In this document: positions 1 through 47,194 of the stretch, in pieces
Numbering within the stretch: position 1 is the stretch's first letter
How the letters are laid out: the number at the start of each line of letters is the position of its first letter
DNA from: Candidatus Zipacnadia bacterium
GTDB taxonomy: Bacteria > Armatimonadota > Zipacnadia > Zipacnadales > UBA5352
Length of the DNA: 47,194 bases
Reading direction: 5' to 3'
Assembly (NCBI GenBank): GCA_029820295.1
Contig: JALGVA010000021.1
Span: 1 to 47,194, forward strand
Translations under genes and position numbers: made by a program
Notes under the pieces: generated by a model
Seen by the model: the letters and a program-made list of their open reading frames with translations, nothing else
What the model was told of the DNA's origin: nothing
The model's database searches: none

Positions 1-446
1 AACTCGGGCGGCTCCTCGAGGGTCTTGAGGAAGGCGTTGCTGGCCGCGTCGGTGAGCATGTGCGCCTCGTCGAGGATGTAGAACTTGATGCGCGCGTTGG
101 TGGGGGCGTAGGCGACGCCCTGGCGCAGCTCGCGTATCTCGTCGATGCCGCGATTGCTGGCGGCGTCGATCTCGATGAGGTCGAGCGCGCGGCCGCCATC
201 AATGGCGAGGCACATGGCGCACTCGCAACACGGGTCAGGCGTGGGGCCCCGCTCGCAGGCGAGGGCCTTGGCGAGCACGCGCGCGGTTGAGGTCTTGCCG
301 GTGCCGCGCGGGCCGGCGAACAGGTAGCCGTGCGCCACGCGGCCGCCGGCGACGGCGTTGCGCAGCGTGGTGGCGACGTGATCCTGTCCGACGATCTCGT
401 CGAAGGTGCGCGGCCTGTACTTGAGCGCGAAGGTCTGGTACGCCAT
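1..446 (-). CDS. dnaX: DNA polymerase III subunit gamma/tau, N-terminal part
   Basis: This is the AAA+ clamp-loader subunit that opens and loads the sliding clamp during replication. Only the first 148 codons lie in the window; the gene runs off the left edge. Visible features are the conserved N-terminus (ALKYRPRTFDEIVGQ), Walker A GPRGTGKT at residues 45-52, the four-cysteine zinc knuckle (C64, C73, C76, C79, with an extra C74), Walker B ILDEAH at about 124-129 and the SNAFLKTLEEPPE segment. The ATG at 446 follows a GGAAGGG ribosome site. It lies 172 bases downstream of the SRP RNA gene, an order also known from Bacillus (tRNA-Ser, scr, dnaX). The identity is very secure. Whether a short gamma form is made cannot be seen here. 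Confidence 0.97.
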   Translation of the reverse strand, partial: MAYQTFALKYRPRTFDEIVGQDHVATTLRNAVAGGRVAHGYLFAGPRGTGKTSTARVLAKALACERGPTPDPCCECAMCLAIDGGRALDLIEIDAASNRGIDEIRELRQGVAYAPTNARIKFYILDEAHMLTDAASNAFLKTLEEPPE

Positions 447-618
447 CGATGCCCTTCCGTTCGGGCGCTTGCCGAGGACCTGCGGCGTCGTCCGCCGGGC
501 ACGGCACGTACATAGGCACGCGGCGGCGGTGTGCGCCGCATCGGTGCTGGACACGGGCCGCAACGCCGACCGCACGGGCCTGTGCCCGGCCTCGGCGCGA
601 CGGCCTGTCAGGAAGATT
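447..618 (-). other. dnaX leader / SRP RNA to dnaX spacer
   Basis: This 172-base spacer sits between the 3' end of the SRP RNA and the dnaX start. A small inverted repeat (CGGGC, 4-base loop, GCCCG, at about 575-588) is present. I see no convincing promoter or open frame. Confidence 0.5.
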
Positions 619-892
619 CCGGTTGTGCACCCGACCGTCGATAACGCCGCCCAGCCGTTACCCCCGTAGCCGGCTCCGGCCAGGTGATCTGCGGCACAAG
701 TGGTCGTCCGCCTACCGCTGCTCCCTTCCGGGCCTGACGGGGTTCAGCGGGCTTCACCTTGCGCAGGACCCAGCCTTCATCACCACTTGCGAGGGTCAGA
801 CGCTACGCGACGAGACCTCGGGCGGGGATTAAGCCCCACTATGGCGGATTGTGGGTTCAGGGTACCGCCAGCACCCCGCCTAGCACAACCGG
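619..892 (-). ncRNA. ffs: Signal recognition particle RNA, large bacterial type
   Basis: This is the RNA scaffold of the signal recognition particle, which targets nascent membrane and secreted proteins. The invariant domain IV core is at about 717-740 on the minus strand: GTCAGGCCCGGAAGGGAGCAG, with its GGAA tetraloop. The GGGTCCTGCGCAA asymmetric loop is at about 758-771. The 5' half carries the Alu-domain wording GTGCTAGGCGGGG, ACCCTGAACC and CAATCCGCC at about 845-887, as in the Bacillus scRNA. The two ends pair perfectly: CCGGTTGTGC at 883-892 with GCACAACCGG at 619-628. Length is 274 nt, as expected for the large form and far longer than the E. coli 4.5S form. CAAGTGGT/ACCACTTG forms a lower stem of the core. 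Ends are set by the terminal helix and could be off by a few bases. Confidence 0.95.
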
Positions 893-1174
893 ACAAAAAC
901 GGCAGATAACGACAGATAACAACAGAGCGCGACAGATAACGGCAGCTAACGGCCGACCGCGACGGCCGATGGCGACCGCCGACACCGACGAACAACACCC
1001 ACCGCGAACGCCAACGGCAAACGACCACCAAGATCACAGACGGCAAACGCCAACGATCACCACGAACGACGTACAACAATCCCAAACGGCAACGACGAAC
1101 GCCAACTACCAACAACAATGGCAGGCGACGATGACCATCGCCACATGAATGCCACTTGCTCAACATGGCCACCG
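893..1174. repeat. Low-complexity AACG/ACGGC-rich, T-depleted tract
   Basis: The plus strand here is almost free of T and is built from overlapping degenerate words such as GGCAGATAACG, ACGGCAAACG, CGAACGCCAACG and ACGACGAAC. The first part (about 900-950) repeats (C/G)(A/G)CAGATAAC with a spacing near 10-11 bases. Nothing in any frame looks like a protein. The same wording, in opposite orientation, occurs at 1587-1638 on the other side of the neighbouring gene and again at 1840-1884. It occupies the upstream region of the SRP RNA gene, so it must contain or replace that gene's promoter. No good -10/-35 pair was found. Confidence 0.7.
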
Positions 1175-1528
1175 TCAGGCGGACACTCGATCGATGAGAG
1201 CCCGCAGTAGTCTGCAGACCTCGGCCGACTGCGCCCAGAAGGCCTGCAGCTCTATCGCATCGATGTAGCCCAGGTCTCTGGCCAGCAGCGTCAGTGCCTG
1301 CAACTCCGACACCGAGCCGAGAGCCACGCGCAGGAAGTAAGCGAACTCGCTGTCGCTCGCGCGCCCATGCCCCTCGGCGATGTTGGAGGGCGCCGCGACT
1401 GCGGCGCGGCGGATCCGGTCCCGCATGGCGAAGCGCTCGGATGGCGGGAAGTCCTCGGTCAGGGCGCAGGTGCGGAGCGCCAACTCGTGCGCCTTGCGCC
1501 AGACGGTGAGCTTCTCGAACGCCGGCAC
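1175..1528 (-). CDS. Four-helix-bundle protein (23S rRNA intervening-sequence protein family)
   Basis: A 117-residue member of the TIGR02436-type four-helix-bundle family, related to proteins encoded in 23S rRNA intervening sequences. Family hallmarks are FEKLTVWRKAHEL near the start, the central RAAVAAPSNIAEGHGR and the later FLRVALGSVSELQ. The molecular function of the family is poorly known; RNA association is suspected. I chose the GTG at 1528 because a strong GGGGGAGG ribosome site ends five bases upstream and the family normally begins at FEKL. An in-frame ATG at 1585 would add 19 residues of repeat-derived-looking sequence. It lies between the tRNA cluster and the SRP RNA gene on the same strand, flanked on both sides by inverted copies of a low-complexity repeat. 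Confidence 0.85.
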   Translation of the reverse strand: MPAFEKLTVWRKAHELALRTCALTEDFPPSERFAMRDRIRRAAVAAPSNIAEGHGRASDSEFAYFLRVALGSVSELQALTLLARDLGYIDAIELQAFWAQSAEVCRLLRALIDRVSA

Positions 1529-1586
1529 TGCGGCCTCCCCCTGGCAGGGCGAGAGAGGTGTCTGTGCAGTTGTGTGCTGCGCCATC

Positions 1587-1638
1587 GTCTGCCGTTGCTG
1601 CCGTTATCTGCCGTTGTCTGCCGTTCGCTGCCGTCCCA
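1587..1638. repeat. Low-complexity CCGTTATCTG-type repeat, inverted copy
   Basis: About five degenerate copies of a 9-11 base unit (CTGCCGTT, CTGCCGTTATCTGCCGTTGTCTGCC in part) end just before the encoded CCA of tRNA-Ser(GGA). It is the reverse complement of the wording at about 900-950, so the two tracts flank the four-helix-bundle gene as inverted arms. Confidence 0.65.
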
Positions 1639-1728
1639 TGGCGGAGAGGGTGGGATTCGAACCCACGAGACCCTTCCGGGTCTACCCGCTCTCCAGGCGA
1701 GCACCTTCGTCCACTCGGTCACCTCTCC
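1639..1728 (-). tRNA. tRNA-Ser (GGA)
   Basis: A 90-base class II tRNA. The acceptor arm GGAGAGG/CCTCTCC closes it and the T arm has GGTTCGAATCC. The anticodon loop CTGGAGA gives anticodon GGA, reading UCC/UCU. A long variable arm (GACCCGGAAGGGTC) marks it as serine. Discriminator G and an encoded CCA are present at 1639-1642. It is the last tRNA of the cluster in transcription order. Confidence 0.96.
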
Positions 1729-1752
1729 GCAGTCGGCGCTATTGGACGGGTT

Positions 1753-1769
1753 GGCGACGCAGTGTCGCC
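1753..1769. other. Spacer hairpin between tRNA-Ser genes
   Basis: Inverted repeat GGCGAC, 5-base loop, GTCGCC, in the spacer between tRNA-Ser(CGA) and tRNA-Ser(GGA). It may be a processing or termination structure. There is no T-run on either side. Confidence 0.35.
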
Positions 1770-1839
1770 CTGTGACGCGATACGCGCTCGTCGCGATGTC
1801 AAGGAGCTTTGATGGTGGGCCTTCGGCCTGGTCGTCCCT

Positions 1840-1884
1840 GCTGTTATCTGTCGTGATCTGTCGTTCGCTGTCGTTGTCCGCCGC
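1840..1884. repeat. Low-complexity TCTGTCGTT-type repeat
   Basis: Degenerate tandem units of about 10 bases (CTGTTATCTG, TCGTGATCTG, TCGTTCGCTG, TCGTTGTCCG) sit directly beside the 3' end of tRNA-Ser(CGA). The wording and orientation match the tract at 1587-1638, which has the same position relative to tRNA-Ser(GGA). Confidence 0.65.
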
Positions 1885-1885
1885 A

Positions 1886-1975
1886 TGGCGGTGAGGGTGG
1901 GATTCGAACCCACGAGACCCGCAAGGGTCCACACGCTTTCGAGGCGTGCGCATTCAACCGCTCTGCCACCTCACC
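1886..1975 (-). tRNA. tRNA-Ser (CGA)
   Basis: A 90-base class II tRNA. Acceptor GGTGAGG pairs with CCTCACC. The anticodon loop CTCGAAA gives CGA, reading UCG. The variable arm GGACCCTTGCGGGTCT is long. Discriminator G and an encoded CCA are present at 1886-1889. Its anticodon and T arms are very close to those of the neighbouring serine tRNA. Confidence 0.96.
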
Positions 1976-1988
1976 GCCCGGACTGGCG

Positions 1989-2008
1989 GCCGCCGCGAAG
2001 GCGGCGGC
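1989..2008. terminator. GC-rich spacer hairpin after tRNA-Arg(CCT)
   Basis: Perfect 8-bp inverted repeat GCCGCCGC, 4-base loop, GCGGCGGC. It lies downstream (minus strand) of tRNA-Arg(CCT). It resembles the stem of an intrinsic terminator, but no U-tract follows, so a processing role is equally possible. Confidence 0.4.
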
Positions 2009-2057
2009 AGGTCATCGGGCCAGGCCGCCGGAGGGCGGGGGCCCGCGACGTGCTGTC

Positions 2058-2134
2058 TGGCGCCCCCGGCCCGAGTCGAACGGGCGACCTTCAACTTAGG
2101 AGGTTGCTGCTCTATCCACCTGAGCTACGGGGGC
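2058..2134 (-). tRNA. tRNA-Arg (CCT)
   Basis: A 77-base tRNA with acceptor GCCCCCG/CGGGGGC, D-arm GCTC/GAGC and T arm GCCCGTTCGACTCGGGC. The anticodon loop CTCCTAA gives CCT, reading AGG. Discriminator G and an encoded CCA are present. In the anticodon stem (GCAAC / GTTGA) the outermost 27-43 pair is a G-A mismatch, unlike the usual G-C. Confidence 0.95.
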
Positions 2135-2177
2135 GCGTGGGCGGGCGGGGGCCGCCCATGTCGCCGGTTATCGCTGG

Positions 2178-2209
2178 AACGGCTCCGCGAAAACGCACGC
2201 GGAGCCGTT
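2178..2209. terminator. Perfect 12-bp hairpin between tRNA-Arg genes
   Basis: AACGGCTCCGCG at 2178-2189 and CGCGGAGCCGTT at 2198-2209 form a perfect 12-bp stem with an 8-base loop. It lies just downstream of tRNA-Arg(GCG) on the minus strand, 10 bases past its CCA. The loop, not the 3' flank, carries the T-run on that strand, so it is not a canonical intrinsic terminator. Confidence 0.55.
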
Positions 2210-2219
2210 GAGAAGACTC

Positions 2220-2295
2220 TGGCACGCCGGCCGCGATTTGAACGCGGGACCTCCGCCTCCGCAGGGCGGCGCTCTATCCCCTGAGCTACCGGCGC
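2220..2295 (-). tRNA. tRNA-Arg (GCG)
   Basis: A 76-base tRNA with acceptor GCGCCGG/CCGGCGT (first pair G-U), D-arm GCTC/GAGC, anticodon stem CCGCC/GGCGG and T arm CCGCGTTCAAATCGCGG. The anticodon loop CTGCGGA gives GCG for the CGC/CGU codons. Most bacteria instead encode ACG, which TadA deaminates to inosine. Discriminator G and an encoded CCA are present. Confidence 0.93.
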
Positions 2296-2306
2296 GCATT
2301 TCACTG

Positions 2307-2329
2307 GCGGCCATCTCCAGTGTGGCCGC
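2307..2329. other. Spacer hairpin between tRNA-Arg(CCG) and tRNA-Arg(GCG)
   Basis: GCGGCCA at 2307-2313 pairs with TGGCCGC at 2323-2329, with a 9-base loop. An overlapping alternative pairing (CACTGG with CCAGTG) is also possible, so the segment could switch between two folds. Confidence 0.35.
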
Positions 2330-2379
2330 ATGTGCACGGTATGTCAAGTCGCCGGCGACGCCGGCGCTGCGGATACCCA

Positions 2380-2455
2380 TGGTACGCCCGTCGCGATTCG
2401 AACGCGAGACCCCTGGCTCCGGAGGCCAGTGCTCTATCCACTGAGCTACGGGCGC
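2380..2455 (-). tRNA. tRNA-Arg (CCG)
   Basis: A 76-base tRNA with acceptor GCGCCCG/CGGGCGT, D-arm GCTC/GAGC, anticodon stem CTGGC/GCCAG and T arm TCGCGTTCGAATCGCGA. The anticodon loop CTCCGGA gives CCG, reading CGG. Discriminator A and an encoded CCA are present. It is the second tRNA in transcription order. Confidence 0.95.
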
Positions 2456-2465
2456 TTGATGCAGC

Positions 2466-2566
2466 AACGAAGGCAACGACCATGACGGCGGCAACGGCGT
2501 ACTGACCCCGCGCACCGACAGTACCGTGCCGTCTTCTTCGTTTTCGTTGCCGCCGTGGCCTTCGTT
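2466..2566. repeat. Long interrupted inverted repeat between tRNA-Arg(CCG) and tRNA-Ser(GCT)
   Basis: The left arm has AACGAAGGC (2466-2474) and ACGGCGGCAACG (2485-2496). The right arm has CGTTGCCGCCGT (2545-2556) and GCCTTCGTT (2558-2566). Together 21 pairs match, with a 10-base bulge on the left, a 1-base bulge on the right and a 48-base loop. The AACG wording is shared with the other spacer tracts. Confidence 0.6.
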
Positions 2567-2584
2567 TCCTTCGTTTCAGTCGTC

Positions 2585-2677
2585 TGGCGGAGAGGGCGGG
2601 ATTCGAACCCGCGAAGGAGGTTTACCCCCCTTAATCGCTTAGCAGGCGACTGCCTTCAGCCACTCGGCCACCTCTCC
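2585..2677 (-). tRNA. tRNA-Ser (GCT)
   Basis: A 93-base class II tRNA. Acceptor GGAGAGG pairs with CCTCTCC. The anticodon loop CTGCTAA gives GCT, reading AGC/AGU. The long variable arm (AAGGGGGGTAAACCTCCTT) is the longest of the three serine tRNAs here. Discriminator G and an encoded CCA are present. It is the first gene of the cluster and lies directly downstream of a good sigma-70-type promoter. Confidence 0.96.
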
Positions 2678-2694
2678 GCGCAGATTGGACCAGT

Positions 2695-2723
2695 ATCTTA
2701 TCACATCCCTGAGCGGGGAGCAA
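2695..2723 (-). promoter_or_regulatory. Promoter of the Ser/Arg tRNA cluster
   Basis: On the minus strand a -35 TTGCTC (2718-2723), a 17-base spacer and a -10 TAAGAT (2695-2700) precede tRNA-Ser(GCT) by 17 bases. The spacing is ideal for a housekeeping sigma factor. It is the only good promoter found upstream of the tRNA array, so it may drive all six genes. Confidence 0.75.
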
Positions 2724-3062
2724 GGCCTTCGCCGGCGTGGGGCAGCATCCAAATTCGTGTGCCTCTGGCGGCGTGGTTGCCCGAACGCCAGTACTGCTCC
2801 CAGTCATCCCGCTGGGCCAACATGCGCAGCGCCGACAGCGCATCCGCGCGCCCTCGGCAACCGCCGCCCGCCGCAGCGTCTCCGCGCACGGCGCGCTTCC
2901 CCACAAGCGCTCCAGACCGCCGACACCGCCCCATACGAGCTGATCACACACAAGCGCAAACACACATCCAGCGCCCGATGCGTCAGCAAGCTCCGCTCAG
3001 GCAGACCCCACCTCGGCGGCAGAGGGAAAGGAAGTGCGCCCCCATTCACTACGCCTGCAACG
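2724..3062 (-). pseudogene. Possible decayed reading frame upstream of the tRNA cluster
   Basis: On the minus strand three consecutive segments look protein-like, but each lies in a different frame. The first is a GTG-started piece with PLPPRWGLPERSLLTHRALD. The second contains CDQLVWGGVGGLERLWG and ETLRRAAVAEG. The third contains ADALSALRMLAQRDDWEQYW and runs into the tRNA promoter. Joining them needs two frame changes. I recognise no family. This may be a decayed gene or chance coding-like sequence in GC-rich DNA. Confidence 0.25.
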
Positions 3063-3070
3063 CTGCTGCC

Positions 3071-3240
3071 TTAGCTGCACCGCGCCGACAGCGCCTGCTC
3101 CCGCTCATCCACCATCTGCCGTAACACCTGGCCGTAGGCCTCCTGCGCCACCGCAAAAGCCGTGTCCTCCGCCTCGTCAAAGCTCTCTACGTCCGACCCG
3201 TCATCCCCCCCACCTCCATCGCGATCCTACGCCTGGCCAT
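3071..3240 (-). pseudogene. Small gene broken by a one-base deletion in a G-run
   Basis: An ATG at 3240 has a strong AGGAGG ribosome site (3249-3254) eight bases upstream and begins MARRRIAMEVGG. At a run of seven G (minus strand, 3205-3211) the frame changes and stops soon after. Adding one G would restore a 56-residue protein containing DVESFDEAEDTAFAVAQEAY and GQVLRQMVDEREQAL, ending at the TAA at 3071-3073. The restored protein is acidic, probably helical, and not one I recognise. The break could be a sequencing error, a real pseudogene, or phase variation at the homopolymer. Confidence 0.5.
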
Positions 3241-3357
3241 GGCTGCATCCTCCTGCTGCGATGATCGGCCCTCCTGCCGGCATGCTACCACAACATCCCG
3301 TCTCATCCACCGCCCCAGGCACACGGGTTTCGGTGCTGCCATGGCCCCGCTGAGGCC

Positions 3358-3399
3358 TTGACAGCCACAGCATTATCGTGTATCATCGATATGCGATGA
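3358..3399 (+). promoter_or_regulatory. Promoter and operator of the ArsR-type regulator
   Basis: A consensus -35 TTGACA (3358-3363), a 17-base spacer and a -10 TATCAT (3381-3386) predict transcription starting near 3393. A perfect inverted repeat TCATCG-N5-CGATGA (3383-3399) overlaps the -10 element and the ATG at 3396. Such a repeat under the promoter is the expected operator for autorepression by an ArsR/SmtB protein. The predicted leader is about three bases, so the mRNA is essentially leaderless. Confidence 0.8.
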
Positions 3400-3776
3400 A
3401 CCCTGAGAGGTCGGAGATAATCAAGGCGCTCGGACCAACTGACGAGGGCGGCAGCGGCGAGTTCCCGGGGGAACATGGGGACTTTGTCGTCGTCCTTGCC
3501 CGACTGGCCAAGGCGCTGGGGCATCCGGCGCGAGTGGAGATCCTGCGCTACCTGCTGGGCAGAGGCGAGTGTGTGTGCGGCGACATCGTGCGACGGCTTC
3601 CGCTGGTGCAGTCCACGGTGTCCGCGCACCTCAGAAGGCTGCGGGAAGCGGGCTTGGTTTCGGCCCGTCGTGAGAAATGCTGGATGGTCTATCGCGTCAA
3701 TCCCGGTGTGATTGACCATATGCGCGGTCTGCTTGGTCTGCTGGTTGGGGGGCAAATGGAAGAGGCGGCTGACTGA
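3396..3776 (+). CDS. ArsR/SmtB-family metalloid- or metal-responsive repressor
   Basis: A 126-residue winged-helix regulator. The core has LARLAKALGHPARVEILRYL (about 34-53), the metal-site-like ECVCGDI (C59 and C61 in the position of the ELCVCDL arsenic site of ArsR), the recognition helix QSTVSAHLRRLREAGLV (72-88) and a wing with REKCWMVYRV, which adds C95. ArsR-family proteins repress their own operon and release DNA when As(III), Sb(III) or another thiophilic metal binds. I chose the ATG at 3396 because the promoter places the transcript start almost on it; a GTG at 3378 lies upstream of the predicted start. A radical SAM gene follows 117 bases downstream. Family is secure; the inducer is inferred. 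Confidence 0.9.
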   Translation: MNPERSEIIKALGPTDEGGSGEFPGEHGDFVVVLARLAKALGHPARVEILRYLLGRGECVCGDIVRRLPLVQSTVSAHLRRLREAGLVSARREKCWMVYRVNPGVIDHMRGLLGLLVGGQMEEAAD

Positions 3777-3893
3777 GCCAGCTCCTCGGAGCGTACGCGT
3801 CGTCGCTGTGCGGAGGACGCAGGAACATAGTATGTGGGCTGTGTGTTGGTGCTCCCCGGCCTTGATGTGGTGCAACGGACGGAGGAGTGGACC

Positions 3894-5318
3894 ATGGTCG
3901 ATCTGAAGAGCAGAATCATTGATGGCGTAGCCAGGCTCACCGCCGACGAGCAGCGCTTTGTCTCTCATCTGCGCAACATCGCACGGCTGGGGAAGTACGT
4001 CGCGCCCACGCGAGGCCATCGCCGACAGCTCGACCGGCTGCAGTGGGCGATTGATCACGACCACCCCGCGATCCAACTGGTACGTCGGATCATCGACAAC
4101 TGCAACGAGAACTGCGTGCGCAGCGTGGCGCGGCTGTTCGTGGACCACGCATGGGAAGGATACCGTCGGCGGACGAAGCTGGAGCAGCAGTACGGGGTGA
4201 GTCTTCCGGGGTTCATCGTGATCTCGCCGCTGGCGCGCTGCAATCTGCGCTGCGTCGGGTGCTACGCCGGCGCTTACGGCGACCGCGAGCCTTACCTGAG
4301 CTACCACGACATGGAGCGGTTGCTGGACGAGGTGCGTGATTGGGGCTGCCGCTTCGTAGTCATCTCCGGCGGCGAGCCCACCATGTTCTGGCGCTCCATC
4401 CCCGGCGACGGCCGCGGGTTGCGCGACCTGTGCAGTCAGTACCACGACACCACCTTCCTCATGTACACCAACGGCACGCTCATCGACGACGAGATGGCCG
4501 CCGAGATGGCCGAACTCGGAAATGTGAGCCCGGGCATCAGCGTCGAGGGCTTCCGCGAGCAGACCGACGCGCGCCGCGGAGACGGGGTGTTCGACCAGGT
4601 CATGGACGCGATGGCGGCCCTGCGCAGGCACCGCGCGCTCTTCGGCGCTTCCGTCACTTACACCAGCCGGAACGCCGATATCGTCGCCTCGGATGAATTC
4701 ATCGACATGCTCATCGACCAGGGCTGCATCTACGCCTGGTACTTCATGTACGTGCCGGTGGGCCGCGACCCCGACCTGTCGCTGATGGTCACACCGGAGC
4801 AGCGCAGGCGCATGTGCGAGACCACCTGGCGCTGGCTTACTACGCGCCCGATCTTCGTGGCGGACTTCTGGAACTCCGGCGCACTCACTCACGGCTGCAT
4901 CGCCGCCGGCACCTCCGCCGGCTACCTGCACGTCACTCACCGCGGCGACATCTGCCCGTGCGTGTTCATGCTGTACTCGAGTCTGAACATGCATGAGACC
5001 GACTCGGAGACGCCGCTGCTCGACGCGGTACGAAGCGAGTTCTTCGCCCGAATCCGCCAGGGGCAGGAGCAGAAGCAGAACAACCCGCTGGCGCCGTGTC
5101 AGATCGTCGATCACCCCGAAGTGCTCAAGGAGGCCGTCGAGGCCACCGGCGCCCGTTCGACGCAGGAGGGTCAGACCATCCTCAACGGCCTGCACCCGCA
5201 GGTGTGCGAGCGCGCGGAGCGTTGGCGCGAGATCGCCGACGATCTGTGGACCACGTCCGGGATGTGGAAGGGCCTGCGCGACGCATACAGTGACAACGGG
5301 TGGCTGCCTCCGGGGTAG
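3894..5318 (+). CDS. Radical SAM protein with cysteine-rich C-terminal half
   Basis: A 474-residue radical SAM enzyme. The [4Fe-4S]/SAM motif is CNLRCVGCYAG (C116, C120, C123), followed by VISGGEP, the SAM-binding GGEP, and MYTNGTLI. The roughly 100 residues before the motif are helical and not a domain I recognise. The C-terminal part has scattered cysteines (HGCIAAG, GDICPCVFM, LAPCQIV, HPQVCERA) that could hold an auxiliary cluster of SPASM/twitch type. The ATG at 3894 has GGAGGAG six bases upstream; earlier GTGs lack this. It lies between an ArsR-type regulator and a B12-type radical SAM gene, suggesting a regulated modification pathway. The substrate is unknown. After the TAG stop the same frame stays open for 54 codons. 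Confidence 0.88.
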   Translation: MVDLKSRIIDGVARLTADEQRFVSHLRNIARLGKYVAPTRGHRRQLDRLQWAIDHDHPAIQLVRRIIDNCNENCVRSVARLFVDHAWEGYRRRTKLEQQYGVSLPGFIVISPLARCNLRCVGCYAGAYGDREPYLSYHDMERLLDEVRDWGCRFVVISGGEPTMFWRSIPGDGRGLRDLCSQYHDTTFLMYTNGTLIDDEMAAEMAELGNVSPGISVEGFREQTDARRGDGVFDQVMDAMAALRRHRALFGASVTYTSRNADIVASDEFIDMLIDQGCIYAWYFMYVPVGRDPDLSLMVTPEQRRRMCETTWRWLTTRPIFVADFWNSGALTHGCIAAGTSAGYLHVTHRGDICPCVFMLYSSLNMHETDSETPLLDAVRSEFFARIRQGQEQKQNNPLAPCQIVDHPEVLKEAVEATGARSTQEGQTILNGLHPQVCERAERWREIADDLWTTSGMWKGLRDAYSDNGWLPPG

Positions 5319-5483
5319 CGCCGGCAACTGCTCAGCTTGTGGCTGCGGGAGCTGAGCGGGGGGCAGCGAGATCAGAGTCAGGGGGGCATCTTCGCCCGGC
5401 ATCGCCGCGATTCCTACTCGCAGGTGACGTGCCGGACGGGGTGGGACCACGCCAACAACGCCGCGATGCGCGCCTCACGATGA
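5319..5483 (+). other. In-frame open extension and hairpin after the radical SAM stop codon
   Basis: The frame of the preceding gene continues past its TAG for 54 codons to a TGA at 5481-5483, with mostly G or C in third positions and content such as LLSLWLRELSGGQR and TGWDHANNAAMRAS. A perfect inverted repeat GCTCAGC (5330-5336), 14-base loop, GCTGAGC (5351-5357) starts 12 bases after the TAG. It could be a remnant of a longer gene, a readthrough extension, or a terminator stem in non-coding DNA. Confidence 0.4.
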
Positions 5484-5725
5484 GTGCGACGACTCTCACC
5501 AGCATCGGGCATCGGGGCGCGCGGTTCCAGCCTGCGGCGGCGGTGGGCGAGGACCCCGCGTGCCCCGCGCGGCGGGTCATTGATCACCAATACTCTCCCT
5601 TGACAATCTCGCATGGGGAGGTACACTGGTAGGCAGGAGACGAATCCGAAGAGCACCAGTTACTGGCACGACAGGCACACACCCGATGGCGGGCCAGGAA
5701 GAGACCAACTGTGGAGGATGTGCCC
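5484..5725 (+). promoter_or_regulatory. Promoter and leader of the second radical SAM gene
   Basis: A -35 TTGACA (5600-5605), 16-base spacer and -10 TACACT (5622-5627) predict a start near 5634 and a leader of about 90 bases before the ATG at 5726. The remainder of the interval (5484-5599) shows no gene. The independent promoter means this gene need not be read through from the ArsR promoter. Confidence 0.65.
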
Positions 5726-7033
5726 ATGGACATATGCCTGATCGCCGCCGAGGGAGCCAGATACCGCAACGAGGAGGAACAGCTCGCTCAGCCGCTGTTC
5801 CCGCCGCTGGGACTGATGACCGTCGCCGCGCTCACGCCGCCGGAGCACAACGTCACGATCATCGACGAGAGCGTCGAGGCCACTGATCTGACCATCGAGC
5901 CCGACCTGGTGGGCATCACCGCGATGACCGCCGCCGCCCCGCGTGCCTACCAGCTTGCCGACGCCTTCCGGGCGCGCGGCATTCCGGTGGTGATGGGCGG
6001 CATGCACGCCTCCGCGCTGCCCGAAGAGGCCCTCGAGCATGTGGACGCAGTGGTCATTGGTGAAGCTGAGGAACAGTGGCCCCGGCTGCTCGAGGATTTC
6101 GCTGCCGGGAAGATGCAACGCATCTATCGAAACGAGAGCTTTCCCCCGGCCTCGTCCATCCCGCCCGCCCGCCGTGACCTGATCGACGCTCCGCGCTACG
6201 TTGCGCGTTACGTGATGCAGGCCACCCGCGGCTGCCCCTTCGCCTGCTCGTTCTGCACGGTCTCGACCTTCTTCGGCAGGACGCTGCGTACGCGCCCCGT
6301 TGACGACGTCATCGCCGAGGCCAGCCAGCTCGAGGGCGAGCCGGTGACGCTCGTTGACGATAACATCATGGGCCATCCCGCCTACGCCCGGGAGCTGTTC
6401 GCGCGCTGGGCCGAGGTGGGCAAGTCGTTCTGGAGCCAGGCCTCTACCACCATGCTCAACAGACCCGAGCTGATCACTCAGGCCGCCAAGGCCGGGTGCA
6501 AGGCGTTGTTCGTGGGCTTCGAGAGCATCTCGCCGACGCAGCTCGCCAAGGTAGGCAAGGGCTTCAATCTGGTCGAGAAGTACGAGGAGCTGGTCAAGCG
6601 GCTGCACGATGCGGGCATCGCGGTCGTGGGCAGCTTCATGTTCGGCCTCGACGGCGACGACGAGAGCACCTTCGAGCGCACCGCAGAATTCGCCGAGCGC
6701 GCCCAGATTGACATCGGCCAGTTCTCGATCCTGACGCCGTTGCCGGGCACGCCTCTGATGCGCGACCTGGAGGACGCGGGGCGCATCATCGACCGCGACT
6801 GGAGCCACTACAATGGCTCCCACGTGACCTTCAAGCCGGTCGGCATGACGGTCGAACGTCTCGAAGCCGGCTTCCACTGGATCTACGAACGCTGCTACTC
6901 GTGGCGGAGCATCATACGCCGCGTGGGCAGGCGCGTCTCCCCGCTGGTGTGGACGGTCAACGCCATCTACAACCGCCGCGTAGGCCGCTGGCTGGCGAAC
7001 CTGCGCGCCGAGAACGCCGAGCCTGCGGGCTGA
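5726..7033 (+). CDS. B12-binding-domain radical SAM protein
   Basis: A 435-residue protein of the cobalamin-domain radical SAM group (BchE/HpnP-like layout). Residues about 1-150 form a Rossmann-like B12-binding domain (LFPPLGLMTVAAL, VGITAMTAAAPRAYQLADAF, VVMGGMHASALPEEAL, VVIGEAEEQWPRLL). I see no DxHxxG histidine ligand, which is common in this class. The radical SAM core begins with TRGCPFACSFCTVSTFFG (CxxxCxxC), then LVDDNIMG and GFESISPTQL. The C-terminal part (PVGMTVERLEAGFHWIYERC and onward) is a helical tail of DUF4070 type. The ATG at 5726 has GGAGG eight bases upstream. Relatives methylate or rearrange lipids and natural products; the substrate here is unknown. Confidence 0.87.
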   Translation: MDICLIAAEGARYRNEEEQLAQPLFPPLGLMTVAALTPPEHNVTIIDESVEATDLTIEPDLVGITAMTAAAPRAYQLADAFRARGIPVVMGGMHASALPEEALEHVDAVVIGEAEEQWPRLLEDFAAGKMQRIYRNESFPPASSIPPARRDLIDAPRYVARYVMQATRGCPFACSFCTVSTFFGRTLRTRPVDDVIAEASQLEGEPVTLVDDNIMGHPAYARELFARWAEVGKSFWSQASTTMLNRPELITQAAKAGCKALFVGFESISPTQLAKVGKGFNLVEKYEELVKRLHDAGIAVVGSFMFGLDGDDESTFERTAEFAERAQIDIGQFSILTPLPGTPLMRDLEDAGRIIDRDWSHYNGSHVTFKPVGMTVERLEAGFHWIYERCYSWRSIIRRVGRRVSPLVWTVNAIYNRRVGRWLANLRAENAEPAG

Positions 7034-7121
7034 ACACCGGCGCCGGCCCCGAACGTTGCCGGTTGCCGTCACCGGGCACCGGGAGCGGGCTGCAGGTTGA
7101 GCCGCACGGGAGGTGCCGCTC

Positions 7122-7835
7122 ATGCGCATCTGCCATCCTCTGCTGATCGCGGCCGCGCTCGCTCTGTGCGCTGCGCCGCTCGTGGCCGATACCTCCGCGC
7201 CGGCGTACTCGCTGCTGATCGACGTGCCCGGCTACAACCACGCGGGGACGGCGGTCGCGCCTATGTGGCCGCTGACCGACTGGCTGGGCGCGTCGGTCGA
7301 GGACGGGGGCGAGTGGGCCATCATCCGCCGTGGCCGGCAGGTGGTCTACCTGCAGCTCCCGCGCTCGATGTGGTCGAGCGAACTGCCCATCGTGCCGCTG
7401 CGCACGGTTGCCGAGAGCGTCGGGGCGGAGGTGCACTATCACGGCGCCGACAGCGAGATCGGCGCGCAGCTCGGGCACATCCCGGTGGTGGAGCTGACGC
7501 TCGAGGGGAAGCAGGGCCTGGTGATCGTGCACGGCGCGCCGCCGGCGGAGGTCAGAGCGATCATCGACGACGTCGCCGACGACCGCATCGGCATCGACTA
7601 CCTGCTGCGCGTGAGCGCACTCGCGGGTGACTGGGCCAAGACCCACGAGCCGCAGTTCGACGAGGCGTGCGGCTTCACTGCGCGCTACGTGACGGGCGTG
7701 CTGCAGCGCACTGAGGAGGGCTGGGCGTACGTGCTGCGCTCCAGCAAGGTCTCCTGCACGCAGGCCGAACTTGCCGAGGCGGGCATTCCGCTCGACGTCG
7801 CGCAGCAACTGGGCATGGAGATCGAGAACCTGTAG
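7122..7835 (+). CDS. Exported protein with copper-amine-oxidase-N-like stalk domains
   Basis: A 237-residue protein with a signal peptide (LLIAAALALCAAPLVA, about 6-21). It has two short beta-rich segments, PMWPLTDWLGASVEDGGEWAI and VPLRTVAESVGAEVHY, that follow the copper amine oxidase N-terminal domain pattern (xxxPLRxxAExxGxxV). Despite the name, that domain is a stalk or wall-associated module with no oxidase activity. The C-terminal half (TLEGKQGLVIVHG, GIDYLLRVSALAGDW) is unassigned. The ATG at 7122 is preceded by GGGAGG at eight bases. It follows the B12 radical SAM gene by 88 bases and faces the sulfatase gene end to end. Confidence 0.72.
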   Translation: MRICHPLLIAAALALCAAPLVADTSAPAYSLLIDVPGYNHAGTAVAPMWPLTDWLGASVEDGGEWAIIRRGRQVVYLQLPRSMWSSELPIVPLRTVAESVGAEVHYHGADSEIGAQLGHIPVVELTLEGKQGLVIVHGAPPAEVRAIIDDVADDRIGIDYLLRVSALAGDWAKTHEPQFDEACGFTARYVTGVLQRTEEGWAYVLRSSKVSCTQAELAEAGIPLDVAQQLGMEIENL

Positions 7836-7889
7836 TCTCGCGCCACGGCGCGGTTGGCTGCCGTTCGGCCACTGTCGTTGTGCCCTCGC

Positions 7890-9347
7890 TCACTCCGGCC
7901 ACGTATTGCAGCCCTCCGGCGCGTCCCAGCAGTCCTCCGACGGGCCGGTCAGCACCTGGTTACGGGTCCAGGCGCGGATGACCTCGGCTCCCGCGCGGCT
8001 GCGCCGCATGGACCGCAGCGCCCGCTCCGGGTCCCAGCCCCAGAGCACGCGGTCGTGCAGGTGGGCCCGCAGGTCGCGGCACTGCGGATCGCCCGCCCGG
8101 TCCTCGAACTCGTTCGGGTCCTCGTCAAGGTTGAAGAGCATCGGCTCGTGCTCGTCGTAGTGGATGAGCTTCCACGGCCCGCTGCGGATCATGCGCGCCG
8201 GGTGCTCGTACTGCGCCCCGAAGCCGATCAGCTCCGACAGCGCCTCGTCGCGCCACGGAGCGCAGCTCCCGCCCCGCAGCAGCGGCAGCAGACTCTGCGC
8301 CGAGGTCAGCGGCAGCTCCGGCCCGCCGCCGATGTCGGCCAGCGTGGGCGCGAGGTCGAGCAGGCTCACCACCTCGGAGCGCGTCTCCCCCGTCGGGATG
8401 TCCGGCCCGGCCATGATCATGGGCACGCCCACTGAGTGGTCGTAGAAGCTGCTCTTCCACCACAGCCCGTTGCGCCCGGCCGACTCGCCGTGGTCGGAGA
8501 CGTAGATGACCACTGTGTTCTCCGCCTGCCCCGACTCGGCCAGCCCGGCCAGCACCTCGCCGACCACCTCGTCGAAGTGCTCGACCATGCCGTAGTAGGC
8601 CGCGCGCGCGGAGCGGATCTGCTCCTCGGTGAGGTCGGTCACCCCACGCACCTCGCGCCAGTGGCGCATCGCCGGGTGCATGCGCTCGAAGTAGCCGTCG
8701 GGGATCTCAGGCATGGGCACGCGCTCGTAGTAGTAATCGAACAGCTCCCTGCGCGCGACGAACGGGCAGTGCGGCAGCACGAAGCCCGCGACCAGCAGCA
8801 ACGGCCCCTCGTCGCCGCGCGTGGCCAGGAAATCGCGCGCGACCGCGCCCACAGCCTCATCGTAGGCCTGGTAGGCGGTGCGGCCCGCGCCGGAGATGGC
8901 TACCGCCGGGTAGGTCTGTCCACTGGCGCCCGCCATGCGCTCGCCCAGGCCAGCGCCGCGCCCGCCACCCGGACCGTAGGCCGCGACGTCGCCGATGATC
9001 CGCCGGTGGAAGCCGTGGCGCTGGTCGGGGCCGATGAAGTGCATGCGCCCGCACAGCACGGTCTCGTAGCCCGCCGCGCCCAGCGAGTGCGCGAAGGTGG
9101 GGACGTCCGAGCCGAGGTAGCATGAGTTGGTCCACACGCCGATGTCCGAGCAGTGGCGACCGGTGAGCATGGTCATGCGCGAGGGTACGCACAGTGGCGC
9201 GCCGCAGTAGGCGCTCTCAAAGCGCACACCGCGCTCCGCGAGCGCGTCCAGGTGCGGGGTGCGCACCACCGGATCGCCCGCGCACCCCATCAGGCCGGGC
9301 GCGTGCTGGTCGGAGACGATGAGCAGGATGTTGGGCTGGTCGGCCAT
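7890..9347 (-). CDS. Sulfatase, cytoplasmic type (no signal peptide)
   Basis: A 485-residue type I sulfatase that hydrolyses sulfate esters. NILLIVSDQHAPG supplies the first metal-binding aspartate. The formylglycine motif CVPSRMTMLTGRH has the catalytic cysteine at C53, which needs conversion by FGE or an anaerobic maturase. YVSDHGESAGRNGLWWKSSFYDHSVGVP holds the second metal site. Overall it resembles choline-sulfatase-like and carbohydrate sulfatases. There is no signal peptide. The ATG at 9347 has AGGAG eight bases upstream; an upstream open stretch overlaps the preceding gene and is not protein-like. It lies 37 bases behind the large GH42-like gene in one operon, so it probably acts on sulfated sugars freed by the exported enzymes. 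Confidence 0.93.
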   Translation of the reverse strand: MADQPNILLIVSDQHAPGLMGCAGDPVVRTPHLDALAERGVRFESAYCGAPLCVPSRMTMLTGRHCSDIGVWTNSCYLGSDVPTFAHSLGAAGYETVLCGRMHFIGPDQRHGFHRRIIGDVAAYGPGGGRGAGLGERMAGASGQTYPAVAISGAGRTAYQAYDEAVGAVARDFLATRGDEGPLLLVAGFVLPHCPFVARRELFDYYYERVPMPEIPDGYFERMHPAMRHWREVRGVTDLTEEQIRSARAAYYGMVEHFDEVVGEVLAGLAESGQAENTVVIYVSDHGESAGRNGLWWKSSFYDHSVGVPMIMAGPDIPTGETRSEVVSLLDLAPTLADIGGGPELPLTSAQSLLPLLRGGSCAPWRDEALSELIGFGAQYEHPARMIRSGPWKLIHYDEHEPMLFNLDEDPNEFEDRAGDPQCRDLRAHLHDRVLWGWDPERALRSMRRSRAGAEVIRAWTRNQVLTGPSEDCWDAPEGCNTWPE

Positions 9348-9384
9348 CAGGTCGGCTCCTCTCGTCGGCGATGGGGCGCCGGGA

Positions 9385-12300
9385 TCACCGGACTTCGATC
9401 GTCTTCTCGGCGGTGATACCTGAGGCGACGTCCCGGGCGACCAGGCGCCAGGTTCCCGTGGGGTCGTTGAGCGCGAACGGGATGTCCGCCGCGCCCTGAC
9501 CACCCGGGCAGTCGATGTTCTGCGAGTACTGGCGGTGCGGCGCATCGGCGCCCGGCGCGTAGACGTCCAGCCGTGCCACGTGATAGCCCGCGTCGGCCGT
9601 CGCCGAGATGGCGACGGTCACCGGCTGGGCGGCTCCGCGCGTCGCCGTGTCCGGGCCGCCGAGGGCCACGCCCGTGACCTCGTAGGACAGCAGCGCGTAA
9701 AGCAGGGGCTCGCCGCGCGAGAGCGTGATGTCCCACTCGCGCGCCGCGCCCTCGCCGACCTGCCGGCCCGCGCGCACGTCGTAGACGATCGCCGGGTCGG
9801 CCAGCGTGATATGCGCGGGTTGGTCGGCCAGGCCCGGCAGCAGGATGTCCTGCTGGATGCCCAGGTAGCGCGTCGGCCCGTCGGTAAAGAGCACCTGGTG
9901 GGTGGCCAGCGGTCGGCCGCCGGTGCGCAGCTCGATCTGCGCGAAGGGCTCCACGCCGGCGCTGCGCGTGATGGCGTCGAGGATGGCGCTGCGCAGATGC
10001 GGGCCGGCCTCGCCGCGCGTGCGACGGTACTCCTCCATGGCGATGTTGAGCGTGACCGCGAGGCCCTCGCCCACCTGGTGGGTGATCAGAACGGGCATGC
10101 CCGCGACCTCGGCCATGGCCGCGCCGGTGGTCACCTGCAGGCTCGGGTCGAGCACGCGCACCTCGAACTCGCCCGGCGGCAGCGTGTGGTCGGCGCCGGG
10201 TCCGGCCATCTCCTGCTCGATAACCAACAGGCCGGTCTGACTCGACTGCGCGAAGGCCTCGCGGCCCGCGGGCGCGGTGACGCCCAGCAGGTCATCGAGC
10301 GCGCGGGCGTCGCGGAAGGCGCCGTCGCCGGTGAGCAGGCCGGCGCGTCCATCCACCACGAGCGTCCCGCCGGCTTCGACGTACGCGCGCAGTGCCGCGA
10401 CCTGCTCGTCGGAGATGCAGGTCGCGAACGGCAGCACCAGCGCGCGGAAGTCGTCGGGGCTGATGCCGGTTGCGAGCCGTTCGCCGGTGATGATGGTCGG
10501 CTGCAGCCCGAGGTCACACAGGCCCTTGAGGATGCCCTCGTGCTCGGCGAGGAAGGTGGTGTCGCCGGCGAAGGCCGCCTCGGGAGTGATCTCCCGGGCG
10601 ACTACCGCTGCGTGCATGTTGCGCTGCGCGTGGACCACGGCGACCGGCGAGTTGACGCGCTCGCCGTGCAGCAGCAGGCGGCCGGGGCCGTGGGTGGTCT
10701 CCGCGACCGCGCGGAAGAACCACTCGCCGAACTTGCTCTGCGACAGGTCGGGGTTGAACGGGACATAGTCGCATCCCCACGAGGTCCACCACCACACGGA
10801 GTTGTCGCCCTTGAACAGGCAGGCCCACGGGAAGGCGTTCCAGCCTGCCTCGTTGTCGGCGACCCGGTTGCCCCACTTGCCCGTCAGCGCCCCCGGCTGC
10901 TTGAAGGCGCGCACCATCTCGCCCTGCAGCCACTGGCTGATGTAGGTCTGGTTCAGCTCCAGCCCATCGGTCAGGTCGGCGAAGTCGTAGCCCGACCTCC
11001 AGCCCCAGGTGAGCAGCCCGTCCCAGCCGACCTTCGCGCCGGGGTCCTGCGCGCGGATGGCGTCGGCGAAGACGCGGTGCGTGTCGGCGAAGGAGGCGTC
11101 CAGGAAGGCCCTGGCGTCCAGCCACGGGGCGAGGCTCGCCGGCGCGTCCTCTTCGGTGGCGCAGGCGACGGCATCCTCGAGGCGCATCGGCTCGATGGTC
11201 TCGAACCCCGCATATTCGGTGTCCCACGCGGCATTGAGCGCGGCGATGGTGCCATAGCGCTCCTGCAGCCACGCCTGGAACTGCGCGATGGCGGCCGGGT
11301 GATGGCCGATCTCATCCTCGCCGCGGTAGAGGTAGTTCTCGTCGCCCAGCGTATACGCCGCCGGCTGGTAGGGAGCGCCCTGGCGAGCGTTCATGGTCAG
11401 GAACTCGCGCCAGCTCTCGAGGTACTCGGGATCGCTCAGCGACGGCTCGCGCACGCCGTCAGTGGCGCGCTCGCTGAAGATGCGCGTCACGTAGGGCACC
11501 AGGCGCATGCCCGACCACGCGGTGATGGCGTGTTCGCGGGCGGCGCGCGCGTCGTCGGCACGCAGCGTGTTGGCCGGATCGCACATGTCCGCGCCCCACT
11601 CGTAGCACAGGCGGTCGGTGCGTCGGATCACCGGGGAGCCGCCGGTGGTGGTCCACATCAGCGCGGTGAAGTCCTCGTAGGGATAGGGCACGGTCATGGT
11701 GAAGCGCAGCCGCTGGAAGTCCAGCTCTGCCTCGCCCTGCTGCAGCGACACCTCGAGCAGGTGGCAGACGGTCACCGGACGCGCGACCGACAGCGTCACC
11801 GACAGCTCGCCGCCGGCCGGCGGCACGGTCGTGGTGTCCTCGGCGAGCACGCGGTCGAAGACATCGCGCACCTGCCAGCGCACCTGAGCGCCATCGAGCC
11901 GACGAGGCGCGTCGATGGTCGCTGCGCAGCGCAGCTCGCCGCCCTCGGGCAGATCGACCCAGGGCGGAGCGAACTCGTGCGTGCGGCGCGACGGCTCGAT
12001 GGCTACGGTGGCGATGGCCGGCCCGCCGCTCGCGGGCAGTGCGGCCGAGGCGATGCCGATCGTGGCGCCGTCGGCATCGAGGGCGGTGGCGTCGATGACG
12101 TGGCTGCGGCCGGGCGGCAGCGGCGGAAGCTCGAGCGCGCCCGCGTCGAGTGGCAGCGGCAGCTCGCGCGCGTCGATGACGCGGCCCAGGTCGTCCTGCA
12201 CGCGCACACGCAGGCGCGCGCCCTCGGGCGCGGCGTCCACGGTCACCGGCAGCGCCCCGCCGGCGATCTCGTCCACGCGCAGGTCGATGAGGCAGGCGGG

Positions 12301-13977
12301 ATCACGGCCGGCGGCCACCAGCGCCGCGCGCGCGCACAGCCCCAGCCAGCGGTCCATGCCCTCCAGGATGCCCTCCGCGATGTCGGTCTTCGGGGCGAGC
12401 GCGCTGAAGTTCGACAGGTTGACGTTGAGCAGCACCACGCGGCCCGCGCCGTAGCGCCAGGCGCGCACCGGCGTGTCGGCGACGCGGCCGGGCTGGTCGG
12501 GGCCGAGGCCGGGGATGCTCTCCGGGTCGAAGCCGGCGAGAACCTCCTCGGCGAGGTCGGGCGCCTCGTCGGCGAACAGCTCCTCCGGCCAGTCGCCCTG
12601 CCAGCCCTGCGGCCCGACGAGTAGCAGGCCCTTTCCGTCGGCCACCTGGCGGACCACCTCGCCGCGCACCACCTCCGGCACGCCACGGGATTCCAGGCCG
12701 CCGATGAGGATCAGGTCGTTGTCGGGATCGGCGGCGAGCACGCTCGCCTGTTGCATGGCCACGCCGAAGGGGATGGCGCCGATGCCGGTGGCGGCCGCGT
12801 AGGGCCAGGCGCGCGGATAGGAGATGGCGTCCTCATCATCCCAGTAGAGGTGATGGGCGTCCATCTCCAGCCGCCGCGCCAGCTCCATCGTCTCCCATGC
12901 CTCCCAGCGGCGGCAGAAGATGACGGTGCGCAGCGGGTCGCCGGGGATGTCGGCCGCCCACGGGAAATCGAGGGGCTCGGGGTCCGGGCGCCACAGCTCT
13001 GCCGGACGGTCGAGCATCGCCTCGCCGGCCGCGATGATCTCGGCCGAACGCGCCTCGTCCACGGGCATGGGCGGCAGCGGCCGGTCCCAGTCGGCGGCGG
13101 CGATGGCGTCGAGCGTGTCGGCCTCGGCATCACCCAGGCGCCGGAAATACTCGCGGGTTACCTCGTACTCGGGCATGCTCGGGAAGTCATAGAGGGCGAT
13201 GGCGAAGCGGCGCGTCTCGGGCTTGAGTTCGAGCGTGGTCACGATCCCGTAGGCGCCCACCGGGACCTCGACCGAGCTGAAGGCCTCGGCGCCCAGTACC
13301 AGGCCCGCCGAGCCCTGGCCGGGCCGCCCGGGGCTGGTGTCCTCGTAGAGCACCCAGCGCTCGCGTTCGAGGTCGAGGAGCACGGTATCGCCGGGGCGCC
13401 AGGTGCCCTGCGCCGTGGTGACCGCGCGCTCGCGCGGCTCGGGGAAGAACGAAGGATAACAGATCAGCCGCAGGTAGCTGCGCTCGATCTCGGTCTTCGG
13501 CTCGTAGGAGCCGAGCATGAGCAGCTTGTCGCTGCCGGCGGTCATGGCGAAGCGGATGGACACCGAGGCGTTGGGCGTTTCCCAGGTGTACTCGATCATC
13601 CCGTCCTCGCCGGAGGGGCGCACCACGGATGGCGTCGCGGGGCGGTTGTAGATGCTCTCATCGTCGAAGTACCAGTTGAAGAACGCCTGGTAGTACCAGT
13701 TGGGCTGCGAAGGCTCAGTCATGCCCAGCGGCACATACTCCTGCCGCCAGCCCCACTGCCCGGACTCGATCTCGTTGCGAGCATCCAGGTGCACCGCGTC
13801 GTAGGAGAGCGCGTAGCTGCCGATCGCGTTGGCGAGCGTGGCCACCTGCTCGATCTGCGGACCGTTGGCGGTCTGCGTCACCTTCGCGGGCTCGAGGCTG
13901 ACGCTGACTGCGGCGACGGCCTGCAGCGGGACCAGCGCGAGCAGCGCGATGAGGGCGATGGCGGATAAGCTTCGCAT
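9385..13977 (-). CDS. Giant exported GH42-like glycoside hydrolase (1,530 residues)
   Basis: The N-terminal signal peptide is ALIALLALVPLQAVAA. The first 550 or so residues are beta-rich and unassigned. A TIM-barrel of GH42 (beta-galactosidase) type follows: YTLGDENYLYRG, with putative acid/base E880, then FQAWLQERYGTIAALNAAWDTEYAGF, the GH42 signature. Near the barrel end, VADNEAGWN (E1043) precedes VWWWTSWG and could hold the nucleophile. A GATase-like trimerisation domain (LVLPFATCISDEQVAALRAYVEAGGTLVVDGRAG) and a C-terminal beta-sandwich ending in GTWRLVARDVASG follow. This is about twice the usual GH42 length. The ATG at 13977 has AGGAGG nine bases upstream. It is the first gene of an operon with a sulfatase. 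Fold is confident, substrate unknown. Confidence 0.85.
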   Translation of the reverse strand: MRSLSAIALIALLALVPLQAVAAVSVSLEPAKVTQTANGPQIEQVATLANAIGSYALSYDAVHLDARNEIESGQWGWRQEYVPLGMTEPSQPNWYYQAFFNWYFDDESIYNRPATPSVVRPSGEDGMIEYTWETPNASVSIRFAMTAGSDKLLMLGSYEPKTEIERSYLRLICYPSFFPEPRERAVTTAQGTWRPGDTVLLDLERERWVLYEDTSPGRPGQGSAGLVLGAEAFSSVEVPVGAYGIVTTLELKPETRRFAIALYDFPSMPEYEVTREYFRRLGDAEADTLDAIAAADWDRPLPPMPVDEARSAEIIAAGEAMLDRPAELWRPDPEPLDFPWAADIPGDPLRTVIFCRRWEAWETMELARRLEMDAHHLYWDDEDAISYPRAWPYAAATGIGAIPFGVAMQQASVLAADPDNDLILIGGLESRGVPEVVRGEVVRQVADGKGLLLVGPQGWQGDWPEELFADEAPDLAEEVLAGFDPESIPGLGPDQPGRVADTPVRAWRYGAGRVVLLNVNLSNFSALAPKTDIAEGILEGMDRWLGLCARAALVAAGRDPACLIDLRVDEIAGGALPVTVDAAPEGARLRVRVQDDLGRVIDARELPLPLDAGALELPPLPPGRSHVIDATALDADGATIGIASAALPASGGPAIATVAIEPSRRTHEFAPPWVDLPEGGELRCAATIDAPRRLDGAQVRWQVRDVFDRVLAEDTTTVPPAGGELSVTLSVARPVTVCHLLEVSLQQGEAELDFQRLRFTMTVPYPYEDFTALMWTTTGGSPVIRRTDRLCYEWGADMCDPANTLRADDARAAREHAITAWSGMRLVPYVTRIFSERATDGVREPSLSDPEYLESWREFLTMNARQGAPYQPAAYTLGDENYLYRGEDEIGHHPAAIAQFQAWLQERYGTIAALNAAWDTEYAGFETIEPMRLEDAVACATEEDAPASLAPWLDARAFLDASFADTHRVFADAIRAQDPGAKVGWDGLLTWGWRSGYDFADLTDGLELNQTYISQWLQGEMVRAFKQPGALTGKWGNRVADNEAGWNAFPWACLFKGDNSVWWWTSWGCDYVPFNPDLSQSKFGEWFFRAVAETTHGPGRLLLHGERVNSPVAVVHAQRNMHAAVVAREITPEAAFAGDTTFLAEHEGILKGLCDLGLQPTIITGERLATGISPDDFRALVLPFATCISDEQVAALRAYVEAGGTLVVDGRAGLLTGDGAFRDARALDDLLGVTAPAGREAFAQSSQTGLLVIEQEMAGPGADHTLPPGEFEVRVLDPSLQVTTGAAMAEVAGMPVLITHQVGEGLAVTLNIAMEEYRRTRGEAGPHLRSAILDAITRSAGVEPFAQIELRTGGRPLATHQVLFTDGPTRYLGIQQDILLPGLADQPAHITLADPAIVYDVRAGRQVGEGAAREWDITLSRGEPLLYALLSYEVTGVALGGPDTATRGAAQPVTVAISATADAGYHVARLDVYAPGADAPHRQYSQNIDCPGGQGAADIPFALNDPTGTWRLVARDVASGITAEKTIEVR

Positions 13978-14085
13978 GGCGTCGGGCCTCCTCGGACCGG
14001 ATGCGGCGGCGGCTGGGAGTGTCGGCGCACAGGGCAGTGTTCATCACCCGGCCGAGCAATCCCTGCCGCTCGCCCGCGCAAGGTG

Positions 14086-14113
14086 TTGGGCGACCGCGGA
14101 GCGAAGGTAGGGT
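14086..14113 (+). promoter_or_regulatory. Candidate promoter in the divergent GH42 / DUF6259 interval
   Basis: TTGGGC, a 16-base spacer and TAGGGT lie 33 bases before the ATG of the DUF6259-like gene. The match is moderate. The 169-base interval between two divergent operons must hold both promoters; no convincing minus-strand promoter was seen. Confidence 0.3.
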
Positions 14114-14146
14114 AACGCAGACCGACGCAGTGCCGGGAGCCATGCC

Positions 14147-17100
14147 ATGCCGGGCGTGAGGGCAATGCTGACCGCGGCCACGCTGGTGGCCGCGACCCTG
14201 GCCGCCGCGCAGGAGCAGGTCACGGTCGAGCTGTCGATGGCACAGGGCGACGGCTGCTTCATCTCGCCCGATGGCGCGGGGCTGTGGTCGTCGCTCTGGG
14301 GCGAAACCACACTCTACATCGAGGCCGAAGACGCCCGCGAGCTGACGCTGCAGGAGGGCCACGAGCTGCTCGAAGACCCGCAGTGCGGGGGCGGCAAGTG
14401 CCTCGCGCGGGTGGCGCAAGCGGTCTACTCAGTGCCCATCACCGAGCGCGGCAGGTACCGGGGCTGGGCGCGCGCACTGCTGCCCTTCGCGGGCAGCTGG
14501 GGCCATCACGAGTCGATGAACGGGAGCGCCGAGCGGCTCATCCGCGACAGCACCGCGGGCATCTTCGGCACGTGGTACTGGACGCCGCTGGGCGAGTATA
14601 CGCTCGGGCCCGGCGAGAACCTGCTGACCATCGACTGGCTGGGCGGCGCGAAGATCGACGCCATCATCTTCAGCGCCGATCCCGACTTCGACCCCACGAA
14701 GCTGAGCGGCGTCCCGGCGGGCCCCGACGCCGACACGGGCACGGTCACCACGCGACCGGTGCTCCCCTCGGCGGTCGCAGCGTGGCGGGCGGTCGGGTTC
14801 GAGGCCGACCTGGCCGGCGGGACGATCGCCGCCGAGGCGTCACTCGATGGCGGCGCGACCTGGATGCCCGTGGATGAGCTGGCGCAGGCGCCGGTGCGCG
14901 GTGATGGCACCGATGCGCTCTTGGTGCGCTTCACGCTGGCCGCGGCACAGGTCGGGACGTCGCCGAGGCTGACCGGCGCATCCGCGGGCTTCACGCTCGC
15001 GCCCGACGCGGAGGTGGCGCTGGAGACCGATGACTACCGCATCGCGGTCGCGCGGCAGACCGGCGCGCTGGCGGGCATCTACAACCTGCCGCTGGACGTG
15101 GCCGTCACGCCGCCGCATCTGCAGCAGCGCATCATCGGCCTGTCGGTGCGCGCGCCCGGGGCCACCGAGCAAACGATCATCCCGCCCGAGCAGGTCGAAT
15201 TCGAGGGCCTGGTCGAGGGACCGGGGCGGCTCACGCTCGACTTCTCGGCCCTGGACAAGCAGATACGCATGCGCGTTGCCCTGGCGGCCGTAGAGCCGCT
15301 GGCCGACTGGGACCTCGAGCTGACCAACAGCAGCGATCAGGAGGTCATCCGCATCGACTTCCCCTTGGTGGGCAACGCCGCCATCGGCGCCTGGCGCGAC
15401 GACCGCTTCGTGCTGCCCGACACCGGCGGCCGCATCATCGACCGACCGGCCACCGCCGCCCGCGAGTGGTCGGACACCTACCACGGCGGGGCGTCGATGA
15501 GCTTCATCGAGCTGTGCGACGCGCAGTCGGGGCTGATGGTGCACATGCTCGACCGCCGGCTCACGACCACCGAAATGGGCTGTTCGCCGGCCGCGGGCGG
15601 GCGGGGCGCCGACCTGTTCATGCGCACGCACACGCTGGTCGCGCCGGGCGGGACGGTGCGGCGCGAGTACCGCGTCGGCCCCCACCCGGGCGACTGGCAC
15701 TGGGCCGCGGACAGCTACCGCGAGTGGGCGCTGTCGTGGATGCAGCGCCCCGACAACCCCGAGTGGCTGCGCTGGTCGGACGGTTGGATGGGCGCCATGA
15801 GTGTTCCGTTCGCGCACATGCCCGACCTGGCGGCGCAGGCACGCCTGCAGGGCATCGACTACCTGCAATACTGGGGGCAGATGGCCGATGGCATCGACCA
15901 GTGCTGCGGCAACTTCTACTGGCCCGCGCCCGCGCTGGGCGGCGCCGAGGGCTTCCGCGAGGGCATCGAGGCGCTGCACGCGGTGGGCGGGCGCGTCACA
16001 GGCTACATGAACTGCCAGACGTGGACGCGCGATGCCCCCATCAATGATTCGCTGCGCCGGACCCCCAGGTCGGCGCTGCCCCAGGAGGCGCTGGACCTGA
16101 TCCACCCGCTGGAGTGGTTCGAGCGCAACCGCCTCTACCGGCTCGACGGCTCGGCACAGGGCTACTACGCGAGCACGCTGGGCTGGTACATCATGTGCCC
16201 GGCCTCGACCGGCTTCCAGGAGCACCTGCGCTTCTGGATCGCAGACATGTACGCGAAGCGCTTCGGCACCGACGGCGTCTACATCGACCAGACCGGAGCC
16301 ACGCCGGCGAAGCCATGCTACAACCTCGGGCACGGCCATGACGACATCGGCGCGTGGGGCATGGGCAACGTGGAGATGCTGCGCACGTCGCTTGAGGCCG
16401 CGCGCGAGAGCAACCCCGAGTTCATCATCGCCATCGAGGGCTGCGGCGACGCCCTCGGCCAGTACGCGAACCTGCACCTGATCTCCGGGCTATGTACCCA
16501 CCCGGAAGTCTACCACTACACCTTCCCCGAGCACATCCTCATCAGCGGCATGTCCAACGCCTCGCACCTGAGCGCCGGGCAGCGCGTCACACGTGCCTTC
16601 CTCAACGGCGACCGCTTTGACGCGCGCATCGAGACGACGGACCTGATCTCTGCCACCCGCCTGCGCCGGCGTGTCAAGCAGTGGCTCTATCCGGCCCGCT
16701 TCATGGACACCGTGGGTCTGACGGTCTCCGACCCGGCGGTGCTGGCGCGCTGGCACCTGTGCGACAGCGGCGGCGAACGCGCCGTCGTGCTCACCTTCGA
16801 CAACGAGCAGCAGATCGAGGGCGCCACCTGCACGCTGGCGCTGCCCCAGGGGTGGGAGGAGCCCGATCGCCTCTACGTCTTCGACCGCGAGGGCGGCATC
16901 CGGGCGCAGCAGCCGCGGGTCGCCGATGGCTTGCTGAGCCTGGCCGTGTCGCCCTCGACCATCTCGGCGGCGCTGGCGACCTACGCCATCGCGCCCGAGC
17001 ACGCCGTTGATGTGGTGCAGCGGGTGCCGGACGAGGGCGCGTCCTCGGGGACGCTGGTGCTCAACGCGGTGAACCTGTCGGCCGAGTCACTGACGGCGAC

Positions 17101-17737
17101 GGTCAGGGCGATCATGCCCGCGCCGCTAAGCTGCCCGGATGGGCCCGTGCAGGTCGTCATCCCGGCGCGCGGCACGGCGCGCGCGGAGCTGCAGATCGCG
17201 GGCGTGGACGAGCTGCAGATGCCCGCGGCGGTGACGCTCAAGGTCACCTGGCCGGGCGGTGAGCGCGAGAGCATCGCCGCCCTGCGCCCGCTGGTGCTCA
17301 ACGCCGGTGTGGGCGGGGATGAGGACGGCGACGGCACGCCCGACTACTGGGTCGCCTCCGGCAGCAAGTCCGCCAACTTCGTGCGGGGCGTCGAGGAGGG
17401 GGCGGCGTGGATCCAGGGCGAAGAGGGTCAGACGCTTTTCCTGCGCCAGCACGTGCCGGTGGAGCCGGGAAGCGAGTACTACTTCGCCGCCGACATCCGC
17501 CGGAGCGAGGGTGAGGGCAGGGTCTACGCGGCGGTGGTCGAGCACATCGGCGAGCGCGGCCTGCAGGTGCATGGGATCGGCGACGAGCCGGGCGCCCCGA
17601 CGGACACCTGGCAGCGCTTCGAGACGACCTTCACCACCGTCGAGCAGTTCCGCGCGGTGGCGATCTACCTCTACAACAACGACTCCACCCGGCGCGCGTG
17701 GTTCCGCAATGTGGAGCTGCGGCCGACGGGGCAATGA
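14147..17737 (+). CDS. Exported DUF6259-like glycosidase with carbohydrate-binding modules
   Basis: A 1,196-residue secreted protein with a signal peptide (AMLTAATLVAATLAAAQ). An N-terminal beta-sandwich (about 50-200) precedes a GH-like beta-supersandwich. A TIM barrel runs from about 544 to 800, with WSDGWMGAMSVPFAHMPDL, GIDYLQYWGQM, FGTDGVYIDQTG (D714) and FIIAIEGCGD (E764); D714 and E764 are reasonable catalytic candidates. The C-terminus has a calcium-loop phrase DEDGDGTPDYW and a jelly-roll module. The family occurs in polysaccharide-degrading Armatimonadota and Planctomycetes. The ATG at 14147 has GGGAG seven bases upstream. The next gene starts 26 bases downstream in one operon with a lyase-like protein and a sulfatase. 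The substrate is unknown. Confidence 0.78.
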   Translation: MPGVRAMLTAATLVAATLAAAQEQVTVELSMAQGDGCFISPDGAGLWSSLWGETTLYIEAEDARELTLQEGHELLEDPQCGGGKCLARVAQAVYSVPITERGRYRGWARALLPFAGSWGHHESMNGSAERLIRDSTAGIFGTWYWTPLGEYTLGPGENLLTIDWLGGAKIDAIIFSADPDFDPTKLSGVPAGPDADTGTVTTRPVLPSAVAAWRAVGFEADLAGGTIAAEASLDGGATWMPVDELAQAPVRGDGTDALLVRFTLAAAQVGTSPRLTGASAGFTLAPDAEVALETDDYRIAVARQTGALAGIYNLPLDVAVTPPHLQQRIIGLSVRAPGATEQTIIPPEQVEFEGLVEGPGRLTLDFSALDKQIRMRVALAAVEPLADWDLELTNSSDQEVIRIDFPLVGNAAIGAWRDDRFVLPDTGGRIIDRPATAAREWSDTYHGGASMSFIELCDAQSGLMVHMLDRRLTTTEMGCSPAAGGRGADLFMRTHTLVAPGGTVRREYRVGPHPGDWHWAADSYREWALSWMQRPDNPEWLRWSDGWMGAMSVPFAHMPDLAAQARLQGIDYLQYWGQMADGIDQCCGNFYWPAPALGGAEGFREGIEALHAVGGRVTGYMNCQTWTRDAPINDSLRRTPRSALPQEALDLIHPLEWFERNRLYRLDGSAQGYYASTLGWYIMCPASTGFQEHLRFWIADMYAKRFGTDGVYIDQTGATPAKPCYNLGHGHDDIGAWGMGNVEMLRTSLEAARESNPEFIIAIEGCGDALGQYANLHLISGLCTHPEVYHYTFPEHILISGMSNASHLSAGQRVTRAFLNGDRFDARIETTDLISATRLRRRVKQWLYPARFMDTVGLTVSDPAVLARWHLCDSGGERAVVLTFDNEQQIEGATCTLALPQGWEEPDRLYVFDREGGIRAQQPRVADGLLSLAVSPSTISAALATYAIAPEHAVDVVQRVPDEGASSGTLVLNAVNLSAESLTATVRAIMPAPLSCPDGPVQVVIPARGTARAELQIAGVDELQMPAAVTLKVTWPGGERESIAALRPLVLNAGVGGDEDGDGTPDYWVASGSKSANFVRGVEEGAAWIQGEEGQTLFLRQHVPVEPGSEYYFAADIRRSEGEGRVYAAVVEHIGERGLQVHGIGDEPGAPTDTWQRFETTFTTVEQFRAVAIYLYNNDSTRRAWFRNVELRPTGQ

Positions 17738-17763
17738 CACACCGTGCGCGAAGAGGGATGACC

Positions 17764-20700
17764 ATGACGCGGTGGACGATGATCGCTATGACTGCCGCAC
17801 TGGTTGTGACGATGCCCGCGGGGGCGCAGCCGCAGAACCTGGCGCCGAACCCGAGCTTCGAAGAGGGCCAGGGCGAGGATCCCGACGGCTGGTTTCGTGA
17901 GGGCAACGTCGCCGGAATGATGTGGGCGACCGACGAGGCCCATTCGGGCGAGCGCAGCGCGAAGATCCAGTGGGAGGACGCCGGGCCCACGCTGTCGTGG
18001 ACCTCGGATGTCATCCCGGTCACCGCCGACAACCAGCAGTTTGTGCTCTCGGTGTGGGCCAGGCTGCAAGACGTCACCGGGCGCAATGGCGCGTTCATCG
18101 GCTTCTATCACACCGATGAGAACGGTGAGCGCATCGGCCAGTCCGGAGGCATCAGCATCGGCGGCATGGGCGAGTCGGTCGCCACCGAGGAGTGGAAGCA
18201 GTACGTGAGCACCAGCGCCCTGACGCCCGAAGTGAAGGGAGTGCGCGTCAACGTGCGGCTCTACGGCGCGTCGGGCACCGCCTGGTTCGATGATGTCGAG
18301 GTGACCTCGTACGTGCCGCAGCCGATCGATGCGCCGCGCCCGCTGCGCTACGGCATCCGCCTGGGCGACTGCGCGCTCGTCTCCTGCGACGACTCGACCG
18401 AGGCGGTCGTCGCCCTGCGCGCGGCGCTGCGCGAGAGGGGCATCGAGGTTCCCGTCCTGGCGGATGACGCAGTGGACCTGGCCGCCGAGACGCGCGATCT
18501 GATCGTGCTGGGCAACCTGGCCACCAGCGCCGCGGTCGAGTACCTGTACTGCCGCTCGTACACCTACGAGGACCTCTACTACCCCGGCGCTGGCGGCTAC
18601 GTGCTGCGTCCGCTGGTCGATCCCCTGGGCGGCGGCGGCAACATCCTGGTGGTGGGCGCATCCGACGCGAACGGGCTGCAGGCGGGCGTGGATACGCTGA
18701 TCGCGGCCATCGCCGAGGCGGGCGATGTACTGCAGATCCCGCTGACGGTGGTTACCGGCGAGGGCTACATCGGCATCAACCACCTGCCCTGGATCATCGG
18801 CGGGGGGCGGCGCGAGATGGGCCCGGCGGTCGCCTACATGCTCACCGGCAACCCCGAGCAGGCGCAGCGATACCGCGAGCTGATGCTTCAGGCCGCGGCC
18901 GGCACCGAGGCCGAGCTGGCGAACCCCGATGTGGGCCTGCACCTGACCTGGGTGACGCGCAGCATGTCGTGGGACCTGATGGAGTCCTGTGGCGTGTTCT
19001 CCGATGACGAGCGGCTGGAGATCATGCGCGCGGTGCTGAGCGTCATGCGCTCGAATCAGGGCTACGGCTACGTGACGTCGCGGCTCGGCATGTACACCAA
19101 GGGGAACCATTCGACACGCGGCGCGCGCGCGTTCTACTATGGCTGGCGGCACTTCGACAAGTACTACGCTGATGCGCTCGGTGGCGAGCTGGTCGGCTGG
19201 CGGCGGGCGCTGGAGCAGTTCTGGGGGGCGTGCTTCGCCAGCTCGCGCACCTTCGAGGACTCGCTCTCGCAGCATGCTCTGGGCGGGAGCATGGACAACA
19301 TCCTCGACATCGCCCTGCAGGAGCCCGAGTGGTCGGCCGAGTGGCTCGCGTCCGGGCTGGCGCGACGCATGGGCGAGCGCTGCATCGCCATCGTCAACAA
19401 CATGGGCCGGACGGTCATGCTGGGCGACACGAACCTGTCGGACTACCCCGCCCCGGTTTTCGCCAAGCTGGCCTACGCCCTGGGCGACGGCCGCTACCAG
19501 TTCATGCTCGACCTGCGCGGCGGCCTCGGCAGCTCCAGTGACGAGTTCCTGCGCGGCTTCAACGCCGGGGTCGAGCCACAACTCCCCACGGACCACCTGG
19601 GCCTGACCGCCGTGCCCGTCGATGAGCTGTACTTCACCACCGCGCTGCGCAACACCGAGGGCGTGGCGCTTGAGGACGCCTTCGACAAGATGAGCTTCCG
19701 CTCGGGCTGGAGCCCCGAGGACGAGTACCTGATGATCGACGGCGTGGCCGGCGGCGGCCACTCCTACGATGACGCCAACACCATCGGCGAGTTCGCCGCC
19801 AACGAACGCCGCTGGCTGGTGGAGATCGACATCTTCAACGGGCCGACCATGGCCTTCCACAACGCGGTGACGGTCGCGCGCGGCGGGCTGGGGCAGTCGC
19901 TGGTGCCGCAGGCGGCGGAGCTGGCCGACCGCGCCGAGGGCGAGGGCTGGGCCTATGCGGCCACGCGCCTGCCCAACTACAACGGCGTGCACTGGACGCG
20001 CCACACGCTGTGGATGCCAGGCCTGCAGACCGTGGTCATCGACGAGATGACCGCCTACGAGCCCGGCGACTACTCCTTCGTGGACGGCTGGCGCAGCCTG
20101 GGCGAGCCCACGCTGCAGCCCGGACGCTTCGAGGCCGCGCAGGACGATGTGCAGCGCGCCTCGGTCTACGTGAGCGGCCTGGACCTCTACGAAGCGATCA
20201 CGGGCACCTCCGGCAGGGTCGCCCGAGCCATGCCCGAGTATAACGCGCTGCTGTATCGCGGTGAGGAGAATGGGGACTTCGTCGAGACGACCATCGACCT
20301 GCCCGAGGCCGGCGAGTACGAGATCGTGATGCAGACGCTGGACTATACCGGCCGCGGCATCATGCAGGTGATGCTCGACGGGCAGCCCATCGGCGAGCCG
20401 ATCGACATCTTCCACTCCGGCCAGCCGCTGCTGAGCGAGAGCGAGCTGGGCACGCGCCGGGTCGAGGCCGGGGAGCACACCGTGCGTCTCGAGGTGGTCG
20501 GCCGCAACCCGGCCTCGGACAACTCCTACTTCGCGGTGGTGGGGCTGGCCATGTACCGGCCCGGTGAGCGCGAGGCGGCCGCGGCGACGGCCGCGAACCG
20601 CCTGCGCCTGGTCTTCCCCGCGGACGTGCCCGCGACCCTTGACCGCGACACCGAGACCCTGGGCAACTACCTGCCCCTCAGCCCCCACCACGACCGGGCG

Positions 20701-22230
20701 CTCAACATCCTCGAGCAGAGCGCCGGCCGCGAGCTGGCCGAGGGCGAGTCGGTGTGCTTTCAGAACGCCTTCGCCGCCTTCCGCGGCGAGGTGCCCGAGT
20801 TCGAGCTCCGGCGGCTGAGCGACCACTGCGCGCTGCTGCGCCGGGGCAACGAGATCGCCCTCGTGGGCGCGGGCATCGACGGCGCGCGGATCGAGGTCGG
20901 CCCGGTGCGTGCGTCCGGGCGGCTCTTCCTGCTCGGCCCGTCGCGGGTGATCCTGCACGAGGCGCAGGCATCGCTTGACGGCCGTGCGCTGGCCCATGAT
21001 GACGCGCCCGGCGAGGCACTTGCGCAGGCGCTGCAGGCGGCCTGGAACGCAGCCGCGCAGCCACAGGCCTCGACCGCGGCTCCCTGGGCGGACGCGCCGC
21101 GCGCCGAGGCGCGGTGGACCGCCGAGCTGCCCGACCGCCCACTGTCCGTGACCACGCGCCGGAGCCCCGATGCGGTGGCCCTGGCGGCGGGTCTCGAGAA
21201 CGGCACGGTCCTGCAGTTCGACGCCGACGGCGTGGCAGGCGGGGAGTTCGCCACCGGCGGGCCGGTGCATGCCCTTGAGCCCGCGGACCTCGACGGCGAC
21301 GGCGCGCAGGAGCTGCTGGTCGGCTCCGATGACGAGAACATGTACGCGCTGGCCGCCGACATGGGCGAGCTGTGGCGACATCGGGTGGACTTCTTGGCCG
21401 ACCGGCAGCCGTGGTTGTGGTGGACGCTGGGCAGCTCGAAGGTGCGGGCGATTCACGCCGCCGACATCACCGGCGACGGGCGCCCCGAGCTGCTGGTGGG
21501 AGCGGGTAACATGCGCCTGCAATGCTACGACGCCGCCGGGGAGCTGATGTGGCGCTTCCGCACCGACCATGGCATCTGCACCACCATCACCACCGCCGAC
21601 CTCTACGGCGACGGGCGCAACGTGGTGCTGGCGGGCAACGGCCTGACCTCCGACCAGGGCACCTGCTGGGTGCTCGACCAGGCCGGCGAGCTGCTGCAGC
21701 GCTTCTACAACGGCTCATGGTGCACGTCGCTGCCGGCGATCGCGGTCGGGGATCTCGACGGCGACGGCGTCAACACGGTCTTCACGGGCAGCAACCGCGG
21801 CGATGTGCGCGCCTTCGCGCCTGACACCTCGTGGACGGAGTACGTGTGGCTGCAGAACCTGCCGCGGCCGATCCGCTCGTTCACGGTGGTGCCGCACGCA
21901 GGCGGCGATGTGCTCGCGGTCGGCTCCGACAGCGGCTACCTGTGCGCCTTCGACCAGCAGGGCGATAAGGCCTGGGGCGTCGCGCTCTCCAGCGCCATCT
22001 CATTCACGGCGCTGGCGCGACGCGGCGATGACGTGGTGCTGGCGGCCGGCTGCAAGGACGGAAGGGTCTTCCTCGTCACCGCCGACGGCGCCATCGCGCG
22101 CATCTTCGACGCCGGCGCGCGGCTGGAAGCGATGACGGTCGCGGACGTGGACGCCGATGGCGCGGACGAGATCGCGCTGGTGACATCGGGCCCGGACACG
22201 CTGTGCGTAGTGGAGGCGTGGGAGGACTGA
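17764..22230 (+). CDS. Exported heparinase/alginate-lyase-like protein fused to an FG-GAP beta-propeller
   Basis: A 1,488-residue secreted protein with signal MTAALVVTMPAGAQ. An N-terminal CBM4/9-like module starts NLAPNPSFEEG. A GH67N/GH20b-like domain (LRYGIRLGDCALVSCDDSTEA, then ILVVGASDANGLQAG) follows. An alpha/alpha-toroid lyase-like region at about 350-620 contains MYTKGNHSTRGARAFYYGWRHF and EDSLSQHALGGSMD. A heparinase II/III-like beta-sandwich, FRSGWSPEDEYLMIDG with GGHSYDDANT, comes next. The last 320 residues are a beta-propeller with metal-loop repeats DLDGDGAQE, DITGDGRPE, DLYGDGRNV, DLDGDGVNT and DVDADGADE. The ATG at 17764 is chosen for GAAGAGGG upstream; an ATG six bases earlier is possible. 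Glycan lyase activity is inferred from fold and from the flanking glycosidase and sulfatase genes. Confidence 0.8.
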   Translation: MTRWTMIAMTAALVVTMPAGAQPQNLAPNPSFEEGQGEDPDGWFREGNVAGMMWATDEAHSGERSAKIQWEDAGPTLSWTSDVIPVTADNQQFVLSVWARLQDVTGRNGAFIGFYHTDENGERIGQSGGISIGGMGESVATEEWKQYVSTSALTPEVKGVRVNVRLYGASGTAWFDDVEVTSYVPQPIDAPRPLRYGIRLGDCALVSCDDSTEAVVALRAALRERGIEVPVLADDAVDLAAETRDLIVLGNLATSAAVEYLYCRSYTYEDLYYPGAGGYVLRPLVDPLGGGGNILVVGASDANGLQAGVDTLIAAIAEAGDVLQIPLTVVTGEGYIGINHLPWIIGGGRREMGPAVAYMLTGNPEQAQRYRELMLQAAAGTEAELANPDVGLHLTWVTRSMSWDLMESCGVFSDDERLEIMRAVLSVMRSNQGYGYVTSRLGMYTKGNHSTRGARAFYYGWRHFDKYYADALGGELVGWRRALEQFWGACFASSRTFEDSLSQHALGGSMDNILDIALQEPEWSAEWLASGLARRMGERCIAIVNNMGRTVMLGDTNLSDYPAPVFAKLAYALGDGRYQFMLDLRGGLGSSSDEFLRGFNAGVEPQLPTDHLGLTAVPVDELYFTTALRNTEGVALEDAFDKMSFRSGWSPEDEYLMIDGVAGGGHSYDDANTIGEFAANERRWLVEIDIFNGPTMAFHNAVTVARGGLGQSLVPQAAELADRAEGEGWAYAATRLPNYNGVHWTRHTLWMPGLQTVVIDEMTAYEPGDYSFVDGWRSLGEPTLQPGRFEAAQDDVQRASVYVSGLDLYEAITGTSGRVARAMPEYNALLYRGEENGDFVETTIDLPEAGEYEIVMQTLDYTGRGIMQVMLDGQPIGEPIDIFHSGQPLLSESELGTRRVEAGEHTVRLEVVGRNPASDNSYFAVVGLAMYRPGEREAAAATAANRLRLVFPADVPATLDRDTETLGNYLPLSPHHDRALNILEQSAGRELAEGESVCFQNAFAAFRGEVPEFELRRLSDHCALLRRGNEIALVGAGIDGARIEVGPVRASGRLFLLGPSRVILHEAQASLDGRALAHDDAPGEALAQALQAAWNAAAQPQASTAAPWADAPRAEARWTAELPDRPLSVTTRRSPDAVALAAGLENGTVLQFDADGVAGGEFATGGPVHALEPADLDGDGAQELLVGSDDENMYALAADMGELWRHRVDFLADRQPWLWWTLGSSKVRAIHAADITGDGRPELLVGAGNMRLQCYDAAGELMWRFRTDHGICTTITTADLYGDGRNVVLAGNGLTSDQGTCWVLDQAGELLQRFYNGSWCTSLPAIAVGDLDGDGVNTVFTGSNRGDVRAFAPDTSWTEYVWLQNLPRPIRSFTVVPHAGGDVLAVGSDSGYLCAFDQQGDKAWGVALSSAISFTALARRGDDVVLAAGCKDGRVFLVTADGAIARIFDAGARLEAMTVADVDADGADEIALVTSGPDTLCVVEAWED

Positions 22231-22246
22231 AGTCGGAGGGATGGCG

Positions 22247-23734
22247 ATGAACCGTCGCGAGTTCCTCGGGCTGAGCCTGGCGGCAGGAGGGGCGATGCTG
22301 ATGGCACGCTACATGACGGGCGGGACGGCTCACGCAGCGCCGGACGGCGCACCGAACGTGCTGTTCATCCCGGTCGATGACCTGCGGCCGCAACTCCGCT
22401 GCTTCGGCCACGAGCAGATGATCTCGCCGAACATCGACCGGCTCGCGGCGGAGGGCACGGCGTTCCTGCGCACACACTGCCAGCAGGCCGTATGCGCGCC
22501 CTCGCGGGCAAGCCTGCTGAGCGGCCTGCGGCCCGACTCCACACGCGTGTGGGACCTGCAAACTCCGCTGAGCACCACCCGGCCGGAGATCGTGACGCTT
22601 CCGCGACATATGCTCGCCAACGGCTACACCACGGTCTCGCTGGGCAAGGTCTACCACCACCGGGTGAAGGATGACCCCGAGGGCTGGAGCGAGCCGCCGT
22701 GGGGCGGGCAGTACAACACCCACGGCTCGCCCGAGCTGCGGGCCGAACGCGCCGAGGCCCAGCGGGCCGCACGCGCGGCCGGAGTGGCCTCCAACTGGCG
22801 CGGGCCATCGACCGAGGCGCTGGACGTGCCCGACGAGCACTTCGGCGACGGCGCACTGACCGCGCGGGCCATCGAGGATATGCGGCGGCTGGCGCAGGCG
22901 CCTGAACCGTTCTTCCTCGCGGTCGGCTACCACCGCCCGCATCTGCCCTTCGCCTGCCCGCAGCGCTACTGGGACATGTATCCGCCCGAGAGCATCAGCC
23001 TGGCCGACAATCCCTTCCGACCGCAGGACTGCCCGGACATCGCGCTGCACAACTGGGGCGAACTGCGGCGCTACTCGGACATCCCGGAGGAGGGCGATCT
23101 GCCCGAGGACAAGGCCCGCGAGCTGATCCGCGGCTACTACGCCTGCACCACCTTCATCGACACCCAGGTGGGCCGGCTGCTGGATGAGCTGGAGCGGCTG
23201 GGGCTGCGCGAGAACACGGTGGTATGCCTGTGGGGCGACCACGGCTGGCAGCTCGGCGAGCACGGGCTGTGGTGCAAGCACACGAACTTCGAGACCTCCA
23301 CGCACTCGCCACTGCTGATCAGTGCGCCCGGGCAGGCCGCCGCCGGGCGGCCGACGCGGGCACTATGCGAATTCGTGGACATCTACCCGACGCTGTGCGA
23401 GCTGTGCGGGCTGGAGCTGCCCGAGCACCTCGAGGGCGCCAGCCTGCGGCCGCTCATGGACCAGCCCGAGCGGCCCTGGAAGCGCGCGGCCTTCAGCCAG
23501 TACCCGCGCGGCGACGGCGTGATGGGCTACTCGATGCGGACGGACCGGTATCGGTATACGGAGTGGCGGGCCAGGCGTGGCGCGGGCGATGTCGTCGCGA
23601 CGGAGCTCTACGACCACGAGGCCGATCCGGGCGAGAACGTGAACCTGGCCGGACGGCCGGAGAGCGCGGCGCTGGTGACCGAGCTGGCGGGGATGCTGGC
23701 GGAGGGCCGGCAGGGCGCGCTGCCGCCGGCGTAG
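22247..23734 (+). CDS. Tat-exported sulfatase, iduronate-2-sulfatase-like
   Basis: A 495-residue type I sulfatase with a twin-arginine signal (NRREFLGLSLAAGGAML). NVLFIPVDDLRPQLRCFG gives the double-aspartate metal site, and the formylglycine motif is CAPSRASLLSG with catalytic C83. Other conserved pieces are GKVYHH, FLAVGYHRPHLPF and LWGDHGWQLGEHGLWCKHTNFE. These match the iduronate-2-sulfatase/S1_7-like group, which removes 2-O-sulfates from uronic acids. The ATG at 22247 is chosen over 22241 because GGAGGG then has a six-base spacing. It is the last gene of the DUF6259-lyase-sulfatase operon, 16 bases behind the lyase. Export supports action on intact or partly cut polysaccharide outside the cytoplasm. 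Confidence 0.94.
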   Translation: MNRREFLGLSLAAGGAMLMARYMTGGTAHAAPDGAPNVLFIPVDDLRPQLRCFGHEQMISPNIDRLAAEGTAFLRTHCQQAVCAPSRASLLSGLRPDSTRVWDLQTPLSTTRPEIVTLPRHMLANGYTTVSLGKVYHHRVKDDPEGWSEPPWGGQYNTHGSPELRAERAEAQRAARAAGVASNWRGPSTEALDVPDEHFGDGALTARAIEDMRRLAQAPEPFFLAVGYHRPHLPFACPQRYWDMYPPESISLADNPFRPQDCPDIALHNWGELRRYSDIPEEGDLPEDKARELIRGYYACTTFIDTQVGRLLDELERLGLRENTVVCLWGDHGWQLGEHGLWCKHTNFETSTHSPLLISAPGQAAAGRPTRALCEFVDIYPTLCELCGLELPEHLEGASLRPLMDQPERPWKRAAFSQYPRGDGVMGYSMRTDRYRYTEWRARRGAGDVVATELYDHEADPGENVNLAGRPESAALVTELAGMLAEGRQGALPPA

Positions 23735-23746
23735 GCGCGGGGGACG

Positions 23747-23763
23747 CCCGTGCCACGGACGGG
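23747..23763. terminator. Weak hairpin between convergent sulfatase and restriction genes
   Basis: CCCGT, a 7-base loop and ACGGG lie in the 87-base interval between two converging genes. The position suits a shared terminator. The stem is short and has no U-tract. Confidence 0.3.
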
Positions 23764-23821
23764 CCGACGTAGAAGCCGACTCCCATTTTCCACGGAAGGT
23801 CGGGGGCCGCTGTCGTCGCCG

Positions 23822-24811
23822 TTAGGAGGCAATGCCCAACTCGGAGTTCAGCAGTTCCCTGAACTGCCGATGCTGTTCAGTTCTCTCGTCGGCGATCTCC
23901 TCGACATTGAAGAACTGGGTCGTCGTCGGGGTCTCCTGCCGGGCCAGATCGACATCCAGGTCGGCGACATTCACGAGCGTCCAAAACTGCGTGAAGCCCA
24001 TCTGGCGCGCCTTCTGGTGGCTCTTCTCGGCTTCGCCCAGGCGGTTGTGGATGTTCGAGATGTCGCGTCCGCCCTTCACCTCAATGGCGATGCGATTGTT
24101 GAGGCGACCGGAGACGAGTTGCTCCCGAATCGCGATGTCCGGATCGGGAGCGAACTCGATGCGTACATAGCGGCCCGCGGCGTTGCGGATCACGATCGCG
24201 GCGTCCGTTTCCTCCTCTATGGCATCGGCGACTATCCGTCTCACCGTATCGAACACCCGTCTGATCATCTTCTGACCGAGCAGGGCATTGTACGAGCCGC
24301 GGTACTCAGCACCGGCCGTCAATAGGGTCAGGGCATGGAGCAGGTCACGCGACAGTTCCGGGATGTTGTTCACCAATACCCAGGCGCTCTCTACAAGGCT
24401 ACGGCACAGGTCAGGAACTCGGGCCGCCGCCCGGGAGGTCATGCGACCGTCATCCTCCATCAGCTTGAAGCATCCGAAGGGGCCCTTGCTGTAGAATTCC
24501 TTCTGCGAGAAGCCGAGGAGCAGTCGGTAGTAACCGAGGAGAGACGGCAACCGCCCCAGCAGGTACGGCGTGGAGTAGACGAGTTCGCCCCGCAGACCAC
24601 GGGCCGCAACGAACCTCACGCGCTCAGCCCCCGCATACTCCCGCAACTCGGCGTCTATCTGCCCAATGTCCGCTCCTGACACGGCATCGAGCAGCGCAGG
24701 CAGCATTCGGTGCTGCATGTCCTGCTGCAGCCGCTCGTGGAAGCCTATCTGAAGGGTCGGCTGGAGAACCGGGAATGGCGCAGGGCAGTCATGATGCTCT
24801 GTGCGCGTCAA
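23822..24811 (-). CDS. Type II restriction endonuclease, XcyI-like
   Basis: A 329-residue nuclease. The family-like central phrase is LLGYYRLLLGFSQKEFYSKG, followed by a PD-(D/E)XK core, FAPDPDIAI followed by RIAIEVKGGRDISNIHNR (acidic residue, then ExK). From memory this matches the XcyI family, whose founding enzyme cuts CCCGGG. The start is the TTG at 24811, which has AAGGGG eight bases upstream and gives a normal family length; no in-frame ATG occurs near the N-terminus. It overlaps the methyltransferase stop by 23 bases, so the two are translationally coupled. Base composition looks less GC-rich than in the flanking genes. Family assignment is good; exact specificity is inferred. Confidence 0.8.
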   Translation of the reverse strand: MTRTEHHDCPAPFPVLQPTLQIGFHERLQQDMQHRMLPALLDAVSGADIGQIDAELREYAGAERVRFVAARGLRGELVYSTPYLLGRLPSLLGYYRLLLGFSQKEFYSKGPFGCFKLMEDDGRMTSRAAARVPDLCRSLVESAWVLVNNIPELSRDLLHALTLLTAGAEYRGSYNALLGQKMIRRVFDTVRRIVADAIEEETDAAIVIRNAAGRYVRIEFAPDPDIAIREQLVSGRLNNRIAIEVKGGRDISNIHNRLGEAEKSHQKARQMGFTQFWTLVNVADLDVDLARQETPTTTQFFNVEEIADERTEQHRQFRELLNSELGIAS

Positions 24812-25670
24812 AGAAGATGCCCCTTTCCGCCAGGCGACGCCGAGCCATCTCGATGTACTCCCAGACCAACTCGATGCCGATGAAACGACGATCATGTTCG
24901 GCGGCGACGAGCCCCGTGGTACCCGCGCCGAAGAACGGATCAAGCACGCTGTCCCCCGTGGCACTGCCCGCCAGGACGCACGGCACGATGAGCTGTGGAG
25001 GGTAGGTCGCGAAGTGCGCCTCCGCGTAGGCCTCCGTCGGCACCGACCACACCGACCGCCGGTTACGCGCCCTCCCATTCGCGCCCGGCTCGCGGACCGC
25101 CTGATAGTCGTAGAAGTACTGCTCGGCCTTGCTGAACAGAAAGATGTACTCGTGTGCCTGGGTCGGTCGATCCTTGACCGACTCGGGAAGGGCATTGGGC
25201 TTGTGCCAGATAATGTCACTCCGCAGGTACCATCCGTCCTCCTGCAACGCCATTGCGACGCGCCACGGCACGCCGACCAGATCCTTGGGCTTCAGCCCGT
25301 TGGGCGTGGGGGCGCGGTAGTCCATTGCGCGCGCGGGGTTCTTCCGATCGGGAGCCCGCCAGGTGCGCCCTCCACTGGTGTAGCAGTCGCCGATATTGAT
25401 CCAAAGCGTACCGTCATCGGTCAGAACCCGCCGGACTGCACGCATTATCGCCACCAGGCGCTCGATGTACTCATCCACCGTCTCCTCGGACCCCAACTGA
25501 CCCTCGACGCCGTAGTCTCTCAGTCCCCAGTAGGGCGGAGAGGTCACGGTCGTGCGTGCCGCTCTAGCGGGGAGTCGCCGCAGAACATCGAGAGCGTCGC
25601 CCTGGTACACCACGGAGGGTGCGCCGGTTCGGCGAGGCGGAAACGGTATTGCCGGTTGGACAATCCTCAT
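24789..25670 (-). CDS. Type II DNA methyltransferase, probably N4-cytosine, beta class
   Basis: A 293-residue beta-class methyltransferase. Motif IV is TSPPYWGLRDYG (SPPY at 44-47) near the N-terminus, and motif I is DPFFGAGTT (244-252) near the C-terminus, the order that defines the beta class. SPPY rather than DPPY is typical of N4-cytosine enzymes such as M.SmaI and M.XcyI. The role is to protect host DNA from the partner nuclease encoded immediately downstream. The ATG at 25670 has only a weak GAGAG site. CCCGGG sequences exist in this window (for example at 3464, 4529 and 24430), so the host is not free of the presumed site and would depend on methylation. Confidence 0.9.
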   Translation of the reverse strand: MRIVQPAIPFPPRRTGAPSVVYQGDALDVLRRLPARAARTTVTSPPYWGLRDYGVEGQLGSEETVDEYIERLVAIMRAVRRVLTDDGTLWINIGDCYTSGGRTWRAPDRKNPARAMDYRAPTPNGLKPKDLVGVPWRVAMALQEDGWYLRSDIIWHKPNALPESVKDRPTQAHEYIFLFSKAEQYFYDYQAVREPGANGRARNRRSVWSVPTEAYAEAHFATYPPQLIVPCVLAGSATGDSVLDPFFGAGTTGLVAAEHDRRFIGIELVWEYIEMARRRLAERGIFFDAHRAS

Positions 25671-25765
25671 GTCTCTCGCGCCGTAACCGTCAGAATGAAC
25701 GCTCCGGGTGTGTTTCGCTGAACAGGCCGGGTCTCCTTCAGGGCGCCGGCGGGGAACGCAGCGGA

Positions 25766-27919
25766 TCACATCTCCTCGAAGTACGGCTCGATCTGCACGA
25801 AGTCCCAGTAGACCTCGCCGGGCTTGGCGTCGCCGACGGTCAGGCGGCCCTCGGCGGCGGTCGCGCGGAAGACCCGGGAGTGCATGGTCCAGCGCACGTC
25901 CTCCACGCGCCACACGTGGTCGAGCGTGCGTTCGGGCAGCACCTCGCCCCCCTCGATGGCGATCTGCGCCGGGATCAGCCGGTCCGAGTACGCCGGGTCC
26001 GTGCAGTAGAGCTTGAGCGAGTAGAGCCGCCCCGGCTCCAGGTTGCGGATGGGCTGCGCGAAGGAGTTGGCCACGTCGCCGGCGCGCATCGTGCGGATCG
26101 CTCCGGCGCCCTGCGGCACCGGTGAGTAGCGTCCGTGCGCGCCGCCCTGCGGCATGTCCGCCACACGCACCGCCTCGACCGAGCCGGCGACCTCCCAGCC
26201 CTCCAGCCCCTCTTCGAAGCCCGGGTTGGTCAAGTGGTCGAGCCGATACGGGCCATCGTAGAGCCGCTCGCGCGAGCCCTCGATGCAGTAGTGGCGGAAC
26301 AGCGCCCCGTACCAGCGCATCCCCTCCTCGTCGATGTAGTGGCCGCTCCAGAAGCCCACGCCGCGCAGGCCCTCGAACTCGGGCTGCGTGGCGATGGTGT
26401 ACATCTGCAGGTCGAGCAGGGCCTTGTAGCTCACATCGGGGAGCCGGTCGTTGGAGTAGCGCAGCGTGCAGTTGCCGGCGCTGAGCACTATCAGAGTCTG
26501 CGGGAGGATGCCCGGGTAGTGACGCCCCCACGCCCCGGCGGTGCGCGCCAGGCGCTGGTCGATCATCGCCTGTGCGCCCTCCTCGGTCGGCTGCTCGTGC
26601 ATGTAGATCTCGGGTGCGAAGGCCGCGCCGTAGTCGATGACCGCGTCGCGCAGCGGATTGGCCTGGTCGGCGCCGCGCTGCCAGTCGGCGAGACCGTCCT
26701 CGAGGCCCGGGTTGCGCAGCACGTTGGGCTCGCCAACGGCGAAGTCGGTCGCCTGCGCACCGGGCTCAAGCTGCGCCGCATCGATCCACATCTCGCCCTG
26801 GGCCGGGCCGCACAGGATGACCTGGTAGAGGCCGTTGCGGGACTCGCGCGGGGTGAAGCTGCTCTCGTAGCGCGTCCACTCGCTGTCGCCCTCACGCGCT
26901 CGCAGCCGCCCGTAGAGCGCGTGCCAGCCCTCGTCGATGATGAACACGCCCGAGTAGCGCGCGGGCACGCAGCCCTCGGTGCGCATCCACGCCGACAGCG
27001 TGTACTCGGCGCCCGGCTCCAGCGCCACCTCCATCTGCCGCGCGGTGATGATCGTCTCAGCCTGGGGCAGGCAGCGGACGGAGCGCTCGCCCTCGACGGC
27101 GGTCTCGTCATCGGGCTGGAAGAAGTCGAGCACCGTGGGGTCGCCGATGGTGTTGCTCCCGCAGAACAGGTAGACGGTCTTGCCGGCGCTTTCGGGCATG
27201 GCCGCGAAGCGCGCCAGGCCGCCGGCATAGCGCGCGAAGTGCGGCCGATCCTGGTCGAGCACCTCGTCATGGATGCAGCCGTCCCAGGGCGTGCCGCCCA
27301 GCGCGTTGAACCAGTACTGCGCGGGATCGACATCCTCCGCGCGCAGCGGCCGCATACTCTGGTTGATCAGCCAGCGCCCGCCGCGCTCCTGCCAGGCCTC
27401 GGCGAAGGGCGCGTAGTCATCGCTGGCCGGGCTGACGATCAGGTTGGCCGAGTGCAGCACCGCGCGCTCGAGGAACTCCCACGAGTGCGTGATCCAGCGC
27501 TGCGGGTCGGGCGCCTGCAGGCCCTCGAACATGTAGACCATTACCTCGGGCACGCGCCGCACGATGAGGCGCTCCAGTCGCGGCGCGTTCTCGGCGACCA
27601 GGCGCACCGTGGTCTCGCCCGCTGGCACATGGCGCATGGTCTCGCCGGGGGCGTCGAGCACGGTCGCCGCGCCGTCGGCGGTCTGCAGGATGAGCGAGGC
27701 GCGTTCATCGCCCACCACAGTGCCGCGCAAGCCGATGAACAGCCACGTCTCCTCATCGAGCGTCACGGCTATCTCGGCGGTGGCGACCGGCTCTGCGGTC
27801 AGGTCGAGGTTGGCGAACTCGACCACGAGGCTGTTGAGGCGCTGCGGAGCGGCCTCCCGGGCAGGGACGGTGGTCGATGCGGCCAGTGCCAGCACGACGA
27901 CTGCGACCGTGCGAGCCAT
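25766..27919 (-). CDS. Exported protein with two carbohydrate-binding-like modules
   Basis: A 717-residue secreted protein with a signal peptide (VAVVVLALAASTTVPA). Residues about 120-300 look like a TIM-barrel segment (VMVYMFEGLQAPDP, WLINQSMRPL, WDGCIHDEVLDQ). A jelly-roll module is inserted at about 290-420 (YTLSAWMRTEGCVP, RNGLYQVILCG). The barrel-like part resumes (YGAAFAPEIYMHE, GVGFWSGHYIDEEGMRWYG), and a C-terminal NPGFEEGLEGWEV module of CBM4/9 style ends the protein. I do not recognise a named glycoside hydrolase family. The ATG at 27919 has GGAGGTGAG upstream and begins five bases after the DUF362 gene stop, so translation is probably coupled. Confidence 0.7.
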   Translation of the reverse strand: MARTVAVVVLALAASTTVPAREAAPQRLNSLVVEFANLDLTAEPVATAEIAVTLDEETWLFIGLRGTVVGDERASLILQTADGAATVLDAPGETMRHVPAGETTVRLVAENAPRLERLIVRRVPEVMVYMFEGLQAPDPQRWITHSWEFLERAVLHSANLIVSPASDDYAPFAEAWQERGGRWLINQSMRPLRAEDVDPAQYWFNALGGTPWDGCIHDEVLDQDRPHFARYAGGLARFAAMPESAGKTVYLFCGSNTIGDPTVLDFFQPDDETAVEGERSVRCLPQAETIITARQMEVALEPGAEYTLSAWMRTEGCVPARYSGVFIIDEGWHALYGRLRAREGDSEWTRYESSFTPRESRNGLYQVILCGPAQGEMWIDAAQLEPGAQATDFAVGEPNVLRNPGLEDGLADWQRGADQANPLRDAVIDYGAAFAPEIYMHEQPTEEGAQAMIDQRLARTAGAWGRHYPGILPQTLIVLSAGNCTLRYSNDRLPDVSYKALLDLQMYTIATQPEFEGLRGVGFWSGHYIDEEGMRWYGALFRHYCIEGSRERLYDGPYRLDHLTNPGFEEGLEGWEVAGSVEAVRVADMPQGGAHGRYSPVPQGAGAIRTMRAGDVANSFAQPIRNLEPGRLYSLKLYCTDPAYSDRLIPAQIAIEGGEVLPERTLDHVWRVEDVRWTMHSRVFRATAAEGRLTVGDAKPGEVYWDFVQIEPYFEEM

Positions 27920-27924
27920 GTAAC

Positions 27925-29103
27925 TCACCTCCCGGAGCGGTGCGCCAGCCGGTAAAGGAGGCTGGGGCGCAGCTCGATGGCGTCCTCGGGGCACATCTCG
28001 TGGCAGCAGTAGCAGCGGATGCAGCCGCGCTGGTCGATGCGCGCGGCCTGCTTGCCGCGCACCTCGGTGAGCGCGATCACCTGCTCCGGGCAGGCGCGCA
28101 CGCAGGCGCCGCAGGCGATGCAGCGCTCGGGTACGACCTCGGGGCGCAGCGACATGGCGCTGCGCAGCAGCGCGCCCACCGGCCGCTGCCACCACGCTGA
28201 GCCCGCGAACCCCACGCCGGTTGCGCGCGTCTCCGGCAGGCGGAAGCCCGGCACGCGCAGCTCCTCGACGGTCGCGCCGACCAGCTTCACGTCCTCGGCG
28301 TGCGCCGCCGACATGCCCCGCGCGTCGGCCTCCAGCAGCAGCGGGTTGTCCTCCAGCGCCAGCCCCATCATCCCTCCGGCGACCGCGTCCAGCGCCAGCG
28401 GGCTCGCCGACGCCAGCAGCCAGCCGACCTTGCGCAGGTCGCCCGACCCCGGCCCGTCGCCCTCCATCCCCACCACCGCGTCCATGATGTTCAACCGCGG
28501 CGCGATCAGGTCGGCCAGGTCCAGCAGCATCCCGGCGAAACGCCGGCCCTCCGCCAGCTTGGCGTGGTAGCCGGGCTTGGTGAGCCCCGGGATCACGCCG
28601 AAGAGGTTCTTCACCGCGCCGGTCATGCCGGTGAAGACGTGCGTCTTGAGCCTGCACAGGTTGATCAGCCCGTCGGCGCGCAACACCGGCGTGATGACCT
28701 CGAAGCGCTTCACCAGCCGGCCCTCGGGGTGCGAGACGATCTCATGGCCGGTGTCGAAGTTCAGCTCGGCGCCCGCCTCGCGAGCGGCGTCGGTCATGCC
28801 GCAGACCTCGTAGGTGCGGCGCAGCACGGCCTGTGTGTAGCGGAAGCCCGATCCGGGGCTGTCGGCGATGATCGCGCGCGCGCCCTGTGCCACTACCGCG
28901 CGCCCGGCGGCCGCGACCACCGAGGGGTGGGTGGTCACGGCCTCCTCGGGCCTTGCAGCGCGTAGCAGGTTCGGCTTGAGGACAAGGGTCTCGCCCGCCG
29001 CCGCGAAGCGGCCGGCGTCCCCCATCATCTCGAGCAGCCGGCCCAGCGCCGCCGGAGCGTTCTGGTAGTCCTCACACGAGACGGCGAACACGCGGTGGTC
29101 CAT
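27925..29103 (-). CDS. DUF362 domain protein with two C-terminal 4Fe-4S clusters
   Basis: A 392-residue protein. The DUF362 domain covers about 1-300: VLKPNLLRAARPEEAVTTHP, RLKTHVFTGMTGAVKNLFG and NIMDAVVGMEGDGPG are its hallmarks. The C-terminal ferredoxin part has CIACGACVRACPE and CIRCYCCHEMCPEDA, two cluster-binding sets, the second with an extra cysteine. DUF362 proteins are cytoplasmic iron-sulfur proteins of unknown reaction. The ATG at 29103 has AGGAG five bases upstream. It sits between a membrane-anchored EEP hydrolase gene (48 bases upstream) and an exported binding protein (5 bases downstream). Pairing with a secreted protein is unexpected. Confidence 0.9.
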   Translation of the reverse strand: MDHRVFAVSCEDYQNAPAALGRLLEMMGDAGRFAAAGETLVLKPNLLRAARPEEAVTTHPSVVAAAGRAVVAQGARAIIADSPGSGFRYTQAVLRRTYEVCGMTDAAREAGAELNFDTGHEIVSHPEGRLVKRFEVITPVLRADGLINLCRLKTHVFTGMTGAVKNLFGVIPGLTKPGYHAKLAEGRRFAGMLLDLADLIAPRLNIMDAVVGMEGDGPGSGDLRKVGWLLASASPLALDAVAGGMMGLALEDNPLLLEADARGMSAAHAEDVKLVGATVEELRVPGFRLPETRATGVGFAGSAWWQRPVGALLRSAMSLRPEVVPERCIACGACVRACPEQVIALTEVRGKQAARIDQRGCIRCYCCHEMCPEDAIELRPSLLYRLAHRSGR

Positions 29104-29151
29104 GGCGTCTCCTCGCGTCGGTGGACGGGGCGATGATGGCTGAGCGGCGCG

Positions 29152-30204
29152 TCATGGCGCGCCTTGCGCGGCGGCGAGGTCGCCGGCAGAAGGCAGCTTC
29201 GCACGCTCGGCGGCGGGCACCGGCACCAGCACATCGGCGACCACCGGGCGGTGGTCGGACGGGCACGAGTGCCCGACGCGGCAGCGCACCGGCCGCACGC
29301 CGTTACCGCACCAGATGTAGTCGATGCGGCCGACAGGCAGACGGTCCTTCGCCAGCAGTGAGTAGCCGAAGCCCAGGCCGCTGACCGCGAAGGCGTCGGT
29401 CATGCGCCGCGCGAGTGTGCGGTAGAGCGCGGTGACCGGCTGGGCGTTGTGGTCGCCGGCGACCACGAACGGGTGGTCGTCGGGCAGGGCGGCCAGCAGC
29501 GCCTGGACCTGCCGGCGGCGCGCCAGCGCGCCGTCCGCGAGCATGCGGCTGAGGCCGCAGGTCTCCCGGACGCGCGCGACCGCATGTGAGGCCGCGAGGT
29601 GGACGCTGGCAACGGTGAGCGGCCCGTGCGGCGTGGTGATGGTGCAGATCAGCGATGGCCGCAACTCGTCGCCGGCGGGCCCGACGGTCTCGGCGTGCGC
29701 GATCGGGTAGCGGCTGAAGATGCGGATGCCGTGTTCAGGGACGTCATCGACCGCGGCCCGGTGCCAGCCGGGGAGCAGGTCGTCGAAGGCCTCGCGGTGG
29801 CTCTCCTGAAGGCAGATGATGTCCGGTGCGAAACCGAGCAGCTTGGTCTCGATGGCGTCGGCGTGGCCGTCCTCGTAGCGCACGTTCCAGGTGGCGATGC
29901 GCAGCAGCGGGGATGCGTCAGCGGTCGGCGGCGCCGTCCCCGGCACGGTCAGGCCGGCCAGCAGGAAGGTCGACAGGATCAGGGCCGCACCGTTGAGCCC
30001 GGTCAGCGCCCAGGCGTGCGCCAGCGCGGCCCACACGCCCAGCACCAGCGGCGCGATCGGCCACAGCCAGCCCGGGACCATGGCGAGCAGCGAAGTCGGC
30101 CACTCATAGTCGGGGCGCGTGCGCAGCAGCGCGTACACCGCAACGAGCACCGTTACCGTCGCGACCGATGCCACCAGCAGGATGCGTTCGTGCGTCTCGC
30201 CCAC
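29152..30204 (-). CDS. Membrane-anchored endonuclease/exonuclease/phosphatase-family protein
   Basis: About 350 residues. Three hydrophobic helices (ILLVASVATVTVLVAVYALL, WLWPIAPLVLGVWAALAHAW, AALILSTFLLAGL) precede an EEP domain from about residue 105. EEP motifs are LRIATWNVRYED, DIICLQESH, ASVHLAASH, VVAGDHNAQP, RIDYIWCG and SDHRPVVADV, so the metal and catalytic residues look complete. Such enzymes cut phosphodiester or phosphomonoester bonds; this layout faces the domain outside or into the periplasm. The start is uncertain: the GTG at 30204 has a strong but distant AGGAGG (12 bases), while a GTG at 30294 would add 30 residues and begin 15 bases after the upstream gene. Substrate unknown. 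Confidence 0.82.
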   Translation of the reverse strand: MGETHERILLVASVATVTVLVAVYALLRTRPDYEWPTSLLAMVPGWLWPIAPLVLGVWAALAHAWALTGLNGAALILSTFLLAGLTVPGTAPPTADASPLLRIATWNVRYEDGHADAIETKLLGFAPDIICLQESHREAFDDLLPGWHRAAVDDVPEHGIRIFSRYPIAHAETVGPAGDELRPSLICTITTPHGPLTVASVHLAASHAVARVRETCGLSRMLADGALARRRQVQALLAALPDDHPFVVAGDHNAQPVTALYRTLARRMTDAFAVSGLGFGYSLLAKDRLPVGRIDYIWCGNGVRPVRCRVGHSCPSDHRPVVADVLVPVPAAERAKLPSAGDLAAAQGAP

Positions 30205-30309
30205 GCGCCGAACTTCCCTCCTCTCCAGATCGAGCGCCGCGTACCCGCGCCGCCCGCACACCGCTATCAGGTTTCGCTCCGCGCCCGCCGTCACCTGCCT
30301 GTGCGGCGG

Positions 30310-32487
30310 TCAGGGCGTCACCGGCCCCAGCACCACGTCGGTCCCGCCCGTCCGATAGCCGAACTTCGCCACGTGCATACGGCCCTCCATGTGCCCGGCG
30401 TTCGGACCGAAGGTCACGTTGGCCCCGCGCACGGTGTGTACGCGCAGCTCGCTCAGCGGCAGGCGCGCTACCTCCGCGCCATCGACGAACAGTGCGACCG
30501 TGCCCCGGGTGCCGCCCTCGTGCACCAGCCGGTACCAGTGGAAGCCGTTGGTGGTGTCCATCTCGTGGCGCGCGGGGACGGCGTAGTCGTTGCCCGCCTG
30601 GGTCATGATCCCGGTGGCGTCCTCAGCGAGGTAGATGCCCGCGGAGTGCCCCGCGTTCGGGCGGAAGAAGGTCGCCAGACCGTAGACCGGCTCAGTGCCC
30701 TGATCGACCACGCGGAACCAGCCCTCGACCGCCCAGTCGGTGTCATCCGTGAAGCTCACGTCACGCGAGAGCGAGGCAGTAGTCTGCAGCTCCGCGGCGC
30801 TGTGCAGGTCGAGGTAGACCATCTCGCCTTCGCGGGCGAGAGAGTAGCCCGACGCATCGCCCGAGCGCCGGAAGCGCTGGTGCTCGGGAAGGGCCTCATC
30901 GAAGGGCAGCAAGCCACCGTTCGCCGCCGGATCGTAGATGACCAGCTCGGGCTCTGCCGTCTGGTCGGGGAGGTAGGAGTAGAGGTCGGCGTTGCGCAGG
31001 ATGAAGCGGACCTTCTTGTCGGCGCGGCGCAGTTCCTCCGGCAGCTCCGTTGTGCTCCAGCGCAGCAGGTGGTGCACCGAGTCGCCCGTGAAGGGGACGC
31101 ACTCCTCGCGCGAGAAGCCCGGGATCACGTTGCCCTGCGCGTCGAGCAGTTCCGCCAGCACGTAGCCGCCCTCGCCGCAGCGGGCGTTGACGGTGACGCG
31201 TGGAACGATGAAGCGCTCGCGGCGCGTGATGAGCCAAGCCTCCTCGTCGCCCGCGCGCATCGAGCAGAAGCCGTCGAGCCGCAGTGTCGCCACGCCGATG
31301 GCCGCATGCGCGGTCGGGTCGTTGTGCGCGCCGACCCAGCCGCCGTAGTAGAACCACAACTCGTCGCCCATCTGCACCGGGGCGCGCGCGGTGTAGATCA
31401 TCCCCGAGTCGAACTCCCCCTCGGGGCCGCGTGGGATGAAGGGCTCGCGCGGGAACGGGCGCGTCCAGTTGATCAGGTCCCAGCTCCACGCGAGCTGCAC
31501 GTCCATGGTGCACGGGCTGTCGCGCTCGACCTCATACATGCGCTCATCGGTGTAGCCGCCATACTTGAACCAGCGCGCCTTGTAGATCCAGGGCAGGCCG
31601 ATGTAGAGGCCCTGGTAGGGGAAGACCGGCATGCCGTAGATCTGCGTGGCATCGGGGTCGAGGTCATCGGCGACCATCACCGGGCCCTCGACCGGCTTGG
31701 TCCACGCGAGCCCGTCGCGCGACCACGCCACGCCGACCGCGCGTCCGCGGCGGTTGCCGGTCTTCCAGGTGGCGGTGTAGCGCTGCTGGTAGGGATCCCA
31801 GAAGAAGTTGAGCACGTCGCCGGAGGAGAACAGGCCGGTCTCGCGGCTCTCCTCGGGCCATGTCCAGTGCAGGCCATCGGGCGAGAACGCCACGCGCGCA
31901 TGGCGCCGGTCCACGCCGTAGCAGAACAGGGCGTAGCGCTTCTGCGGGTCGGGCTCCCAGGGGCGCTTGATGACGCTCGGGTTATGGCACTGCCCGGCGG
32001 CGCGGCGCGGGTTGTCGGCCTCAGCCGGGTCGGCGCTGATGCCGACCACCAGGTTGTTCTCGGTCGAGCCGCCCTCCTCGACGATGCCCAGGATCGGCTT
32101 CTCCCAGTGCACGCCGTCGGTGCTCTCGGCGTAGGCGTTACGGTAGCCGCCGCCATGGTGCAGGTGATACCACATGCGCAGGCGACCGTCATCCCACATC
32201 ACGGTGCCGTAGAGGTAAGGCCCGGCGTAACTGCCGCCCTGCTCCCACGGCCGGTCGGCGACGATCAGCGGATTCGCCGGGTGCCTGTCGGCGGCGTGGA
32301 AGACGCGCTGCAGGCCCTGCTGGCGCTCGACCACCATGGCGTCGAGGAAGAGCCGCCGCCACGGCCCGGCGGCGGGCCCGGCGATCAGGTCCTCGGCGGG
32401 CGGCGCCACCTGCGCGCCCACGAGGTCGCAGGCCATCAGCAGCGCGATTGCGGCGAGCGGAATCGTGCGGGCGACACGCGCTCTCAT
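30310..32487 (-). CDS. Exported GH43/GH32-like beta-propeller protein with LamG-like C-terminus
   Basis: A 725-residue protein. The signal AIALLMACDLVGAQ may be a lipoprotein signal (LMAC, then D). The five-bladed-propeller region of the GH43/32/68/62 superfamily is shown by repeated blade phrases: YAESTDGVHWEKP, VAFSPDGLHWTWP, VAWSRDGLAWTKP and LAWSWDLINWTRP. FFWDPYQQRYTATWK and DELWFYYGGWVGAHND fit the same fold. The C-terminal 170 residues resemble a LamG/concanavalin-type module (WAVEGWFRV, GFHWYRLVHEGG, VALFVDGAEVARLPL). The ATG at 32487 has AGGAGG seven bases upstream. Hydrolase activity is inferred; the three catalytic acids were not assigned. Confidence 0.78.
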   Translation of the reverse strand: MRARVARTIPLAAIALLMACDLVGAQVAPPAEDLIAGPAAGPWRRLFLDAMVVERQQGLQRVFHAADRHPANPLIVADRPWEQGGSYAGPYLYGTVMWDDGRLRMWYHLHHGGGYRNAYAESTDGVHWEKPILGIVEEGGSTENNLVVGISADPAEADNPRRAAGQCHNPSVIKRPWEPDPQKRYALFCYGVDRRHARVAFSPDGLHWTWPEESRETGLFSSGDVLNFFWDPYQQRYTATWKTGNRRGRAVGVAWSRDGLAWTKPVEGPVMVADDLDPDATQIYGMPVFPYQGLYIGLPWIYKARWFKYGGYTDERMYEVERDSPCTMDVQLAWSWDLINWTRPFPREPFIPRGPEGEFDSGMIYTARAPVQMGDELWFYYGGWVGAHNDPTAHAAIGVATLRLDGFCSMRAGDEEAWLITRRERFIVPRVTVNARCGEGGYVLAELLDAQGNVIPGFSREECVPFTGDSVHHLLRWSTTELPEELRRADKKVRFILRNADLYSYLPDQTAEPELVIYDPAANGGLLPFDEALPEHQRFRRSGDASGYSLAREGEMVYLDLHSAAELQTTASLSRDVSFTDDTDWAVEGWFRVVDQGTEPVYGLATFFRPNAGHSAGIYLAEDATGIMTQAGNDYAVPARHEMDTTNGFHWYRLVHEGGTRGTVALFVDGAEVARLPLSELRVHTVRGANVTFGPNAGHMEGRMHVAKFGYRTGGTDVVLGPVTP

Positions 32488-32631
32488 CAGGCGGCCTCCT
32501 CGTCGGCGCTTCGAGAGCACCACCGTATTCCCGGCACGCGGCGCGCGAACCTGCGGCCGGCCGGTCACTCGGGGCGGGTGGCCACGTGGCGGCGAGGACA
32601 GTGGCATCGCGAGGGCGAACTGTCTCGCGCC

Positions 32632-33156
32632 ATGACAGACGCTCATCCGCACCGGCAGGAGTTCGGCTTCACGCCCGACTGGCGGGCGCAGATACCGTTC
32701 GCGCTGATGCCCTTCGTGCTCGCCCTTACCGTGGGCCTCCCGGCGTATGTCGCCCGCCGCGTGATGGCCTACCTCGACCCGGTCACCCTGGTCATCCTCG
32801 CCGCGCTGACCATGCTCGCGGGCGTGCGCGAGTTCCTCCTCTTCGCCCGGGCGCAGGGGCAGTACCGCCGCAAGGTGCGCGACGGCGCCATCGAGGTCGA
32901 TGGGGCCGGCATCCGCCTGCCGCTGCCCGGCGATCGATGGGTCCGGGTGCCGTGGGATGAGGTGCGTGAGCTGCGGGTGATCCGCGCGGGCGGGCTGCTG
33001 GGCGCGGGACTCATCCGCGTGCTGATCGTCGGCCCGCCGGTGACGATCCCCGGCTACGTCGATGACCGCGAGGAGCTGCTGCTGCAGATCCGCAAGGGCG
33101 CGGGGCTGATCGATGTGCACCACGGCTGGTGGGCGACGGTGTGGCGACGAGCGTAG
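32632..33156 (+). CDS. Small two-helix membrane protein, PH-like tail
   Basis: A 174-residue protein. A charged N-terminus (TDAHPHRQEFGFTPDW) precedes two hydrophobic helices (IPFALMPFVLALTVGLPAYV and LVILAALTMLAGVREFLLFA). A soluble beta-rich domain follows with WVRVPWDEVRELRV and VTIPGYVDDREELLLQI, the pattern of bacterial PH-like domains. No strong ribosome site is visible before the ATG at 32632, and no operon partner is on this strand. The function is unknown. It is the only plus-strand gene between minus-strand carbohydrate-active genes. Confidence 0.72.
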   Translation: MTDAHPHRQEFGFTPDWRAQIPFALMPFVLALTVGLPAYVARRVMAYLDPVTLVILAALTMLAGVREFLLFARAQGQYRRKVRDGAIEVDGAGIRLPLPGDRWVRVPWDEVRELRVIRAGGLLGAGLIRVLIVGPPVTIPGYVDDREELLLQIRKGAGLIDVHHGWWATVWRRA

Positions 33157-33217
33157 GGCGACCGGCCCGGCCTCGTTCGGGCGCGACGCCCCTGCCCGCC
33201 GACAGCCGCTCCGCGCG

Positions 33218-36200
33218 CTAGGCCGGTTCCAGCGTCTCGACCACCACCGGCCCCATCAGGCCGTGGTCGTTGAGATAGTACTCGAAGCGCCACCTGGGGT
33301 TGCTCGGGCTGAACTCGCCCGGCCCGGTCCAGGCCTCCCACGGCGTGTGCAGCGGCCCGAGGATGTTGTGCCGCCCGCCGATCACCTCGATGGCGACCTG
33401 GTTCGTGCCCTCGCCCATCGCGTCGGTGATGTCCGCCACGAAGGGTGCCCAGGGCAGCACGAACTGCTCGCCGCCGACGTGGACCACCGCCGCGGTGCAC
33501 TCGATCTCCGGCAGCGCGATCCGGCAGCGCCGGCCCTCGGCGGGCTTCTCGATCTCGACGTGATAGATGACCGCGCCGCCGTAGGTGTCGAGGCCCTGGC
33601 CCACCCACGAGCCCTCCTCGAGGCGCTCAGGCGGCGCCACCAGCGTCATCCGCCCCGGCGCGGGCGGCTCATCGGTCAACGTCGCCACGCCGAAGTCGCC
33701 CACCAGGTACATCTCCTCCAGCTCCATGTCCGGCCGGTAGGCGAAGGTGAGCAGGATCTCGTTGTCGCCCCGCTGCAGGACACCGGTGATGTCGATGGTC
33801 TTGATGTCATCATCGACCCACCAGCCATCGACCTCGGACACCTCCGCCCCGTTGACCGTGACGGTGTAGTCCTCCGGACTCTCCAACGCCAGCTTGCAGG
33901 ACGCGGGCAGGTCGGTGACGTGGACCTGCCAGCGCATACTCCAGTAGTCGCGCGGCTCGGTATCCACCACGCCGGTGGCGTAGAGATACCACGGCTGGTG
34001 CTCGCTGCCGAAGCGTGGGCGCAGGCCGTACTCGGCGCGGATCAGCTCGTCGGCCTTAAGCACCGGCACGCTCTCCGACCACTCGCCGTCGGCCATGCGG
34101 AATTCGCAGTAATCCAGCGGCAGCGTGTTGGGCTCGGTCAGCTCGATCTCGAAGGGCCCGGCAATCTCATCGCGCGCGGCAATGGCCATCAACGGCCCGG
34201 GCTGCTCGACCCCCTCGATCGCCACGCCGGTGGAGAACAGCGCCGAGCCGGTCGGGCCCAGGCGGACCTCGAAGGCCAGGCGCCCGTCGTCCTCCCACGC
34301 CGGCACCTCGAGCCTGCGGCCGGTGCGCGGGTCCCACTGCACGACCGGCGCCTGGGCGTCCAGATGGGCGATGACCGTGTGCGCGCTCTTGCGGTCGTGG
34401 CTCTGCACGAACAGCACCTGCGCGTCGCCGACGCGGCGCAGCATGCTCCAGACGAAGTCTGCCTCCTCGCCCTCGCGCGTGATCGACACGCGGCGCGGCA
34501 GGATGCCATCGACGGCCTCGACCAGCTCCACCGGCGCCTCGGAGCAGACGCGCGCGCGTGTGGCGAGGTCCGCGACGCGCGCGTCGAGCCGGCCATCGAC
34601 GCGGTCGGGCGGCTCGCCGGCGAAGAGCAGCGCGCCGCCACCGGCGACGAAGCGCTCGAGCAGTTCGACGGTCTCGGCGCGCAGCGTCAGCGTCGGCGGC
34701 ACGATAACCAGGCGGTAGGTCATGTGCCCGACGCGCAGCGTGTCGTCGATGACGCCCGCGTGCTTCGCCAGCAGTGACTCATCGCCGAAGTCCCAGTCGT
34801 GGTGTGCGAAGGAGAGCGCGTAGATGATGCCCTCAAGTTGCGCCTCAAGGCGCTCGATGGTCTGCTTCCCGCCCTCGCTGTCGGCGAGTCCCCAGCCGCT
34901 CTCGACGGGGTGGATCACCAGCACGTCGCGCAGCGGCCGCCCGGCGGTGAGCAGCACGCTCAGGCGCGCGAAGTAGTCCTCTACCTCGGAGTAGTAGGGC
35001 CACCAGGGGCTGTGGTCGCGGATCGACGCCGGGTAGTCGCGCTTGGCCCCGCCCGCGAGCGAGTAGTGCGCCAGGTGCGGGCAGCGGAAGTTCACACCGC
35101 ACGCCCACTGCCAGTCGCCGGAGAACTTGTGGCCTTCCAGCGGCCAGTCCCAGCCGGTGCAGCCGTAGGTCTCGCTGAGCACGCGCTCCATGCCCAGTTG
35201 CGCCGCGACCGAGGTCGCCTGCTTGGCGGTGGTCAGCTCGTTGACCTGGTCACGGAGCATGTCAATGCCGGGCCACTGCATCCACTCACAGTGCGGCATG
35301 GCCGCGCCCACGCACTGGCGCTGCGAGGCCAGCGTCTCTTCGGCCAGCAGGTGGCCGGTGGCGGCGATGTTGTGCTCGGCGCACCACCGGCCGATCTGCT
35401 GCGAGTAGGCCTCCACGAACAGCTCGGTGATGGTGCGGAAGTAGTCGTGGCGCACCGCGCTGAAGTCGCCGTCGGCGGGCGGCAGCACCACCTCCGGCAG
35501 GCGCTCGCGCAGGTCGTAGCCGCGCCGGCGCTCGAACTCGTCGGCCAGGCGGCAGGTCCAGGGGATGCGCATGGCCGTGTGGATCTGCGCCCCGTAGCTC
35601 GGCTCATCGGTGAAGATCGCTGGGATGATCGTGCCCATATCGTCGGCGTAGCGCGCGGCGTACTGCTCATGCGTGACGCGAATGAACTCGGCCACCGCCT
35701 CGGGGTCGAGGGTGTCGAGATAGCCGCCATCGTTGGTCCAGCCGGAAACCTCCTGCATGCCCGGGCAGAAGAACAGCGCACGGTGCTGCACGTGCGCGTC
35801 CTCGGCGGTCATGATCTCGCCCGGGCCGCCGATCTTCTCGTAGGAGACCAGCCGTTCGTCCTCATCGAGTTGCACGTCGAAGACCGCATGCACTTTGATG
35901 GTCGCCGGGTCGGGGCCGTCGAAGTGTGCGCTCAGGTACTTCAGGCGGTACTCGGGATGCTCGCGCGTGACCAGCCCGCCCGCGGGCCCCGACGGCCAGC
36001 GGTCCTCGTCGTACAGGTAGGCGTGCATACCCAGATCGCGGCACTTCTCCACGCAGGCGGACACGCACTCGAACCAGCGCTCGGACAGGTAGGGGGTCTT
36101 CAGCCCGTAGCGCGAGTGCATGAAGGCGCCGCCCATGCCGGCGTCGTGCATCGACTGGATCTGGGCCTGCAGCCGCTCGGGCTCCAGCTCGGCGTTCCAT

Positions 36201-36274
36201 GACCAGAACGGGGCGCTGCGGTAGATCGACGGCGGGCTCTGCCAGCTCTCGTTCAGCGAGTTCAGGTCGCTCAT
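33218..36274 (-). CDS. GH106-like large glycoside hydrolase (1,018 residues)
   Basis: The N-terminal third is a TIM barrel of the GH106 (alpha-L-rhamnosidase) type: APFWSWNAELEPERLQAQI, MGGAFMHSRYGLKTPYLS, LYDEDRWPSG and FTDEPSYGAQ, where E224 is a catalytic candidate. A GATase-like segment (LVIVPPTLTLRAETVELLERF, GGALLFAGEPP) follows, and the C-terminal part has a galactose-binding-like beta-sandwich (VNGAEVSEVDGWWVDDDIKTI, IYHVEIEKPAEGRRCRI). No signal peptide is visible from the ATG at 36274 (AAGGAG seven bases upstream), so it may act in the cytoplasm on imported oligosaccharides. It is divergent from a pilin-like gene. Family-level call is fair; rhamnosidase activity is inferred. Confidence 0.75.
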   Translation of the reverse strand: MSDLNSLNESWQSPPSIYRSAPFWSWNAELEPERLQAQIQSMHDAGMGGAFMHSRYGLKTPYLSERWFECVSACVEKCRDLGMHAYLYDEDRWPSGPAGGLVTREHPEYRLKYLSAHFDGPDPATIKVHAVFDVQLDEDERLVSYEKIGGPGEIMTAEDAHVQHRALFFCPGMQEVSGWTNDGGYLDTLDPEAVAEFIRVTHEQYAARYADDMGTIIPAIFTDEPSYGAQIHTAMRIPWTCRLADEFERRRGYDLRERLPEVVLPPADGDFSAVRHDYFRTITELFVEAYSQQIGRWCAEHNIAATGHLLAEETLASQRQCVGAAMPHCEWMQWPGIDMLRDQVNELTTAKQATSVAAQLGMERVLSETYGCTGWDWPLEGHKFSGDWQWACGVNFRCPHLAHYSLAGGAKRDYPASIRDHSPWWPYYSEVEDYFARLSVLLTAGRPLRDVLVIHPVESGWGLADSEGGKQTIERLEAQLEGIIYALSFAHHDWDFGDESLLAKHAGVIDDTLRVGHMTYRLVIVPPTLTLRAETVELLERFVAGGGALLFAGEPPDRVDGRLDARVADLATRARVCSEAPVELVEAVDGILPRRVSITREGEEADFVWSMLRRVGDAQVLFVQSHDRKSAHTVIAHLDAQAPVVQWDPRTGRRLEVPAWEDDGRLAFEVRLGPTGSALFSTGVAIEGVEQPGPLMAIAARDEIAGPFEIELTEPNTLPLDYCEFRMADGEWSESVPVLKADELIRAEYGLRPRFGSEHQPWYLYATGVVDTEPRDYWSMRWQVHVTDLPASCKLALESPEDYTVTVNGAEVSEVDGWWVDDDIKTIDITGVLQRGDNEILLTFAYRPDMELEEMYLVGDFGVATLTDEPPAPGRMTLVAPPERLEEGSWVGQGLDTYGGAVIYHVEIEKPAEGRRCRIALPEIECTAAVVHVGGEQFVLPWAPFVADITDAMGEGTNQVAIEVIGGRHNILGPLHTPWEAWTGPGEFSPSNPRWRFEYYLNDHGLMGPVVVETLEPA

Positions 36275-36382
36275 GCGGGCTCTCCTTCGCGGCACGCGAC
36301 TGACATCCGGGCCTGCGCCGCCTCCTTCGCCGTTCCCGCGCGATTCCCTGCGCGCCGTTGCGGCGGCGCGGCGCCCCGACCG

Positions 36383-36411
36383 TTGCGTCGGCGCTGCCGT
36401 GGGGGTATCCT
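36383..36411 (+). promoter_or_regulatory. Promoter giving a leaderless pilin-like transcript
   Basis: -35 TTGCGT (36383-36388), a 17-base spacer and -10 TATCCT (36406-36411). The expected start, about seven bases on, falls on the ATG at 36418. No ribosome site with usable spacing is present, which fits a leaderless message. Confidence 0.6.
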
Positions 36412-36417
36412 GAGGGC

Positions 36418-37062
36418 ATGGGCCATCGCCGACCGGGCTTCACGCTTGTCGAGCTGCTGGTGGTCATCGGGATCATCGCGGTCCTGGCGGCGCTGCTGTT
36501 CCCTGTCTTCGCGCGGGCGCGTGAGAAGGCGCGCACCGCCGCCTGCGCCTCGAACCTGCGCCAGGTGGGCCTGGCGGCGGCGCTCTACGCCGAGGACGCC
36601 GGCGGCGTCTACCCCCCGCGCTTCACGGTGCTGGGCTCAGTCCACTGGTGGGACACGGTCGAGCCCTACGTACGCAACGAGGCCGTCTGGTTCTGCCCGT
36701 CGGAGAGCATCCGCGCGCCGGACCTGCGCCACTACGGGCTGAACTGCTACGACAAGTTCCCCGATGACGGGCGCTTTGAGGAGGGCGTGAGCGCGGCGCG
36801 CATCGGTGACGTGCGCGATCCCGCGCGCACCATCGCCATCGCCGACGCCGACCCCGACGATGACCGCGAGGTCACGCCGCCCTACCCGACCCCCTGGGAC
36901 ATCGGTGGCAGCCAGTCGGGCGAGTGGTCGTGGCCGCTCACCAGCCTGGCCGAGGACCGGCACAATGGCGGCTTCAACGCCTGGTACCTGGATGGGCACG
37001 CCAAGTGGCTCCCCGACGCCGATCGCGGCGACGGCGAGTGGTCACTGGAGGCGGGCGATTGA
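36418..37062 (+). CDS. Type IV pilin-like secreted protein (DUF1559-type)
   Basis: A 214-residue protein with a prepilin-type N-terminus, [28 protein letters not shown]: cleavage after G, then F with glutamate at +5. [21 protein letters not shown] and the C-terminal [19 protein letters not shown] are the family marks. These pseudopilin-like proteins are numerous in Armatimonadota and Planctomycetes; they are processed by a prepilin peptidase and exported, with unknown individual roles. The ATG at 36418 is supported by the promoter geometry. The gene is divergent from the GH106-like gene. Confidence 0.9.
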
Positions 37063-37459
37063 GAGGAATTGGCGCGTCAGGCGTCAAAGGCCGGGGGGAT
37101 GGAGGGTGCGAGTCTGGAATGTCGTCAGGAGCCAGCGGTGGGCGCAGCAGCGACGGCGACGACCTCCTCCCCCGGCCCGAGCTTGCGCTCGGGCCACCCC
37201 CTCCTTGGCGCACCTGCGGTGCGCAGGCAGGAGGGGACCAGCGCCAGGTTCCGGCTGCCGCCAAGCCAGCGATAGCCGATCAGGCAGCGCCATCCCCCTC
37301 TCCCGCTTTCCCGCCCGCAGGGCGGGACAGGGAGAGGGGGAGGAGGCTGCGAAGCAGCCGGAGGGGGTGAGGAGGTCGTTCGGCTGCATAGCCCGGCAGT
37401 CTACCGGCAATCTGGCAACGCACCCGACACGGACCGCCGCGCGCAATGCGAGGTGGCGC
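37063..37459. repeat. Highly structured intergenic region with nested inverted repeats
   Basis: Four hairpins occur in 190 bases. GGCCCGAGC-ttgc-GCTCGGGCC is at 37174-37195. An outer CCCCTCCT/AGGAGGGG enclosing GCGCACC-tgc-GGTGCGC is at 37198-37236. An outer CCCCCTCTCCC/GGGAGAGGGGG enclosing CCCGCCC-gca-GGGCGGG is at 37294-37340. GGCTGC-gaa-GCAGCC is at 37345-37359. All stems are perfect. The CCCTCTCCC/GGGAGAGGG element resembles dispersed REP-like repeats known in many GC-rich genomes. I see no open frame with coding character. Confidence 0.75.
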
Positions 37460-37873
37460 ATGAGGCCCGAGGACCTGGTCACGCACGAGAAGCAGCTTCG
37501 CTCGCTCCGCGACGTGATCGCAGGCTACCGGACGCTGGGCATCCGGGTCGAGGAGGAGACGCGCTCGGTGCCGCTGCACAGCCTGATCGCGACCCAGAAC
37601 GCGATCGAGCGGCGCAAGTATGACCTGGTGCTGCCGCTGGTGGAGGCGGGGGAGCTGGACGTGCCGGTGCTGGTGGAGGAGCACTTCACCGAGGGCGGCT
37701 ACCGGCGCTACCTGCTGGACGGCCACACGCGCGTGCGTGCGCACATCGAGCTGGGGCACCGCTCCATCGTCGCCTTCGTCATCTGGGCCCCCGCCGGCAC
37801 CTGGCCCTCGAACTTCGTACAGGTGGCGGCGGAGTACGGGAACGTGCTCGTGAAGGACCTGCCGTTCATCTGA
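37460..37873 (+). CDS. Stand-alone ParB/sulfiredoxin-fold protein
   Basis: A 137-residue protein. The second half matches the ParB/Srx N-terminal domain: SVPLHSLIATQNAIERRKYD, VPVLVEEHF and YLLDGHTRVRAHIELGHRSI, where DGHTR corresponds to the nucleotide-binding GxxR-type loop. There is no helix-turn-helix or ParB C-terminal domain and no parA neighbour, so a chromosome-partition role is unlikely. Single-domain relatives are often nucleases, kinases or toxin-like. The ATG at 37460 has AGGTGG close upstream. It lies between two pilin-like genes and just downstream of the structured repeat region. Confidence 0.72.
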   Translation: MRPEDLVTHEKQLRSLRDVIAGYRTLGIRVEEETRSVPLHSLIATQNAIERRKYDLVLPLVEAGELDVPVLVEEHFTEGGYRRYLLDGHTRVRAHIELGHRSIVAFVIWAPAGTWPSNFVQVAAEYGNVLVKDLPFI

Positions 37874-38060
37874 GTCGGCGACCCCGCCGGGGCCGGACTT
37901 CGCCGCCGCGTGCGGCGCAGGGGAGGTGAGGGAACGCTCGTGGCGGAAATATGTTTGTGACACCGGCTGAACGTCGGTCGCCATGCGCAATCGTCGGCCC
38001 GCGGCCCCCCCTACGTCGCGTTGCGAGCCGCCTCAATCCGACGTGAGGAGTGTGACAGTG

Positions 38061-38729
38061 ATGCGCAAGGGCTTCACCCTCATCGAACTGCTGGTCGTGA
38101 TCGCGATCATCGCGATTCTGGCCGCCATCCTGTTCCCGGTGTTCGCAAGGGCGCGGGAGAAGGCACGCCAGGCCTCATGCTCGTCGAACGTCAAGCAGAT
38201 CATGCTCGCAGTGCTCATGTATGCCGAGGACTACGACGGGATGACGCCGATCGGGTGCAGCTACTGGTATGCGCCCGGCGGCGGCGGCTCCGCCAGCCGC
38301 ACCGATCCCACCGGCTGGTTCGACCTGCTCCAGCCATACATGAAGAACGAGCAGATCCTGGTCTGCCCCAGCGACAACACCCAGGATCTGAGCACGCCGT
38401 GGCGCACGCTGAAGCTCAGCTATTGCGCCAACATGTGCTACGAGCAGTTCGGCAAGCTCAAGATGGACGAGCTGTCGCAGCCCGCGAAGTTCGTGTGGTG
38501 CTGGGACGCGGACAACCAGTGGGAGAGCTACTGGTACACGCCCACCGAGTCCGACCTCGACGGCCCCAACTCCGGGACCTACCGGCCGTGGGTTGACGCC
38601 TCGTTCCGCCACAACGACATGGCCAACTGGGGCTTCCTCGATGGCCACGTCAAGAGCCTGAACGAGGGTGCTATCCGCAGCGGCATCCTGGCCGGCACCA
38701 TCGGCTTCAACCACTACATCCACAACTAG
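38061..38729 (+). CDS. Type IV pilin-like secreted protein (DUF1559-type), second copy
   Basis: A 222-residue protein with the prepilin leader [20 protein letters not shown] and the following [38 protein letters not shown] and the closing [20 protein letters not shown]. The central part has paired cysteines ([22 protein letters not shown]). It is a paralogue of the gene at 36418 but closer to the family consensus. A GAGGAG site lies ten bases before the ATG at 38061, or seven before a GTG at 38058, so the start may be either. It is followed by a strong hairpin. Confidence 0.93.
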
Positions 38730-38760
38730 GCGGCAGACGGGCCGCCCGGAGCGATCAGAC

Positions 38761-38798
38761 GGCAGCGCGTTCAGGCTGCTTCGCCTGAGCGCGCTGCC
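38761..38798 (+). terminator. Strong 16-bp hairpin after the pilin-like gene
   Basis: GGCAGCGCGTTCAGGC (38761-38776) and GCCTGAGCGCGCTGCC (38783-38798) form a 16-bp stem with one G-U pair and a six-base loop. It lies 31 bases after the pilin stop and 40 bases before the next gene. There is no U-tract, but the stem is among the most stable in the window. Confidence 0.65.
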
Positions 38799-38837
38799 AG
38801 CCTGCGCCTGTGACGAGCAGGCACTGGGGGTCGCTGC

Positions 38838-39770
38838 ATGAAGCCCGCGATGATGCTGGCGGCACTGGCGATGCTCGTGGCGTCGATTCCTCAGGCGTTC
38901 GCGCTCGACTACCCCGTCATCGGCGGCAACCTGATCGAGAACGGCTCCTTCGAGGACGGCCCCCTCGGGCCCGTCCCCGCCGGTGAGGTCCCGCCGGGCT
39001 GGTGGCGCGAGGCCTACAGCGCCAACGGCCAGCTCGCGATCGTGGCCGACGCCGCGCCCGGCGAGGGCACGCAGTGTGTGCGCATGACCGCCACCAGCGA
39101 CGACTCCACCGGCCTGCACGGCCCCCTCATCGAGATCGACGCCACGCAGGCGTACGTGCAGTGCGGCTGGATCCGCATGGACGGCGCCGCCGACCGCAGT
39201 GGCCTGAACCTGGGCCGGCAGTGGTTCGGCGCCGAGGGCGAGTCGGTCGAGCAGCCCTCCAGCCGCAGTTACACCTACGTGGTCTCCGGCGCCAACCCCG
39301 GCGCGCAGTGGCGGTACTACGAGCAGCTCCTCCTGCCCGACCCCACGCCCGATGACGGCGCGTCCCGCGCCGACGAGATCCCGGCCATGGCGCGCGCGCT
39401 GCGTGTGTGGGCGCTCAACTACCGCTGGAATGGCGCGGGCTACTTCGACGGGCTGGGCCTCTACCGCGTGGACTACGCCGCGATGGCGCGGCCGGCGATC
39501 GTGGAGGCGCTGGAGGCGGCCCATATCGACGAGGCGGCGACGGAGCTGCGCGAGACGCTGGCGGCGCTGCCGGAGGATACCGAGGGCGCCGGGCGGGCGC
39601 GGGCACTGCTTGCGGAGCTGGACGCGCTGCGCGCGCGCGCGTTGGCCGAGGCCGAGCGGCCGGTGCTCGAGTGGATGGCGGATCAGGACCGCACGCCGGC
39701 GTTGATCGAGGAGCTGCAGGACGCGCGTTGGGAGATGAAGATCCGGGCGCTGCTGCGCGCGGCGGGCTGA
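38838..39770 (+). CDS. Exported CBM4/9-like protein with helical C-terminal tail
   Basis: A 310-residue protein with a signal peptide (MMLAALAMLVASIPQAFA). A jelly-roll carbohydrate-binding-like domain begins NLIENGSFEDGPLGPVPAG and continues through VQCGWIRMDGAADRSGLN and AGYFDGLGLYRVDY. The last 95 residues are helical and charged (AAHIDEAATELRETLAAL, EELQDARWEMKIRALLRAAG). The final motif is shared with the next gene. The ATG at 38838 follows GGGGG. It is the first of three closely spaced genes (gaps of 38 and 33 bases) ending in the second GH42-like giant. A binding or scaffolding role is inferred. Confidence 0.75.
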   Translation: MKPAMMLAALAMLVASIPQAFALDYPVIGGNLIENGSFEDGPLGPVPAGEVPPGWWREAYSANGQLAIVADAAPGEGTQCVRMTATSDDSTGLHGPLIEIDATQAYVQCGWIRMDGAADRSGLNLGRQWFGAEGESVEQPSSRSYTYVVSGANPGAQWRYYEQLLLPDPTPDDGASRADEIPAMARALRVWALNYRWNGAGYFDGLGLYRVDYAAMARPAIVEALEAAHIDEAATELRETLAALPEDTEGAGRARALLAELDALRARALAEAERPVLEWMADQDRTPALIEELQDARWEMKIRALLRAAG

Positions 39771-39808
39771 ACGTGCGGCGGCGCCGGGAGGATGGGACTG
39801 AGGCGACG

Positions 39809-40894
39809 ATGAGAGCGATGACGCTCGCGATCATGCTGGTCACGGTGGCCGCGCTGAGTGCCGGAGCGGCCGAGGAGATACACTCGGTGCTGCCCGCGCA
39901 GGCGGCGGTGTGCCTGCAGGCAGACGGGCCGATCGATGTCGATGGCGAGCTGAGTGATGCCGCCTGGCAGCGCGCGATCACCGTCGGCGGCATGACCATC
40001 TCGGCCGGCGACGCCCTGGCGCCGAATCAGACGGAGTTCAGGCTCCTGTACGATGCCGAGGCGCTTTACGTGGGCGTGCGCTGCCTCGAGCAGAACATGC
40101 AGGGCCTTAAGACCGACGTCACCACGCGCGACGGCTCGGTCTGGCAGGACGATGTGATCGAGCTGTTCATAGACCTCGCGCACGATCACGAGCACTTCCT
40201 GCAGTTCGCGGCCAACGCCATCGCCACGCGCTTCGATGGCAAGAACGGCGCGGCCACCTGGGACGCCGACTGGGAGGCGGCCGCGAGCATCGCCCCCGAC
40301 GGCTGGAGCCTGGAGCTGCGCATCGCCTTTGCCGAGATGGACACCGAGCCGCCGGCCGAGGGCGATGTCTGGGGTGTGAACCTGTGCCGCGAGCGCCTCG
40401 CGGGCGGCGCGCGGGAGCTGCACAACTGGGCGAATGTCGAGGGCAACTTCCACCGCCCGTGGCTGTTCGGGCATGTGTGGTTCGCGGGCCCGGACTTCGA
40501 GCTCACACCGGAGGTGGCGCGGGCGATGTACGCGGCCATCGGGGTGCCGGTGCGCCTGGCGCTGCGCGAGGGCTACGCGGCCATCGGCCCGGACGGCGTG
40601 CAGGAGGAGCTGCGCTACGGCGCCATGCTGGCGGCGGCACTCGCGGAGGCGGGGGAGCTGCAGGCCATGCACGAGGAGCTGGCCCGGGCCTACCGCGAAG
40701 AGCAGGATGTGCCCTTCGCGGACGAGTTCGCGCCCCTGGATGAGCGCTACCAGGCGCTGCAGGCCGCGGCGAGTGGCGAGGACGTGTCGGCGCTGATCTG
40801 GGCGACGAAGACCGTGGAGATCGACCGGCTGGCGTTCGAGCTGAATGAGCTGCGCTGGAAGGTCCGGATCGCCCTGCTGCTGCGCGAGGCGTAG
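39809..40894 (+). CDS. Exported CBM9-like carbohydrate-binding protein
   Basis: A 361-residue protein with a signal peptide (LAIMLVTVAALSAGAA). A family-9 binding-module-like domain (about 35-210) shows PIDVDGELSDAAWQRA, FRLLYDAEALYVGVRC, DDVIELFIDLAHDH, WDADWEAAASIAPDGWSLEL and VWGVNLCRERLAGG. The rest is helical, ending FELNELRWKVRIALLLREA, a tail also seen in the previous gene. The ATG at 39809 has GAGG six bases before it; an ATG at 39818 is possible. CBM9 modules bind reducing ends of xylan or cellulose-type glycans. The middle gene of a three-gene operon. Confidence 0.82.
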   Translation: MRAMTLAIMLVTVAALSAGAAEEIHSVLPAQAAVCLQADGPIDVDGELSDAAWQRAITVGGMTISAGDALAPNQTEFRLLYDAEALYVGVRCLEQNMQGLKTDVTTRDGSVWQDDVIELFIDLAHDHEHFLQFAANAIATRFDGKNGAATWDADWEAAASIAPDGWSLELRIAFAEMDTEPPAEGDVWGVNLCRERLAGGARELHNWANVEGNFHRPWLFGHVWFAGPDFELTPEVARAMYAAIGVPVRLALREGYAAIGPDGVQEELRYGAMLAAALAEAGELQAMHEELARAYREEQDVPFADEFAPLDERYQALQAAASGEDVSALIWATKTVEIDRLAFELNELRWKVRIALLLREA

Positions 40895-40927
40895 CGCGCG
40901 TCGGGCGATTGAAGGGGAGTGCACGAG

Positions 40928-43900
40928 ATGACCGTCACCCGAGCCGTCACCATCGCGATCGTGGCCCTGCTCGTCACACTGCCGCTGTGCGCGCAGGAGT
41001 GGTGGCACCAGCCGGAGCTGGTCGAGGCCGATCACGTCTACTCGCTCGACTACGTGACCCCGCACCTGCAGTGGAGCAAGCCGCTGCCGGGCGGAGCGAT
41101 CCGGGCGCTGTTCTTCGTGCGCGCAAAGGGCACGGGCGCACGCGAGATCGCGGAGGTCGCGCAGCGGCTCGACATCGAGCCCGAGGTCGTCTACTACGCG
41201 CGCACCGGACAGGTCGATGACGGCGCGGCCGGGATGGAGCGGGCGCTGCGGCTGATCCGCGAGGGCGCGGACGTGTTCGTATTCGGCGGCGTGGACCTCG
41301 AGGCCCTGTCGCGTGAGGCGCAGTACTACCTGCTCGAGCAGGTCGTTCGCGAGGGGGCGGGGCTGGTGTGCGTGGGGCGGCCGCCGGCTATCGCCTTCAC
41401 CGACGACCGCGTGAGCGACGAGTTGCCCCACGAGCTGATCGGGCGCTTTCCTCTGGCCTCGCTGGCCAAGGGACGGGAGATGGCGGCCGCTTTCGGCCTG
41501 ACCGACCCTACCGACGCCGAGCTGGCGAGCCGCATCATCACGCGCTACCGCCTGGGTGCAGGCCGGGCCTTGCTCATCCGGCTGCCGGGTGGCGAGGAGG
41601 CGCTGACGCCGCGCATGGAGTTCAGCTTTGAAGCGCTGGGGGAGTATGAGTACTGGGCGGGCTTCGCGGCCAACGCGATTCGCTGGGCGGCGGGGCGCGA
41701 CAGCGCGGTGAGCTTCACCGGCCGCCCGCCGACGGCGGTCATGCTGCACCGCGACGATCTGCCGAGCGGACTGTCGGTGGCGCTGACCAGCAAGCTGCCG
41801 GGCACGGCGGCGCTGACCGTGGACTGCTCGCTGCGCCTGGCGGATGGCACTCGCGTGGCGATGGGCACCCTCGACGCGGAGATCGCGCAGGGCGAGACCG
41901 GCGAGGTGGTCGTGCCCGCGCCGAAGCTTCCGGCCGGGCAGCACGTGATGGAGGTGGTGATCAGCAGCGCGCGCGGCGTCGAGGCCTTCGGCGCGCAGAC
42001 GCTGAACGTGACCACCACACGCGGCGTCGAGAGCGTGGCGCTCGACCAGGAGTTCGCTGAGGTCGGCGAAACCATCTCGGGCACGGTCGCCATGCGCGGG
42101 CAGGAGTTCGCCGCCGACGAGGCGCTGGTGCTGCGCCTGCGCGACGCCGAGGATCGCGTGGTGGCGCAGCAGGAGATGCCGGCCGTCGGCGGCGAGGTGC
42201 CCTTCAGCTTCGTGGTGCCCGAGCACTACACGATCCTGATGCGGGCGGAAGCGGCGCTGATCGATGGCGACGGCGAGGTTGACCATGCCTGCGCCAGCTT
42301 CACCGTGCCACGCCGGTGCCGCGGCCAGTTCAACTTCGTGATGTGGAACTCGCCGCGCGGCGCCCTGGGCTACTGGGGCCTGCGCAGCCTGCGCGACAAT
42401 GGCGTGACGGCCATCCTGAACGGCAGCCCCTCTCCCCTACCGGAGATCGCGGCCAACGACCTGGCCTATGTGCCCTACACCACGCGCATCCTCGAGACGG
42501 TTGGCGAGGACGGGGTAATGGAGCCGGTGTGCTGGAACGATGAGCCGGAGGTCAGCGAGTACATTCAGGAGATCGCCGACGAGTACCTGCCCGCGCGCCG
42601 GCACGGGGTGTACGTCTACTCGCTCGGCGACGAGAACCAGACCCGCGGGGCCTGCGCGCACCCCGAGTGCATGGCGGCCTACCGCGCGTGGCTGGAGGAG
42701 CAGTACGAGACCATCGCGGCGCTCAACGCCTCATGGGGCAGCGACTTCAGCTCCTTCGAGGAGATCGGCTTTTTCGAGCCGGGCGACCTGAATGAGCAGG
42801 CCGCGCTCAACGCGGGGCACGTGGCGCGCTGGTACGACCGCCAGGCCTTCAAGCGCTACAACTACGCGGTCTACTGCGGCAAGTACGCGCGCATCTACGC
42901 GGCGATGGACCCAGAGGCCATCACCGGCTTCGAGGGCGCCGGGCGGCTCGGCGATGACTACGACGAGATCATCGCTCGGGTCGGCCTGTTCGCGCCCTAC
43001 CCAAGCATCGGGAACGACATCATCCGCTCGCTGGCGCCGCGCGATGAGCTGATCACCGCCAACTGGATGGGCTACCACCGCGAGCCGCAGCCGATGGCGA
43101 TGCGCATGTGGCGCATGATCGCCGACGGCTTCGATGGCGTCTGGTGGTGGCGCTGGGACAATATCGGGCGCTTCCACGGCTTCCTCGCCCCCGACCTCCA
43201 CCCGTGGGACGACACCAGCGGCGTGATCATCGACGAGATGCGCGACATCCGTGACGGCGTCGGCACCATGATGCAGCGCATGGCCATGCCCCACGACGGC
43301 ATCGGTCTGCTCTACTCGATGCCCTCGGTCTACGCCGAAGGCGTGGCGCCGCGCCGGGGTGGGTCGATCGACATGGCCCACAACGCCTTCCTCGACGCCA
43401 CCCAGGACCTGGGCTTCCAGGCCCACTACCTGAGCGACCGCACGGTCACCGAGGGCGACCTGAACGACGGCGATGAGCGCGTGCTGCTCCTGCCCTACTG
43501 TCGCGCCATCTCCGACGAAGTGGCCGCGCAGATCCGCGAGTTCGTGCGCGGTGGCGGCCTGCTGATCGCCGACCTGCAGCCGGGCGAGCGCGACGGGCAC
43601 TGCAGGCCGCGCGCGGCGGGAGTGCTGGATGACGTCTTCGGCGTGGCGCAGGCACCCTCCGGCGCGACGCCGTCGCCGCTGCAGATGGCGACCATCGACA
43701 TCGCGCCGACGATCGCCGGGACCATGATGCCCCTGACCCTGGAGACGCGCATCGACCCGGCGCTGCAGGTGACCGATGGCGAGGCGCTCGCCGAGCACGA
43801 GGGCGCGCCGCTGGTGATCGTGAACCGCTTCGGCGCGGGCACCGCAGTGCTGCTCAACTTCTCCATCGAGGGCTACGACTCGCTGCGCGCGGAGATGGCG

Positions 43901-44503
43901 GAGATGCCGCTGCGCAATCTGCTGGGCGCGATCTACGCGATGGCCGGGATCGAGCCGCCCTTCGAGCAGAGCGCCGGTGGCGGACCGCTGCGCTGGACCG
44001 AGACGGTGCGCTGGGAGGCGCCGGGCGTGACCATCATCGGCCTGTTCCGCAACGCCGGCGAGGACGGCCCGGTGACCACGGCGCTTCCCGCGCCCAGGTA
44101 TGTCTACGACCTGCGCAACGACCGCGTCCTGGGGCAGACCGACCGCATCACGGGCGAGCTGCGCGTGGGCTACGCGAACCTCTACGCGATCACCGACGAG
44201 CCCATCGGGGAGCCGGTGCTGGAGGTGCACGGTGATGCGGTGGCGCCGGGCGAGACCGTCGAGTGCGTGGCGCGCACCCGCGGGCGCTCGCAGGGTCTGC
44301 TGCCCATCCGCGTGCGCGTCTTCCGGCCCGACGGCGCCGAGGAGACCTGGCCGCGCCGCGAGCTGATCGCCGAGGACGGCGTGGCGCGCTTCGAGCTGCC
44401 GGTGGCCTTCAACGCCATGCCCGGGACGTGGCGCATCACCGCGCGCGAGGTGCTGTCGGGCCAGATGGCCGAGGCACAGATGACCGTGGCGGCGCCGCGG
44501 TAG
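40928..44503 (+). CDS. Giant exported GH42-like glycoside hydrolase, second paralogue (1,191 residues)
   Basis: The signal peptide is VTIAIVALLVTLPLCAQ. Residues 60-250 form a GATase-like region (GADVFVFGGVDLEALSREAQ). Beta-sandwiches follow, then a GH42-type barrel: YVYSLGDENQTRG (acid/base E569), YRAWLEEQYETIAALNASWGSDF and NWMGYHREPQPM (E719, nucleophile candidate) before VWWWRWDNIG. A GATase-like domain (VLLLPYCRAISDEVAAQIREF) and an Ig-like end with GTWRITAREVLSG close the protein. The last two parts match the 1,530-residue protein at 9385-13977, so the two are paralogues. The ATG at 40928 has AAGGGGAG eight bases upstream. Substrate unknown. Confidence 0.85.
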   Translation: MTVTRAVTIAIVALLVTLPLCAQEWWHQPELVEADHVYSLDYVTPHLQWSKPLPGGAIRALFFVRAKGTGAREIAEVAQRLDIEPEVVYYARTGQVDDGAAGMERALRLIREGADVFVFGGVDLEALSREAQYYLLEQVVREGAGLVCVGRPPAIAFTDDRVSDELPHELIGRFPLASLAKGREMAAAFGLTDPTDAELASRIITRYRLGAGRALLIRLPGGEEALTPRMEFSFEALGEYEYWAGFAANAIRWAAGRDSAVSFTGRPPTAVMLHRDDLPSGLSVALTSKLPGTAALTVDCSLRLADGTRVAMGTLDAEIAQGETGEVVVPAPKLPAGQHVMEVVISSARGVEAFGAQTLNVTTTRGVESVALDQEFAEVGETISGTVAMRGQEFAADEALVLRLRDAEDRVVAQQEMPAVGGEVPFSFVVPEHYTILMRAEAALIDGDGEVDHACASFTVPRRCRGQFNFVMWNSPRGALGYWGLRSLRDNGVTAILNGSPSPLPEIAANDLAYVPYTTRILETVGEDGVMEPVCWNDEPEVSEYIQEIADEYLPARRHGVYVYSLGDENQTRGACAHPECMAAYRAWLEEQYETIAALNASWGSDFSSFEEIGFFEPGDLNEQAALNAGHVARWYDRQAFKRYNYAVYCGKYARIYAAMDPEAITGFEGAGRLGDDYDEIIARVGLFAPYPSIGNDIIRSLAPRDELITANWMGYHREPQPMAMRMWRMIADGFDGVWWWRWDNIGRFHGFLAPDLHPWDDTSGVIIDEMRDIRDGVGTMMQRMAMPHDGIGLLYSMPSVYAEGVAPRRGGSIDMAHNAFLDATQDLGFQAHYLSDRTVTEGDLNDGDERVLLLPYCRAISDEVAAQIREFVRGGGLLIADLQPGERDGHCRPRAAGVLDDVFGVAQAPSGATPSPLQMATIDIAPTIAGTMMPLTLETRIDPALQVTDGEALAEHEGAPLVIVNRFGAGTAVLLNFSIEGYDSLRAEMAEMPLRNLLGAIYAMAGIEPPFEQSAGGGPLRWTETVRWEAPGVTIIGLFRNAGEDGPVTTALPAPRYVYDLRNDRVLGQTDRITGELRVGYANLYAITDEPIGEPVLEVHGDAVAPGETVECVARTRGRSQGLLPIRVRVFRPDGAEETWPRRELIAEDGVARFELPVAFNAMPGTWRITAREVLSGQMAEAQMTVAAPR

Positions 44504-44541
44504 TGCTCATGGGGTCCGCCAGGCGCACGATGACAGCCGCA

Positions 44542-44581
44542 GGCCGCCCGGCCAGTCACCCGTCACGGCGACCGGGCGGCC
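44542..44581. terminator. Convergent-gene hairpin
   Basis: GGCCGCCCGG (44542-44551) and CCGGGCGGCC (44572-44581) form a perfect 10-bp stem with a 20-base loop in the 118-base gap between the converging GH42-like and PAS genes. The position suits a bidirectional terminator, though no U-tract follows on either strand. Confidence 0.5.
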
Positions 44582-44621
44582 CACCCGCACGAGAGAGGCG
44601 TTCCCGCCCGGCTGCGCAGGG

Positions 44622-47194
44622 CTATGCCTGGGTCCCGGATTCCCGGCCGGCCGACCGCCCGGCGGCGCCGCCGACCGGCACTGTGCGACCGGTCGCGACC
44701 GTCCCGATGGTCGAGCCGTCATCGTCGATGAGCCTGCGGGCATTCCACGACACGACCACCTCGCGACCGTCCTTGCGCCGCACGATCGTCTCCCAGTTCT
44801 CGATCACCCGCGAGCTGAGCACCGTCTCCCCCATGGTACTGAGCACCTCGGAGCGGTAGTGCGGGTCGGGGTAGAGCAGCTCCCAGACTTCGTCGTGGCC
44901 GACGACCTCCTCGCGCGGGTAGCCGCTGATCTGCTCGGCCGTGCGGTTCCACAGCATTACGTTGCGGTTGCGGTCCAGCGCCATGAGCCAGACGTTGGCC
45001 TGGTCGATGAGCGTGTGGCGGAACTGAAGCTGCTGCGCCAGGCTCTCCTCGGCGCTGCGCCGCGCCACGGCCTGCGCGATGCGCTCGGCGACCAGGTCGA
45101 GCAGGTCGCGCTCCTCGGATGTAAACGGCCCCTCGGAGACGTCCGGGCGCGGCTCGTGGTAGCGCACCTCGACCGAGCCCAGGACCTCGGTGTTGACCAC
45201 GATGTCCGCGCTCATGGTGGCAACCGGCAGGCCGGAGGCGTCGCCCGCCTCGCGCTCGCGGTCCCACACGCTCACGCGCGCGCTGGCGATGTGCGGGTAG
45301 CGCAGCGCCGGCGGCAGGCTGGCGACCACGCCCGCGAGGATCTCGTTGAGATTCAGGTCGGCGTCATCGACCAGGCGCATCACGTTGCTCAGACAGCGCA
45401 GCTTCTTGACCCGCTCGATGGCCTCGTTGAGCCGATGCTCGGTCAGGGCCTCGGACTGCGCCCGTTCGGTGATGTCGTAGCCGACGCCGAAGATGGCCGC
45501 CAGCTCCTGGTTCTCGTCGCGGACGTTCGCGGTGGTCCACGATACCGTCCGCTGCTCGCCGTCCTTGCGCTGCATCACCAGCGCCCGGTCCTCGAGTTCG
45601 AGGCCCGCGCGCATGGCGCCGATCACGTTCTCGAGCTGATCGTAGAGTGCGCCGGGGCAGAGAGTCTTCCACCAGTTGCGCCCCACCAGCTCGTCGGGCT
45701 CGTAGCCGAGCACCTCGGCGCAGGCGCCGTAGACCGCCGAGGTGGTGCCGTTGGGGGCGATCTCCACGATGATCGCCGGCGCGCGGCTGAGCAGCGAGGC
45801 GGTGTGCTCGCGCTCTTGCTCCAGCGCCCGCTGCGCCGCCTGCAGCCCGGAGATGTCGAGCATGGCGGTGATGATCCCGACAACCTGCCCTGCGGCGTCG
45901 CGGTGCGCCTCCTTACGGAAGGCGTAGGTGCGATGGGTGCCGTCGGCGCGGGTGATGGTCTCCTCGTAGGCCTCCTCGCCGCCGTGATGGAGCACGCGAT
46001 CGCTGGCCCGGCACAGCACCTCCACCAACTCGTCGGGGACGCGCTCGCTCAGCACCGCCCCCACTACCTCGGGTCGGGGCAGACCGAGCACGCCCTGCGC
46101 GAAGGCCATGTTGCAGCCGTAGCAGCGCCCTGCGGGGTCGGTCACGAAGACCGGGTTGGGGATGCCGTCGAGCAAGGTCTGCAGGAAGGCCACATCCTGA
46201 TCGGGCATGCCCTGACGGCGTTCAACGCCGGTGATGTCCACCGCGGTCTCGATGGCCCCGATGACGCGGCCGTCCTCGGTGCGCAGGATGTCGCCCTCGA
46301 CCAGGAGCACGCGGCCGTCGGGGCTCGCGATCTCGACCGCCGATGACTCCCCGCTCTGCAGGGCGGTGAGCCCGGGACAGACCTCGAAGGTCGCGCCCTG
46401 CGGGCGCCACACGTCGAGACAGCTTCGGCCGACCAGCCCGTCCAGCGTCGTGCCCGCGGCCTCGGCGCCGGCGCGGTTGGCGAACATGATGCGGCCATCG
46501 AAGTCGTGGACCACGACGATCTCGGACATGCTGTCGAAGACCGCCTGGTACTCCTCGCGCGCCCGGACGCGTGCCGCCTCGATCTGCTCGTCCATCGACG
46601 CCGCTTCCGCCAGTGAGGCCGCGATCTCGCTCTCGTACTCCTCGCGCGCCAGCCGGTGCGCCTCCCGCGCCCGGAACTCGGCGTCCTCGAGGTCGGCGGT
46701 CAGTTGGTCGATACGCGCCTGCATCTCGGCCGCGGCCGCTTCGCTCTCCCGGACCGCCGCCTCGCGCACTTCATCGACCTCACGGATGGTGCGGGCAAGC
46801 TGCGCCGACATGAGCGCCGCGTGGGCCGCGAACTCCGCACGCGCCGCCGCACCCGCCTCCTCGACCGCCTCTTCGCGCGCCGCACGCGCGGCCTCCCGCG
46901 CCTGCTCAACCTGCGCCTGCGCCTCGGCCACCTGCGCCGACATGCCGCTCAACTTCTCGGCGAACTCCGCCTCGACCGCCTGCCGCGCCTCATCCGCGCG
47001 CTGCTGGGCGGCCGCAAGCTCCGCCTCCAGCTCGTCGATGCGCGCCTGCGCCTCGACCTGCGCGGCCTCCCGCGCCCGCTCGACCTGCGCCTGCGCCTCG
47101 GCCACCTGCGCCGACATGCCGCTCAGCTTCCCGGCGAACTCCGCCTCGACCGCCTGCCGCGCCTCGTCGGCGCGCTGCTGGGCGGCCGCAAGCT
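44622..47194 (-). CDS. Multi-PAS/GAF sensor protein with long coiled coil, N-terminus outside window
   Basis: At least 856 residues; the 5' end runs off the right edge. The visible N-terminal part (about 230 residues) is an Ala/Glu/Arg/Gln-rich coiled coil with an internal 58-residue repeat (MSAQVAEAQAQVE...EFAEKLSG). Then come PAS1 (VFDSMSEIVVVHDFDGRIMF), PAS2 (LLDGIPNPVFVTDPAGRCYG), PAS3 (LLSRAPAIIVEIAPNGTTSA), a GAF-like domain (ASARVSVWDREREAGD, FTSEERDLLDLVAERIAQAV) and PAS4 (NVWLMALDRNRNVMLWNRTA). The protein ends soon after PAS4 at the TAG (44622-44624), with no kinase, GGDEF, EAL, phosphatase or HTH. It therefore probably signals through a partner or acts as a scaffold. Ligands are unknown. 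Confidence 0.85.
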   Translation of the reverse strand, partial: LAAAQQRADEARQAVEAEFAGKLSGMSAQVAEAQAQVERAREAAQVEAQARIDELEAELAAAQQRADEARQAVEAEFAEKLSGMSAQVAEAQAQVEQAREAARAAREEAVEEAGAAARAEFAAHAALMSAQLARTIREVDEVREAAVRESEAAAAEMQARIDQLTADLEDAEFRAREAHRLAREEYESEIAASLAEAASMDEQIEAARVRAREEYQAVFDSMSEIVVVHDFDGRIMFANRAGAEAAGTTLDGLVGRSCLDVWRPQGATFEVCPGLTALQSGESSAVEIASPDGRVLLVEGDILRTEDGRVIGAIETAVDITGVERRQGMPDQDVAFLQTLLDGIPNPVFVTDPAGRCYGCNMAFAQGVLGLPRPEVVGAVLSERVPDELVEVLCRASDRVLHHGGEEAYEETITRADGTHRTYAFRKEAHRDAAGQVVGIITAMLDISGLQAAQRALEQEREHTASLLSRAPAIIVEIAPNGTTSAVYGACAEVLGYEPDELVGRNWWKTLCPGALYDQLENVIGAMRAGLELEDRALVMQRKDGEQRTVSWTTANVRDENQELAAIFGVGYDITERAQSEALTEHRLNEAIERVKKLRCLSNVMRLVDDADLNLNEILAGVVASLPPALRYPHIASARVSVWDREREAGDASGLPVATMSADIVVNTEVLGSVEVRYHEPRPDVSEGPFTSEERDLLDLVAERIAQAVARRSAEESLAQQLQFRHTLIDQANVWLMALDRNRNVMLWNRTAEQISGYPREEVVGHDEVWELLYPDPHYRSEVLSTMGETVLSSRVIENWETIVRRKDGREVVVSWNARRLIDDDGSTIGTVATGRTVPVGGAAGRSAGRESGTQA
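46891..47194. repeat. 174-bp tandem repeat in the coiled-coil coding region
   Basis: The sequence from 46891 recurs at 47065 with a period of 174 bases (58 codons), with only a few substitutions (for example GCTCAACTTC versus GCTCAGCTTC). The second copy runs out of the window, so more copies may exist beyond. The period is a multiple of three, so copy-number change would lengthen or shorten the coiled coil in frame. Confidence 0.8.

Follow-up and report, generated by a model that had tools for sequence, protein, structure and literature searches.

What an arsenic-sensor-type repressor gene does in front of two radical SAM enzyme genes is the question raised by a locus of a Candidatus Zipacnadia bacterium (Armatimonadota). 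We analysed a stretch of 47,194 nucleotides around it, called the window below, which lies on contig C252 of a MAG (G000) of 5.6 Mb, 331 contigs and 98.6% completeness. The three genes that the initial annotation had placed here, arsR, rSAM1 and rSAM2, are all present, as judged by matches to HTH_5, PF04055 and PF02310. A search of the literature on this pairing of an ArsR with radical SAM enzymes found nothing. The features of the locus are as follows.

3358-3386, plus strand: sigma-70-type promoter of arsR, TTGACA-17-TATCAT, 11 of 12 consensus matches
3382-3399, no strand: operator-like palindrome, TCATCG-ATATG-CGATGA at 3383-3399, a perfect 6+6 inverted repeat
3396-3776, plus strand: arsR, 126 aa, ArsR/SmtB-type repressor with C59-V-C61 (NF033788)
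3894-5318, plus strand: rSAM1, 474 aa, twitch-type radical SAM protein (PF04055, 78.5 bits)
5600-5627, plus strand: promoter-like site before rSAM2, TTGACA-16-TACACT, 10 of 12 consensus matches, without operator
5726-7033, plus strand: rSAM2, 435 aa, radical SAM protein with a B12-binding domain (PF02310, 55.1 bits; PF04055, 72.5 bits)

The three genes and their genomic setting

The arsR product matched HTH_5 with 54.8 bits and passed the metalloregulator model NF033788 (76.5 bits, cut-off 55), which makes it a member of the ArsR/SmtB family. The repressor had initially been described as carrying a Cys-X-Cys motif plus C95; the motif, C59-V-C61 in alpha-3, is kept in all three arsR orthologues (the window, L021 with 47% and L029 with 51% identity to it), but C95, although present in the window, is not conserved among them. 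The gene begins with an ATG at 3396, 10 bases past the -10, with an in-frame GTG upstream at 3378, and is probably leaderless. The winged helix, the C-x-C before the recognition helix and, as predicted from the sequence, autorepression via a palindrome over the promoter are all common to this protein and the ArsR/SmtB metalloregulators (NF033788, CVC-type ArsR). The window arsR differs from them in having no conserved third Cys, in a start codon that lies within the operator of a probably leaderless gene, and in an operon that holds radical SAM genes rather than arsC, arsB/acr3 or arsM.

Linkage of the genes was examined in an order-level sample, in which 15 genomes have rSAM1 at 60% identity or more. 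In 13 of the 15, rSAM2 comes next after rSAM1 on the same strand, about 50 to 410 bp away. G035 has a different gene after rSAM1 and its rSAM2 on another contig, at the contig edge, and no rSAM2 match was obtained in G009, though it has rSAM1 at this identity. The pair also occurs with an rSAM1 of lower identity (about 41-44%) in L031, L038, L039, L040, L043 and L046, and another Armatimonadota class, Hebobacteria, is among these distant pairs. On the other hand, G003, G007 and G002 have rSAM2 but no rSAM1, and the rSAM2 of G021 is next to an rSAM1 remnant whose N- and C-terminal pieces are recognisable but whose catalytic core is gone, suggesting that the two enzymes are not strictly interdependent. 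The coupling is strong but not obligatory. The arsR gene was found beside rSAM1 in only three Zipacnadia lineages and is absent from the other loci with upstream sequence. The three-gene order, which the initial annotation had proposed to follow in relatives, thus holds widely for the two enzymes and narrowly for the sensor. B12-type radical SAM genes next to rSAM1 in five Planctomycete loci are only about 30% identical to rSAM2 and were counted as similar partners rather than as its orthologues.

Co-transcription of the three genes is likely in relatives, where the gaps are about 56-66 bp. In the window itself it is not certain, because a gap of 408 bp separates rSAM1 from rSAM2 and rSAM2 has a separate promoter-like site. 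The possibility that a 386-bp stretch between these genes is a repeat or multi-copy element was ruled out, as it is single copy in the genome. A short contig in a MAG of the same genus (L068/G001:C13, L077) carries arsR and the start of rSAM1 with 100% identity to the window, and the same MAG also has its own 47%/73% copy; the identical contig points either to mixed strains in the bin or to a recent transfer.

Elsewhere in the window, six tRNA genes stand in a row (Ser gga, cga, gct; Arg cct, gcg, ccg; 1639-2677, minus strand), near a bacterial large SRP RNA (181 bits; 623-888, minus strand), and between the two is a gene at 1175-1585 for a protein of the 23S-rRNA-intervening-sequence type. 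ARAGORN also called a tRNA-Arg at 35465-35554 (minus strand), inside a glycoside hydrolase 106 gene (33218-36295) on the same strand; this call is probably a false positive.

Predicted promoter and operator of arsR

A promoter scan of 3100-7900 gave 2 sites where 0.5 were expected. At arsR, the palindrome overlaps both the -10 and the start codon. The -35 (TTGACA), the -10 and the palindrome are kept upstream of arsR in L021 and L029 (TATCGTCGAATTACGATGAA; TATCGTCTTTTTACGATGAA), and the flanks have diverged between the window and these two loci.

Four whole genomes (G000, G017, G001 and G005) were searched for the operator pattern ATCRTCN6CGATGA, with a base-composition expectation of about 0.34 matches per genome. 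One match was found in G000, one in G017 and two in G001, every one at an arsR promoter; one of the two in G001 is on the contig identical to the window's. The pattern is absent from the whole genome of G005, for which no linked arsR is known, and a reversed control pattern gave 0 matches in the same four genomes. Since two relatives retain both elements, and since in the four genomes searched the operator pattern occurs only at these arsR promoters, the arsR product is probably a dedicated autorepressor. We infer that it represses itself together with rSAM1, and its regulon may be limited to its own operon.

Cluster sites and folds of the two enzymes

The CX3CX2C radical SAM cluster site of rSAM1 (C116/C120/C123) is present in 39 of 39 relatives. 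Extra cysteines had been noted in this protein, and four of them bear out the remark: C335, C356 and C402 are invariant (39/39) and C278 is found in 33/39, but the remaining ones are not conserved. In all 39 relatives, C335-X15-G351-X4-C356 fits CX9-15GX4C, the start of the SPASM/twitch motif (PMC6231123), and together with the invariant C402 it marks rSAM1 as twitch-type. The seven-cysteine SPASM motif for two auxiliary clusters was not found, as only three conserved cysteines lie past C278. Because the rest of this motif is missing, rSAM1 would be expected to have a single auxiliary cluster in which one iron site is open, like the cluster to which GTP binds in MoaA (PMC6231123, PMC9012708).

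In the AlphaFold model of rSAM1 (pLDDT 90.8), about 100 residues ahead of the core form a domain made up entirely of helices. In a Foldseek search SuiB, SkfB and anSME ranked first with TM about 0.5, and no NCBIfam model among the best 25 listed was over its cut-off. The CX3CX2C core and the CX9-15GX4C site are thus common to rSAM1 and the twitch/SPASM enzymes MoaA, BtrN, SkfB, SuiB and anSME, whereas its set of three invariant auxiliary cysteines and its helical N-terminal domain of about 100 residues set it apart from them, as does its failure to score over the cut-off of any listed curated family. Viperin-like anti-phage defence was also considered and rejected, as there were weak core matches only.

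The second enzyme had been read as a cobalamin-domain radical SAM protein, and the profile matches confirm it: a B12-binding domain (PF02310, cut-off 32.1) is joined to a radical SAM core with CX3CX2C at C170/C174/C177, placing rSAM2 in the B12-binding radical SAM family. Its predicted model (pLDDT 84.7) is closest to the solved folds of AprD4 (TM 0.75), MgmA and TsrM, with which, as with HpnJ and TIGR04013, it has the B12-binding Rossmann domain and the radical SAM core in common. It scored 99.9 bits against a cut-off of 251 for TIGR04013 and 88.5 against 577.6 for HpnJ; among the best 25 NCBIfam models listed none was over its cut-off, and rSAM2 is far below every listed equivalog cut-off. 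Consistent with the initial view of a sensor linked to two enzymes of unassigned substrate, no curated family names either of them. AprD4 is a diol dehydratase, and the modelled likeness to it does not imply methyl transfer by rSAM2; because the group carries out dehydration as well as methylation, a reaction cannot be assigned to rSAM2. Membrane glycosyltransferase-like genes behind rSAM2 (L025, L065, L046) are mutually unrelated and were dropped.

The wider rSAM1 family and candidate functions

Although the individual folds are already known, the large family of which rSAM1 is a member is named only 'radical SAM protein'. Profile searches detected it in 141 of 299 genomes sampled from the phylum of G063 (Bacillota), that is, in nearly half of them, and in 15 of 248 genomes of a Planctomycetota class. 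A regulator gene adjoins rSAM1 at 25 of 48 loci, nearly all of them in other phyla, as a raw count; ArsR and TetR genes account for no more than a few per cent of genes. The regulators are ArsR (11), a winged-helix type 'c3' (8) and TetR (6), and several of the regulator-rSAM1 pairs have overlapping stop and start codons. On a Methanosphaera plasmid, TetR directly precedes an rSAM1 annotated only as 'radical SAM protein'. Where the regulator is known, the rSAM1 tree requires no fewer than six changes of regulator type. The mis-framed rows L089, L095, L100 and L120 form long branches in this tree, and no conclusion rests on these four. The ArsRs linked to rSAM1 in Bacillota are without Cys-X-Cys. 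Because relatives use such an ArsR, a TetR or another winged helix, metal sensing is no constant of the pathway; what is constant in the family is the presence of a local repressor. Among the Bacillota loci L116, L120, L124 and L127 we also noticed a branch in which rSAM1 is followed by a gene for a class-III aminotransferase-like protein (about 459 aa, identified by eye), and another branch in which a gene for a small membrane protein (about 151 aa) precedes it.

Some neighbours of rSAM1 point to lipids. A phasin-like gene and a UbiB-family kinase adjoin it in Planctomycetota and some Bacillota, a START protein of lipid-transport type is nearby in three loci, and the best scores of the rSAM1-linked TetR, though below cut-off, were against the fatty-acid regulators FadR and FasR. 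In the window no lipid-related gene adjoins rSAM1, and these hints are weak, coming from distant relatives. One broad interpretation, to which we give only limited credence, is that rSAM1 represents an undescribed, widespread inducible family of anaerobic bacteria and archaea, repeatedly recruited under ArsR with or without CxC, TetR or other winged-helix regulators, which remodels a membrane lipid or isoprenoid under stress, with the thiol sensor and the B12-binding partner enzyme as later additions in Zipacnadia.

The gene order, the cluster motifs, the conservation of promoter and operator, the genome-wide uniqueness of the operator and the recurrent pairings are all read from sequence. Our best explanation of the locus is that the two radical SAM enzymes form an inducible pathway, controlled by a dedicated autorepressor and responsive to thiols or soft metals, that tailors a small non-peptide substrate, perhaps lipid-like. 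We put its probability at roughly 0.4. In this pathway, when no inducer is present, an ArsR dimer would occupy the palindrome, which spans the -10 and the start codon of arsR, and would block arsR-rSAM1. A thiophilic ligand (a soft metal ion, an arsenite-like species or thiol-reactive stress) would bind the C59/C61 thiolates and free ArsR from the operator. rSAM1 would then make the 5'-deoxyadenosyl radical at its C116/C120/C123 cluster and act on a small substrate of non-ribosomal origin, which the C335/C356/C402 auxiliary cluster may bind through its open iron, much as MoaA binds GTP. A second tailoring step would be carried out by rSAM2, which is probably co-transcribed in close relatives. 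A lipid or other hydrophobic small molecule seems the most likely substrate, if only by a weak inference. The regulatory half of this mechanism is much better supported than the chemical half.

Synthesis or modification of an organo-metalloid by a metalloid-induced pathway, as initially proposed with ArsS and ArsL in mind, would suit the C-V-C of arsR, which corresponds to the arsenite-binding CVC motif of plasmid ArsR and is kept in three orthologues, and it would suit an operator that serves only this operon. However, what ArsS and ArsL have in common with our enzymes is the radical SAM fold: rSAM1 scored 27.5 bits for ArsS (TIGR04167, cut-off 300), rSAM2 16.8 bits for ArsL (NF040542, cut-off 450), and no ArsM partner is over cut-off in the genome, where the best match has 60.3 bits (cut-off 263). 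The earlier remark that arsenate reductase, pump and ArsM are missing was borne out among the window gene products scanned, and none of arsC, arsB/acr3 and arsM adjoins the operon, unlike in an ars detoxification operon. The sole Acr3 match of the genome (G000:C85:1942-2334) covers model positions 1-95 and 288-327, with the middle missing and an internal stop, and seems to be a deleted remnant; Acr3 is absent from G001 and G017, both of which have a CxC arsR. None of the four tested members of an arsenic gene set (ArsS, ArsL, ArsM, Acr3) is thus intact and over cut-off in the genome, and the set was rejected. Since the rSAM1-linked ArsRs of Bacillota lack CxC, and a TetR or another winged helix takes their place in other relatives, a metalloid-related product is not supported, and we consider it improbable. 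In a survey of these classes ArsR was annotated in 53 of 77 MAGs, ArsB in 21 and ArsC in 16 (PMC10290634), counts that fit ArsR proteins serving other operons. Rather less doubtful is a role in cofactor or other small-molecule chemistry, such as a haem d1/AhbC/NirJ-like reaction or the tailoring of quinones or cobamides, in which the CxC ArsR would sense redox state or thiols: NirJ2, AhbD, AhbC and NirJ are among the best NCBIfam relatives of the rSAM1 core, and BzaD and BchE among those of rSAM2. All these scores are far under cut-off (e.g., 68.7 against 500), and the scanned neighbours hold no haem, quinone or cobamide genes, so that this reading is possible but still unlikely.

The peptide-modifying SuiB, SkfB and anSME are the closest solved folds of rSAM1, which raises the possibility of RiPP maturation, with rSAM1 modifying a genetically encoded, thiol-rich peptide and rSAM2 methylating it. 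The fold match, however, spans the radical SAM and twitch parts common to many enzymes, the N-terminal domain is modelled as a bundle of helices only and does not resemble the winged RiPP-recognition domain, and no listed NCBIfam RiPP maturase model was over cut-off. Nor was a conserved small ORF that could be a precursor found around 17 loci; most matches of an initial search were antisense or frame shadows inside genes. The thiol-rich peptide of the initial annotation is accordingly not supported, and RiPP maturation appears quite improbable. We give hardly any weight to the view that the anSME fold reflects a true anaerobic sulfatase maturase, even though the window encodes two CxPxR sulfatases that would need formylglycine maturation (7890-9545, minus strand, and 22241-23734, plus strand; CVPSR and CAPSR): rSAM1 scored 35.5 bits against the anSME cut-off of 349, far enough below for rejection, it has only three auxiliary cysteines, as against seven in the anSME SPASM motif, and only one sulfatase (L022) appeared among the relatives' neighbours scanned. 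Synthesis of membrane-spanning lipids by enzymes of the Tes/Mss type is just as hard to credit. Mss homologues have been reported in Armatimonadota MAGs (PMC11868695) and relatives have lipid-linked neighbours, but rSAM1 matches the solved Tes in the radical SAM core only (37 bits over about 110 residues), and the structure match to Tes, with 221 aligned columns and TM 0.38, ranked 44; with similarity confined to the core rather than full-length, this candidate was rejected.

The recurrent pairing of rSAM1 with a local repressor offers a route to the function of its family, namely to find the derepressing signal and then the metabolite that changes. The Zipacnadia version provides a compact, testable ArsR-operator unit, with a regulon of apparently one operon and a recurrent B12-binding partner. 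rSAM1 relatives with 30-33% identity also occur on plasmids of Escherichia albertii and Klebsiella pneumoniae (L130:2254-3633 and L131:7854-9155). The E. albertii gene had no megablast match in E. coli genomes, and both plasmid genes are located near replication genes and insertion sequences.
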